64,000 nt of DNA, from contig FN649751.1 in assembly GCA_000310025.1 (NCBI GenBank), forward strand, positions 2,364,805-2,428,804. Direction: 5' to 3'. Source of the DNA: Ectocarpus siliculosus (Eukaryota; Sar; Phaeophyceae; Ectocarpales; Ectocarpaceae). The notes under the pieces were generated by a model, which saw only the letters and a program-made list of their open reading frames with translations, made no database searches and had not been told where the DNA came from. Position 1 is the first letter of the stretch. Each line of letters opens with the position of its first letter. Made by a program: the position numbers and the translations under genes. Shown one piece after another: positions 1-64,000 of this stretch.

Positions 1-3000
1 GTTGCTCATACACCCAAGAAACGGCGAGAAGCAAAAATCGACACCGTAAGTACTCGTCGACGGTGATTGTACTACTACTGTTATGCCCAACCACAGCCTT
101 GTTCGTAAAGACCGTAGAGAACTGGTGCCCCACACTAACACTCTGATTCATTCGTAAATGGTTGGGTGGAAGGTTTCTTCCTGCGCGCACTTCGAAGCAA
201 AAACGTTTTTTTTTGTGTGGAAGGAGGGAATCGTCCTTGACAGGCGATGGGGAGATTGTACCCACCATGAAGGGGATCTCCACATTTTTGCTTGCGCGTG
301 GGTTCGCTACGTCCGCCACTCCTAGAAGTTCCACACGTCTAAAAACTGTTATTGGTCCCCCGATTTTTTTTAGCATTTTTGGAAGTATGGCTGGTGGCGA
401 GGTTTGAGCCCGAGTTGGTTTCCTCGTCCACCAAAATCAAACGTCGATCGTCGACGCCAACGTGAAAAGAGGGATCCTCGACAGCGGTAGGCTCAACCAC
501 CCACTTCTCCTACAGTAATTAATTCGAGAAGAACTGTGTCCATCGCGTGGAGCATTTTTTTTTCTTCCCATGCGGCTGTGGTGCTCAAGTTTGCTTGCAT
601 TACATGTTTTACGTATCCACGCTGTACATGGGTCGATGGCGGCGCGGCAAGCTCCGTAACAAACAGCGGTACTTCTCGCGCGATGTATTTGCCGACGAGG
701 GTGCGTGTGTGTGTGGAGAGGAGAGGGGGGCACGAGGTGTGATTCCCTCACCAAACTTCCCAAAGGCAAGGAAGGTTGGAACATCAATCCACAGACGAAT
801 AATCGCGATTCAGCATGATGATTTTGTCAGTGTTCAGAAACCCATCCGTCCCCATGTAGCCGTGCCTCGCCGGTGGTCCGTTCTCCACGAGGACAGCCGA
901 TTGACTACGCCAACAGTCACGCCATCCGTTCTGGGGCCTCTAAAAGACGGATTGGAAGATTCAATCAATCGCAAGATAATCTGAGTTGTTGGACGACAAA
1001 AAATCGAACTAACCACACACCCTTTCCAAAACCACACACCAGTACTAAATAAAATACTGCGACGAAGCATACAGACCCTCCTGTACCCGAGACCCACCCC
1101 AACGGACGAACGGAGAAAAATTGGTACTTCATCTCAACGCCGAAAGACAAGAGTGGTGGCAAAACTCGCCCAAAACGACCACTGGAGCGGCACGATCAGG
1201 GCACGACGGCGGGCGGCAACAACAGCATCAACAACACGTTCACCAAACAACAAACGAACAAACGCGCGTAAAACACTCAACACTTTTGAGATGAAAATAT
1301 TGTTCGCTCGAAAGAGACGACTGGCCAAATCTGTCCCGACTCCACGCGCGGACAGAAGGTAAGCTTTTCCTCGCCCCAGTGGACCAGGGTGGGCGTCGCA
1401 AACGGCGACAAATACAGATCAATCGTCGTGCAGCTTTACCTCCCAACGGCATTGTTTCGCAAATACACAAACAGCCACGCGCTGAAATTAATGTTTCCTT
1501 GTTTGACTCTGTAACGTAAACATACAGCAAAAATTCCTTCTCGATCGCATGATACTGCACGTTGCTTACAAGAGGTCAAGCAACACGACACAAACGAAAA
1601 CGACACAGCAGTCCGAAGGCTCAGATCGGAAGGAATGCTCTAGTACTGCGATACACACAGTGTCGAGGGGTGCCGTGTCTCGCGTGCGCGCGAGGGGGGG
1701 GCGGGGGGGGTCCGAAAAAAAAAAAAAATGCTACGCACACAAAGAAGTTACAGGACGCAAAGCATACCTACTGTCAACGCGTTCGCTAATTTAAAAAAAG
1801 GCATGTACACTTCAACTTTAACTTGCGGGAAATCAAGGGCCCGCCAGAGACGCAAGGGGATGTATACATATAATCTTTAAAACCGTAGCGTAATGTGTCT
1901 CTACACATGAACACAAGCCACGGCAAACCGTCGCCCGAATGGGGCTCTCATTCAACGACGACAATGGACACAAACCGCAACACTGTCAGTTAATCGAAAT
2001 AGTGGGGTGGAGAAAATAAAAGAAAAAAAGACAGAAAGAAAACGAACATCACTATCCTACAGTACAGCTGAGGCTCCCCGCAACAACAACTACAACAACA
2101 ACTACAACAACAAGAGTTCGACTTCGTCGGCGCTTGGGTGTTTGCGCGTCCGAATCCACATCTCGCCTCGGCGCCGCGTTTACGTATGTAGAAAGTATGC
2201 CCTCCTTCTACAGCACGGCCGCCGATGAAGAGCGGAACGCAGAATAACGACAACAACAATCACAACGACAACGATTAAACAACATACCCAAAAAAGAGAA
2301 CCATGATCATTAACATTGCTGTTGGAGTGTGGAGCCATCTCGGTCGTAGGTAACTTCTCTTCTGCGCGCCCCCTTTCCTATATCGGCGGCCGGCCTCGTT
2401 TTCTGCAGCTCCCTTTCTGTTGATATCGGATCCCTCGACAAAAAAAATCGCAACGAAAAACAACGGCCCCCCCTGAGTGTCACCGTTGTCGGTGTGGGAC
2501 CATAAAAAAGCCCACTGACGTTTGTAACAACAACACAACACACAATCTGCATCACGCCCTATGTTCGCTCTCTTCTCATCTCCTCCCTCTTCGCATCACC
2601 TGTAATGCAGTCTACTGCCGCGTCTCGATTCTCCTACGACCGGAAAAACACCGCGCGCACGGACGGAGCGCTCGGCACACCCCGCTCAGCTTTGCAACCA
2701 TGTCTACACAAAAACACCCCCCGCCTTGCGTGCGCAAGGGAACGACCGACACTAAAAAAAAAAAAAAAAAAAAAAAAAACAGCTCTCTAGAATCAAGCAC
2801 ACCGATACATCTCTGGTGGCGTCACAGCAGCGATCATTCACATCTCCAGAACCGTGGGAAAACAAGGAGACTTCACTCGCCGGTCGCAGAACGTCTGCTG
2901 CTGTAACCTGTTGGTCCGGTACCTAAACAACCCGGTCAAGGGAAGTAACGATCGGCCGACCTCGCTGGCCACGGCCGGCTAGCCCCCAAAAGCCAAAGGC

Positions 3001-3616
3001 GCTCCTTGGGCCACCCGTTGACTCACATACATATGTAGCTTGCCGCCAGCTGCTACAAAGGCTTCACCACGATCTCGTCGCACACAGGAACGGGACGGGG
3101 GCAGACGGGTCTCAAAACCTTACCGAACCAAGGAAAGAGGGGAGGAAGGGACACAGGACGCGCGCCATCAAGAGCCAGATTCTAGGAAGGAAATCCCACC
3201 AAAAAACGAGCCCTTGCCGACAGCTAGCTTTCTAGGGACACAAGAGAGAGCTCACGACAAAACGACCACATCGAACGCACAACGACGGCAGTGGAGAGGG
3301 CTCTAAAAACCACCTACCGGGTACACGGGGACACTCGTCCTGACACCGCCGCCGGGGAGCAACAATCAAGACACCCACCCACCCAGCAGCTGGACAGTTC
3401 AGCTGAATCACCATTTTCGAAGGAAAAAACATACAGCCGAATAAATGCCACTTGTACTTCACCCAGCACCGGCCGTTTACGCGTCTCTTCTTTAACACCC
3501 AGCCACACACGGGTTCAGACGCCATCCGTCGATCTGTTTTTCATGTTCGCCCCCGCCCCCCGCCCCCCGCCCCCCCTCCAGCTTCCGCCGGCATCACCCC
3601 GACACACCAACAACAA
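1..3616. other. Intergenic; no supported gene
   Basis: I find no exon here that I can support; the open frames are short and low in complexity. The right part, perhaps 2.7-3.6 kb, probably holds the 3' untranslated region of the minus-strand PAN3 gene. The segment has an AAC/ACT-rich stretch at about 2080-2115, a 26-base A run at 2754-2779 and C-rich tracts near 3548-3575. Where the gene to the left begins or ends is not visible. Confidence 0.5.
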
Positions 3617-6600
3617 TCAGTACGGCGGTGGCTGCGGAGGCCCCCCCGGGTGGTGCCCCACCATCGGCGGTCCCATCATCACCATGCCGGGGTGGTGGTG
3701 CTGGGGGTGGTGGGGGTGGTGGTGCTGGGGATGGTGGTGAGGGTGGTGCCCCATCGGGACCACCACGCCGCCGCCGCCGCCGCCGCCGCCACCGCCCGGG
3801 TGGTGCGGCACGACCCCTCCGTGGACGACGTGAACCCCGCCCCCGTGTACCCCGCCGCCGTGCACGAGACCCCCCGCGTGGCCCCCTCCGTGCACACCCC
3901 CGATCCCCATCGCCATCCCGCCCCGGCCGCCACCGTTGCTGCCGCTTCGCCCCCCGCCGCTACCACCCTGGCCACCGCGAGAAAGCACGCCGCCGTGATG
4001 GCCATGGCCGTTCGCGGCATGACTGCCTCCCTTGTTGCCGCCACGGCCACCACCGCCGCCAACGGAGGAGGAGGGGGCGGAGGCCGCATGCTGTTGCTGC
4101 TGCTGCTGCTGCTGCTGCTGTCGCTGCTGGGGCGGCGGGCCGGCGTGACCGGAGACCTCGGCGAAGGCCTCCTCGAGGCAGCGCTTCACGTCCGCGAACG
4201 ACACGACCAAGAGAGAGCGCCTGTCCCTGCTGGTGAGGAGGATCTTCTCCTCGTTACCGGCGTCGAGGAGCGACAGGCTCTGGTACACGTGCCCGAAGTC
4301 CATCACCGGCTCGCCGTCCGCATCCACCTGTGTACATGCGTACATGTGTGTGTGCGTGTTTTTATGGAGTAAACATCGGCCGCGCAATTTAGCCGGCTGA
4401 CCAATGAAGAGACGCCAGTCTCAAAGCGGTTCAAAACAAAAAAATGTTTCCAAAGGCCATCACCTGTGCGTGTGTGTGTGTGTGTGCCATGGTTATTGGC
4501 ATCGACCGCCCTAACCGGCGTGCCAATTTGTACTTGGAAGTATGTGTGTGTGCCTTGAACTTGCTTTTTTAAGTTTTTAAGTTTTATTAAACCTATGAAG
4601 TATCGACCGAGCTAGCCGGCTTGACCAAGGAAAATACGTCGGTCCTAATGCGGGATTCATCGTGTCGGCGTCGTCATCGCTGTCGCTGACACCCGAAACT
4701 TCGACAGGTAGCGTCAAACAGGGAGAGACTAAAACCGCAGCCCAGCCGGTGCCGGTGCCATATACCATCCTGCAAGTCTCGCCGAACCAAGAGCCGACCT
4801 CCTCCTTCGAGGAAACCTAAAAGAACCCAACCACACATTTCCTCACACACGCTGGTCTGACATACTGGGCGGGCTGGGCAAAAGTACACCCACGCACGAC
4901 TCGCCACACCAAACTGATGCAACAACAACAAAATAGTCGCAAGGAAAGGAAGAAGACAAAGAAACATCAACCACACACACAAAGGGCAACGAGAGCACCA
5001 GAAACAAAGCCGCCAGCACGGGCAGGCGAACGCGCACGAATGCCCGCACCTGGTGGAAGAGGTAGTCCCTGAAGAGCTTGAGGATGTAACGCTCCCCGGT
5101 CTCCGACCACTCCCCGACCCCGCCCTGGTCGGGCCTCTCGTTCAGAGTGCCCAGTTTCAGGAGCAGCCGCAGCAGCCGCCCGTTGTCATACTCGCTGTAT
5201 TGTGTGTTTTTCGCGATCGTAGGTCGTTGTATCCCATGTGAAGCCATTCGTTTTGTCCGCGCCCCCCCCCCCCCAGGGCGCGCCGGGAAAAAATAGGTAG
5301 GGAAGAAGGACGTCGCACACAACGGCAGTGGTGGGAAGTGGCAAGACAAGCGAGGTAAGGTTGGAGTCCAGCACAAACGGACGAACATCGCAGTGAGGAC
5401 CGACTAAGAGAAAGATGAGGCGAAAACGAGACACGCGTAGGGGAACAGCGGCGGCTGGCTTTTGCTGCGTACACGCTGTCGCAATTCGCGCACACAGAAG
5501 GACTGAAAAACCAACACCCATTGCACAAAAAAACACACACATGCCTGCTTTGCGGAACACACCGTTCGTCAAAAGTCCTCAGCCAGACCTGCGACTACCG
5601 GACACAAACAAAGCGTGTGGGCCAACCAACGCCACCACCACTGACTACCGCCCTCCTTTTTCGCGCGCGCGCGCGTCTCTCTCTCTCTCTCGCGCGCGCG
5701 CTCTCTCTCTCTCGTTGTGCCGTCCCGCCCGTACCTTGCCAAGTGGCCCTGAAGCGCGCCGTTTGCCATCAGCGTGTTCTCCATGGCGTCCATGGTGTGA
5801 TGGGCGGTTGCCACGCAGACCTGACCGTAAAATAACAAACAACAAAAGTGTCGTGGGGTATGCAGTCCGTCAACAACAGCAGAATTGTGATCCACACGTC
5901 GCCACACAATGAATGTCCATGTTGGGCACAAAATCTTGCAAAATAACAAAAAAAAAAACACTCGTCCGGTTGCATCCAACAAACGCTGCCAAAGTCCATC
6001 TTCCGTGTTGGCAGCGATTGCGACCGACTACGTTCTCGTTCCGTCCTCGCTCTTTCCACGGACAGCGGGCATTGCGTTCTGTCCCTCCCTCCCTCTTTTC
6101 TTGCCCCCTTCGTCCCTAAACCACGGTGCTCAGCCGCAGACAGGCCTTTCGTGCAAACACAACAACCGTTGCTGCTGTGTTTGTTTCGCGTTTAGCACTA
6201 CCTCATACGAAGCACTCCAGTGCTTCCGGTGTCGTCTGTATGCTGTGCGTGTGCCCCACAAGATCGGCAAGGAGTGTGCACGAAGGACAGCAGTTCGCAC
6301 TTTAGTCTCGGCGTTTTCAAAACCCGCACAACAGATCGCTACGCATGATACGTGAAAAAAAGGGCTCACCAACAACATTTCTACTGAATATATGGTTTTG
6401 GTTCTGCACACTATTTTTTTTAACGTTTGATACCTTGTTTTCCCATCCAGCAATGTATGCATGCATGCATGCGTCCCTACTGGGTGTCTGCCTTCTTTGC
6501 TGTAGATCTTGCCGAGTCGCTGCATACGACAGTGCTGAAACCACCACCGCTCTCACCTCGAAAACGCTGGGAGGCTTCTTCGACACGAGCGACGCCGCCA

Positions 6601-9600
6601 GGTTGTGCAGCTCGGGCGTGTAGTGTTGCGCCGTGAACGCGAGCGATTCCCCCCGGGAGGCGACGGTGACGGGATGTCGGCACGCCAGCGCCAGGATGAG
6701 GCTTCCCAGGTCCACCATGTCTTGCCGCTGCAGCTCGGAGACCTGCCCGAGCGCGCGGAGTTGCATAAAAAAGCACACCACACCAGACGACGAAAGTATC
6801 GCATCACGCACTTAACCGAAGGCAAACACTGATTTTGATTGTCCGTGTCGGTGCTGCTGTAAATAATTTTCACCGCAGTATGCACACAATCGCCTTCCTA
6901 CATTTCCCTTGGAGTCTTCCTGCCTGCTTGCCTGAATGAACACGACACGCTAGAATGCGCTACGCGGAACCAGACCTCGAGACCCCGGCCGCAAATGCCA
7001 CAGCTTTTGTCACAACCTCAAAGTGTGCACGGCAGACAACGGAAAAGAGTCAAACCCGGACCATTTCGTATCGCACGTAAACGTGGTTGTTCACAAAGAG
7101 ACCGTGTCGTCAAAACCCGACCCTTTCTCATCGCGAGTAAACGTGGTTGTACACCGTGTCCGAGTCAAAATTGAGCCTTTCTCAACGCAAGTAAACGTGG
7201 TCGTTCCTTAAGATACCGTGTCCCATCCCACCCCACTCTGACAAACCCCGCGAACCCCCAGCAACAACAGCAACAACCCTTGACTTACCTGCTTGCGCGT
7301 CTCGTACTCCAGGACGTCCAGGCAGCCGACCCAGTTCACCCGCACCCGGTCTCCGACAAGGCAGTACAGCACGCGGCTCGGGTGGACGTTGCGGAGCGCC
7401 GCCCCGGCCGCGTGGGTCGCCCGCAGCGCGCCCAGCAGCTGGCACACGAGGCGCCACAGGAGGCCCTCCGAGAGCAGCCCGCCCTGCCTCTGGATGAACC
7501 GCTCGGACAGGGTCTCCGCTCCCGGGTGGAAGTCGGACACGAAGAAGAGAGCGTTGCGATGGAGGAACGCCTGTGGCATTTGTTTGTATATTACCACCGG
7601 TGAGGGGGGGGGGTGAGAGATAATAGGAACATGGTTTTTCAGGCGGTCGTCGGGGGGGGGGAGTGTTGTAGATGCCAGGGAGGGAGGGAAACGAGGCAAC
7701 ACAAACGCCGTGATAATTGAATGCAACCCAATACATAGCACGGGTGTCGCGCGGAGGGGAGGGAATCGGATTGTCCTTGGGGTGTGCATGCGTTACGCCG
7801 GCTGAGCATTAGGAACATTAACATCTATATTGCAGACACGCTTTCTAGGTGCTCCGCGGGCTCCCCCGACAGGGGCACAGCGGAGTAGGTTTAGAGTGTG
7901 CGTGGGTACTGTATACCACCACGTTAGCGCGGGGCGGGGGGGGGGCTGTTCAGGAAAGGAAGGAAGGAAGGAAGGCATTACAGGCCCCTCGGGGCGGGAC
8001 GTGGCCCCCCGTCCATGCCGATGCAAATGCTTCTGCATCATGATCATCACCATCACATCACAACAAGCGAACAGCACCCCCCGAAGCGAGTCACAACGGT
8101 TCTTGTCTCTGTCTTCCCCACCTCTCGAGGGCGGGTGATGGCCGGGTGCTCCGGCATGGACAGCCAAATCTCCGTCCCCATGGCCACGATCTTCGCCGTC
8201 GTGCGCGCGGTGTCGAAGCGGCGCAGGGCAAAGGCCTGCCCGTTGTGGTGCTGGATGACCTGCGAAAGCGACGAGGACACCAAGACAAGAGATAGACCAG
8301 CGGTTTACCACCACCCACAGACACACGAACAAAAACAACAACAAGAAACAGAGCGAAGCAGCCGTACTCTGTCGAAGCGCATCGGCAAAAGGTGACGCCA
8401 TCAGGCCGGCCGAGCGAATCGCCCACGGTTGCAAGAGAAGCTGAGCAAGCGGCATCCTGCATGCACAACGCAGGCTGGCCGGAAAACCAAGACACAAGAT
8501 GGTGTCAGGAGCTCGTGCGGTGTTGTAAAAGCTTCGCAGGTGCTTGCTCGTCAACAGGCGTGGTCGTGACACTGCTGCGTTGTGCTGTGCTGTGCTGTTT
8601 GAGGTGTTCAGTGTTTTAATCCTCCTCAACAAAAAGGCAGACGTTTCGCCGAAAACCACGACGCCGACCGGTCATTCAGACAACGGGATCCTATCGGCAA
8701 ATGTCCCCAACACAGGTGCTTGCCACGGACGGGCACGGTAACCACGTGCACCTACGAACGGAACGGAACCGCTTGCCTGGCGCCAAGTCGCGCGTTCGCC
8801 TTTTGCTTCCGAGAGACAGTGAATATCAAAAACACCCTCTCTTGTCGCTGCATCTTCTCGTGAGTTGGTTGCCCTTGTACACGCGCGTACAGTAGTAGAT
8901 AGACGAAACGGAACAACATCACACCCAAAGTTCGAGGAGAGGCTTCGTTCGTTCACACCTTGTAGGTCTCGCTGGGGTAGCCGAAAGACCCGGCGGTGCC
9001 TCGAGTCTTGGAGGCGTCGTCCAGCGGGAAAGCGGCGTAGAACTGCGGCGGGATCTCCTTGAGCCGCTCGTCGTCGGGGGGAAGCTGTCGGAGGACGCTG
9101 AGGGAGTGGTTCTGGAACTCTGCCCACAGCTGCTCCGGGACGGCCGTGCTGCGAAGTTAGAACACGGCGGGGTGCTAGAACGTCAGCAGGGCGACACGAT
9201 GAAAGGTTATCCTTGGCAATTTGCTCCAAGAAAAGGGACGTGAAGTTGGGAAGCAACCAGAGAGGTTGACAGGAAAGATAAAGAGAGAGAAACAAAGGCG
9301 AGATACTGTAGTAGTAGCTTCGACAACCTCTCCACCCAATCCTGAACATAAACGTTAGCGGATCGGTACTCGGCCACAATGCAGCAGCATGGGTTGACCT
9401 CTGAGGGCTCTTCTACTATCGTTGGCCATCCGCCGGCCCGTGTCGCTTCCCCCCCCTCGGACACACCAACAGAGTCATGAACCTCGGACACAACAAATCA
9501 TGAACCTCCACGCACGCACAACGGACGGTCGTCAACGCCCCCGGAGCACGCGAGGAGAGATCAGCCTACGGCAGCCGTGGTGTCTGCAAGACTGCTGTAC

Positions 9601-10499
9601 GAATACCTGTGCATGGTGCGTCTCTGCGGCGCGGCGAGCGCCGCCGACCCTGCGGCCCACAGGAACCCTTCCTCCTGCGGCCCGTACGCTTCCGGCCCGA
9701 CGAGCTCGTCTGTCGCCAGCGCCTCGCTCTCCGGCACGAAGTAGATGGTGCCTCCGCGCACCACCTGGACCATCTTTTCCGGCCCCGTCCCCCCCCCCGC
9801 CGCCGCTTCTGCTGCTGCCGATCCAGCGGCATCTCCGCTGCCGGTACCGCCGCCGCCGGGTACGAACTCTTGGGCGAATGCGGTGAGGTCGGAGGAGTCC
9901 GCGGTCTTCGCCTCTGCGCCGGACCGCCCGCCCTTCTTGCTGGCCTTGCCGGGCGGTGCTCTTCCCCCTCCTGATGCTGCCGCTGCCGCCGCCGACGCGG
10001 CCCCGCCAGGCACGAACTCCGCGGCGTGCGCCTTGAGACCCAAGTTGTGCTCTGGGCTCGACGGCATCTGAGAGAAGTCTGTTCCACGGCCGCCGCCGCT
10101 GCTGCCGGCGGCACGGCCGGGGTTGTCCGCGAGCGGCGGCGGCCTCCCGGCGGTAGTGGTGCCTGCTCCTCCTCCTCCTCCCCGGCTGCTGCTGCTGCTG
10201 CTGCCCCCCCCCTCCGAGCGCGAGGGGACGATCCCGCGAATGTCTGGCGAAGGGTGCTGCTGGTGCTGCTGGTGCTGTTGTTGATGTAGTTGATGCTGGT
10301 GCTGCCCGAAGCCGCTGCCGCTGCCGCTGCCGCCGCCGCCGGCAGCGCGTCTTGCCTCGTCGACGGCCTGCTGTTGCATGTGCGGGGAAGAGTGGTGTCT
10401 CGTTGCTGCCAGCATCGGCGAGAGTTTAGGGAAGTAGTCACCCCCGCCGCCACTGCCGCCACCCCCACCACCGCTGCCGCCTGCGCCATGTTGAGACAT
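3617..10499 (-). CDS. PAN3: PAN3, regulatory subunit of the PAN2-PAN3 poly(A) deadenylase
   Basis: PAN3 is the pseudokinase partner that recruits the PAN2 exonuclease to poly(A)-binding protein on cytoplasmic mRNA. Eight phase-consistent exons: 10499-9607, 9148-8959, 8259-8122, 7570-7289, 6742-6557, 5820-5735, 5194-5050 and 4327-3617, giving about 876 residues. The N-terminus is a Gly/Ser/Gln/His-rich disordered region with two PAM2-like motifs (about residues 152-165 and 204-215). A segment with GGTIYFVP and [18 protein letters not shown] leads into the pseudokinase, where [15 protein letters not shown] replaces a normal HRD loop, as is usual in PAN3. The C-terminal knob follows ([18 protein letters not shown], then [15 protein letters not shown]). 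Beyond the knob lies an unusual tail of about 180 residues, starting with a polyglutamine run and continuing very rich in Gly and His. The yeast-type N-terminal zinc finger is not seen. The start is the first ATG of the open exon; the gene is divergent from the next gene to the right. Confidence 0.9.
4391..4660 (+). repeat. Three degenerate copies of dispersed repeat R2 in a PAN3 intron
   Basis: Near 4391, 4513 and 4614 the intron repeats a core like 'aaccggctgaccaatgaaa', followed in two copies by a 'cgtc...cagtctc...gcgg' stretch. Copies are about 100-120 bases apart. Better-preserved single copies occur at 14361-14430 and 50609-50675, so this is a dispersed family of unknown origin. Confidence 0.6.
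5661..5713 (+). repeat. CG/CT microsatellite in a PAN3 intron
   Basis: Alternating GC and CT dinucleotide runs lie just outside the donor of the exon at 5735-5820, on its intron side. Confidence 0.9.
7049..7214 (+). repeat. Three tandem copies of a ~62-base unit in a PAN3 intron
   Basis: Each unit runs roughly 'gtcaaa', then a 'gacc/gagc' and 'tttctcatcgc' block, then 'agtaaacgtggttgt' and ends near 'ccgtgtc'. Copies start near 7049, 7110 and 7172 and differ at many positions, so the array is old. It lies between the exons 7289-7570 and 6557-6742. Confidence 0.75.
9855..9890 (-). other. PAM2-like motif 2 in PAN3
   Basis: The translated stretch [12 protein letters not shown] repeats the same Ala-x-Glu-Phe-Val-Pro core as the first motif. 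The intervening linker is Ala/Gly/Lys-rich. Both copies keep the Phe expected to contact the MLLE domain. Confidence 0.72.
10005..10046 (-). other. PAM2-like motif 1 in PAN3
   Basis: The translated stretch [15 protein letters not shown] fits the PAM2 pattern (hydrophobic residue, then Ala-x-Glu-Phe-x-Pro). In other proteins this motif binds the MLLE domain of poly(A)-binding protein. It sits in the disordered N-terminal part, about 50 residues before a second copy. Confidence 0.75.
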
Positions 10500-11912
10500 G
10501 TTTCAGTTTTGTCTTGGTCTTACAGAGAGCGGAGGTCGCGTTTTGGTGTGTGCAGGCTGCGGCTGTCCTTGGCAGCAAGGTGTGGTTCGAGCAGGTATTG
10601 GGGTCCAGGCGTGGAAGGACAAGATGCCAGACGTGCGTGCTTTGAAATTGTGCGTCTCCTTCGTCTGGCGCTTGACCCCCAGCGAAAACTGCTGCTCGGC
10701 CTGCTGTGAATTCAGTGCGCACTGCTTTAGGTTTTGAGGAAGGGGATACGCAAATTGCTTTTGCGCATACTGCCTTTACGGGGGTGGGGGGCACCGTGAG
10801 CTCACCGGATGCCCTCGTGCGGTGTGGCAGCTCAGAGAGCTGGTCTCGCGGTTGCAGTCAAGGCTCTCGCGCGTCATGTTTCGGGAGGTGAGAGAAGCAA
10901 CGAATTCATTGGCCACCCTCTGATGATGCGTAGAACGTGGGACTACACTATGAAATATCTCGATGTGCTGTCGCCGTTGCCATTGTTCTTGACCCGTGTC
11001 ACCTGCCACACTCTCTCGCGAAGTATCGTATCATTCCTGTGTGCGCTGCACCGGGCGGTTGTTACATAACTCGGTGTGAGTTCAGCGATACTTCTGCGTG
11101 GGAAGACACTTCTCGTCTATCTATCTAATTTTGCCATGAAATTTCCCCCCCGACGTCCGACAAACTGCGAAACCGATCGGCAGTGGGTGGATCATGACGC
11201 TTCCCTTGTCCTCTGAATCGTCGTTTCATCGAAGGCAACCTAACCTTCGTTGTTGACAGCAGTTCCTGGTGTAGGTGTTGCACCCTCCGCTCGTAGACTG
11301 CTTAGACCATCGATTGTGGTGATATTGGTTGTACCTTGTGCCGCGAAATGGCGGACCTGTAGAGGATGCCCTTATGCTCACACATGACTCTTTTGTGGGT
11401 ATCCAAGCACTACTGCTGTAGACATGCACAAAAGGGTGACCGCGCTTCTCGATTCAGGGCTATACTTGTACGGCGCGGCAACTTTTGGGCCACCCCAATG
11501 GCCCACACCATTCACGTCACCTGTAAATAAATGCCAACATGGTTAGCGGGTGCAAGCTTGCAGCCTTATTCCTATTTTCAAAATGCCGTTGTTCTGGTGT
11601 GTGTTCTTTGCGGTATATTCCTCCGCACATGTATGAATACTTGGTGAATAGCTGAATAGCGTTCAACTTGTAAACTCAAAATAAGAGAGCAGGCCCAGTT
11701 TCCAGCCGGTTTCTCTCCACTCACTGAAAAGACTTGAGCACATCCCTTTCGAATGTGGTTATATCTCGAGCGGGTAGTCTTTCTGTGAGATTATGTTTAC
11801 TCTCTAAAAATAGCGTTCCCACGGGCCTTTCGCATCTACTTGCTTGGACGTTTGCGAACAGACCACCGCCAACAGAGCCTCTCTGCAGCGATCTGGAGGC
11901 GGAGCGGGGGCG
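10500..11912. promoter_or_regulatory. Divergent intergenic region between PAN3 and the COPI-associated-like gene
   Basis: The two flanking genes are transcribed away from each other, so both promoters and 5' untranslated regions must lie here. I could not identify a TATA box or other element with confidence. A copy of dispersed repeat R1 occupies about 11671-11800, close to the right-hand gene. Confidence 0.5.
11671..11800 (+). repeat. Dispersed repeat R1, copy a
   Basis: This stretch contains 'actcaaaataag', 'cagccggtttc', 'tcactg', 'agactt', 'tatctcga' and 'gggtagtctttctgtg'. The same blocks recur in the same order at 63308-63430, and the last two recur at 32604-32660. Confidence 0.7.
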
Positions 11913-14900
11913 ATGGTGAAAGGGATCGATCCGAGGCTGATGCAAACCGTCCCTCTCTCGAAGCAGGACACCAAGGGCAACTCGTTCCTCCGCCTTTGTA
12001 ACCTGCTCAGCTGGTCCACCATTCTTGCAGGTACTCGTCGATGCCCGCGTGTTCGTTGTGTTTATGACGGGCGGAAGAGCCTTGGACCGGGAGGGGGGGG
12101 GGGGGGTCAGGGATGGCAGAGGAAGACGTGACCAATACGTCTCGGTAGTTGCGTACATCGAAAGGCAATCGTTTGGGGTGCGCATGTTTTCGCATAGACA
12201 TCTCCAGGTATTGGGAGATGTTCTGCAAGATTCTTCACCCTTGAGAGATTTCTTGTACAGCTTCGATGCACATGGTCCTTGCCGCAGTGGGTAGGTAGTG
12301 TGCGATAGTGTTGTCAGAGGTTCTGGCTGCCGGCTCTATTGCTCCGCAAGCCGACAGGGCACCACCGCCAAAGATGGTGGTTTTCGGAAAGATCTCGTCG
12401 AGAGCTTTGGTTTTAGGCCTGTGTCATATCTGCCCATTTCGAGCTACAAAGGGTCGGTCCATTGTAGGAGGGGTGCGATCACGCGCTCAACCTGCTGTGG
12501 TGTCCCACCTGTTGCTCACGGCGTTTGGACCGTCGAAGAGCAATTCCAGCCCGGCCCACCTCTTTGTCTGCGGTTCGTTTGTGGGAGGGGGGTGGGGCGG
12601 ACGACTTCTGGAGCCTCTTGCGTGATGGACAAGGTTTTATATACATATCCACATGTGGTCGCTTGTGGCCAGTGGAAAAATCTAACGTTACGGCGACACG
12701 TAGAAAACTGCTTGGGCGTTGAGGACGAAAACTGCTTGGGCGTTGAGGACGAAACAGGCGTCTCCCGAACAAATCCGTATCAGTCAGGCGGGGTTGGACA
12801 TGAGAGTCGGTCATCCCTTCTTTGTCTCTAACCCCCCCCATTCTCCACCCGGGCCTCCTCTCTATTTTCAGCGCCGGGCTGCCTGTGAGGTACCCAGAAC
12901 TTGTGAACTGCTATCTATGCATACCAAGTAATTTTCTCTGCGCTATGATCGATTGTCCCTCTGTGAACGCCACGGTTCGTTGCTCCTCCGTAACCGGCTC
13001 GTGTTTTTTTTTTTTCTGTCTGTGTGCCTCTCTTGTGTGTTTTCGGGGCATACTGTAGCAACCTTCGCTGTGGTTCTGGACGTGATACTGCTGCTGGTTG
13101 TCGGGATCGAGGTGAGCGATAAGTTAACACAAAGAGAGAGAGACGACAACGAATACAAAAACAAGGTGTAACGTGTAGCCCGGGGTCCGGACTCGGCCGG
13201 CAATTGGGGGCGTCCTCGTCTTAAGGGCGTGCGTCCGAAGGCGTTAGCTCGCTTGATGGCCAGGAAGACGCTACAGAAGCTGGCCTGTGGGATGGGCGCC
13301 GAACACATGTGCTGGCGAAACGTCCCCCCCCCCCCTCTCTCTCTCTTGAGTCCGTTTCAAAATGTTCGTTGGAGCCAACAGGGACTTGCATGCTTCGTGT
13401 GTGGGCGTGGCGAAAAGACCTATTATTCTCTGTGATGGTACTTTTTTGTGTGTGGCGCTCTACGTATGTACATACATGTATGAGATGGAAAGGAATATGC
13501 ATACGGCAAAAGAAGAAAGCGTAGCACTGTCCTGCACCCAGGCAGGCTTCCTGAAATGTACCATAGTATCATAAGGTGCGGCACTGGCCCTAATTAGTAG
13601 AAGTAGGTTAGTTGGTTCCCGTGAGACGAGGTGGCTCTAATTTGCTGTCATTCATCCATGCTAGAACGTGTGTCAGAATATAATTTGAAGCCTCCAGGTG
13701 CCCTATTCGACTATTCAGCTCGGATGTCGAGTTTGGCCTCAACTTGTTGAACTTACATGGAGAGAAACGGTCGCATGCACGCATGCATAGGGCAGTATTT
13801 TCGTGTGTAAGGTATGCTCAACTGTTTTCAGGTTTTTCTGCAACTTAACCACCCATCCGCACAGAAAATCGAGATATTTAACGACGGCTGTTGTGGCTCG
13901 CCCTGACACCTCTCTCTTTTTTTTTTTTTCCTCAGTCCATGCTCGTGCCGGTTAAACGCCACTGGTTCTGTTGCCCCTTCTTTTTTTTTTCCGCGGCGCG
14001 CCGGTGGATAGTAAAAAAGAACGATGATAGGATTCGTTTGACGCCTGCTTCAACGGTGTTTTGTTTCTTTCGGTTTACAGGGTGCAGAGGCCACCTTGCA
14101 CTGCTTTGGGATCCTGATGGCTCTGTCGATCATTCTGGCGGAACGGGAGGTGGTGTTGCTGCTGAGATACTGTGCCTTCCTGGAGTCTTGGGTACTCAAG
14201 GGATTCTTCATCTCTTTGTGAGTATTGTACAGCTGTATTTATGTAGTACTTCTTTTTCTAGGCGTTGGTTTTTGGTCCTGCTGTGGGTCGCATATTACGC
14301 GACGTTCATGGGTGTACGAAACGATGTATGGCAGCCTCGTCGTGTGTGTGTGTGTGTGTGTTTTATTATTAGCATCGACCGCGCTAACCGGCTGACCAAT
14401 GAAAACACGTCAGTCTCAGTGCGGTTGTGTGTGTGTGTGTGTGTGTGTGTGACCACCAGTTAAAGAATGCAGCTGATTTTTCTTGCGAACAGCTAACTTG
14501 TATTTTTGACGCGCTAGAGTTGTTTTTTCTTCTTGTCAAGTTCAACTACTGCTGTGGTGGCCTCAAGAACAGTTCGCGAATTGCCGTTGATTTTTCGCGT
14601 GACGACGCTGGCACAACAGATAACATGAGCATGTATGATATGGTATGCGTCAGCGCTCGCCCCCCCCCCCCCCCTCCCCCTCCGCTAACCCCAACACCGG
14701 TTTGTTGCGTACCGTGGGTCAGCGTGGGGACGTTGCTCTTGGGCTTCGAGCACGGCGGAATTTTGCTGGACTTGTGGAGAAGGATAGGGGGTTTCATCCT
14801 CATCGCTGCTGGAGTGCTGTACGTGATGTTGGTGAGTTTGGGCTCCGCGATCTCGCCGGTTTGTTTGGGGCGACCAGCCGGGATGCTGGCGTCGACGTTG

Positions 14901-15534
14901 TTTGTTTCGGTTGGTGATACTCTGGACAGGCCCCTTTTTTTTATTGGTCTCGTTGACTCTTTTGCCGCCGGGTCTGCATTGGGATGGTCATGCCCCGCTC
15001 CGCTGTTTTGGTGAATGTCCTTTCCCCTTCCCCAAGTCTCGACGTATCGTACACGGAGATATACACGGGCAGAGGAAAAAAATGTTCAACACTAGAAAAA
15101 GAAGTGTATGCTAAGGAACCACCCTCCGAGCGCGCCGAAGACGAAGTGAAATATTTCAGGCGGAAGAGGGGTGATGGGTGGGGGAGCCAATAGCGAGAAA
15201 GAAACCTAGACCTTGAATATGAACAGCAAATGTTACGAGTTTTTGTTTGTTTGCCTCTTTTGGTGATGACCTCTGGTTGCTATGTTTGCCATTGATTCCT
15301 GTATACGTCGTTTGTTTCACCGATCTCCCCCCGGTTGACCAACGAAGGACGCTGCTGTGTGATTGTGCAGGGCGCGCTCTGCTTCCGTCAGCTGCGGAGC
15401 TACCAGCTGGGAAAAATCAGGCGAAAAAAGGTGGGTGCAAAGCTCGCCGCCGCCCCCCGCCCCCCCTGCTTCATACTTGTAGTTTTTTTGTGCCTTCGTT
15501 TCTTTCGTATTCGGCGGAAATCGTGTTGATGTCG

Positions 15535-15570
<36 letters not shown>

Positions 15571-16564
15571 CTGTTGCGGCCGTCGGTGGCGGTGTGTCGC
15601 CTCGACCGTTTCGAGTTCGAGTTACCTGCTGGATGTATCTACCCTCTGGCAGCAGTATGCCTCTCTCTGCTTTGACAGACGTGGTAGACCACGTTTTGCC
15701 GCAAAGAGTAGCGGCCCCTGCTATCGGCCGCCTATTGTAGTGCCAAGGGATTTTTACGGTCTCATACCGCGAGCCCGACGCTGTTCAGAGAAATTAAAAT
15801 CGGTGTCACACGATTATTATTACCGGCGGCTTGATACAGGGGTACCGGCCTTAATTATGCATCATCATACTACAGGGACCACCACAATTTATGTGCCGCT
15901 TAGTTCGTAAAATGCGCGACAACCCAGCCGGCGTGCTTGCATCTAAGATGGCAGAAAAAATCCATCGGCCCCGTTGTTATGATGAGGCAGAAGCCTGTGT
16001 TCCAACATGAAGGCGTGGTACCCTATCGTTTGTATTGTTACGAAATGTTTGCGTGCGTATCGCGGTTGCTTGATATAGTACTCGCACGATTGTTGAGCTT
16101 CTCCCTGCGGGTCTTGCTAGCTGGTCGTGGGGTGTCTGCCTGCGTCAAGGCAAACGGCTCTTGCGTTTTTGTGCATTTGAGTCGGGAAGGGCACAGGTTT
16201 GTCATGTTTTCGGAACGCGAGCTGTGATGTGACATCATTAGGATGATCGTTGGTCTTGGATGTTGTTGTTTCGGCTGAGTTTCCAAAACCTATTTGTTTC
16301 AGTTTGGTGTTTGTTTGCATTGTGCTCATGTGTTTGCCGTTGAATACCCACCACCCAGTTGTTGTTCGTTCTCCGTGTGTTTACAACTACTTTCTTTGGG
16401 TACCTGACCGTCTTGACGCTCCCGAGTATGCGCACCCCAATCGCCCTCCGCCCCGCGCGACGTACGCGCAGATGATGAGACAGGAGCTCTTGTCTCTAAG
16501 CACGCAGAAGGAGCAGATCGAGAAGCTCTTGGCCGACACGGAATCAAAGCTGGAGCTCTTGTGA
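11913..16564 (+). CDS. TVP15/COPI-associated-like small membrane protein
   Basis: Six exons in consistent phase: 11913-12030, 13059-13111, 14081-14217, 14723-14831, 15371-15430 and 16427-16564, encoding 204 residues. The protein has four hydrophobic segments (about residues 31-55, 62-77, 94-110 and 124-143). The loop holds ILAERE, a Tyr-Cys-Ala-Phe-Leu-Glu-Ser-Trp stretch and KGFFISFVG. Then comes a basic segment (KIRRKK), a Pro-rich stretch and a C-terminal helix likely to form a coiled coil. That helix order and the Leu-Glu-Ser-Trp loop resemble the COPI-associated/TVP15 family of Golgi proteins in vesicle traffic; I infer family membership from this and have not tested it. The ATG at 11913 is the first in frame with the exon. 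The last acceptor (16426) was chosen because it keeps phase; an acceptor at 16279 is a weaker alternative. Confidence 0.68.
14361..14430 (+). repeat. Dispersed repeat R2, copy in a COPI-associated-like gene intron
   Basis: The copy reads 'ttattattagcatcgaccg', 'ctaaccggctgaccaatg', 'aaaacacgtcagtctcagtg', between two GT dinucleotide runs. It closely matches the copy at 50609-50675. Confidence 0.7.
15533..15570 (+). repeat. GTT microsatellite in intron
   Basis: About twelve GTT units sit in the last intron of the COPI-associated-like gene. No coding role is seen. Confidence 0.9.
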
Positions 16565-17755
16565 AGCCGGACGCTAGCACGAGGGACCGGCCGGCTCTCC
16601 TCGCGCCCCCCGAAACCATTCGGACAGCATCTTGAGTCCAAAAAAGGAGATAGAGAAAAGAGAGAAGTGATACAATACATTGCACGGAGGACACAGAACC
16701 CCTGCTGTCCACCGCTACTGTAGTATTGTGGTACCACCACCCACAGACGCCCCGTGCCCCCAGTAATGAGTGATTTCGGACGGTTGTCTACTGTTTTTTG
16801 GTGCGGTGACGGGGTAGGCGTGTGACTAGCAGGGTTTGGAGAACGAGAAAGAGAGCGAGAGGGCCGAGAGAGAGGAAGCAATACCATGTGATTTCATTTT
16901 TTGTTGGTGTGTTTTTACTGACCCTCTCTCTGTGCCAGAGAAGTATTATAGCGGGATCGCTCATCCCAGGGGGTGGGATTACCTCTGGGAATGTTGGGCG
17001 GATGCGCGCGGTGATGGCAGTGGTTTCAACGAAGGTTTTATCATATCGCGTTGCGTGCGTGTTTTGGTGCGGCGAAGTTACGTGTGTGGTGTTGGGAAAG
17101 GACGCCTGCTGTGTGTACAGTTCTTGCTTTGAGACTTTTCCGACTCGACCGAAGTTGTTTCAAGTGTGTGCGTGCACACCAACTCTCGCCGTAGTCGCTG
17201 TCGCTCGCACGCGCCCAGCCTCAAGTAGCACTCGCTCTCTCTGCCTCCCGTAGTTGTTGGTTCGTCTTGCGAAACGATAACGGTTGGAATGACTCGAAAC
17301 CGTAAGGTAAGCATCAGTGGGGGGGGGAGGAAGACGGAGATAAGTGAGTCCTGTTGTTTTCTCCGTCTCGTGTCGTATTTGTCGTGTTGTAAGGAAGGGC
17401 TGCTGTACGCTCGATCTACATACATTCCAGTGTTTGTTGTGAAATTCTTCCAAGTACGTCGATTGTTTTTCCTTGTGTAACTGTACGCAAGGGAGTGCAG
17501 CATGTACGCCACCAAGTGTGGAGGGAGCGGGTTCAGTGTGTGTCGTGTGCCCTTAGGCGGTGGTTTTTAACGTATACCCGATGTTTGCTTGTGGTTTTGG
17601 TGGTGGTTCTGTCGATTCTTGTGACGTAAGGTCTCTGTATTATGGTATATTTTCTCCATCTCTACCTCCTCTGTCGCTGTTCATGGAGGGTATGCATAAA
17701 TGAAAACGACATCGTTGTCATCCTTTTCACTGCCTACACCTTGGTGTTTAGAGAT
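16565..17755. other. Intergenic; possible 5' exon of the next gene
   Basis: This segment would hold the 3' untranslated region of the COPI-associated-like gene. A short ATG-led frame at 17289-17306 (MTRNRK) ends exactly on a strong donor (AAG|GTAAGC) and could be a first exon of the next gene, but nothing confirms it. Otherwise I see nothing. Confidence 0.4.
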
Positions 17756-19053
17756 ATGTCGGCGCTGCCTCTTGGCAAGTACCACAGCAGCAGCAGCCAC
17801 AGCAGCAGAAGCAACGATCTCATGCTTCCAACAACGAGTGCTCAGCAGAGGCTTACAACGTTGCCTGCCGGATCCGCACGGAAAGGAGGTACGACGAGGG
17901 AAAAGTTCGACAGCAGCAGCGAAATAGTTCAGGCCTTCTCGCGAAAACCAGGCACTGCCTACGTGCAAGGTACGTGACGCGGCAAGCCGCATCGGGCGCG
18001 CCGATTGGCTACGCAAACAGCCCCCACGACACGACCACTTGAGCAAGCGAAAACTGCTCCTGGCTTGTGCGACCAAAAAGAAAGGCAATAATGCCCGCGT
18101 CAGGTGGACAGGTTCATCGCAGACGACGACGACGTTCACGTCGTGTCTCCCACCACAAGGTAAGACTGCTACCTGCTACCGGATATTGGCGCTGGACCTC
18201 CTTAAAATGTTGCGTTTCGTGTTGGACCCACGCTTCAGATGAGGCATACATGCGTTCCCTGCAGGCTGGAGGTCGACAAGGTGGTGCCCTTTCTTGTGGC
18301 CGTCTATCGTTACACCTGTCTCGGAAAAGGCGGCATCTTACGCAGTTTCATGCGCGTACAACTGCAGACGAAGGACTGTCACGACGTACGTACGCATCAC
18401 ACATTGTTCATTAAGCCGACTTTTCCCCAGCCCGCGAATTTGAGAGCGGGTACTAAATGCTTTTTTCACAACGACTCGCCGAACACTCACATACAAGAGA
18501 GAGATATCGTAATCGAAAAGGAGAGACACAAGGGGGAAAGAAGGCGCCGCACGGGCCAAATCAAACCGCGCATCCCTTGCGGTCCCGATTGGCCGGACAG
18601 GCACCCTCGACACTTGAAGAAAAGAGGCGGGGTATCTCGTCTTAAAAAACATTACACCCTGCTACTATTGATGATATCACACAACTCAAGCACTACAAAA
18701 ATTAACAAGAACGAAGTAGGAGGAAGGGCTACAAAAAGGAATATACAGTCAACAAAGGAAGCAGGATGTCTGTCGGTTGATGAGCTGGTGGAAACGCAAC
18801 CACTACCGCGATACCACAGTGGACAGGTAAGGCATTGCAACGTGCGACGAGCACAACAAAATCGTCTCTCGATCGATTCCAGCTCTGCCGCGAAAAATCG
18901 TCTTCGGACGCGCACTTGCTCGATGAAACGCTTAACGCCCCCGCAACCTCCCGCGCCCAACGTACGCTATGCATGCACTCCCTCGCCCCCGCCCCCTCGC
19001 CCCACAGACCCAGCACGCGGAAAACGTGGGGGTCCGATGTATCGACCAAGTAA
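17756..19053 (+). CDS. Unrecognised protein, tentative five-exon model
   Basis: I do not recognise this gene. A phase-consistent chain of five exons (17756-17969, 18123-18159, 18265-18385, 18749-18826, 18883-19053) encodes about 206 residues. The Ser-rich N-terminus (SSSSHSSRSND) leads to an acidic patch (DDDDVHVV). Next is the most protein-like part, LEVDKVVPFLVAVYRYTCLG followed by KGGILRSFMRVQLQT. A Ser/Pro/Arg-rich tail ends at TAA 19051-19053. The first three exons look the most real; the last two rest only on splice sites and phase. An alternative frame through the first exon, entered from an acceptor at 17752, also stays open. It is convergent with ATP23, whose stop lies only 66 bases away, so the untranslated ends should overlap. 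No function is proposed. Confidence 0.35.
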
Positions 19054-19119
19054 TGTACCGATCGGCTCTCCAACCGGCATCGGCACTATTGCCATGGCTA
19101 CCGCTGTCTTCACAATGCG

Positions 19120-19196
19120 CTACAACGGATTCTTGTCGTATGGCTCCGTGTCGTAGTAACATGGCTTGAAGGCAGAGTTCACGTACTCCGCTGCCT

Positions 19197-19233
<37 letters not shown>

Positions 19234-20741
19234 TCGGATGTGAGAAAAAAGCCAATCGAAGCAGACGAATGACGTACGAGGAGGAAGAGAAGGTACCATC
19301 AGCGGTGTCCACACGAGATTTAAAAGAGGCGGGAGCTTCGCGGAATGCCGCCACCACTTGGTGCTATTGCCCACAGCATTGAACAAGCACGTGAACGTGC
19401 TATTCACTGCTGCTGTCGATTACAGCCACCTGATTGAGACGGCAGCTCGTTGTGACCCCCCCCGTTTCCCCACTTCCCACTTCTAACGCAAGCTTCGCTT
19501 CACCGACTGACTCACCTTATCCGAGCACCCGGGCGTTGCCTTCACCGACAACTCCGCTCTCCGCTTAACGCACTCTTTCTGCTGCCCCCCCCACTTGAGG
19601 TGGCCCCGTCGTACCTCCATGTTGAAGGAACACTCCCCGCTAGTGTTGGAAGCACGAATCTGTTCGGATAGGGGAGGGTTTTGTCAAGTTTTAGGTCAAC
19701 TTCGAGTTTTGGCGGTGTGTGCGTGATTGATACCATACCCGGAACTGCATGATTTAGACGAAAGTGAGTGTGTGCTTGACACGGTTGGGTTTTCGAGAAA
19801 AGTCGAGTTTCGATCAACGTGTAACGACCCCGGAGACGCAGGTCCGGGCAGGAGACCAACGCCCCCGGACAAGCAACGGGCGCATCAGGGGGGTTACTGC
19901 TCGCTCCATATGCCCTGTTGATGTATCGATAAATGAAGGCAGGCAGTCAGGCCACTTTGGTCATGGGGAGGAAGCTACAGGAATCAGTACCTCTGGCTGG
20001 TGCACATCTCGCCCACCCACCCCTGAAAGCGGAAGGTCTCTGGCTGTTGCTTCGATGGGAAACGCAAACACAGGGACAGGCACCTTACACACCCGGATCA
20101 CTCGAATCTGTATGCATGCGCTCCACCACTGCATCGTGATACGATTAGAAAAATACAGGCCAACATACTGCAGGGAGTATCACGCCCTATTCTTCAACGT
20201 GCCAGGAACGTGTCGACTACGTTTAACAGGGCGGCGTAGGAAACAACCGCGTTGTTGAGTAGAGTTCTGAAAAGCTACGATATATACATCCGTTTGTGCA
20301 AAAACGGTGTCAGAACTCGTGCTGGGAGGAGAGCGTGGGGGGGTGGGTGGGGTGATATGTGGCGTCACGTGCTGCATTATGTACCTCGGTGCACGCCACG
20401 TGCAAGCAGTTGGTGCGGTCCAACTTCACCCGGCACTGGTCGTATGCGTGGATGAGCTCGTGAGCCATGGTGTGGTCCATCATCGTCTGGTTTACCCCCT
20501 TGTCACTGCACAGCACCACCTTTGCGGTGTCGTCGTTGTCGTCGTTGTCGTCGTTGTCGTGATGTTGGAGGTGAAGGTTGTCGATCGAGTGCAACCCAGG
20601 CCGGCAGGCAGACGTGACAGAGCATTGAAGGCAGCGAAGGAGTAACGAGACGAAATTCAGACACAGAACACGGAAGGCAAACGACGCAGAGAGACCGAGA
20701 AAAATGCAACATGAACGGATTTGTTCACACACAAGCGAGAA

Positions 20742-20790
<49 letters not shown>

Positions 20791-21196
20791 ACATGTTACC
20801 CGTACGAAAACCCACAACTGCAAAACAAGTCTGCGGGCTTGGCTCGTTGAGTTGCGCGAGAGAAGGCAAGGGCATGTGGTTCGCACGGCCATTAACGGGA
20901 TTACACAAAACACACAAATAAAATGGGGGGGCGTATTGTGCAGACACTGAACCCAAGCAGGGCAGGGCGGGACAAAGGCAGAGAGCGTGCCAGCCGCACC
21001 AAGAATCATGACAAGAAGACGTCAAGCCACCGCACCAACAAATGCTCGGCCCTAACGCGTCGTTCGTTCCCAAGAGCACGACCGACGACAAAGCAGGCGA
21101 ACCGCACCCGACTCCGCACTCCGCTTCCCTCGTTAAGCACGGCCCAACCGACGTGAAACAAGCGGCATGGAAATCCGTGCCCGCCGTTTTGTCCAT

Positions 21197-21234
<38 letters not shown>

Positions 21235-22699
21235 TTCGTCCTTCTTTATTATGGCGACAGTCCCCCCATTTTTCGTGGTGAGGCATGTACTACACTTTTC
21301 AGTGCATGTCAAGTACTACACTTTTCAGCGAATTTTTCGTACAACTACAACCATCCAGGGTCACACGGGAGGGAGTAAACACCGGGGATTTTTTCGGCCG
21401 ATAAATAAACGAGGCCGCACACAGGATGCTCACACCTCTGCGCGCGAGGGTTTTCCGTCGGCGCCCTTGGTGGGCGGGATGAAACCGCCGGAGATGTCCA
21501 TCCCCTCGCACGGCCGACACGCGAACATCCCCGTCGGCATCTCGCACCCCAGCTTTTCCAGCTTTTCTCGCATGAACTTTACCTTGGGACCTGTCAATAT
21601 TTCAAAAACGTGGTGCGAAGTTGTTCTTGTTTAGCCCTCTGAGCATTGTTGTTAACCGGCAAATGACCATGGGAGGACGTCTGTCTCCGAGGAAACTAAG
21701 CGCTGTCTAATACCGCCGTAGTCCGCGGGGTGTCCCGACAGGGATTGCGTGCGTTTAGACTTCTTGGACTCGTTGCGGACCGTGTGTAACCGGCTGACCT
21801 TATTTAGACGTTAACGTTGTTACGGGACAACACAAACGCAAACGTGCGTTCTGGTCCGTGGGCTCCCTTGACACAAGGGCCGCTTGGGAGATTGGACTTC
21901 AAGGCTCCACTGGCTGTGTGAGTTTGCGCTATTCGAGCACAGACACCGCGCGCCCGAAACACCCGAGAGCTGCGCCGCGACTTGCGATCTACGAGCTACT
22001 GTTGTGCTGGTCTATTCAGTGCTTGCACATCTCCCACTACTCAACATCTCCGTCGGTGCACCGGCAGAGCATTGCAAGACGACTGCCGGTGCAACGTTTG
22101 GACAGATAAACGTCCCGTCCGTGTGCCTTGTCAATCGTGTGTGATGGTGGTGCGACCTATGCAACATTCGTGCCTTGATTAAGAAACGACCAACTACTTA
22201 ATCATTGTATGTTATTTTGTGTCGGACACGCTACTGTAGACACAGGAAACAACCTATGCTATGTACTCCAACTATTCTATGTCCTGCTGTCCTGCTGTCG
22301 GCACGCCTCCTACTTCGCCAGTCGATTTTGAAACCCTGTTGATGCGGTCGACGCAGCTTTTGGAACCTCCGAACCTCTCACTACCGTCTGCTATGAGAGA
22401 TAAAACCTGGTACGAATCATCTCCCAACCAACATCCCAGCAATGCAAGGCTATCTACGTTCCTGTAAAACAGCCTTGCAGCACAGCCTAACGACTAACTA
22501 CTAGAGGTAGACACACTGGATGGAGCTTCGAAGAACAAGCGGTGATTCGAAATATCTGTGGTCCCGTTGCTCACTCACATCTCTGTAAACTGTACTGCAC
22601 CATCTCCTCACAACGGCTTAGCTGCTTTTCGGCTTCACCCGCATTATCGACTGCAGCATTTCCAGGGCCGCCATCTGGACTGCTTGATGTCGTCGACAT
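19120..22699 (-). CDS. ATP23: ATP23, M76 family mitochondrial inner-membrane metalloprotease
   Basis: ATP23 is a zinc metalloprotease of the mitochondrial intermembrane space that in yeast matures Atp6 and helps assemble the F1Fo ATP synthase. Five exons keep phase throughout: 22699-22579, 21590-21436, 20519-20385, 19659-19516 and 19194-19120, giving 209 residues, near the usual size. The zinc motif HELIH lies at residues 112-116 within MAHELIHAYDQC. Upstream is the Cys-rich block FACRPCEGMDISGGF, and downstream CLHVACTEIRA, a SGEC motif and the CVKRRAELSV segment, ending in CYYDTEPYD. All of these follow the family layout. The many cysteines fit oxidative folding in the intermembrane space, and no cleavable presequence is evident. 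The ATG at 22699 opens the Cys-containing N-terminal helix. The gene is divergent from the purine enzyme, with 337 bases between start codons. Confidence 0.9.
19197..19232 (+). repeat. GTC microsatellite at an ATP23 acceptor
   Basis: About twelve GTC units (GAC on the coding strand) lie directly upstream of the last ATP23 exon and end in its acceptor. Here they stand in place of the usual pyrimidine tract. Confidence 0.88.
20750..20786 (+). repeat. GA microsatellite in an ATP23 intron
   Basis: A nearly pure run of GA dinucleotides in the second intron of ATP23. It gives open frames of Arg/Glu repeats that are not genes. Confidence 0.92.
21202..21231 (+). repeat. GT microsatellite in an ATP23 intron
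   Basis: A pure run of about 15 GT dinucleotides in the same intron as the GA tract. Confidence 0.92.
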
Positions 22700-23036
22700 G
22701 GCGCAGGCGACGAAAGAGCGCGTTGGCAACCTGGCAACCTGGGCAGCGATCTTGCTCGCGTTTAGTTCCGCCGCATTGCACTCCGGAGCCCCTTACCCCC
22801 CGCGCCCTTGCCCATTCTGTGTTGCCGCAAGGCCTTGTGCTGCTGGTTGGGCCTGCCTGCCTCTGCTGCTGCTGCTGCTGTGTGCAACTTCACTGGGCAC
22901 GGGCGCAGGCGTGTGACTGCAGTGTATTGGCACACATATCGGTAAACTGTAGAGCAGCGCTTCCTCTGACCTATCCCTGCCAACCACCCAACCAATACCG
23001 CCGACACTTCTGCAAGCTGCGGCTGGAGAGGGGGCA
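22700..23036. promoter_or_regulatory. Short divergent promoter region, ATP23 / purine enzyme
   Basis: Only 337 bases separate the ATG of ATP23 (minus) from that of the purine enzyme (plus), so both promoters must share this space. It contains a CTG-rich stretch at about 22862-22880. Two near-copies of a 'cacatatcggtaaactgta'-type sequence lie at 22931 and, as 'cacatctctgtaaactgta', at 22576 inside the first ATP23 donor. No core element could be assigned. Confidence 0.5.
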
Positions 23037-26000
23037 ATGAAGGCCGTGTTTGCGGGCAAAGCTCAACCAGGCGCGGTTGGAGCGGCGCGGCGCCTGCTGG
23101 CGAGCGGGCTCGCGATCGTGACGGTCAACTCACCAGGGACTCACCACGCCCTGAAGGAAGCCGGCATTGCTCACCAAGATGTGAGAAGGAAGCCGGCGTC
23201 TGTTTTTTTGCTCATTCCCCATGGAATATGTATGCATGCATGTTTGAAACCTGATTGAACTTTTGAAATAGGACGTGTGCGTGGCGGATCCAAACATGCA
23301 TGTTGTCGCGGGGCTGGTGTGTGGTGACGCCTTGTCATGAACAACTGCAGGGCGAGGAAGTGGGTTGAATGCGTGTTGGCTCTCTTGTTGATCACGTTCC
23401 TGTTCAAAGCCTGCTGGAGTTCCTGTCGTTCCGTCTCCAATTGCTTGGTTGCTAATAACTACGCTCTCGGTCGTCAGAAGGGGCTGCTTGCCGCCGGAGC
23501 CGACAGCACTGCCGGCGTGGCCGTAGTGGTGGGAGGGCTGGAAAGCGCAGCGGATGTCGCCGGGGGCGACCCGAGCACTCATGCGTTCATAAGGTGACCG
23601 CAGGTTGTTTTGTGCGTGCTTCAATGGTTGCGCCGCTGCCACTCTATTCAGCCAGCGTTTGTATCGGATCATGCTCGCATGTTTCATCTATGTGGTCATC
23701 TATGTAGTGGATTATTGGTTGGTGCTGATTGGCTATTTGTGTGCATTTGCGGCTCCCGCCAGAAAGCCTGGCCTACAGCAGCACTGGCGGTTAAACACAC
23801 AGGGTCATTATTTTGTTTGGAACGCATCGCTCGTCCACAAGGACAAGGAGCTAGCGAATGGCAGCGGGAGCATGGGTCTGCAAGTCAGTAGCGTTCGCGT
23901 GGCTGTCTTGTTGGAATTTATTGAATTTTCAAATTTCGCCAGCACCCACTGCAGGAAGCATGTGTGACGGCAGACCTAGCATACGATACCTGCTGCATAC
24001 CTCGCAAAAGTGTTTGTAAGGATGTGGGGTCGGGCTCAATTCTGCATTGTGCTCTTGTAACAACTTGACATTGGAGTTACCGTCTTCCGTGTCTCTACAC
24101 AGCAAGTAGCCGTAGCGACAGCAGTTGTCGTACAACCTCACCCCTCGACTTGCACACATCGGCGTAAAACGGGTCCTCTCTTTCTGTAGCAAAAAACGCG
24201 TCTCGACCAAACGCCGTGTGTCCCCCCTGCCTAGACCCTACCAAACAAGCAAGCAGGTACAGCAGTAGACAGATAAAAAACACCGAGAGCGAGCACACCC
24301 GTTTCCCCCCCGTCCATACATGTAGGGCGGCAGCAGTCCAGCACGCGCGCATCGCCGTCGTGGTCGACCCGGAGGACCTCTCCAAGGTCGCAGGTGAGTC
24401 CCCCAGCACCACGGACGGCCTCATGCTGTCCTCCCTCGGCCGCCGCTCTCTCGCCGCCAAGGCCCTGCGGGCCACGTCCGCGGCGGACAGCCGCATCGCC
24501 GAGTCGCTCCTGGCGGACGACACCGAAGCGATTCCGGGGAGCGGCGGCGGAAGCGGCGGCGCCGTCGTCCTCGTCATCGGCTCCGGCGGCCGCGAGCACG
24601 CCATCGCGCTCAAACTGGCCGACTCCCCGCGGGTGTCGCACGTCTACGTGTCCCCCGGCAACGGGGGCACGGGAAGCGGCCGCCATGCGGGCGTTTCCAA
24701 CGCCGACATCCCCTCCTCGGCAAAGAGCGGCGACGGGCCCCACGCCGCTGTCGTGGAGTTCGCAAAGTCCAAGGGCGTGTCTCTGGTCGCCGTGGGGCCG
24801 GAGGTGCCCCTGGTGGACGGCGTCGCGGACGCGCTGGAGGCGGCCGGGGTGCCGTGCTTCGGCCCCAGCGCGGCGGCGGCCAGGCTGGAGGCCTCCAAGG
24901 CCTACTCGAAGGACTTCATGGCGCGCAACGACCTGCGGACGGCGCGGTACGCGTGCTTCACCGACTTCGAGGCGGCCCGCAGCTACGTGATGGAGGCCGG
25001 GCACAGGGTGGTGGTGAAGGCGTCGGGACTGGCGGCCGGGAAGGGGGTGCTGATGCCGGAGACGAAGGAGGAGGCCGTCGCGGCGCTGGAGGTGGTGATG
25101 GTGAAGAAGGAGTTCGGGGAGTCCGGCGCGGAGGTCGTGGTGGAGGAGTTCCTGGAAGGGGAGGAGGTGCGTGGGAGAGAGGAGAGAGGAGGCCGGCTTC
25201 CTCTCCTGGCTCGGAGAGAGGCAGTGTCTGGTGCTGTGCTGTTGTTGTTGTGGTGATGGTGGTGGTGTTGCGGGAGGGGTGTCGTTCGAATGTCCCTGAC
25301 TACGTGCTCCTGGCCAATTGTTTTATGCGCCTGCTCGTCAGGGTTGCTCCTGCTTTCCTCTGTGGTGCACCCAGTTCCTTGTAACAAGTACCAAAAAGCG
25401 GCATCTTGTACGTGGGACTGGGTTCGGTTGATCCGGTTGGTCGGTACGTTGATACCCTTGCTGCTGCTGCTGCTACTACTGGTACCACAAACATGCATCG
25501 TGGCCTATTTCGACCTAACCTCGCAGGTGTCCATCCTGGCCATCTGCGACGGGAAGACGGCGGTGTGCATGCCGGGGGCGCAGGACCACAAGCGGGCCCT
25601 CGACGGCGACGGCGGCCTGAACACCGGGGGGATGGGCGCCTACGCGCCCGCGCCCTGCCTCACCCCGCGCCTGGCGCGAGAGTGCGCGGACATCTGCCAG
25701 TCGACGGTCACGGCCATGGCGGCGGAAGGAAGCCCCTTCGTCGGGGTCCTCTTCGCCGGCTTCATGCTCACCAAGCAGGGGCCGGTGGTGCTGGAGTTCA
25801 ACGTCCGGATGGGCGACCCTGAGACGCAGGTCCGTTTTGCCTGAGGTGGGGATTGTGTAGGAGGGGGCGGGGTGGAGAGCTAGATGGCATGGGGAAAATT
25901 GCCGGCATGTGTATGTACGTAATGAGAGCAGGTTGGCCAACCTTCCGGTGAGTGGGGAGGGAAGAAGCTATTGTGGACGATCACCGGGTGTTGCGAACCG

Positions 26001-29000
26001 TGTTTTTGGTAGAGCAACAAAACACCCATAGGATCGGACCTTGGCGTACTCTGGTGCACACCAAGCAGTAGGAGCGTATGTCCATGAGTTTTTTTATGGG
26101 CACGTCTGTACAAAACCGCGCAACCCACAACCTCGATAAAACATCATCAAACCACCGGACACCCGTCGTCGCCTATTGTACTTACCCAACCAAGCACGCA
26201 CATGCTGATGTAAAACCTCAACCGCACACAGGCGCTGCTCCCCCTGATGGAGAGCGATCTGTACGAGGTGATGCTGGCGTGCACTGAGGGCCGCCTGGCC
26301 GAGACGCCCGTCGCCTTCACGCCGGGGGCGGCGGCGGCCACCGTCGTCCTCGCGGCCGACGGCTACCCGGGCAAGTACCCCAAGGGCATGCCCATCTCGG
26401 GCCTCGAGGACGCCGCCGAGATCCCGGGGGTCACCGTCTACCACGCCGGCACCAAGGCGGCGGCACCGGCGGCGGCAACGGCGGCGGAGACGCAGCTGTC
26501 CGTGAGCGGCGGCGGCGGCGGCGGCGGCGGTGTCGTGTCTTCCGGCGGCCGGGTGCTTGCAGTTACCGGGACCGGCGCGAGTTTCGCGGAGGCGCTGGAC
26601 GCGGCGTACCGCGGGGTCGGGTTGGTGAAATTCTCGCCCTGCCACTACCGGAAGGACATTGGGCACCGCGCGAAGACGGCGCCGCTGAGGGTCGGGGTGC
26701 TGGCCTCGGGCAGGGGCACGGCGCTGCAGGCGGTGATCGACTCGTGCGCCACGGCGGCGGAGGACGGCGGCGTGAACGCCGAGGTAGTGATCGTGGTGAC
26801 CAACAAGAAGGAGGCCCCCGTGAGGGACCGGGCGAAGAAGCACAGCATCCCCGAGATCTTCGTCGCCTCCAAGGTGATGAGCGGTGTTTTTGTTTTGGCC
26901 GTCTCCTCTGGCCGGTGCGCGCCGGCCGCCTTGGGAGGTTTCGGTTGAGCAGTGACGAGGCTATGCCCCAACTCTACTCTACCGGGTCCACTCTCCCTCT
27001 TTGAGGTCACACCCGTTCACCGTTGTTTTGTTCGACCAACCTTGCTGATTTTCTTGTCGTGTGCTTCTTGTGTTGGAGAATGCCAGCGTACGAGCGCCGC
27101 AAGCTCCCAAGGAATCTTGTCGAGGCAAAGTCCGATTGACGATAGACGATAGAATACGACAACGAGTGAACGCTCGTAAACATCAAATATTGACAATTAA
27201 GTGCCCGATTGTCTCGAGTCGCGCCCGCTGTGGTTTTGAAGGTAGTCTCCAAATCTGAAAATCACTTCCCCGCCGCCGCGCGGAGAAAAGCTCACCTCTC
27301 TCGGTCGGGTTTTCGCACTCGTTTCTCATCCGACTACATCTACGCGCTAATTTACGCGTCCTTCGACAACTAACGGCGACATGGATAACTTCTTGACTTG
27401 AGTTGCTCTCCTCTCCGCCTTGGCGTGTGCATAATTTACGTACAACAATACTGGTACATCACGACGACAACGACGACGCATTGCGCAACAACAACCAACT
27501 GTTAGGGCCGAGAGCGCGCAGCGTTCGACAAGGAGGTGACCAAGGCCCTCGAGGACGCAGGCGTGCAGCTGGTGCTCTGCGTCGGGTACATGCGGATCCT
27601 GTCGCCGGAGTTCTGCCGCCAGTGGGCCGGGCGGTGCCTGAACGTTCACCCTTCCCTCCTCCCGGACTTCGCCGGGGGCATGGACTTGCAGGTCGTTGCC
27701 GCTGTTAATCCCTCCCTCAAACTACACGGCCGGTAAAATGCTAGTTGTAGATGTCAACAGCGAATTTTCAACGTCGCGCAGTGTACTATTAATACTGATG
27801 ATACTTTGCCGTTCGTTGGCGTGTTTCGTGATCATGTTGTCGTCGTTGTTGCTGAAAGCGACCACCTTCGTTTTTTGTCACACCGGTGTGTGTGTGTGTG
27901 TGTGTGTTTCTCTCTGTGTGTGTGGCAGGTCCACGAAGCGGTCATCGCCGCGGGCAAGACTCGCTCCGGCTGCACGGTGCACCAGGTGACGGAGGAGGTA
28001 GATTCGGGGCCGATCGTGGTGCAGGAGGAGGTGGAGGTGGTCGAGGGGGAAACGCCCGAATCCCTCAAGGCTAAGGTGAGTCCTGGTGTGCTCGTCTGAA
28101 GAACGAGCTTCAAGGCCAGGGCAGGTTTTGGTTTTCTCTTGCGTCGTTACGGTAGATGGCCGTGGTTGCTAGCGAAGCGAACCTCGAAGAGCTAGAGGCC
28201 GGAAAACACGGCTTGTTTTCCAACCGGAGGGTAGTGGGATGTTTGTTGGTCTGTAAGCGCTGGGTGTAGCCATGGTTCGCGGGACTTCTTTTGCGCTGAC
28301 TTTTTTTACTCTTCGCGAGAGTCACGCAGCGATATCTTCGTGAATCGGGAGGTGGAGGCAGTGTTCCAAGAGGGGAAATCCCAACCCCCAAGGCTACCAG
28401 GTCGGTCAGTTTCATGTTTCCTATTGGACCAGTTGAGTGCGCTCCCTGGCCTCCCCCTCTCCCTCTGTCGGTTCGCGATTGGTGGTCGGAAGTCTGGGTG
28501 TTCGCCGACCCCCCGCACCTACTGTACCTTTTCTTTCTGCTTTGGTTGTTTTATCCCCTCTTTGCTTGCCTGCTTAGCAGCGGCCTTCCTTCAAGAGCAC
28601 CGCCACACGCATTTTCATCCCGCTCACGGACGGTGCTTCAACTGCAACGGTCGTAGTTTCAGCGAAATAACTAACAATATATATCACGCCACGCGAACGC
28701 CAGGTGCAAGCCAAGGAGGGTCCGGCCTTCCTCAAGGCCATGGGCTTGTTTATGAAGGGGGGCGGCCGCGGAGGTACCCTTCCCCCTCCCCCCGGCGCCG
28801 CCGCCGCCGCCGCCGCCCCGTCGAGCGGCATGAGCTACAAGGACGCCGGGGTCGACATCGATGCCGGCAACAGCCTGGTGGAGCGCATCAAGCCGGCGTG
28901 CAAGTCCACGAGGCGACCGGGTTGCGACAGCGACCTCGGGGGTTTCGGCGGTCTGTTCGACCTCGCCGCCGCGGGGTACGAGGGGAAGGACACTATCCTC

Positions 29001-30759
29001 GTCGGGGCGACCGATGGGGTCGGCACCAAGCTCAAGGTAGGCTACGTTATAGGAAGGGACGGATGGACGGAGGGAGGGACTGGCTGATTTTTGATTTGTT
29101 GTTTCTAGGAAGGCGTTGGAGGATACATAGGTCTCGCGAGTAGGTGTGGGCACTCAGGTCGTGACAGGTACACACCCCTTGTGCCGTGTACCCGAAGCGT
29201 ATGATGCCTACCCTCCAATCGGTGCCTGCGCGTAGACTGCGGTGTACAGTGCAGTAGCCGACAGCGCTCTCTATCCCGAACGGTTCGCTCTCGTGCGACC
29301 CCCCCCTCACACGCGCGCGTTCCCAGGTCGCGCAGATAGCGGGAGACCACAGCGGGGTGGGCATCGACCTTGTGGCGATGTGCGTGAACGACCTGATCGT
29401 GGCGGGCGCGGAGCCGATGTTCTTCTTGGACTACTACGCCACCGGCAAGCTTTCGGTCTCCGAGGTATCTAGAAGTTTGTGTGTGATGTGCAATGTATGA
29501 GGATGACGCGTGATTTTCCATGTGTTTTTATGTTTGTTAGCACACGCCATGTTGGTGCATTTTTTCTTGTTGTTGTTGTTGTTGTATATTTGTTGGAGTT
29601 GCTTGTCTCCACTTCTCGTTTGTCCAAAGGCATCGGCATCCATGAGGTGACTCCCTCTGGTTGCGCTCTCCTTCTGTTTTATGGCCATATAGTACCGATT
29701 CGTCTCTACTCTTGTATGCACGGTCTGGTCCTATACTTTTGGTGGGGTGCAAGACCTGGAACTCAGCTTCAGCCGCGCAAACCGACAACAGAAAGTCGGC
29801 ACGACCACGACCAGACAACCCCAGCAAACCAGCCAACAAGGGCTGCCACTCTTTTTACGCTGACCCTCGTGATTTTCTTCCCTGCTCCTTCGTCTTCTTT
29901 CCTTTCTCGTGCTGGGTTCTCTCCTCATCTTCCCAATAAATACTGAACCACCGCCAACACACACACACACGACAAGGCGGCCACGGTGATCGAGGGCATC
30001 GCCGAGGGCTGCCGCCAGGCCAACTGCGGCCTCATCGGCGGCGAGACGGCCGAGATGCCCTCCATGTACCCCGCCGGAGAGTACGACCTCGCCGGCTTCA
30101 GCGTCGGCGCCGTCTCCCGCGGCAAGGTCCTCCCCCTCCAGGTCTCCCCCGGAGACGTGGTACTCGGCCTCCCGTCCTCGGGCGTCCACAGCAACGGCTT
30201 CAGCCTGGTGCGCCGGATCGTAGAGGTGAAGGGGCTGTCCTACGGGGACCCGGCCCCGTTCAACGCCGCCGGGGGGGGGGCGGGGGCGGGGGGCAAGAGG
30301 AGGACGCTGGCGGAGGAGCTGCTGGTGCCCACGCGCATCTACGTAAGGGCGCTGCTGCCGCTCCTGCGCGCGGGGCTCGCCAAGGCGCTCGCGCACATCA
30401 CCGGGGGAGGCTTGTCGGAGAATATCCCGAGGGTGCTGGGGGCCGACGTGGCCGTGAGGCTGCGGATGGGATCCGCCGCCGCCGCCGCCGCCGCCGCCGG
30501 TTCCTCCTCAGCGTGGGACCTGCCGGAGATTTTCCAGTGGCTGAGCGCCGCGGGCGGGCTGACGCAAGAGGAGCTGCTCCGCACGCTGAACTGCGGGGTG
30601 GGCATGGTGGTGGTGGTGGCGCCGGAGGCGGCAGAGGAGGCGCGACGCCTGCTGAGGGAGGCCGGCGAGGAGGTGGTGCTGGAAATGGGCGTCGTGGAGG
30701 AGAGGGCCGGGCCCGACGCCCCCCAGGTTGTCTACGAGGGCCGCCTGAAAGGGTTTTAA
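23037..30759 (+). CDS. Fused purine-synthesis enzyme: PurH-like domain, GARS, GART, AIRS
   Basis: Eleven exons in continuous phase: 23037-23180, 23272-23316, 23478-23593, 24326-25166, 25527-25829, 26232-26873, 27515-27691, 27929-28075, 28704-29036, 29327-29464 and 29977-30759, giving about 1222 residues. Residues 1-170 resemble the MGS-like and IMP-cyclohydrolase part of PurH ([40 protein letters not shown]), but without its usual catalytic blocks. GARS/PurD spans about 182-630 ([12 protein letters not shown]-grasp [25 protein letters not shown]). GART/PurN spans about 633-829 ([16 protein letters not shown] and VDSGPIV supply the Asn, His and Asp). AIRS/PurM spans about 848-1222 ([31 protein letters not shown]). 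Together these would perform steps 2, 3 and 5 of de novo IMP synthesis. No clear targeting signal is seen, so cytosol is likely. Two small N-terminal exons (23272-23316, 23478-23593) and the acceptor at 27514 are the least certain points. Confidence 0.87.
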
Positions 30760-31357
30760 TATCGGGAGAGAGGGGGAGTAGCATCTAGCCCTGGGGTGAC
30801 AGAGGAGGGTTTTGGTTTGGGGGGGGTATGTTTAGTGATGAGTTTCATCATTGGTCTTCGTCTAGGCGCGGCTGGGGATAGGTAGGTAACGGGGTGCGTA
30901 TCGGTATCCTCCTTCACTGCTCTTTTTCGTGCATGTGTCTGGCTTGATAGCTTGTTTTCTGCAGCCGCTTGGTCCGCGGTCTGGCAGACAGACCTGTTCC
31001 AACGGCTCGTGCCTTTGACGGCGGTGCTTCGGGGTGTACCGCCGGGCTTCTGTCCCCCTCCCTGTTCGCGTTGTAAGGCTACATAACTTCGTATAAAAAC
31101 GACCATCGATCGATCATTGGTCGAGCTTCCTCATCCCCTCCTCCTCTGGGTCGCTCCCACTAATCAACCACACAAGGAAGGGCGTCTCGAACTCGAAAAC
31201 ACAACACTCCCCAAAAGCGAACACGGACGAAGGATCTGGAAAATCCAGCGGCTGGAACGTATTGGGGCCTGTTGGTGGCAGCGTGGAGGCATTCTTTGTA
31301 GTTGAAGCATAACAGGACTCGCTGTTACGGCGGTCGAAGTGTCCACACCTAATAATA

Positions 31358-31954
31358 CTACGATCGTGACAACAGCACGGTGTTTGTCGTGCTGTCACTA
31401 ACAACATCACCGCCGTATGCATACGTTGACGAGAACCTGCTGCTGCGCTGTGCCCCGCCGCTTGCCGTCACCAGCAACCCTTGACGCTGGTGCGCGATGC
31501 TCAGCGAGTCTCCCAGCCCCCCCTGCTCGCTGGTGTGAGCCATGCACAACCGGTGGTGATCGGCACACCGGATCGACGTAGGGGCTATGTTTGGGATGAC
31601 CAACCTCAAGTGCAGCATGTCTTGCGCGCGACCACTGGCAACACCTGCCTTTTGTAGCTCGTTGTCGGTCACCAAGGGCGGCGTGTCGCTGGGGTGGCCT
31701 ATCCTAGTGTAGTCCAACTGGTGGCACGATACCGTGGGCCTCAGAGAGCAGGTGAGGTGGCGCAGCCGATAGGAGGTGGTGACCTTTTTCGCGGCCGTCG
31801 CGCTACGGTTCTCTTGTTGTTGCCGGCGTTGTTGTTGCTGGGGCCTTTCGCACGGTGTGTCTGAAGGGGGCACCTCTCCCTCTCTATCTTTCCCCGAAGA
31901 GGAGCGAGGCAGCGAGATGAGGGCGCAAGCATTGCGCTTCCGAAAGGTCTGCAA
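31358..31954 (-). other. Unexplained 198-codon open frame
   Basis: An open reading frame without introns runs the whole span on the minus strand. It has a Gln/Arg-rich stretch near residues 39-50, then a mixed-composition part (HLRLVIPNIAPTSIRCADHH) that is not low complexity. I recognise no domain. The initiator shown by the open frame may not be ATG, and no splice sites are obvious. It could be a decayed element or chance. Confidence 0.2.
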
Positions 31955-32486
31955 ACGCCGAAGGCGCCGACATTCTTCGCCAAGTACTCGACTCTGCTGC
32001 TGCTGCTGCTTCTGCTGCTGCTGTCCATTCCATCAAGGTAGAGTCGTATTCTAACGTCAGCGTTGTTGGACAGCGTAGCGTTCTTGGACAGCGTAAGGGA
32101 GAAGTGCACTAAACGCGAGGAGAAAGCGCGAGGGTAGGAAGAGCCACCCCCAAATAGTTCATGATTCTCGAGTTCCTGAGGTATCCATCAGAGCTTCTTC
32201 TTTTCTTCATGAATGTGGTTGTGATTTGCACCTTGATTGAGGACGAACACCCGCGAACACACCACCATGGCTTTGTATACTAGTCTACATAATATTATTT
32301 TCTTTGGCCCCAGCCCGACTTTTCGAGCTCCGCACACACACCTGTACCTTCCCGAGGTGCTGCTCTTCATCGTTAGCATGTGACGGAACCATTCCGTAGC
32401 TACTTCGTCGAGTTAGTGCATGGACCGTCCCGAGCCATGAATGAATAGCGAATCGGGTATGAACACACGATCAGTAATGTGGTAAA

Positions 32487-32541
32487 GATCCAAGATCCAA
32501 GATCCAAGATCCAGAATCCAGGAGATCCAAGATTCCAAGAT
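32487..32541 (+). repeat. GATCCAA short tandem repeat
   Basis: About seven imperfect copies of GATCCAA/GATCCAG in a row, in an intergenic stretch. Confidence 0.85.
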
Positions 32542-32603
32542 CACAACAAGTACACCACATACTAAGTAAAAAAAAAAAAAAAGATTGACCAAGAAAGTTG
32601 AGG

Positions 32604-32660
32604 GTATATCTCGAATGGGTAGTCTTTCTGTGTGTGTTTTTATTATTCCTTAAAAGTTGA
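32604..32660 (+). repeat. Dispersed repeat R1, partial copy b
   Basis: The stretch carries 'tatctcgaatgggtagtctttctgtg' blocks that match the end of the R1 copies at 11671 and 63308. The front part of the repeat is missing. Confidence 0.6.
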
Positions 32661-33057
32661 GAGAGTGTTGAAAAATCGTAAGAAAAAAAATGACCTCTGA
32701 AGTCCACCTGATATATTCGGTGCTGGTTGGGTATATTGGTTCTAGAGAAAGCAAAGTAAGCATACCACACCTACAGCAGGACAAACAAACGCGTCCGATC
32801 CAATCTTCGAAGGGGGGATGTTTGTCGCGGCCGCAGCTATCGAATTTTTTGTTCTCGTCGAAGAACGAGCCGTTACATCTGCAAGAGCGGCTCAGAAGAA
32901 CGCCTCCTGAAGGTGTGAAGAGCCCCGGTTTGAAATTTTGAAATTTTGGAAGAGGGTGCGCCATCAAGCGTACAGCGCGCCACACTCGGCCCACAGGCAA
33001 ACACCTCGAGCGGTGGACCGCGCCAGCATCGATCTCCTCGATCCTTCCGCACACGAA

Positions 33058-34420
33058 ATGCCGTCGGCTCCTCCCCCTCTCGAGCATTCACCTCGCGGCC
33101 CTTGGAATCAGCTCCACCAGGCCGCCCAAGATGGCCTGGTGGAGCTCGCGCTGGCTCTTCTCTCCAGCGGGTGGATTGACATCGACCAAGGCACCCAGGG
33201 CGGCTGGACTCCTCTCATGTACGCCACCATCGAGGGCTGCTTGCTCGTTGTTAGGATTCTCCTGGACAATGGAGCCAAGACCAACCTAGTTGCGGACGGC
33301 GGCGTCGATGCCTTGTCCACGGCCGCCATGGGCGGACACCTGGGCGTGGTCAAGGCGCTACTCGCGGCTGGCGCCAACCTCGAAGGCGCCAACACCAGTT
33401 TAAGCACCACGGCGCTCCACGTGGCTGTAGCCCATGGGCACACGGAAGTGGTGAACGAGCTAATCGAGGCAGGCGCGAACCCCAATACCCGCCGCCCAAG
33501 GGACGGAGGGACGGCACTGGCCCTGGGCGTCGTCGGGAGGATACGTGGGCATTGTCAAGCTTCTCCTACGTGCGAAAGCGGACCCGTCATTGGCTAGAAC
33601 GGATACGTCGGGAACAACCATCGTCCCGTTAGACGACACGGCGGGGGGTGGGCACTCAGACGTGGTACGCGAGGTACTACAGCAGGTTGGGATCAACGGT
33701 TGCTGTGGTTTACACTATGGCGGTAGGAATGCCCTCAGTCTGGCCGCGGACTACCAGTATCTTGGCATCATGGCCATACTTCTGGAAGTCGGAGTTGTCG
33801 ATACGGGGGAAGTCCTGATCTCCGCCGCCAGGCATTACCAAGGAGCATCAGTGAAATTCTTGTTGGGGAGCAAGGGACGGTGAACACGATGGGTATTGTG
33901 GACTATGTCAACGCCCGCAACTCGTTGGGCATAACGCCCTAGTTCGGGAGCGGTATTATTTAGGCTGACTTGTTGTGCTCTCCCAGAATTGTGCGGCTAT
34001 TCTTGAACGCCGGAGCGGATGCGACATCGGCCGTCCGGTTGACGCCACCGCCTGGGCGAATGACGAGTGATCCGACAGATCAGATCATCATGTTCGGCAA
34101 TACCCTGGAGTTCACTACCAACGATCGACGCCGTAAGGGGCACACCCGTCACGGACGAGCAGCTGCACAGGGTAGAGGCAGTCCGCCGCTTGTTGCTGTA
34201 AGTGGAGGCAGTTCATGCGGTGTCCTGGCTTTGGGCCAGCGATGACCTCTCCACCACCCATGGTGCAGAGGTTGCGAGTAGTTCCGAGGAAACTCCGACG
34301 ACTGGAACGCCGCTGGGGATGATGCTGCCAATCCTACGGCGGAGGGCTCAGAGACACGGTGTTGTCTTGGCGGCTTTGACAAGGTGGGTGGAGACGTCGC
34401 GATCTCGGGTCTCTTGACGA
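33058..34420 (+). pseudogene. Ankyrin-repeat protein gene, broken by frame changes
   Basis: The first block, 33058-33530, starts at an ATG and encodes about four ankyrin repeats. Signature stretches include WNQLHQAAQDGLVELALALL, GGWTPLMYATIEGCLLVVRI, HLGVVKALLAAGANLEG and ALHVAVAHGHTEVVNELIEA. Near 33531 one extra G appears to shift the frame. The next repeat continues in another frame (GYVGIVKLLLRAKADPS) to a stop at 33881-33883. A further repeat-like piece (IVRLFLNAGADATSAVRLT) begins near 33987 in a third stretch, past more stops. Ankyrin repeats mediate protein binding; no partner domain is visible, so no role is suggested. The frame break could be a genuine lesion, a sequencing error or an unrecognised intron. 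I favour a decaying gene copy because several breaks accumulate. Confidence 0.65.
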
Positions 34421-35655
34421 CAGATATTCTACGGTGCTGTCGCTGATCCACCCTGCGCCTGCATGTCGAGGCGTTGGTGTTGCGACCATAACCTCACGAT
34501 GTGCAGGGCTTGATAAGCTGAATATTTTGCGGCGTAACTCTTCAGGAAGGCACATGAACGGTGACGTCTTGTTTTCACGCCTCTGTTGTGGTCGCTTGAC
34601 GAGTTCCTTTCGTTGGTATCCAAGATACGTACGTATATGTGTGGGATCAGCAAACAAGCTGCAACAGTAGTACTCTCGTTTTGGTTCGCCCAAGGACACC
34701 ATTGTATATGTGCGCCAGCCCACGCTCTGCCTGGCCTCTGTTGATTCGATCGTCTTGTTCGCACCCGCGTGCCCTTGCAGGAGGTACCCAACGAAGTTGA
34801 GACAGGGATGTAGCCTACATGATGAGAGCGGCGATTCCGTTGCCGTTTTGTGCGGAATGTGGGGCACACGGTCTGCAGTGAGAGAGCAACTCGGTTGTAG
34901 TAGCGTTTAGCCTAGGTTATATAGCGGAAGGTGGTTCTTAAGTGAGCCGACCTTTGTCCGCAGTTTTTTCTCGCTCTTTCGACTACGGTACGAGCTTGTT
35001 ATGGGGCACGTCGTTCTATCTCGCCAAATCACGGCTTGAGACTACTGCAAATCTTTCTGTACGGGAGGTGTTTGGGGAGGGCTTTTCATGGGTGATACGT
35101 TGGTTGCGCGTGCTGGCCCAATCAAAATGAATGGTGGCTCTCCGCCTGTCTCGGCTCGAAAAGAGAGCGGCATTAGGAAACCTGCCTACAACCCCGCATG
35201 ATTTTTTCCCAGTGAACAATCAGACGTTCTACTCGAGAGTACTTGTACAATAGCGCACGCAAGGATGGGGGTATGGTGACTGGATGCTACCAGTATGTGG
35301 TTTGATATCGGTGTCTAATCGTGTGGCATGCCACCCTCTATTTTCTATGTATGGTGTTTGTTATGGTCGTAGAGGTGGGGTAAAATAGCGATATACGCCT
35401 GAGTTTCAACCGAGCGCGGCTGAGAAAATTTTACAAGCTTGTACTCCATCCCTCCTATCTATTCTGCGCGCCAAATCCATCGGTGTCAACTCGACGCATC
35501 AGACGAGGGACACACCTTCGATTCCAAGGCCAAACCGCCAAATCACAAGCCCGTATCACACGGTGTGAGTGTGACATCGCTCCAGCACTTGCATCGACGC
35601 CCTCGGTCGACCCTACGGGCTACAAGCCACCGCGTGCCACAAACCCTTCTCTCTA
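34421..35655. other. Intergenic, convergent ends
   Basis: This lies between the broken ankyrin gene (plus) and the 3' end of the EngB gene (minus), so it should hold 3' untranslated sequence of the latter. Open frames on both strands are short or featureless; I support none. Confidence 0.45.
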
Positions 35656-38600
35656 CTATCGCTGCCTTCTCCGCTCCCCCCCCTGCAGCGCCCCCTCCCA
35701 CTCCTCCTGGGGCGGACCCGCGGCGGTGGCGCCAGCGGGCCCCTTGCCCTTTCGTCGGTCGACATCGAAAACCAGCCGCAGGTATCCTAGTAGCTCCACC
35801 CTGCCTTGCCTGGACTTGGCGCTGGTGGGGATGACCGGGGTGGTCTTGGGGAAGCCGTTCTTGTCGAGGGTTTGTCGCACCTTTTCCGTCACCCCCTTGA
35901 GCTGCGTGTAGCAACCAACACCCAAAGGGGGAAGGGAAAGGTGTACATGTATGTGTGTGCGTAGGGCAGGGCGCATGTGGTTGTGGTTTGGCGGAAGCGG
36001 TGGGAGAGGTGGGTAGAGATGTGTGTAGGACGGCCATCGATGGCGGAGGATGGCAGCACACATGGCATCTGTTGATGTGCTTCGAAAATCACTCACATTC
36101 TCGCTGCATGGGTATTGAACTTACTTCATTTTTCGCCCCATCTTCTGCGAACTCCTGGGAATACAACCTTCGGTATGATGATATTGAGCGTATGCGCCGG
36201 GGTCACCGATGCACTATGGATTTTGCTGTGCAGCAGCGATGCTACTGCAGTAAAAAACAACGCAAGGATATCGCAATAGGAACTCAACAACAACATCAAC
36301 ATCGACGCCAAGTGGGGCGGCAGTCCCTCTCCTCCTGTCTCTGCCTCCCACTTTCCTCTCTCACCTTCTTGTCGTTCACCTTGTCGCACTTGGTAACCAC
36401 CACGACGTAGCTGCTCCTCCCCTCGTTCTCGTTCATCATGAGCGAGATCAGCTGCTCGTCCGCCTTCTGCAGGCCCGTCCTGCAATGTACAAAGCGGCAG
36501 GCAGGGCACAGGGAAAGGGGGCCACATAGGCATCAGGTTAAGGACAAGGCCATGAAGAGGCTTGGCGATGAGAGGCTCTGTCGGTCTGCCGGTGGTAGGG
36601 GAGAGACGCCGCGGTTGTTTTTTCACTCCTTTCCACGGGTAAGGTCTTTTTGCTCGACACGATACCTCTTCGAATCCCTCCCTTGAGCAGCACCTTGCGG
36701 GCACAACCCTCACCTGCCGTCAATGAGGTGAAACACCACGCGGAGGTTCTCCCTGACACCAAGGTAGCGCTGCAGCGTGCTCTTCCACGAGTCCATGCGG
36801 CCGTCGTCGGCCCTGGCGTAACCCAGACCAGGGACGTCGACGAGGAAGAAGGATGGCGATTTCCTCCTCCCCTTGTTCACGGCGTAATAGTTGAAGTGCT
36901 GCAAATGGTTGGTGGAGAAAATCGTCCAATGGGGGCGGGGGGGGATGAGATGCACGCAGGCTTAAAACAAACTTTGCGTGACAAGAGAACTTCTTCCGGT
37001 CTTCTGTCGCAAACGAAAAAAAAACGAAATACAAAACAGCTTCGATGCCCGCAAGGGTACACCAGCGTCACGAACGGCACCAGACGTGGGCAACCACCCT
37101 ACGGGAAACCTCGATTCTATCGCTGCCTCCCTTAACCTCCTCTCTCTTCTGCACGTCCACGGTTAGCAACCCTTGCCTCGAAAAACACACACACACGATT
37201 ATCCGGCGAGACCCTTCAAAGTCTTCACACACAATATTATGTTCAGTAAAATACCCGCAGTTCTTTACCTACCTGAGTGAAACCAGGCACGGCCGAGGTT
37301 GGCGCCAGGGTCTTGCGGTTTACGAGCATATTCACCAGGGAAGACTTGCCCACGTTGGAACGGCCCACGAACACCACCTCGGGCAGTGCTGCTTTTCCTG
37401 CAACGACAGCAAATGAAGAGAAAAAAATGCGTGACGGGGGGAGGGGGCAACAAAACCGAAACAAAGATGTCAGAAAAGAGACAGACAAGAAAGAACGTGC
37501 CACGTGCAACGAAATACAGCAAGTAGCATTTCGATAAGCAAGTATTCATCGCTTGGGCCTTCAACTCGACCGCAAGTCAAGACACGGCAACGCGCCAAGC
37601 CCGCACCACAAAATACAAAAGGACATGACCCCCCCCTTCCCCCCCCCTCCCCTGCCCGGACCCTCGAAACCAGACGGTGCGCACCATGCTGGTTTCAAAG
37701 GAAATCGACGGAGGCTGTTGAGAACACACGGCCACGCGCATGATTCATGAGAGACACCAACCCCTCCGCCTCCCCGTCCACCGCGCCACACCTCGTGCAC
37801 ACGCCGACCGCGTCAACCCGCTTACCGCTGGGCAACGTCTTCATGGAGACCGCCCGGGTCTCGAACTCGACCTCCTTGATGGCGGCGTTGGTGGCGAACT
37901 CGAGCGTCTCGTGGTTGTTCTCCACGCCGAGCCTGGCCATGCCGTCCAGCACCTCGAACACGTCCGATAGCCTGTCCGCCTTGCCCAGCCGCCGGATGAG
38001 CTGGTTGTACGCCCACACGGTAAGGGCGCCCGAGGGTGGCGGAGCCGATAGAGAAGAAGGCGCGGCGGCGGCGGCGGCGGCAGAAGAGGGGGCGAAGTCC
38101 CCCTGCCGAAGAGCCCTGTCGAGGGTCTTTCTCAGCTGAGTCGTAGTAGGGTTTAGGAGGCATTCCGGAGGGGGGGGGGGGGGTCGTGGGAGTGTGTAAG
38201 GGAGCAGCGTGGCGGGGGGGGGGGGGGTAGGTGGCTGTTCTGTGGACCGGCGGGATATCGGGCGACGCATCCGCGACAAAAATGAACCAACAAAGGTGGA
38301 GTCTTCGAACGCAAGGATTCCGGCTCGTGCGTCAATGTCAGCGGTGGCAGGCGGCCCCAGTGCAACTCAGTCTAAATTCCACCCAGCCCGATCCAGTGAC
38401 ATCAATGGTATCCAACACAACGAAGCCGTCCGTGTCTATCTAGACATCTGGCAATCGAAATCAACATGAACATCGTAGGCAGAGACCTTCGCCCCGCCCC
38501 ATGCCCTGCCTCCATGTAGAGAGAACCCCCAAGCTACTGTCTTCTACATGCCGTATGCTACACAGCATGGCATCCAAAAACTCACCCCGGCCGCCGCTTC

Positions 38601-41600
38601 CTGGCTGCTCTCCTTGTGACCCCGCTCCAAGTAGAAGTCCAGCAGCTCTGGAAGCACCTCCCCCTCGGCCTCCAAAATTTTCTCCAGCTCCTCCTCTGCC
38701 TCGAGCGCCTCCCAGTCCTCCCCCTCTTCCTCCTCCTCCTCCTCCTCCTCCTCCTCTTGTTCCACCTGTAGCTCTTCGTTTTCCTCTGGAGTAGAGGATG
38801 AGTAGGGCTTGACGGCGGATTCGAGCATCTCCAAGGCGGACGTCTCGTCCCCGGCCCTGAGGCAGGCCACCGCTAGCCCCGCCGTCGTCATGCGGTCGTG
38901 GCTTTCGAGCTCGCCGTCCTCTAGATACCTGCGCGAGTAGACGGACAAAGATTGATAGAAGAAAAAAAACAACGATGGCCGTCTTCTTCCTTTGAGCTTT
39001 TCGTTTTCGTACTCGGCCTCGTCGTGTGCAGCATGGCGCAGGGGATGAAAGGGCCTGTAGCTCCAAAAAACAACGGGTATTAGTGTATTCGAGGTATGAA
39101 GTGAGGCATCAAAAACAGCACCGAGAAGAAAGAAATCAGCGGCAAGGAACACACAAAAATAAACGAGTGCAGCACGCGCGTAGCGCCTGCGTGAACAAGC
39201 TGCGGCGGTGTCAGAGCAGTGAAAGGTTCCTGCCCGCCAACCAAGCGGTCGCATGGATTGCCAGTCGAAACCCGCAAAAGCGTTTCATTTCTCTCGTCTT
39301 AAGCTCTCACGTTTCCCTCATCTCGTTGACACGGAGGCTGAGGTCCAAGCGCCCCATCCTCGCGAGGGTCTTGAGCGCGAACGAGAAATACCTGTCGTCG
39401 CGGACTCCGTCACGCTCCGCCGCAGAGACGACCATAGCAATCACCTACGGGGCCCACCACCAGTTGGGCGAAGACAGAAAGACAACGAGCGGCATGAGCA
39501 GGAGGAGGACGAGGGGGTCTGCACCGACACGCCAGTCGCAGCGCACAGAGTGGCAGAGACAAAAGAACATTTTGCTCAACACTCGGTGGGGTAGCACGTC
39601 CATGGAGAGGGAGAGCAACGGAAGAACCGAGAGCGGACGGAGCACCAAATAACCACTGTTTACCACCATCAAGAGAGTGTTGTAGTGCTCCGCTTCATCC
39701 AACCTGCGTCTCCAACAACCTCTGTACCTATGGCACCAGAGGGGTAGAAGGCACACGCCTTCTTGACTTTCGACGAAGAAAGCCGGCATAGAGAGAAGCA
39801 ACACCCTCCAGAAGAAATCGTCACTCTTCTACTGCGATCTCTGGTCCTTCTCGGTGACCGCCTACTGCATCCTGTCTTCAGGCGTGTACCTTCTCCGCGC
39901 TCTTCCCTTCCTTCTCCTCCTTGCGGATGGCCCTCGTCCGCTCCCGCCGACTGGCGTTCTGCCCGTCGTTGAACCACCCGCCGAGCCGTGCCCCGGAACT
40001 GTCCTCGTCCATCATCATCATCTCCTCCTCCTCCTCTTCGCTATCATCCTGGTATCGCCCATCTTTTTCGTGCATTGCTGTTGCCGCCTCCTCCTCGGTG
40101 CCCGTCGAAGGGCGGGAGGAGGAGGAGGGTGCCACCACGTTGAGCCCCAGCCCCGCCGCCAGTTGTGCCGCCAAGTCTGTCATTGCCATTGTTGTCGTTG
40201 TTTGTTCGTGGTGGCGGTGGTGGTCAAGTATGCCGATCACAGAGTGCATGGCGGCGGCAGTATGCACGCAACCGCATGGTTGTGAAACTATTGCCGGCAA
40301 AAAAGGCGGCGGTGATAAACGGCGCAAGAAGAGCGGGTTTGTGCTTCCTGTCTCGGTCGTCCCTGTGTTTTGCATCTCTTTCTCGGGCTGGACCTCTCCA
40401 TTCGCCCCGTTCTCCCGTGTTCCCCTCGGTCATCTTGATCCCTCTGCTCACACTCTACCGCTCTATCTGCTTGTCCGCCTGTGTACCTGTCCCTTTTCCC
40501 TGATTCTCTATCGAATACTCTCAAAAGAAGTGCATCAACGAGGTGTGAAGATTGGCGCGAGAACTAAAAGGGACGAAAACACACACATAAATCTCTCAAA
40601 CAAAACCACTACATATAATTTCCTCTCCCCGACTCCCCCCACCTCCCTCTACTTTTCTCACCGTCGCCTTCAACTGCCTTGCCCCGTCGCCTACCCGCAG
40701 CTTGTCCGCTACTTGGGAGAGGGCCAGCGGGTGTTGTTGGTGCTGCTGAGGACGAGGAGTCTCTCCAGTCCGATTGCTTGTCGAAATACATGTCCAGATC
40801 CGACAGATCGTCCGACTGCGCGGCGGGTTCAGCCTAGCCTCATTCGGGGGAGGACGGGGAGCATCAACCGTCCAACAAGGTTTTGGAGTATAAGGGCAAA
40901 GAAAGAAACATTGCTGGTTGTCTGACAGCTGGTGTGAAACAATCACTTTCTACACCAATCGATGCAAATAGGGCATGGATAAAACAAACATGACACGGGC
41001 TTGTGCGATAGCGAGGTAGAAGTAGCTCGAAACAACGGACGAAAAGCCGTCTGCCGCACCCATCCCTTAGACGAATCAATCAAAAATTGTGAGAGCTTGG
41101 GTGCCTTGCATTCTGCTTCGTCTCTGTTTCGCCTACGTTTGATCACTAATAAGCCAAATCGGCAAACCGACCAACACATACATAACCCTGGCCGATATCG
41201 GATCTTCACACCTTGTTCCTGTTTTTTCGGCCTGTTCTGCGGCTGCCTGCAGCCTCCATATCCTCCTCCTGCTCCATCACGTCTTGGCTCAGGGCGTTTC
41301 TAGCAATCTCCTCCAACTACATGTAGATGGTTTACCGTGCGTGTACATACGCGCGATACAGACACAACGGAATGTAGCAGGGTCAGGGTAGGGGGTAATG
41401 GAAGAGAGAGAACATCGTGAGAGGGCGGGGAGAGATATAGAGATCAGACAGACATGTAGACAGAAGACACATAAAGCAGACAAGGACAGACACAGAGAGA
41501 CAGACAAAAATACCATGCTATCCTGCCCTCTGCAGATGGCATTTTTGCAGTTCTCGTGCAGTTGGCGTGGACGCTTGCACACGTTGGAGTTATCGCAAAG

Positions 41601-42484
41601 GTGCAAGCGCCCACCAGTACAACAGCCAACGACAGCAGCCGCTCTGGTTGCATTGTCATTGTCGTTGTTGTTATCGTTCCGGTCGCCGCTCACTGTCCCT
41701 CGAAATATCAATTATCAAAATACCCGTACTCGTTCAACTGACGCGGACGCCTTCCATGGTCACCGCCAACTACCCAAAGGCACATGTATCGTTTAAATAA
41801 CCACTTGCATGTCTGGACAAGTGCACGTCAACGGTTCCATGATTGGTATGTACAGGTGAACCGTTCAGCGCATCGCATCTGCGACCCGGCACTGCTGGTG
41901 CGTAGCACGTCGAAGGGATGACAAGACACCAGCAAACGAGAGAGCTGGCGCAGCCAGCATCTTTGGGAGCACCACCACACAACATATATCCACAGCATCA
42001 TAGGCACACACGACCAACCGACCTCTCTACATCTTGTCACGTTGGCGCGCAACATCAGTAGCACAGCACGCACCTCGCCACTTTGCATCATGGCCTTCCA
42101 CTTTGCTAGCTTCTCAAGGCGCATTGCCTCCACTGCCGCCGCATCTTCCTCGCTCCCTAGCTCTCCCGCTTCCTCCTCCTCCTCCCTCAGTTGTTGTTGC
42201 TGCTGCTTCTGCCCTCCCGCTTTCCGTCCCTTCCTCACTGCGTACAGCGCTCCCGCCGCCACCGGCGCGCGGCTCCGCTTTTGCTGCTGCTGCCGTTGCT
42301 GCTCGATACGCAAGGGTGCCGCTCGTTGAACTACACCGCATGTTTCCCGAGCGCTGCTGCTACCCCACGGCGGTTGTTGGGGGCGATCGCACGTTCTCTC
42401 GAGGGGGCCACCACGACTGAATGGCGCGGGGAGGAACGCGGCAACATCTGCGGCTATGAAGACCGCCCAGGCGAGCTTGCTCAT
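35656..42484 (-). CDS. Plastid-targeted PPR-like / EngB (YihA) GTPase fusion
   Basis: EngB-type GTPases act in large ribosomal subunit assembly. Exons: 42484-42074, 41316-41212, 40815-40662, 40176-39890, 39703-39664, 39444-39311, 38928-38586, 38135-37826, 37397-37273, 36898-36714, 36479-36365 and 35901-35656, about 818 residues. The N-terminus [20 protein letters not shown] is a signal peptide plus AAF-type cleavage site followed by an Arg/Ser/Gln-rich transit segment, typical of heterokont plastid import. An acidic low-complexity part follows. PPR-like helices come next ([51 protein letters not shown]). The GTPase domain closes the protein: G1 [10 protein letters not shown]3 DVPGLGYA, G4 TKCDK and G5 TSAKSRQG. 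All junctions keep phase except 39890/39703, which is off by one base, so a micro-exon or a different donor is missed there. Confidence 0.82.
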
Positions 42485-44430
42485 GGTGCTCAAGCCCTCT
42501 CTCAGTGGTGTACACGAGCAGGTGGACGTGTCACAGCGTCACACTGCCTCTCCACAGCTGAGCTCCGCCTGCGGTCCGCCGAAAGGAGGCCATACAGAAC
42601 TAGTTGGCGTGTTTTTGCCAACAATTGCCCCGCATTGTGGGTGACCGTACAGCGCTTTAGGCAGTAGGCGACCACACCCAGGATCGTTTTTTCACTGAGC
42701 TCCATTACTCCACGACGGAGAGGATGTACAAATCAAAGGACCTGTTTCCGGAAAGCTCTCGATGAGGTGGTTCCGGCGCCGCCATTTTCGGCACCGCCGT
42801 TGTTCTTTGAAAATCAGTCCAAAAACAGGGTGTGATGTCTCACGTCATAACTGTACTGCTGCTGCTGCTGCTGCTGCTGTAAAGGTGTGATCTGCCGGCG
42901 GGTTCAAAGCCGGTCCTCCGGCCCCGGTCTCTTTTTTAACCTGAACGCTACAGCCGTTATTTTAGTGTCCCATTGTTTGGATAGCCTTCGCCCAATAAGC
43001 ACATGGATGGGCAGTCGGTGTGTAGTTCATTTGCAAGATTGAAACTGAGCGTTCACGTCGCCGGTACAATAGTCTACTAGGGAATGGAGAGGAGTAGTAG
43101 CAACCTCATTTCTTCCCTTAGATGAGAGCCCACCAGTTTCATTCCTGAGTTCATATCCTTTCGGCACGTAGTCACAGAGTCTTTAGCGACGAACCATGAC
43201 TTCGCATGTGGGAGCAGCAAAAAGTATTCAGGTAGGAAGTCATTGACACTTTTTCGATACCTGTTTTACAGCAACATCGACTCGTTTTGCTCACTGGTTC
43301 TACCGCATTGATGGGACGAAAAACACACACCGTTATGTACCATGGTAGCACACTTCCTCCTTTCAAGGGAACCCGCAGGGGGACACAGCGCCACTTAGAC
43401 GAGCAAACAATCATGAACATTGAATCTCCCGAGTCAAGTCTAGGCAGCATCCCGAGTCATGTTCGGTCGTTGGTACTGGGGTGAGACTCGAAACACCACC
43501 AAGTAGGCCGTTTTCGTACACGCACAACGCACGCTCGCCGACAACAACACAAAAACACAGACTTGTGAGGTATGAACCAATGCTGATGCCCTCCTCCGAA
43601 CCATAGGGCAACGACTGCCGAACAAACATCACGAAACGGAGATAAAAGCAAACGCAACGTACCCTTAGCAATCCAATCCAACCCAATTTCTTCTTCAGCG
43701 GCTCGCGCGAAACCCCCCTTCCCTCTACTACATACAACTACACTACCTGCCGCTATCTTGAAGAAGTAGATCTTCGAAGAGAGGCCTAAAAGGACGAAAA
43801 TTCCATCGAACAGCTGTGGAGTAGATGAGGCGGGATTGTGACGAGAGGACCTGGCCAAACACAGGGCGGGATTACTACACCCAATCCGTGAATGTGAATG
43901 TGACCCCATTGCCCCTCCTGTCGTCAAGACCCTTGACACCAAAACACACGGTAGTGATCGTGACGGCATTTGCAGCCCCATTTCGCTTTGTTCCGGCGTA
44001 TGATGAGTGTGTGTGTGCAGAGACGCTTACAAGCTCTTCATGCTGGACAACACAAAGATACCCGACTAAAACAGTACTCAAGTCCACACCACGACGTCTG
44101 CACAGCGAGTGATCTCTTGAGGGATCCCGTTCGTCCGTGAACCGAGACGAAGGGGGTCAATACAAGGGGGGGGGGGGGAGGGGATACACACACTACGGCA
44201 CCCCCATATCGTCACGCACAACAAAAATCGTGGCTGTTGAGGGGGATGCGATCGAAACCCAGGCAGCTACTCCTTGGAGAATCGAAAGCCGAAAAAACTC
44301 TCGTAAGGCTCTCGGATTTGTGTAACAACACCCCCTTTTTATATAAATATCTCGTAACATGTTTCCCTTCATAAAGAACCGTTTGTCTTCCAGGGCGCTG
44401 TCCAAAACCGTCGCATGAACGTTGAGCAAT
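42485..44430. promoter_or_regulatory. Upstream region of the EngB fusion gene and 3' end of BCAT copy 1
   Basis: Both flanking genes run on the minus strand, so this should contain the promoter of the EngB gene (near 42485) and the 3' untranslated region of the aminotransferase (near 44430). It has a CTG microsatellite at 42855-42880. A 174-codon minus frame at 43457-43981 shows no protein-like features and I do not support it. Confidence 0.45.
42855..42880 (+). repeat. CTG microsatellite
   Basis: About eight CTG units upstream of the EngB fusion gene. Confidence 0.88.
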
Positions 44431-47400
44431 TTAGACGGGCATCATCCACCCGAACTTGTCCTCAAGCTCGCCCGCCTGCACTCCCCGGACCCTGTCATAC
44501 AAGGCCTGGCAAACCGGCCCTGTCTCGTCCGACCCGCCGTTGATGCTGATGATCTGGCCCGCCGAACAGCAGGTGCGGGGAGAGGGGGAGGCAGGAGGCG
44601 ATTCTGCATGTAATATATGACAGACAGAGCACTGCTAGAACGTGACAACCTGTACACCATTAAAACATCGCGTTCGATGCATACGCCCCACCCCTCCCCA
44701 CAACACAACGCGCCTCTTTCTTCCCCCACCCACCCGCCGCCGCAGCTTTACCTCGCCACCCTTGACGATCTGCTTGATGGTGGTCATCACCACGGCTGTC
44801 CCGCAGGCCGCCACCTCCTTGAAGGAGGACACCTCGTCAAACGGCACCGGCCTGTGCTCGACGACCATGCCTTCGTCCTCGGCTAGTTGCATGAGGGACT
44901 TGTTGGTGATGGACGGCAGCACGGCAGGACTGTCGGGAGTCACAAACTTGTTGTCCTCCGTCACCGCGAAGAAGTTGGAGGTAGAGAATTCCTAACAGGG
45001 AAAAAAAATCGAGAAAGAGGAGGAGGGTTGGAAGGGGAGGGAGTTCGAGACGCCGGCTACGAATAGGTGGATGGCGGGGTACCATATCTAGCTAGTGCAA
45101 CGTTACAACTTACCAGCAACGTGTGTGCGTCTTCCCGTTTAATATGGACGCGTAGTCTCCACCTTTGGATATGTTCTTGCGACGCCCCAGTCGGAAGACC
45201 ACATGGGATTGTTTTTTTCTCCACCTTCCTTTGCGTGTCGCCTAACTATATCGCGAGATTGATGCACAGCTGTTCCTTTCCCGCGTTTACCATGGAGTCA
45301 GTTTTTCTGCACGCATGAAGCTGTCGCATTTCACAAGGAAGCCAAAACGAAAAAAAAAAAAACACTCAAAAAGTCAAACACCCATCACGATCGAGCCTTT
45401 CGCACGTTTGAACACAACACCCCCGCGCTTCGCATGAATTCGATCTCTGGATAAGCCACTACACACGAAAGACGAAAAATTCCAAATCAAGGAAAACGCA
45501 CCTCGACGAGCGTGTTCGTCTTGGCATCCAGGTACAGTCCGATAGGGTAGCCGGCCTGCTTGGCCAGCATGTTCGGCATCATGTCCGCCGCGTAGTTGCC
45601 GGCCACCTTGACGGCGCCGACACCCTTGGGGGCCGCCCGGTCGTAGTCCTCGATCACCACCGCTGTCGTCGGCTTGAAGCCGCCCTACCGAAATAAAGAA
45701 GACCACAACCATGATCGCGTTGGGAGAATCAAGTACATCATGAGTCGCCCGTGGAAACATTGATACATCGTCTCCTAAAAACCGAAAATTGCTAAATTAC
45801 TTGAGATTGTATGGATTAATTAAATTTGCCAGAGCAGTGGCAAGTGTGAGAGGATTCGTAGAAGAACTGTTCCTCCGTACACGATTTCGCTCATACAGAA
45901 GCCGGGCTGCACTGACTGACACCTGGCACCAAGGCTATTCGTTGTTTTTTTGCTGTTGAGAAAGGAGTTTTTCACCACAAGTAGTATCACAGAGTGGGCC
46001 GCGTGTGTGCTTGGGGACAGACTTCTATCCGTGAGCCTACCCGCCTTGAGTTCGATTCCCCCAACTTCGGCGATTTTTGAAAATGGCCAAAGAGCGTCGA
46101 CTGCAAGGCGCTTGCGCCCGAAATAGTTGATCTTGCCTCCATATGTACTCCCCACACCTAAAACCAATTAAATAAATAACACACCCCATATACTTGTATG
46201 TCTCCCCCCCACAAAATCTAACAACACTTCAAAGAGAACACAAGACACCCACGCGCATTATTTTCCGCTCTCCTGCGTATAGGAGCCACATAGAAAAACG
46301 GGGGTCTTGTAGGACGACCGCGTGGAAGTTGCTGTGTCGAGTGACGGGGGTGAAAACAAGAACACGAGCAAACATACCTTGTAGTAGTTCCCCACGGGGA
46401 TCGCCATGACGAGTAGAGTGTACTCGTCCGACGGCTGGAGACCGATCCGCGCGCCTGTCCCGAAGAGGAGAGGTCGCAGGTACAGCGCCCCCTCAGACCC
46501 ATACGGGGGAACGTACTCCATGTTCGCCTAACATGGTTGTCGCGGCGAGGAGGACGACATTTCAAGGAGGGCGGGGGAATGACACCACGAAGCACAACAA
46601 ACCTAGACCGACGCTCTACCGGGCCGCGCTTGTGCCAACCACACCACGGCCAATTCCCTCTCTTCCAGCGGTTACCGGGACGACAGCGCTGCAAAAACGA
46701 CGGCGGTACGCACGGGGCGCTTTCACACACTATGGACCTACCGTCAAAGCAATAAACCCTTCAAAAAGTTACAATGACCGACCCGAAGCGCTTGGGCGAA
46801 AAAACGACTCACCTTGACGGCCATCTTGCAAGCCTTGATGAACAAATCGGCCGGTGGCGGCTCCATCAGGATACGCTCCGCGCTCGCCCGGATGCGCTTC
46901 GCGTTCTCGTCCGGCCGGAACAGCTTCACGCTGATTATGCGATCAATCGGTGGTTCATGGTGATTTGTTGGTGATCGACAACCGGCCGAGAGGGCGGGTG
47001 ACTGACGAGAGGCGGATGCACAATGACAAGCGGAAAGTGTTGAGCGTACTTTTACGCGAGCATTTCTTACCCCGACGACATAACGGTCTCGCTGGGGCAT
47101 ACAAAACAAGAGGACCGATACACACGATGAAAAACACACTAGGGGAGGGTTTCCGGTTGTATAGGAGAACATGCATGCTCAGTCTCGACTTCGACAGGAG
47201 TCATCTTCACCGTGGTGCTGTATCCCGCTGTAATTAGTAAAACAAGTCAGGTCGGCTCGGCAGCAAAAAAAAGTTGCAACAACACTACACTTGACACTAT
47301 CGGTGCGGCGACAGCGTCGGTTGTAGGCAGACCTCCTCGCAAATGCCAGGTTCCTTGCACGCAGTTTTTACTTCGTGGGTCAAATACGACAAAGACCACC

Positions 47401-48456
47401 GACGAACGGGCCCGCTGCAGACACAGAGAGGCAACGCACACACACTATAATCGTGACACCGTTGCATTTGCGATCCAGCCGTGGTCGGCCTCGTTGGCAC
47501 CCCGCTCGAGAAGGTGTTGAATATGCGGACAAGAACGTAGCTGTGGGTGAGTCGACACTTCAAGCCTGGTCTGGAAAAGCACGCGGAGAGGAGTTAACCA
47601 CGGGTAACGTGTTGTTTGCTCCGAGTTTTGGATGCGCCCCGACGGGGACACGGGTTTCTCGTGGATCAGAATGACAACCTTGCCAGGTAGCATAAATTAT
47701 GCAGTTGCAGAAAAAATAAAAGTCAACACCAACAACGCCACCAACGCAACAAATAAAAAGCACCTTCCGTCCTTGCCGTGGAAAGCCTTGAGCCCCTCGA
47801 ACACCGACTGCCCGTAATGCAACGCGGTGTTGGCGATGTGGACTTTGACGTAAGGGTCCTTCACCATCTCCCCCTCATCCCAGGCACCGTTCTTGAACGT
47901 GAACTTGACGTGGCTGTTGACTGCGTGATAAGTGTGTACAACATGGAGGGGTGATAAGCGAGTTGTGCAGAAACACCTGGCCAAATCCGTTATCGCAATC
48001 CCAAAGCCTTCACCCTCGAAACAGCCACCACGTCACTACATATCGCAAGCAAGCACACCATCTCGTCCCAGTCCGCTATAACACCGGCTAGCGGCCATGT
48101 GTGAAGAGACATGGCCCGGCATGCAGCTGCTCACCATCTCTATACTCGAAGCCAAGATTCTCCCAGTCCATGTCCGCTGTTCCCGGCACGTTTGTCTTGG
48201 GCATCTCCGGAGCAGCCACCATTCGGAGAGCTTTCCCTCGTGCTTCGCGGTTACCTGCCCCTGCTCGTGCATGCCGACGATCATGATGTGATGACGACGA
48301 CGAGAGAGACGATGACGATGCACCACCACGTGCTCGTGCTCCCGCCCATGGCACCCGAGCAGAAACGCTGGCCGCCGTTGGTCCAGACACGAAACCTGTA
48401 GCACGCGCAAATGACAGGACCACACACGCCAGACGGGTGGACGGCGTCGGCTTCAT
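44431..48456 (-). CDS. Branched-chain amino acid aminotransferase, probably plastid
   Basis: This PLP enzyme interconverts Leu, Ile and Val with their 2-oxo acids. Seven phase-consistent exons (48456-48135, 47920-47764, 46930-46813, 46527-46378, 45684-45502, 44991-44752, 44553-44431) give 430 residues. Signature stretches run in order: HIANTALHYGQSVFEGLKAF, SVKLFRPDENAKRI, ALYLRPLLFGTG and GVGAVKVAGNYAAN, with the PLP lysine near residue 275. Then come VEEFSTSNFFAV and INGGSDETGPVCQALYDRV. The first about 85 residues (MKPTPSTRLACVVLSFARAT, then Ser/Arg-rich) look like a signal plus transit peptide, suggesting plastid import and a role in branched-chain amino acid synthesis; that is inference. 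Its motif wording is closer to bacterial-type enzymes than to the neighbouring copy. An upstream start with a longer leader would need a non-ATG codon, so the ATG at 48456 was chosen. Confidence 0.9.
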
Positions 48457-49719
48457 CCTTCCCGAGTTGGTGTCGTGCTGCCGCTGACGTTGTGTCTTAC
48501 TCCCGCGCCAAAGCCCAAACAAAAGGGGGTACGCGGTTGTGATTACCGAGGTACAACAATGGTTCTGAAGTTGGTTCTTGTACCGGTCGGCCAGCTATGT
48601 AGTTACGGAGTTTTCTGCTGGTGTTGCGCCGCAGTGGCATGCGGCCAGCCTGGTAAGGCCGATGTTGCTGCGGAAGCCGGCAGCGTTCGGCTCGTATTAC
48701 TGGAGCTTGTTTCGTTCAATGGAAGTAATACAGTGTGTGTCGTTCATGGTCTCCGACGCACAAGAGTAGAAGCGCTACATACACTGTATGTAGTTCATCA
48801 CGTACTTCGAAGCACAAAAATCAACCAAAATTTATACCAGGTATGATTTACATGATCACATTATCATATGTATGTATGTAAAATCGGCGACAGACGCGAG
48901 TTTGAAACTGCACAAGATCGACACATACCACAGGACAGTATCCTCCTGCGCACAGCGTGGGCAAGCATGATGCCCCCCTGTGCAGAGACCGCAGCGTATC
49001 ACGAGTCCCCTCGCGGATCACGTCACCAACAACGGGCTGCAATAGAGTACTGGAAGTTGGGTGGCCGAGGACGAAGGAAGGTCCGTCGTGTTTGAGGCGT
49101 TGTGTGCGCTATGGCTTCGGATATTTTTCTCTCGTTGGTTTGAGTAGATGGATTCGTTGTGTTCTACTCAAAGAAAAGTTCCTTCGAGGCTGAGAAAAAA
49201 AAAGAAAAGCTCCGGTGCGGCGCAATCTCGCCTCGATGGGTTTATGGATTGTTGTGCAGACGAGAAATTTGATTCAGACACGGAAAAGATCCCTGTCTTT
49301 ATGGCTAGCTGTGGTTTCTGCGCGCAAGACGACCTGACCACTAGAGTGGTGTGTGCTTTCGCTCGCGAGAACGGAAATTCGATGGGCAGAAATTCGAAGA
49401 CGATGTGATGTCACCTTCACTCCTCTCGCCCTAGTCTTGTATACATACATACCACACGACGTTTGACTGCCTTGGTCAGAACGTGGAGATGAACGCGTTG
49501 CTACCCACCTGTTACTCTTTCCGGGGCCACTTCTGCTTGAGTACCACGATAAGCTACCAAGGCTTGTACGAATTGCGTGTTCACTGCTAGATTCTTCGGG
49601 CTGCCCATCTTATTTAGTGACGAAGCGCCCTAGCTTCTTGTGCAGTGTTGTCGCAGCAGGGCTCGGATAGCTCGCTCGACGCTTCCAGCTGTTCGGACTA
49701 TTACTTACCTCGCTGCTCC

Positions 49720-50235
49720 GGGTGCTATGGCAATACGGCGTGGTGTGGCCGCTATCCGACGATGATAGTGTGCAAGAGAGCCTCCCAAAATGACTGTTAA
49801 GTTCACTTGTATTTTGTAGCCCAAGTGAAAAAATGGTTTGAGAAGTGGTGTTTGCGGCGAAGAGAGAAAAAACGAGAAAAGAAGACGAGTAAGAAAGTGG
49901 GGGCGAGCACCACGGGGGGGGCGAGCTGTCCATCTATCTTCTTCATCTCGACGAGAAAGCACACACGGGCTGTTGTACTCTACCGATCACGGTAGCGTAC
50001 TTCGGTCCCGACCTTAATAAGCCAAATTACTGTATTATAGGAGGGCGAAGTTCCTACAAGACAGTAGACCGATGCACTATATACTTTCCTATGGTTCTAC
50101 TGATACCTGAACAATTTGTCCGACTATTTGGACAATCAACCGAAGAGTCTATATGGAACCAATCTAGATAGGTAGGTGCACTTTTGTACTGACCGCACAG
50201 CAAATTGTTTTGTCGATTATTGTATCAAAGATCTC
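49720..50235 (+). repeat. Diverged direct repeat, left copy
   Basis: Matches 51275-51820 in the same orientation in order: 'gatgg/aatggtttga' block, 'gggggcgagc' with 'ccac', 'gaaagcacacacg', 'taccgat' and 'acggt', 'ccgacc', 'attata', then 'caat' and 'gaagact/gagtct'. Heavily diverged. Confidence 0.55.
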
Positions 50236-50608
50236 AGAGCTATTTGGTGGCGGTTAAAGTTTCCGTCTCTCGCCCATCCTTTCATGTAGACGAGCAAAAA
50301 CTTCACCTTGTTGTCCGTCGCGACCAAGACGTTGTTGGAATCGCGTAGGCGCTTTTATGGTGTTCCATCAGTTTTTTTTTCGTTCACACCCGGCCCCTTC
50401 AGGATCAGAACGACCTCTTGTTCAACATGGGTTGCAGACGGAAACTTCAACTTCTGCTTTGCATTGTTCTTCACCCTTTTGGGTCTAAAGGTGCGTCCTG
50501 ACAGATCATTTATTGATCATTTGCAAATGCTGGTGTTGTGGCATGCCATGGAGTTGCCGCCCTGTATCCCTCCACGCCAGGTGTTGGCAAGTCTATAGGT
50601 AGGTGTGT

Positions 50609-50675
50609 CTTTATTATTCGCATCGACCGCCGCGCTAGCCGGTGACCAAGATGAAAAGACGTTAGTGCAGCGGGT
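50609..50675 (+). repeat. Dispersed repeat R2, intergenic copy
   Basis: Carries 'tttattattcgcatcgaccg', 'cgctagccggtgaccaa' and 'gaaaagacgttagtgcagcg', matching the copy at 14361-14430 almost end to end. Confidence 0.68.
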
Positions 50676-51274
50676 AATATCAAGGTCCCTGGAACGGCCA
50701 AAATTCGAAGAATTCAAACTGTTATGGTATTTGGAGGTAGACATGTGATCGTGGTTGATCATGGTTATTTGGCGCCGTCGGATGCTAAGACGTGACGTCA
50801 TGCTAGATCAGGGCTTTATGCCGAGGCATGTGCCCTTCTGTTCAGTGTGTGCGTATGGACGATCCCTGATCGTGTGTGCGTGGGATATTGTGAGTTGGGT
50901 TGGAAAGCGTTAATCAAGAGTATTTTCTGTGTGTGATCAACGTCCTTCGATGCAAAGAAGGCGCTATGCACTCAGTGCGTTTGTCCTTTTGTTGACATTG
51001 CAGGCACCTCGCGCACCCAAGACCTTCACGACGTGCATACGGCACACTTCGTTGAACCCATGTTCGGATACAAAATATTGGCACATATTTTCCATCTAAC
51101 CCTAGACTTGTCAGTACACAGCCTGTTGTCACTCAGATCTTCGTCATGGAAGTCTTTTTCGATGAAAGAAGCGAATTAAACAAGTTCATTGTGATGTCGC
51201 GCACAGTTCCGAGCAGTGCCGACGACACCAGTGTACTGAGACGTCCTCTTCTGTTGGTGGGAGGTAGCCTGAAA

Positions 51275-51820
51275 GGTTCACAGCTTGGTATGGAAACCTT
51301 GCGTTGTTGTATCTGGCAATGACCACTGTATGGAACAGTGTGCAGATAGGCTTACGTAGTGACTGTAAAACGCTTGTTTGTAGACCAGAGAAGATGGTTT
51401 GAATTGGCGCTTAGTTGGCCGATAGGAAAGCAAAGACAAGGAGGAGTCCTGAGACTCGCAAGAGTCTCGGAAGGACCTTGAAGAGACCAAGAGCCTTGAC
51501 AGATGTAGGGAAGAAAGAAAAGAGAATGCACAGGTGGGGGCGAGCGCCACAGGGGCGAGACCCCAACCTCATCCTGGAAAGAAAGCACACACGAGCTATT
51601 GCAACGTACCGATGACGGTCACAGACGGGAAATCCGACCTGTAGCAAACATTATATAAGAAATTTCCAATAGGACAATGTTCCGATGTACCATACTCCTA
51701 TGACTTGATGTGTAACCTACCATGAATCAATCAATCACTGAATCAATATACGGAAGACTGTACCGGCGTACTCCGTTCGCGACTACCGAGTGTGCTGTTG
51801 TTTACAGCGATACAAATGCT
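51275..51820 (+). repeat. Diverged direct repeat, right copy
   Basis: Right partner of the copy at 49720-50235, about 1.55 to 1.6 kb away. See that entry for the shared blocks. Confidence 0.55.
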
Positions 51821-52046
51821 AATGACTACATTAAGTATTCCAACACTATCTCCTTTCCGGGTCTGTGTGGACCTAGTCCGACACCACTGATGCAAGATGT
51901 TGCTCCTTTCCTTTGCTACGTTTTTTTTCATCTTGCATGAACACCACGCAACACAGAATCAATCAAGGTACATACGGCAACTCCCGCGTCTCCATCATGA
52001 CGTCACACCTTCTGACAACGCCAAATAACCATGGTAACGTCCCGTC

Positions 52047-52435
52047 ACAAACGCTACCTTCAAGTACTGTTCCACCACACTGCACTGTCGAGGGGCATTT
52101 GCCACACGAAATGACATCAACGAATAAAAAATGACACCTAGACACCGGCTTCCTCAAAATACTATGAAACCACATTTACTAATACACCACTGAACACGTC
52201 GAGCGCAAGCGCATTGCCACAAAAATAGTGACATCAAAGAACGAAAATCTCGTTTGTTAAAAACACAGCTCACAAGCAAGCTTCCAGCAACATCAACCGG
52301 GCGAGTTGATTACGCACACACACCCGGCCACCTCCAAATACTATACCACCACAAATGCCAGAGCACCACTGCTCACTGTCGAAGGACATCGGCATACAAG
52401 TTTCATCAACGATTAAAAAACACCATTTGACACAC
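52047..52435 (+). repeat. Three degenerate copies of a ~100-base unit
   Basis: Copies start near 52047, 52150 and 52330. Each runs 'cctcaaaatactat' or a variant, 'ccaccaca', 'caccactg', 'cgtcga/tgtcga', 'ggcat/gcatt', 'gacatcaa/catcaacga' and an A-rich end. Spacing is uneven (about 103 and 180 bases). Confidence 0.55.
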
Positions 52436-52820
52436 ATACCCTCACAAGCAAAATGATTCCAGCACATCCAAGGGGAGCATTGTCCAAACTCGCCAACGTA
52501 CAAATACGTGTATATAAGAATGATCAAATGGCGTTGATTTTTGCCCAGCTGGACGGGGTCAACGGTTGAACAAATGTTCAACTCTTTCCTTCTTCTTTCT
52601 CTCGACTTGATTTATTCTTCGTGTTCCTGTTCTCGAAAGTCGCCACCTAACAACTCTCCACAGACATGTGATGAGCTACAGGATGACAGAGCGTGTCTAT
52701 CCCTTTCAAGCGACCCTCCTCCTTCCTTGCTGTTCTTGTATCGCGGGGTGCGAAATGCAGTGCCAACACGCGTACTCGGAACTTTCTCAAGAGAAGATGC
52801 TACCGTGGTAGAGATGGTCT

Positions 52821-55800
52821 TCATGCGATTCGCACGGACCAGGGGTGTTCCACCCTGCCGTACTGGATGTCGGTCAGGGCCCCCCAGAAGCGTTTCGCGA
52901 GCGGGCCGATGCTGGTGCCGCTGGGCACCTGTAAGCGAGAGAGAAAACGTCCCAAAAGATCGATAAATATCTTACGTGCGCTAGGCATCAGGAAAGGAGC
53001 AACGGACAAAAAAGCAATAACAAGCATCATGATAATAATAACAACCACGACAACAACAATAACAACCACAACAACAGCAACAACAACAACAGCAGCAGCA
53101 GCAGCAGCAGCAGTGAGACACATGTAGTTGGTGGCGAAGAGATACCTGCAAGTAGGACTTTTCTTTGGTACTACATGCACCCACCTGTGCGCAACCTTCT
53201 AAGCGTGCGAACACGATTATTCTACCAACTTTTGTACGTGCACAAATAGTACATTGCTGCATCTGATCCAGACTCAATCAAGGGGGCGTGGTCGCTGCCG
53301 CGGTTTAACTGGGAAGAGGTACTGTGTAGCCCAAGACGCACCTCGATTTCCATGCCCCGGTACTTGATGGCTTCGACCGGGGAGATGACAGCTGCCGTAC
53401 CCGTGCCAAACACCTCCAGAAGCTGCGAGGGAAAAGGCATGGTAAGGGCCACCGAGACGCCGAGGAGGGTGGAAAGGGAACATGAGATCCATGAGCAAGA
53501 AGGTGTCTAGGGGGACTGGCAAGGTGACAGAGTTAACACATTTTGCATGTAGGCTGAACAAGACCTTTTCCCTCCTAGCTCGAACCCCACAGCGAATATC
53601 TCGTGAGGGTCGCTCTCGATATTACATCATCCCTTGCCGCCTCCCCCTCTTCATTTCTACTCTGCTGTTGTTTTCTTACCCGGCCCTCCCGGGATGCCTT
53701 GACGACCTCTCCCATGGCGAGAGGCCTCTCGCTGACCTCAAGAGGGACGCCGCCTTCCAGCTCTCGCCACTCCCTTGCCAGTTCCAGCACCGACCTTCTC
53801 GTGATACCTGTGTACGTACCGTGTGTGCGTGGGTTGTTGTTGGTGGGGAAGATGATTTGGAGGGTGAAGGGAGCGTTTTTCAGGACCGAGAAACGACAAA
53901 GAAAGGGTGACGGCGGTGCAAAGGAAACCATAGGAAGAGAGTCAGGAGACGGAATCCTCGATCAGGGTTCTAAAAGTCCGGCACTAGTCTGAGAGGGCCT
54001 CGGCAACAAAGACTTAAAAAAAAAGGACCACTGCGGCCACCAACAACGCCCCCCGCCAACGAAACTACCGTTAACAACCTTGTCCACAACAACAACGACG
54101 ACGACAACAACAACAGCACTAGGCTAACCTTCGAGGATGTCCCCGGCGTCAAGAGGGGGCGTCACGAGCTCCACCCCTTCGCCGTCCTCCTTCTTGATGA
54201 GGAAGAATATGTTCATCGCGCTGACCTCTTGCACGTAGTCCTCCTCGCCGAACAGCCAGAGGATCTTCACGCGCACGACAAGCGGGCGATAAATAGAGAA
54301 ATATTGCAAAGGAACCGAAAAACGAATGAGAATAGCAGAGAAAGGAGCAAAGCGACCGAAGACATGGAAGCGAAAATGGCAGCGAGCGGGTGACTCAAGC
54401 ATGAAGATGTAGATGGGCTTCAACATCAACGATACAGGGACAAGGGAGCCGGTAGCGGGAGAGGAGATTCCTCCCAAGCCTTAAGAGAGGAAGACCAAAC
54501 AACCCCGGGAACGTTACTTGAATGTAGGAAGTTTCGCGGGACTTATCCTACTAGCCCCCACCCCTCCTACCCCGACGCCATCGTCAGTCAACAAACAAGA
54601 TCTCCGCGAAAATGGTGTGTTGGTCTCAAATAAAACCAAGCCCGGTTCGGCAAGAAGCCCCATCCCTGCCTCCTACCCCCCGCTGGGATTGCAAACTCCT
54701 ACTTTCAAGGCCCCTCCCCGCGGGCGCGCTTGCTTAGGACATGCACCCAGCACTGACTTGAGCATTTTCGATTTTATCACCTGTGCGCAGCCGTGCTCCT
54801 TCTTGGCCTTCAGGCCCGGCTTTACGGTGGGGGCGTAGTTGCCGCCGGCCTTGGCGAAACCCATGCCGCCGGGCCACGCCCGCCTCTGCTCGGTGTCAGC
54901 GTAGAGCTTGACCGGCTTGAACCCCTCCTGAAAGAACGAAACGAAACCAACAAATGTGCTCGGTTAGTGAATCGTTCCTAAGGTACCAATCGTGCACGTG
55001 TTGTTCAGGACAAACGACGTGAACTCCTCCTTTTTCATCGACGAGAATGAAGACGTCAGCTCTTTACATGCTGCTTCTTCGCAACACAGCTTATTTCCGG
55101 TTCGCGTTTGAGAAACCACATAGTACCCGGTCCAGGCTGTAACAGCCACTGGCGTTTCATTGGCTGACGAAACAGACTGTAATACCTTGTAGTAGGGGCC
55201 AACGGGAGACAGGACGACGTAGATCTTGACTTTCTCCGGTGCAGCGAGTCCCAGGTACGGCTGGAGAATAAGCAGGGGGAATAACGAAATGACACAACCG
55301 ACCAAGAAGCAGAGGTTAGTTCGTTGGCACTGCCGAGTATCCACGGCATACAAGCAAGCAGACAGGTGGGCTGCCTTTCGAGCGTGTCGAGGAGGTATGT
55401 GATATATTGCAGTCTACGTGGATGCAGCACTTTTGAGAGTTTCATCTGACTACCCTCATCCCTCCTTCGCGGTGCGTACGAAAACGGAGCGCTACATACA
55501 TAAATTCGGCTGAAATGGCAAGCATATAAATAGATGAAATTAGAGTCAAAAAAACAACAAATATATCGCTCTCACGTGGGTGCTGATGGCTGTCGGGCGA
55601 ATGTAGAGCGAGTAACCATCGCCCTCTGGGATCCAGTCCGCGTCCTCAACGACGAGCTTGCTGAAATCGATTCAACGGATCGTTCATCGTACAGGATGAG
55701 AAAGGAAGCGTAGAGAATGGTTGGGCGGGTGAGAGAGGCGCGATGTATCATTTTTGATGTCGTGCATATATCCCGTTCGTCCAAATTTTGAGGCGAAAAT

Positions 55801-57654
55801 CGTCTATACAAAGGGCAGCCGAGCAATGTAGCTATTGTACGCTCGTGTTCTTTCTGTCCTAATACAGCTGCCAACAAGCTTCATCAAAAACTGCCTGGAG
55901 TTGATTGATACCCACATCTCGAGTATCACCGGCCAGCACAACCCTTGTTTCTGCCAGCACGCACAGGACTCCCGATCCCCTCCCCTAACTAGTGACAAGA
56001 CTCTCACCTGATGAGCTCGATCATGCTCGCCTCATCCACCTGAGGGAAGCACAAACGGTCCATGGACCTGTTGAGGCGGATCATGTTGAGGTCGGGCCGG
56101 AAAAGCCTCACGCCGCCGTCCGCATCACGGTAGGCCTTCATGCCCTCGTAGCACTGTTATCGTGAACACGGTTTGGTCCCCCGTGTGCAAATGTGGAAGG
56201 ACGAGAAGAGGGAATTGGGGGGGAATAGGAGGCGAAAAGGCGGGGAAGGCGGGCCGATGTAAGGCGGGACATACATACATACATGTGGATGGAGCATATC
56301 CCGGGAGAACTTGACTACTACGACGACGTCGCACATATGTTTAGCATCTACCGCACGCTTGTTGCAGCGCCAGCCTCCGAAGGTAAACAATGCAACGTCC
56401 CGGTCGGTATTAGGACTCTACGTAGCCCGCTTGTCGCGAACTCCCCGTCCCGGGCGATGCTAAACAGCACGATCATGTCGCACGTTTATCTCTTCTTCCG
56501 GGTAGTTGGCGAGAGATCCGCTTTGTTCGCTGGTCGTGTTGGACGCACGATGCGTTGTGTGTAGTGCTAGTGTTAATGCCGAGGCAGCTAGCAACTGCAG
56601 TGGAATGGAACGGAGGGCTTTGTCACCGGAAATGCCGCGGCGGGCGTAGGTCTTCGGTACGTTGGATGCACATCACGCTAAAGGCGACGTCCACTACCAC
56701 CTGAAACAAGTACACGAAAAGACGAAGCTAGTCTGCATTTTTTTACGTACAAGTGACACGGCCATTGGTTCGTGCTTCTTCTTGGATCGATCTATTCCAG
56801 CACCAGCTGCGGTAGTTCTACACATCGCATGGTTACCTGCAAGCCGTAGTGCAGGGACGAGGCGGCCGGGCTGATGCGCAGGTCCCCGTACGGCAGGATC
56901 CTGGGGGCTTGCCAGCCCCCTTCGCTGTCCCAGTCGAGGTGCAGCATGTGGTCTGAGAACGTCTGCCCGAAGACCAGCTTCGACTTGTCCTGCTTCTCGC
57001 GAGGAGTCGTAGTGCGCTCAACAGACAGCATCGACGTCTGAAATAATCGGCGGAAACACCCGAGCGAGCGCGGGATCCGGCGAACGCAGAGAGACGGGGG
57101 CGGCAAAAGGGGGCGGTGGCGAATAGGAATCAGCGCAGGGAATTGCGATGTGCCAGTGCCCAATACGCGGCATTCCGAGCCTATTATTGTATATCAGTCT
57201 AATAAGTGCAAAGTCTTCCGCCGAGGCAGGACGTGATCACTTTTTTTGCTTGTTCGAAAGCGAAGCACCCACAACTCCACGTACTACTGCCGGTGCTGAT
57301 TGGGAAAGAACGGGGTGTGCAAGATTGTCTATAAAATACGTGGCGCGATATTCCCACATCGCATGTATTACTGTAGCAAAAATGTCCGTTATCACACTCA
57401 CTCTCTATCGAGCGAACCAACAATGCTGACCAGACCAGGAGCCCAGCCCCAATAAAAATCCAATGCCGGTTCATTCTTTTCTTTCGGTACTGCTCTTCTT
57501 GTTCAGCTCTGCTGGTTTTATTCTCCTCTGACAGCAGACTCACCTGGAGGACGGGAAGGGCAGGGCAGACCGGACGGATACTGCACGTCACGTCCGCGGT
57601 TCCAGTTTCCACTCCGCCCCCATCCGCTACGGTTTGGCTGTTGAACGGTCCCAT
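52821..57654 (-). CDS. Branched-chain amino acid aminotransferase, eukaryotic type
   Basis: This is the second BCAT of the window. Ten phase-consistent exons (57654-57544, 57037-56837, 56153-56008, 55660-55576, 55260-55186, 54927-54781, 54264-54129, 53807-53680, 53422-53342, 52928-52821) give 405 residues. Motifs follow the animal/fungal BCAT layout: FSDHMLHLDWDSEGGW, SPAASSLHYGLQCYEGMKAY, VRLFRPDLNMIRLNRSM, GYSLYIRPTAIST, KIYVVLSPVGPYYK, GGMGFAKAGGNYAPT (PLP lysine near residue 232), QEVSAMNIFFLI, VFGTGTAAVISPVEAIKY and ALTDIQYGRVEHPWSV. No clear signal or transit peptide is seen in the first 40 residues, so cytosol or mitochondrion is possible. A catabolic or balancing role beside the plastid copy is inference. 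The leader stays open upstream without an ATG, so 57654 was taken. Confidence 0.92.
53038..53113 (+). repeat. AAC/CAG microsatellite in a BCAT intron
   Basis: An imperfect run of ACA/AAC triplets passes into about eight CAG units, in the last intron of BCAT copy 2. Confidence 0.88.
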
Positions 57655-60197
57655 GATTCTGCAGTACTTTAGGTCTTTGAAGAACTCGAAGAACTTGAAT
57701 GAAGAGAGAGTGTATTTGTCCTCTCTTGATTCAGTTGTTTGGGTGGTGGGTGTGGTGAAGGTGGATGTTGTGTATGTCGAGAGGTGCGTGTGGTTGTGAA
57801 GTGAGGAGGGGGAGGAGGGCACGATCACGCGCGCTCGGCTCAATCGACGAACTCGATCGAGTTTGCTTCTCCCCGTGTGTCAAGGAGGTTTTTCTTTTAT
57901 TTTCTCCAGGTGAAAATAGAATTCGATTGGCTCCAAAGGCGCGGGTGAATGATTTGCGGGCCATTGCCTCTCCGGGAAATTGGCTGATGGGATGGACTCA
58001 CGGAACTCTCGCGTCTTCTCTTGACAACCAGATCTATCTGCACTTTTGGCTCAATCGACATCCTCGGTCGAATTATTTCTTCCGCATGTATATGTCAAGG
58101 AAGTTCTTTGCGCATTTTCCTACAGGTGATCTTGGAACGTGATTGGTGCGGGTAGTGATATACGGGTCATTGTCTCTCCGGGAAATCGGCTGTTTTAAAT
58201 TTATATGGGCTCACGGAACCCTTCGCCTCCGCCCCACATCGGCACAGATCCACCCTCTCTCCCTCTCTCCTACCTCCCTATTCGCAAGCACACAACAAGC
58301 CAGACGAAGAAACACGCGTGCACCACGCTAGGACGTCATGGGATACCCATCGTGTAGGTAAGCCATCACGAGAGGACCATGTGTAGCTGCATCTCGGCTG
58401 TGTGTCGTCGATACAGAGGCGATTATCATCATGGAAAATGGTCTCCATCGCCGTTGTCATACATCCAGTAGTTCTGCCGTTGGTGTGTCGCATTCCCCGA
58501 GGTGGAATAGCGCGTCGTGGAGCCGTCATCGTAGCCCTGTTTTGTAACCGGATAGTTCAAATGACTCCACCCACAGCAGTCACTGTCGTTGTAGTCTAAG
58601 CTCCACACATGTTGCGTGGTTGCACGTCGCATGTTGCACGCGACCTCTGTGTCCTCGGGCACCATGCGCGTGAAACTTTCTTCTGTTGTTGTGCAAAATC
58701 TCTCCGCCAAATTATTTTACTCTCCGAACCGAAATATATATGTGCATCATACTCCGAGTTACGAGAGTGAGTGGTGTGGGTGTGTGGACTCACACGCACC
58801 ATGCCATCCACGAGACGAACTGAGCGGTGTACACACACTGTATCTTGAAAGACATGCTGCGCGCAACTGTTCCGTGGTACAGCGGTGTACACGCACATGG
58901 TCAGTACCTGCTGTAGCGTAGAACAGGAAAACCTACACAGAGTTTTTTTTTGTTTTGGTTCTCCGGCGGGCTGGTGGGGCGGTGTTACGACTTTGCACTA
59001 CGATACACGGCTACACGGCGGTGTGTGTGAGTTTATTCAAAAATCGACGTGTGTACGACGTACTTGCGTTGGTGAACCAGACCGTACGACCTTTCTTGTT
59101 GCATGATGATATTCCTTCTCGAGTTCCTTCTCGAGAACATCAGGTGTATGTATGTTATCTGCTGACCCCGGCGGACGCTCTCTCGCAGGAATATCACACC
59201 GAACAGAAATAAAATTCCTTTTCAACTTTCAACACGTCGAGAACAACCAGCAAACTGCGGGCACCGCGAGTTACTACGTAGTTACACATACATGCTGCCC
59301 ATTGCCACAGAGTACGAGTATATTTCGGCGCCGGTATCTAAATTTGTCAGGATATTTCGAGCTTCGGGGAGAAAGCTCTGCAATACAAATAAATGGATTA
59401 CGTGCAGAGTTCAGGCCTAGGATCACTGCCTGCCGTGCGAGGACGCATGCATAAATAATGTTATAAACTCAATTTTTTCTGAGGTGTCTTCGGTGTCTTC
59501 CAATATCTTCCCACAAACAACCTCTCTCTGTCATCTACCTTCGAACCTCTTCTTGCTTCACTTTCATAATACAGACGACTTCTTCTCCTCCATCAAATCT
59601 TCCTCTCTTCGTTGATTTTGCTCTCTAACAAAGAAAGAAGCAATCAGCAAAGAAAGTAAGATTTGCTGGGGCATACTCCAGCGAATAGTAGTTTGTTATG
59701 TTGTTGACGGTTAGTATAATAATGATAGATAGTAAGTGGTGACGGATGAACAGATGATGTATGTATGTATGTATGTTTACAACGCTTCGAGCTACGTTAG
59801 ACTATATTAATATGGGTCTTCACATCATAATGTACAGGTTTCAACGAAAAGGACGATAGGTCACGTTGTTGGGGGAGCACAGCTCCCCAGCGCTGATAGA
59901 TGACCGAGTATTTCACTCAATAAATATCCACGAGTGAGTGACTTATGTCAGGATAACCCCGTCGCCATCACCAAAACAGACGATATTTAACAACACGGAC
60001 GGTAGTTGCCTGCATTTATTTGCGATAGGAACAAATCTTACGACTCTCTCTCCCGGTAGAATACGGAAATAAATATAGGAAGGCAAGCCGTCCGTAGACA
60101 ACAACAACAACAACAACTATACTTCCCCCGTACAATACGGAAATAAAGGAAAACAAGCCGCCGATAGAAAACAACAACAACCAAACACCACCCACAG
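57655..60197. promoter_or_regulatory. Divergent region between BCAT copy 2 and the dehydrogenase
   Basis: BCAT copy 2 leaves to the left and the dehydrogenase to the right, so both promoters lie here, together with at least one missing 5' exon of the dehydrogenase. The first such exon must end in phase 2. A candidate frame at 59103-59144 (ATG ATG ... ATC AG|GTG) fits the phase but has no other support. A tandem duplication fills 57839-58232. AAC-rich triplets lie at 60098-60120. Confidence 0.45.
57839..58232 (+). repeat. Tandem duplication, ~211-base unit, two copies
   Basis: Copy one starts near 57839 and copy two near 58050. Shared landmarks in order are 'ctcaatcgac', 'tcaagga', 'attttc', 'caggtga', 'cgattgg/tgattgg', 'gcgggt', 'gggccattg/gggtcattg', 'ctctccgggaaat', 'ggctg' and 'ctcacggaac'. 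The copies differ at many places. The pair starts about 185 bases upstream of the BCAT copy 2 ATG. Confidence 0.75.
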
Positions 60198-62140
60198 GCT
60201 TGGTTCGGCGGCGGGGCAAGCAAGCATCATCGTCGTTGCCGAGGCGGACGACCCCACCCTCGTTGAGCTGGAACGCCTCCCGAAGGACGCTTCCGAGGTC
60301 TTGTTCAGGGGTTCGACGATCGAGGAGTTCTCTACGCCCGAAGGAAAGCGGGCCCTCGCCGAGGCTAACGTACTCCTCAATTGTATCGGTGAGTTAGGAA
60401 CACGAGGGGGGTTTGACCAGTGTCTACATAGCAGCGTCTCCGTAGTGGATTTGAATCTGTCCGCGAAAAAAAGTGGGCCAAACGTTGAAGCGGGATGAAT
60501 TGGGTACGGATGAAGGAGCAAGGAGAAGTCGGAGGGGCTGGGTTAGGGCAGGAGATAAGTTTTTCTTCCGGCGACCTGAGAGTTTGATCGAGGGCTTGCT
60601 TGAAAAGGCGCAGAGGGTAGCTCTGGTGGGCATGGTGCTTTGCATAACCCTAAGAGTGTGATGTGACGCAAGAAGAGCGCCTACGCTCTTCTCTCACATA
60701 GACAGCCAAGCGAAGCCGTACTTGTTTACTACATCCCCTTTTGTTGTCGGTCCCGGTCCTCTCCCACTGCTACACTCTAGCCACCCTCTACTCACTTTCG
60801 ACGCACCGCTTCCGGACTACAGGCACGAAGGATCTGCTGAGCCAGCTGTTCCCCTTGGCGCCCAAGCTGGCCTGGGTCCACAGCCGGTTGGTCGGAGTGG
60901 ACGCCGCCCTTTTCCCGGCGCTAATCGAGGCCGACGACGTCTCGTTGACCAACGCAAGGTGAGCGGTACGGCGAGTGAAGCCGCAGGTTCCCTCTGCTTT
61001 CGTGTTATCTCTGTCCCTGTGCCTCTGTCTCCTCTTTCTCTCCCCCTCTCTTTGTGCAACCCTCTCTCCCGACCGTACTGTATCTACGCAAACACCCGTG
61101 GAGGCGACAACATAGATGGTCAAAACAACAAAGAGGAACTCAGGTTTTCCAAGAGAACAGTAACGAGCCGTAACTGAGAGCTAAGTCCACTGAACGGTGG
61201 CGCCAATTTTATCTCAGTCGTCGGTGGTGTGATCGGTCCAGTCGTTTGCATTCGGCAGCAGCGTGTCGGGTTAATAGTTCATTTATTCGGAGACACAGCA
61301 GTGATATGGTTTTTATTATGACATCAAACACATAGTCTATATATTGTTCTCTGGTACAACCGCGCCGCGACAAAGTGCCCCTTCCCCGCACGTAGGTGTG
61401 ATTTTGTGTTTAGTGCTGGTACGTCCGTCTTTTTACAACACGAATGACCGCGCGCGCTTCCTTCCACTGGTGTTGCCACCTTTTCCTTGTCTACTTATCG
61501 TTAATGTCGGATTGTGGGTGCGACGGAAAACAACGACACCAAAAACAACAACGACAACGACGACGACAGAGGACTCTTCGCCTCTGCTCTCGCGGAGCAC
61601 GTGGTGCTGTCTTGCCTGTACTTCGCAAAGGACGTCGACCGCTGGAAGCGGAACCAGAAGTGCCGCAAGTGGGAGCGCTATCACGTCGCTGAGGTACTAA
61701 CCCGAAAAACAAGCGCGCGCGCTGGGCTGGGGGGGTATTCACTTTCAGGGGACAGATATTGGGGGGGGGGGCATACCCATTATCAGACCACCGATGATGC
61801 CTACAGGGTCTGCATCGAAATAGTCTGGTTGGCTTCACCAGGCTGGCCAAAAAAGGAGGGGGATTACTGTAAGCACCTCGTGGTTGGCTTGCCACTTGAG
61901 TCGCCGAACCTAGGTCATGATGTCTGTGTAGTATTCCGAGCACCTTTACTTTCTCGGAGAGCATACGGCGGTCGCACCTAGGGCGTGCGGGCGGGCGTGT
62001 TTGCAGGAGGGCGGTGCTCCGGATCGTGTGTGTTTTACCCCATTGCTGAAATGTTTGATGTACATCGGTTTTCGTCCAAGAATTGATTTACGTCGGCGCT
62101 TCATCGTGTACTTGCCCTCCTCTGTCTCTCCGTCTCTCTG

Positions 62141-62221
<81 letters not shown>

Positions 62222-62228
62222 CTGTCTG

Positions 62229-62290
<62 letters not shown>

Positions 62291-63706
62291 TAACTCTCTC
62301 TCGTTGTATGTCTATATTTTGTCAAACGGAACAACTGTCGATGCATTGCAGGTGTCCAGGACTACGCTTGGGATCATTGGGTATGGAGACATTGGGCGAG
62401 CAGCGGCCGTGAAAGCCAAGGCCATGGGCATGAAGATCATCGCCCAGAGGAGGAGGCCCGAACTCTCGATCGGGGACGGCATAGTCGATCAAGTGTTTGG
62501 GGCCGGTCAGGTAAACAATGTCGGTCGATGGGAATCACGATAATAGACGCCTAGGGGGGGGGGGAGGGGCGTACTCTTTTGTTTTGCATGCCTTAGCGGT
62601 TAGACCATTGACCACGCGTGAACACGGTCTTCGCATTCGAAGCCGCAATCACACTTGAACTTGTCGTCTTCGTCGTCTACCGTCCTATGTCTTCGTCGAC
62701 GTTCTCGAAGGCATATGTCCCCGGTCCTGAATTTGACCTTAAGCTAGGGGGGGGTGTACTCATAGTCGTGCATGCCGTAGTCGTTAGACCATTGACCTCG
62801 CATCCCTACAAAGCCGGGACGGAGCACGCCGGGTTCTCACCGGACCAGGCTAGGGGGGGGGCTTCAATAAGAAACAATGCTGTGAATTGTCTCCTGTACA
62901 AACCCGATCCGTTCCCACCTCCGGCAGTTTTTTTGTCGGCCAACCGATGGAATCTGGGGCGGGCAACACTGCGTTGCTGACTACCCTCCCCCCCCTCCCC
63001 CCTTTCTCTCTCTCTCTCCTCGTTGTACCAGGTTGGCGATGTGATCGCACAATCTGACTACATCCTGGTTGCGGCTGCGTTAACGCCCGCTACCGTGGGG
63101 ATGGTGGGCGCGGAGGAGCTTTCGAGGGTAAGTGTGTGCGTCCCTGCCTGCCATACTGGTACTTTCTTTCTTCGATAAACCAAAGTGTCGTTGACCCCGT
63201 AGAGAAAACCATCGGGGAGATGTCTTGTGGTATTTGTACCTAGTGATTTTGTGATTAGCACCTGCTGGCATCACTGATAAAACATTTTCAGTGTACAGGC
63301 TTAAATAGACTCAAAATAAGCCCAGTACCCAGCCGGTTTCCCTCTTATTCACTGTAGTAAAGACTTCAACACACCCCGTTCGACTGTGGTCTTATCTCGA
63401 ATGGGTAGTCTTTCTGTGTTTGTTTGTATTGATTGATGTTTCCTAAAACCAAAGAGTAACGACGACCAGAACCGCCACAGTATTATGAGAAGTGTTGTGT
63501 GACACCCAGCATCACACCTGACAATTTCTTCACGCACATCCACTAATTCTGCCAACCTCTTTCCCCTCCTGCTGCACTTCCTCGCATGCCTTGTTCAACA
63601 AACAAATGACGCAGGCAAAGCCTCACGCTGTGATCATCAGCATAGGCCGGGGGCCTCTTATCGACGAGGGAGCCATGACACAAATGCTGCAAGATGGACG
63701 TTTGAG
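60198..63706 (+). CDS. D-isomer specific 2-hydroxyacid dehydrogenase, partial
   Basis: These NAD(P)-dependent oxidoreductases interconvert D-2-hydroxy acids and 2-oxo acids; the substrate cannot be told here. Six exons are visible: 60198-60388, 60823-60958, 61570-61693, 62352-62510, 63032-63127 and 63615-63706. The first begins with one base completing a codon, so an upstream exon is missing, and the last ends in phase 2, so the gene runs off the window. The N-terminal substrate domain includes NCIG, LAWVHSRLVGVDAALFPAL and LAEHVVLSCLYFAKDVDRW. The NAD-binding domain starts with TLGIIGYGDIGRAAAVKAKA, followed by SDYILVAAALTPAT and HAVIISIGRGPLIDEGAM, whose Arg is the catalytic arginine. The catalytic Glu and His would lie beyond the window. 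Splice phases agree throughout. Confidence 0.88.
62137..62287 (+). repeat. CT/GTCT microsatellite in a dehydrogenase intron
   Basis: GTCT runs at about 62143-62171 and long CT runs to 62287, directly upstream of the exon at 62352. They create Ser/Leu-repeat open frames that are not coding. Confidence 0.92.
62551..62860 (+). repeat. Two tRNA-like repeat copies in a dehydrogenase intron
   Basis: Copies near 62551 and 62744 share a G-run lead ('ctaggggggg'), 'gtactc', 'tgcatgcc', 'tag', 'cgttagaccattgacc' and 'cgc'. The block with 'tag..cggttagaccattgacc' resembles a tRNA D-arm (A box). Some 30 bases on, 'gcattcgaagcc' in the first copy and 'gggttctcacc' in the second resemble a T-arm (B box). 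A third G-run lead occurs at 62851. This suggests a tRNA-derived short element; neither copy looks like a functional tRNA. Confidence 0.45.
63308..63460 (+). repeat. Dispersed repeat R1, copy c
   Basis: Contains 'actcaaaataagcccagta', 'cagccggtttccctc', 'ttcactg', 'agacttcaacac', 'tatctcgaatgggtagtc' and 'tttctgtg', in the same order as at 11671-11800. It sits in the intron before the last visible dehydrogenase exon. Confidence 0.7.
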
Positions 63707-64000
63707 GTGACGAAACTACTACTGTAACTACTCCTATGTTGCTACAATCGTGCGGCAATTGAGTTGAGATGCATGGATAAATAAGTTCTGAACGTCAATT
63801 CGAGTCCGGCAAGTGCACGCAATGTCAATGATTGCTTTCATGTGTGTAGCCGATGGGGTTTAGATTAGACAAGTGTGTTTTTTATGTCGTATGGCACACT
63901 ACAAAACAAGAACATTTACACACACTCAATTTCTCCCCACGTTACCCTTAACCCCGCCACCGCCACCTTCCTCCTCCTATCCCCCCCCCCCCCCCCCCCC
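63707..64000 (+). other. Intron sequence and terminal C run
   Basis: This continues the dehydrogenase intron. The last 20 bases (63981-64000) are all C, which may be a real C tract or the edge of an assembly gap. Confidence 0.5.

Follow-up and report, generated by a model that had tools for sequence, protein, structure and literature searches.

A putative PurD-PurN-PurM multienzyme gene with a degenerate IMP-cyclohydrolase-like head

Gene structure and reading frame

The window (i.e., the whole 64-kb stretch of DNA analyzed here) is a piece of a 189.5-Mb assembly comprising 492 contigs with spliced genes. Between positions 23037 and 30759 of its plus strand, 11 joined exons form a single frame of 1225 residues, which begins with an ATG at 23037 and ends with a stop codon at 30757-30759 (Table 1). 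These coordinates and the single reading frame match those of a first-pass annotation of the same DNA. Judging from the sequence, this one nuclear gene very probably encodes a single PurD-PurN-PurM polypeptide behind a shortened, probably noncatalytic remnant of an IMP cyclohydrolase (IMPCH). All 10 introns have GT-AG ends, partly by construction because exon ends were picked by eye using homology and splice consensus, and each intron contains at least one in-frame stop. The exon joins are all in phase 0 except for that between exons 3 and 4. GC3 ranges from 0.86 to 0.96 in every one of exons 4 to 11 and is 0.92 to 0.94 across the three enzymes, compared with 0.70 in exons 1 to 3; the overall GC content of the introns is 0.41 to 0.59.

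Table 1. Exons of the predicted gene, with positions in the 64-kb window
Feature	Position	Strand	Content	Evidence or remark
Exon 1	23037..23180	+	aa 1-48; IMPCH-like head begins	N-half IMPCH profile, 10.1 bits; weak phmmer match
Exon 2	23272..23316	+	aa 49-63	Poorly supported; splice sites, frame, frame-specific codon bias; no homology
Exon 3	23478..23593	+	aa 64-101 and two bases of codon 102	In-frame codon log-odds of 0.35; splice phase restores a 13-residue run aligned to PURH
Exon 4	24326..25166	+	IMPCH-like head ends at about 24527; linker; PurD N domain from 24567	Head and PurD in one exon without a stop; possible alternative start ATG 24423 (M135)
Exon 5	25527..25829	+	PurD ATP-grasp	GARS_A 291-482
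Exon 6	26232..26873	+	PurD C domain to 26672; PurN from 26688	TIGR00877 to aa 630; TIGR00639 from aa 636
Exon 7	27506..27691	+	PurN	NVHPSLLP motif at aa 743
Exon 8	27929..28075	+	PurN	EVDSGPI at aa 782
Exon 9	28704..29036	+	PurN to 28757; linker; PurM from 28830	TIGR00639 to aa 826; TIGR00878 from aa 851
Exon 10	29327..29464	+	PurM	TIGR00878
Exon 11	29977..30759	+	PurM to stop codon	TIGR00878 to aa 1207; GGETAEMP at aa 986

Three enzyme domains joined within exons

NCBIfam models identified PurD at residues 183 to 630 (TIGR00877 purD; 499.8 bits against a cut-off of 288), PurN at residues 636 to 826 (TIGR00639 purN; 181.1 bits against 150.1), and PurM at residues 851 to 1207 (TIGR00878 purM; 379.4 bits against 236.35), and the Pfam matches were concordant with this order. 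By model borders, 5 residues separate PurD from PurN and 24 residues separate PurN from PurM. The domains carry motifs expected at active sites (i.e., NTGGMGAY in PurD, NVHPSLLP and EVDSGPI in PurN, and GGETAEMP in PurM), and the closest solved chains are GAR synthetases, AIR synthetases, and GAR transformylases; the corresponding enzyme activities are predicted. The trifunctional animal GART has the order GARS-AIRS-GART (PurD-PurM-PurN). The present gene likewise holds PurD, PurN, and PurM in one open frame, but in the order D-N-M rather than D-M-N, and the earlier claim that PurN stands ahead of PurM, unlike in the animal enzyme, is thus borne out by both sets of models. That annotation had also proposed a PurH-like domain as the first of four. 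In the HMM scan, PurD, PurN, and PurM exceeded their cut-offs, whereas the head scored far below those of the two purH equivalog models (24 to 30 bits against 402 and 528). The predicted product is made up of three enzymes and a PurH-derived remnant, in place of four enzymes.

The joins between the head and PurD, between PurD and PurN, and between PurN and PurM lie within exons 4, 6, and 9, respectively, and none contains a stop. No Met that could start PurN occurs at residues 537 to 725, and no stop precedes PurM. Because both of its joins are exon internal and no Met is available before residue 726, PurN is not expected to be a separate protein; short of alternative processing, it would have neither a start nor an end of its own. 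Animal GARS is also produced as a PurD-only product via an intronic end. Here, no intron lies at any domain border, so a clean PurD-only product of that kind would not be available. We infer that the exon-internal joins also speak against simple exon shuffling. Separate transcription starts near 26.7 and 28.8 kb, which the first-pass annotation had named as a sign of separate genes, appear unlikely on the DNA, given the open joins in exons 6 and 9 and the Met-free stretch ahead of residue 726, and a full-length transcript would be expected. The same features of the joins and of PurN, together with the uniform GC3 through exons 4 to 11, make it highly improbable that adjacent separate genes were wrongly joined or that the locus is an assembly artifact, even though purH-purD and purM-purN neighbors are known in bacterial loci.

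Exon-wise searches of the 189.5-Mb assembly, which can miss genes and therefore give copy counts as lower bounds, found no further PurD (the GARS_A matches are two exons of this gene) and no further PurM (the single AIRS_C match is this gene). The AIRS_C domain is also carried by PurL; since only this gene was matched, the exon-by-exon search probably misses genes. Formyl_trans_N matched six places in the assembly. Three of them are exons of this gene, and the remaining three belong to two further genes, which read as Fmt-like and PurU-like, judged by their translations rather than by a family scan, and no further PurN was found among the matches.

A degenerate IMP-cyclohydrolase-like head

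A profile built from 12 bacterial IMPCH domains (that of E. coli and those of 11 loci) matched the head at 39.0 bits, compared with 8.9 bits for the best of 2000 shuffles. Residues 98 to 167, nearly all of which are encoded by exon 4, contributed 32.1 bits, and residues 12 to 48 contributed 5.3 bits. The PURH chain 1p4r aligned to residues 3 to 48 and 98 to 161 of the head; the two stretches are separated by 49 residues in the head and by 78 in the chain. Exon 1 by itself showed a weak phmmer stretch (9.4 bits) against residues 7 to 50 of 1p4r. Among 1609 open reading frame pieces in the window, the exon 1 piece ranked first against the N-terminal half-profile (10.1 bits, E value of 0.049; next best, 4.6 bits). 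Exons 2 and 3 alone scored -0.7 bits, their support coming from splice sites, frame, and coding bias, and no other piece of positions 23037 to 24400 that could represent a missing head exon was among the window's eight best against either profile. PF01808 gave 25.0 bits for the whole protein, at its cut-off of 25, and 23.3 bits for the head alone, below it. The match covered only positions 1 to 63 of the 311 in the model, within the IMPCH half, and the AICAR transformylase half is absent from the head. PF02142 (MGS) was not reported for the head at a maximum E value of 10, where filters drop most matches above approximately 0.1, nor for this gene in the genome-wide search. An E. coli IMPCH query against the assembly yielded no match, not even to the head, and such a search is too insensitive for it. 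The exon 4 translation matched only itself in the assembly. The homology of the head to the IMPCH half of PurH is, on these profile comparisons, real but partial.

Four catalytic residues of IMPCH, Lys66, Tyr104, Asp125, and Lys137 in human numbering, are given in PMC3261824. In the head, Lys66 is replaced by Cys, Tyr104 falls in a gap, Lys137 is replaced by Val, and Asp125 is kept, although the alignment is unsure in its gapped middle. With one of the four catalytic residues retained, the head is probably inactive. The head retains 16 of the 60 columns invariant among the 12 IMPCH sequences and has gaps at 11. The partial match, the missing catalytic residues, and the absence of PF02142 lead us to call the head a degenerate IMPCH half rather than PurH; the homology seen by the first-pass annotation stands, but a whole PurH is replaced by a shortened and probably inactive domain. 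A diverged but working IMP cyclohydrolase, which would make the protein tetrafunctional, is very hard to reconcile with the loss of three of the four residues in the alignment and with the absence of KTLHP-, NLYPF-, or IDxGG-like motifs from all three frames of positions 23037 to 24400, even though collinear homology is found at either end of the IMPCH domain. A separate PurH gene bears on this reading in both directions. Five matches to AICARFT exons lie on contig C483, away from the gene described here; the end of an IMPCH domain is retained there (19.4 bits), while the preceding N-terminal stretch reads N in the assembly.

Translation of the degenerate head is likely, on the evidence of codon usage. 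In each of exons 1 to 3, the predicted frame outscores the other two (codon log-odds of 0.037, 0.039, and 0.35, respectively), and it is also favored where exon 4 encodes the head (0.559); the maximum among 2000 intron pieces of 144 nt was -0.195, a control whose length is not matched to exons 2 and 3, which are shorter, or to the exon 4 part. Base composition explains part of the signal, because the second frame of exon 1 (-0.091) also exceeds the control maximum. The lower GC3 of exons 1 to 3 and the lack of homology of exons 2 and 3 in their own right leave room for a true start at M135 or in an unseen exon. A start at M135 (24423) would leave a protein of just PurD-PurN-PurM, with exons 1 to 3 untranslated and the IMPCH-like stretch a fossil, perhaps serving as a leader peptide. 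M135 is the sole Met before PurD outside exons 1 and 2, and homology in exons 1 to 3 is weak or absent. We regard this start as a minority possibility, since codons 102 to 132, which precede M135, are coding-like (GC3 of 0.87), the exon 1 piece ranks first in the window, and the predicted frame exceeds the intron control in exons 1 to 3, if partly through composition.

Domain origins, proposed working, and known systems

The PurD tree (29 rows) included 24 of 80 loci chosen for spread, this gene, human, a presumed fungal chain, Bacillus subtilis, and E. coli. The PurD of this gene grouped with the presumed fungal chain (100/98) and these two with human (97/88), apart from the 26 prokaryotic rows. 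The PurM tree (28 rows) comprised 23 of 30 loci (L124 to L130, weak or partial, were dropped), this gene, human, the presumed fungal chain, Neisseria, and E. coli. Here, this gene, human, the presumed fungal chain, and one alphaproteobacterium fell together (100/99); with a single alphaproteobacterium and two eukaryotes besides this gene, sister relations in that clade mean little, and the inner pair of this gene and the alphaproteobacterium (99/91), which involves a single row, is not to be trusted. L123 forms a very long branch in the same tree. The PurN tree (18 rows: 16 of 19 hits, this gene, and human; the duplicate L092 and the short L033 and L060 were left out) placed this gene without resolution. 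Given their grouping with the human and presumed fungal domains, PurD and PurM have the appearance of ordinary eukaryotic genes; these trees give no sign that the whole fusion was imported from the sampled bacteria. The PurD and PurM trees would fit either vertically inherited PurD and PurM genes that were fused anew or the insertion of PurN into an old PurD-PurM fusion.

To look for a fusion in prokaryotes, the 1225-residue query was searched against genome contigs, and the best 80 of 373 confirmed stretches were examined. None of the domain matches on these best 80 of 373 formed a fusion. PurD and PurN were colocated in eight of the 80 loci, always on opposite strands, and L092 has PurM followed by PurN in a different frame. 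In 14 of the same 80, as in E. coli, purH lies directly upstream of purD; all five same-frame pairs (L030, L035, L045, L054, and L081) have a stop between the two genes. L030 has a stand-alone 198-residue IMPCH open reading frame immediately before purD and was ruled out as an IMPCH-PurD fusion, the open reading frames being separate. PurN was found near PurM in 12 of 23 PurM loci of about 3 to 4 kb, in the order PurM then PurN in 11 of the 12; the exception, L123, belongs to the same genome as L030. The same-frame pairs (three on the plus strand and one, L117, on the minus strand) are all separated by a stop, and the rest of the 12 are in different frames. Among viral contigs, one pattern match and no relative were found.

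GAR synthetase (PurD), GAR transformylase (PurN), PurL, and AIR synthetase (PurM) catalyze steps 2, 3, 4, and 5 of purine synthesis, respectively. The order D-N-M is the reaction order (steps 2, 3, and 5), whereas the animal order D-M-N is not. The protein would make GAR, formylate it, and hand FGAR to a separate PurL, after which its PurM part would close the FGAM ring to give AIR. Because PurL acts between PurN and PurM, channeling is plausible only for GAR between the adjacent PurD and PurN, where neighboring steps may gain from proximity; the most likely benefit of the fusion would be fixed stoichiometry and coexpression. The head may have been retained for a structural or ligand-binding role as an extension, or it may be evolutionary debris. 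A bolder and rather improbable proposal is that the head is a conserved pseudoenzyme that has lost catalysis and either binds a late purine (IMP, XMP, or FAICAR) or provides a docking site for the separate PurH, linking the early enzymes D-N-M to the end of the pathway in a reaction-order multienzyme built independently of animals. If the order holds across relatives, the gene would record one of two events, a GART-like multienzyme arising for a second time or PurN moving into a preexisting PurD-PurM fusion, and either event, if true, would provide a rare, datable marker for eukaryote relationships. The 2-3-5 order would also offer a natural comparison with the animal D-M-N for the effect of domain order on flux, and a PurH half retained without catalytic residues, if true, might be a regulatory or scaffolding domain in purine synthesis.

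Among known systems, animal GART resembles the predicted protein in that a single polypeptide, headed by PurD, carries the PurD, PurM, and PurN activities, and its human PurD and PurM domains group with those of this gene; it differs in its D-M-N order, in lacking the IMPCH-like head, and in the exon-internal joins seen here. The fungal bifunctional PurD-PurM protein (Ade5,7 type) also holds PurD and PurM together, without PurN or a head, and chains 7lvo and 7lvp, which we take to be fungal and derived from such a fusion, are among the closest matches. The purHD neighbors of bacteria share the upstream position of purH, and the purMN neighbors show the reverse of the order in this gene; both are separate genes. 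The name GARS-AIRS-GART occurs in a reference title within PMC9502316, and the three GART domains are enumerated in an excerpt of PMC10912719. Among the matches listed from open-licence papers, no title or abstract start dealt with the D-N-M order, which may still be published. As described in part of PMC3261824, the halobacterial PurN-PurH1 fusion likewise attaches a PurH half to another purine enzyme, but it is archaeal and joins the AICAR transformylase half to PurN, whereas here an IMPCH half stands beside PurD. The stramenopile OMPDC-OPRT fusion, according to a section of PMC2705460, is another nucleotide-pathway fusion in swapped order read as an independent event, although it belongs to the pyrimidine pathway and has two domains. 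As far as these portions go, both swapped orders and PurH halves in fusions have precedents (PMC2705460 and PMC3261824), and the gene described here is a predicted member, with an unusual domain order, of the known GART-type multienzyme group.

The fusion protein and its surroundings

Neither of the two Ala/Gly-rich low-complexity inserts (one in the PurD C domain, the other in PurM) is present in the aligned solved chains. An ankyrin-repeat ORF lies approximately 2 kb downstream of the purine fusion gene.

Features in the window and in other loci
Feature	Sequence	Position	Strand	Pfam match
Ala/Gly-rich low-complexity insert, PurD C domain	window	26457-26531		
Ala/Gly-rich low-complexity insert, PurM	window	30475-30498		
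Ankyrin-repeat ORF	window	32911-33594	+	PF12796, 85.5 bits
Exon, D-2-hydroxyacid dehydrogenase NAD-binding domain	window	61932-62540	+	PF02826, 34.3 bits
Separate PurH gene, AICAR-transformylase (AICARFT) exons	E. siliculosus (G000) contig C483	98084-102320		
IMP-cyclohydrolase ORF	L030	2852-3448		
purD	L030	3515-4840		

Separate PurH gene

Because the sequence on the upstream side of the AICARFT exons consists of N, the IMP-cyclohydrolase half of the separate PurH gene is visible as an end piece of 19.4 bits.

Bacterial gene arrangements

In a MAG titled Deltaproteobacteria and labelled Myxococcota, IMP-cyclohydrolase is encoded as its own 198-aa ORF immediately upstream of purD (locus L030), and purN precedes a very divergent purM at a second locus (L123).
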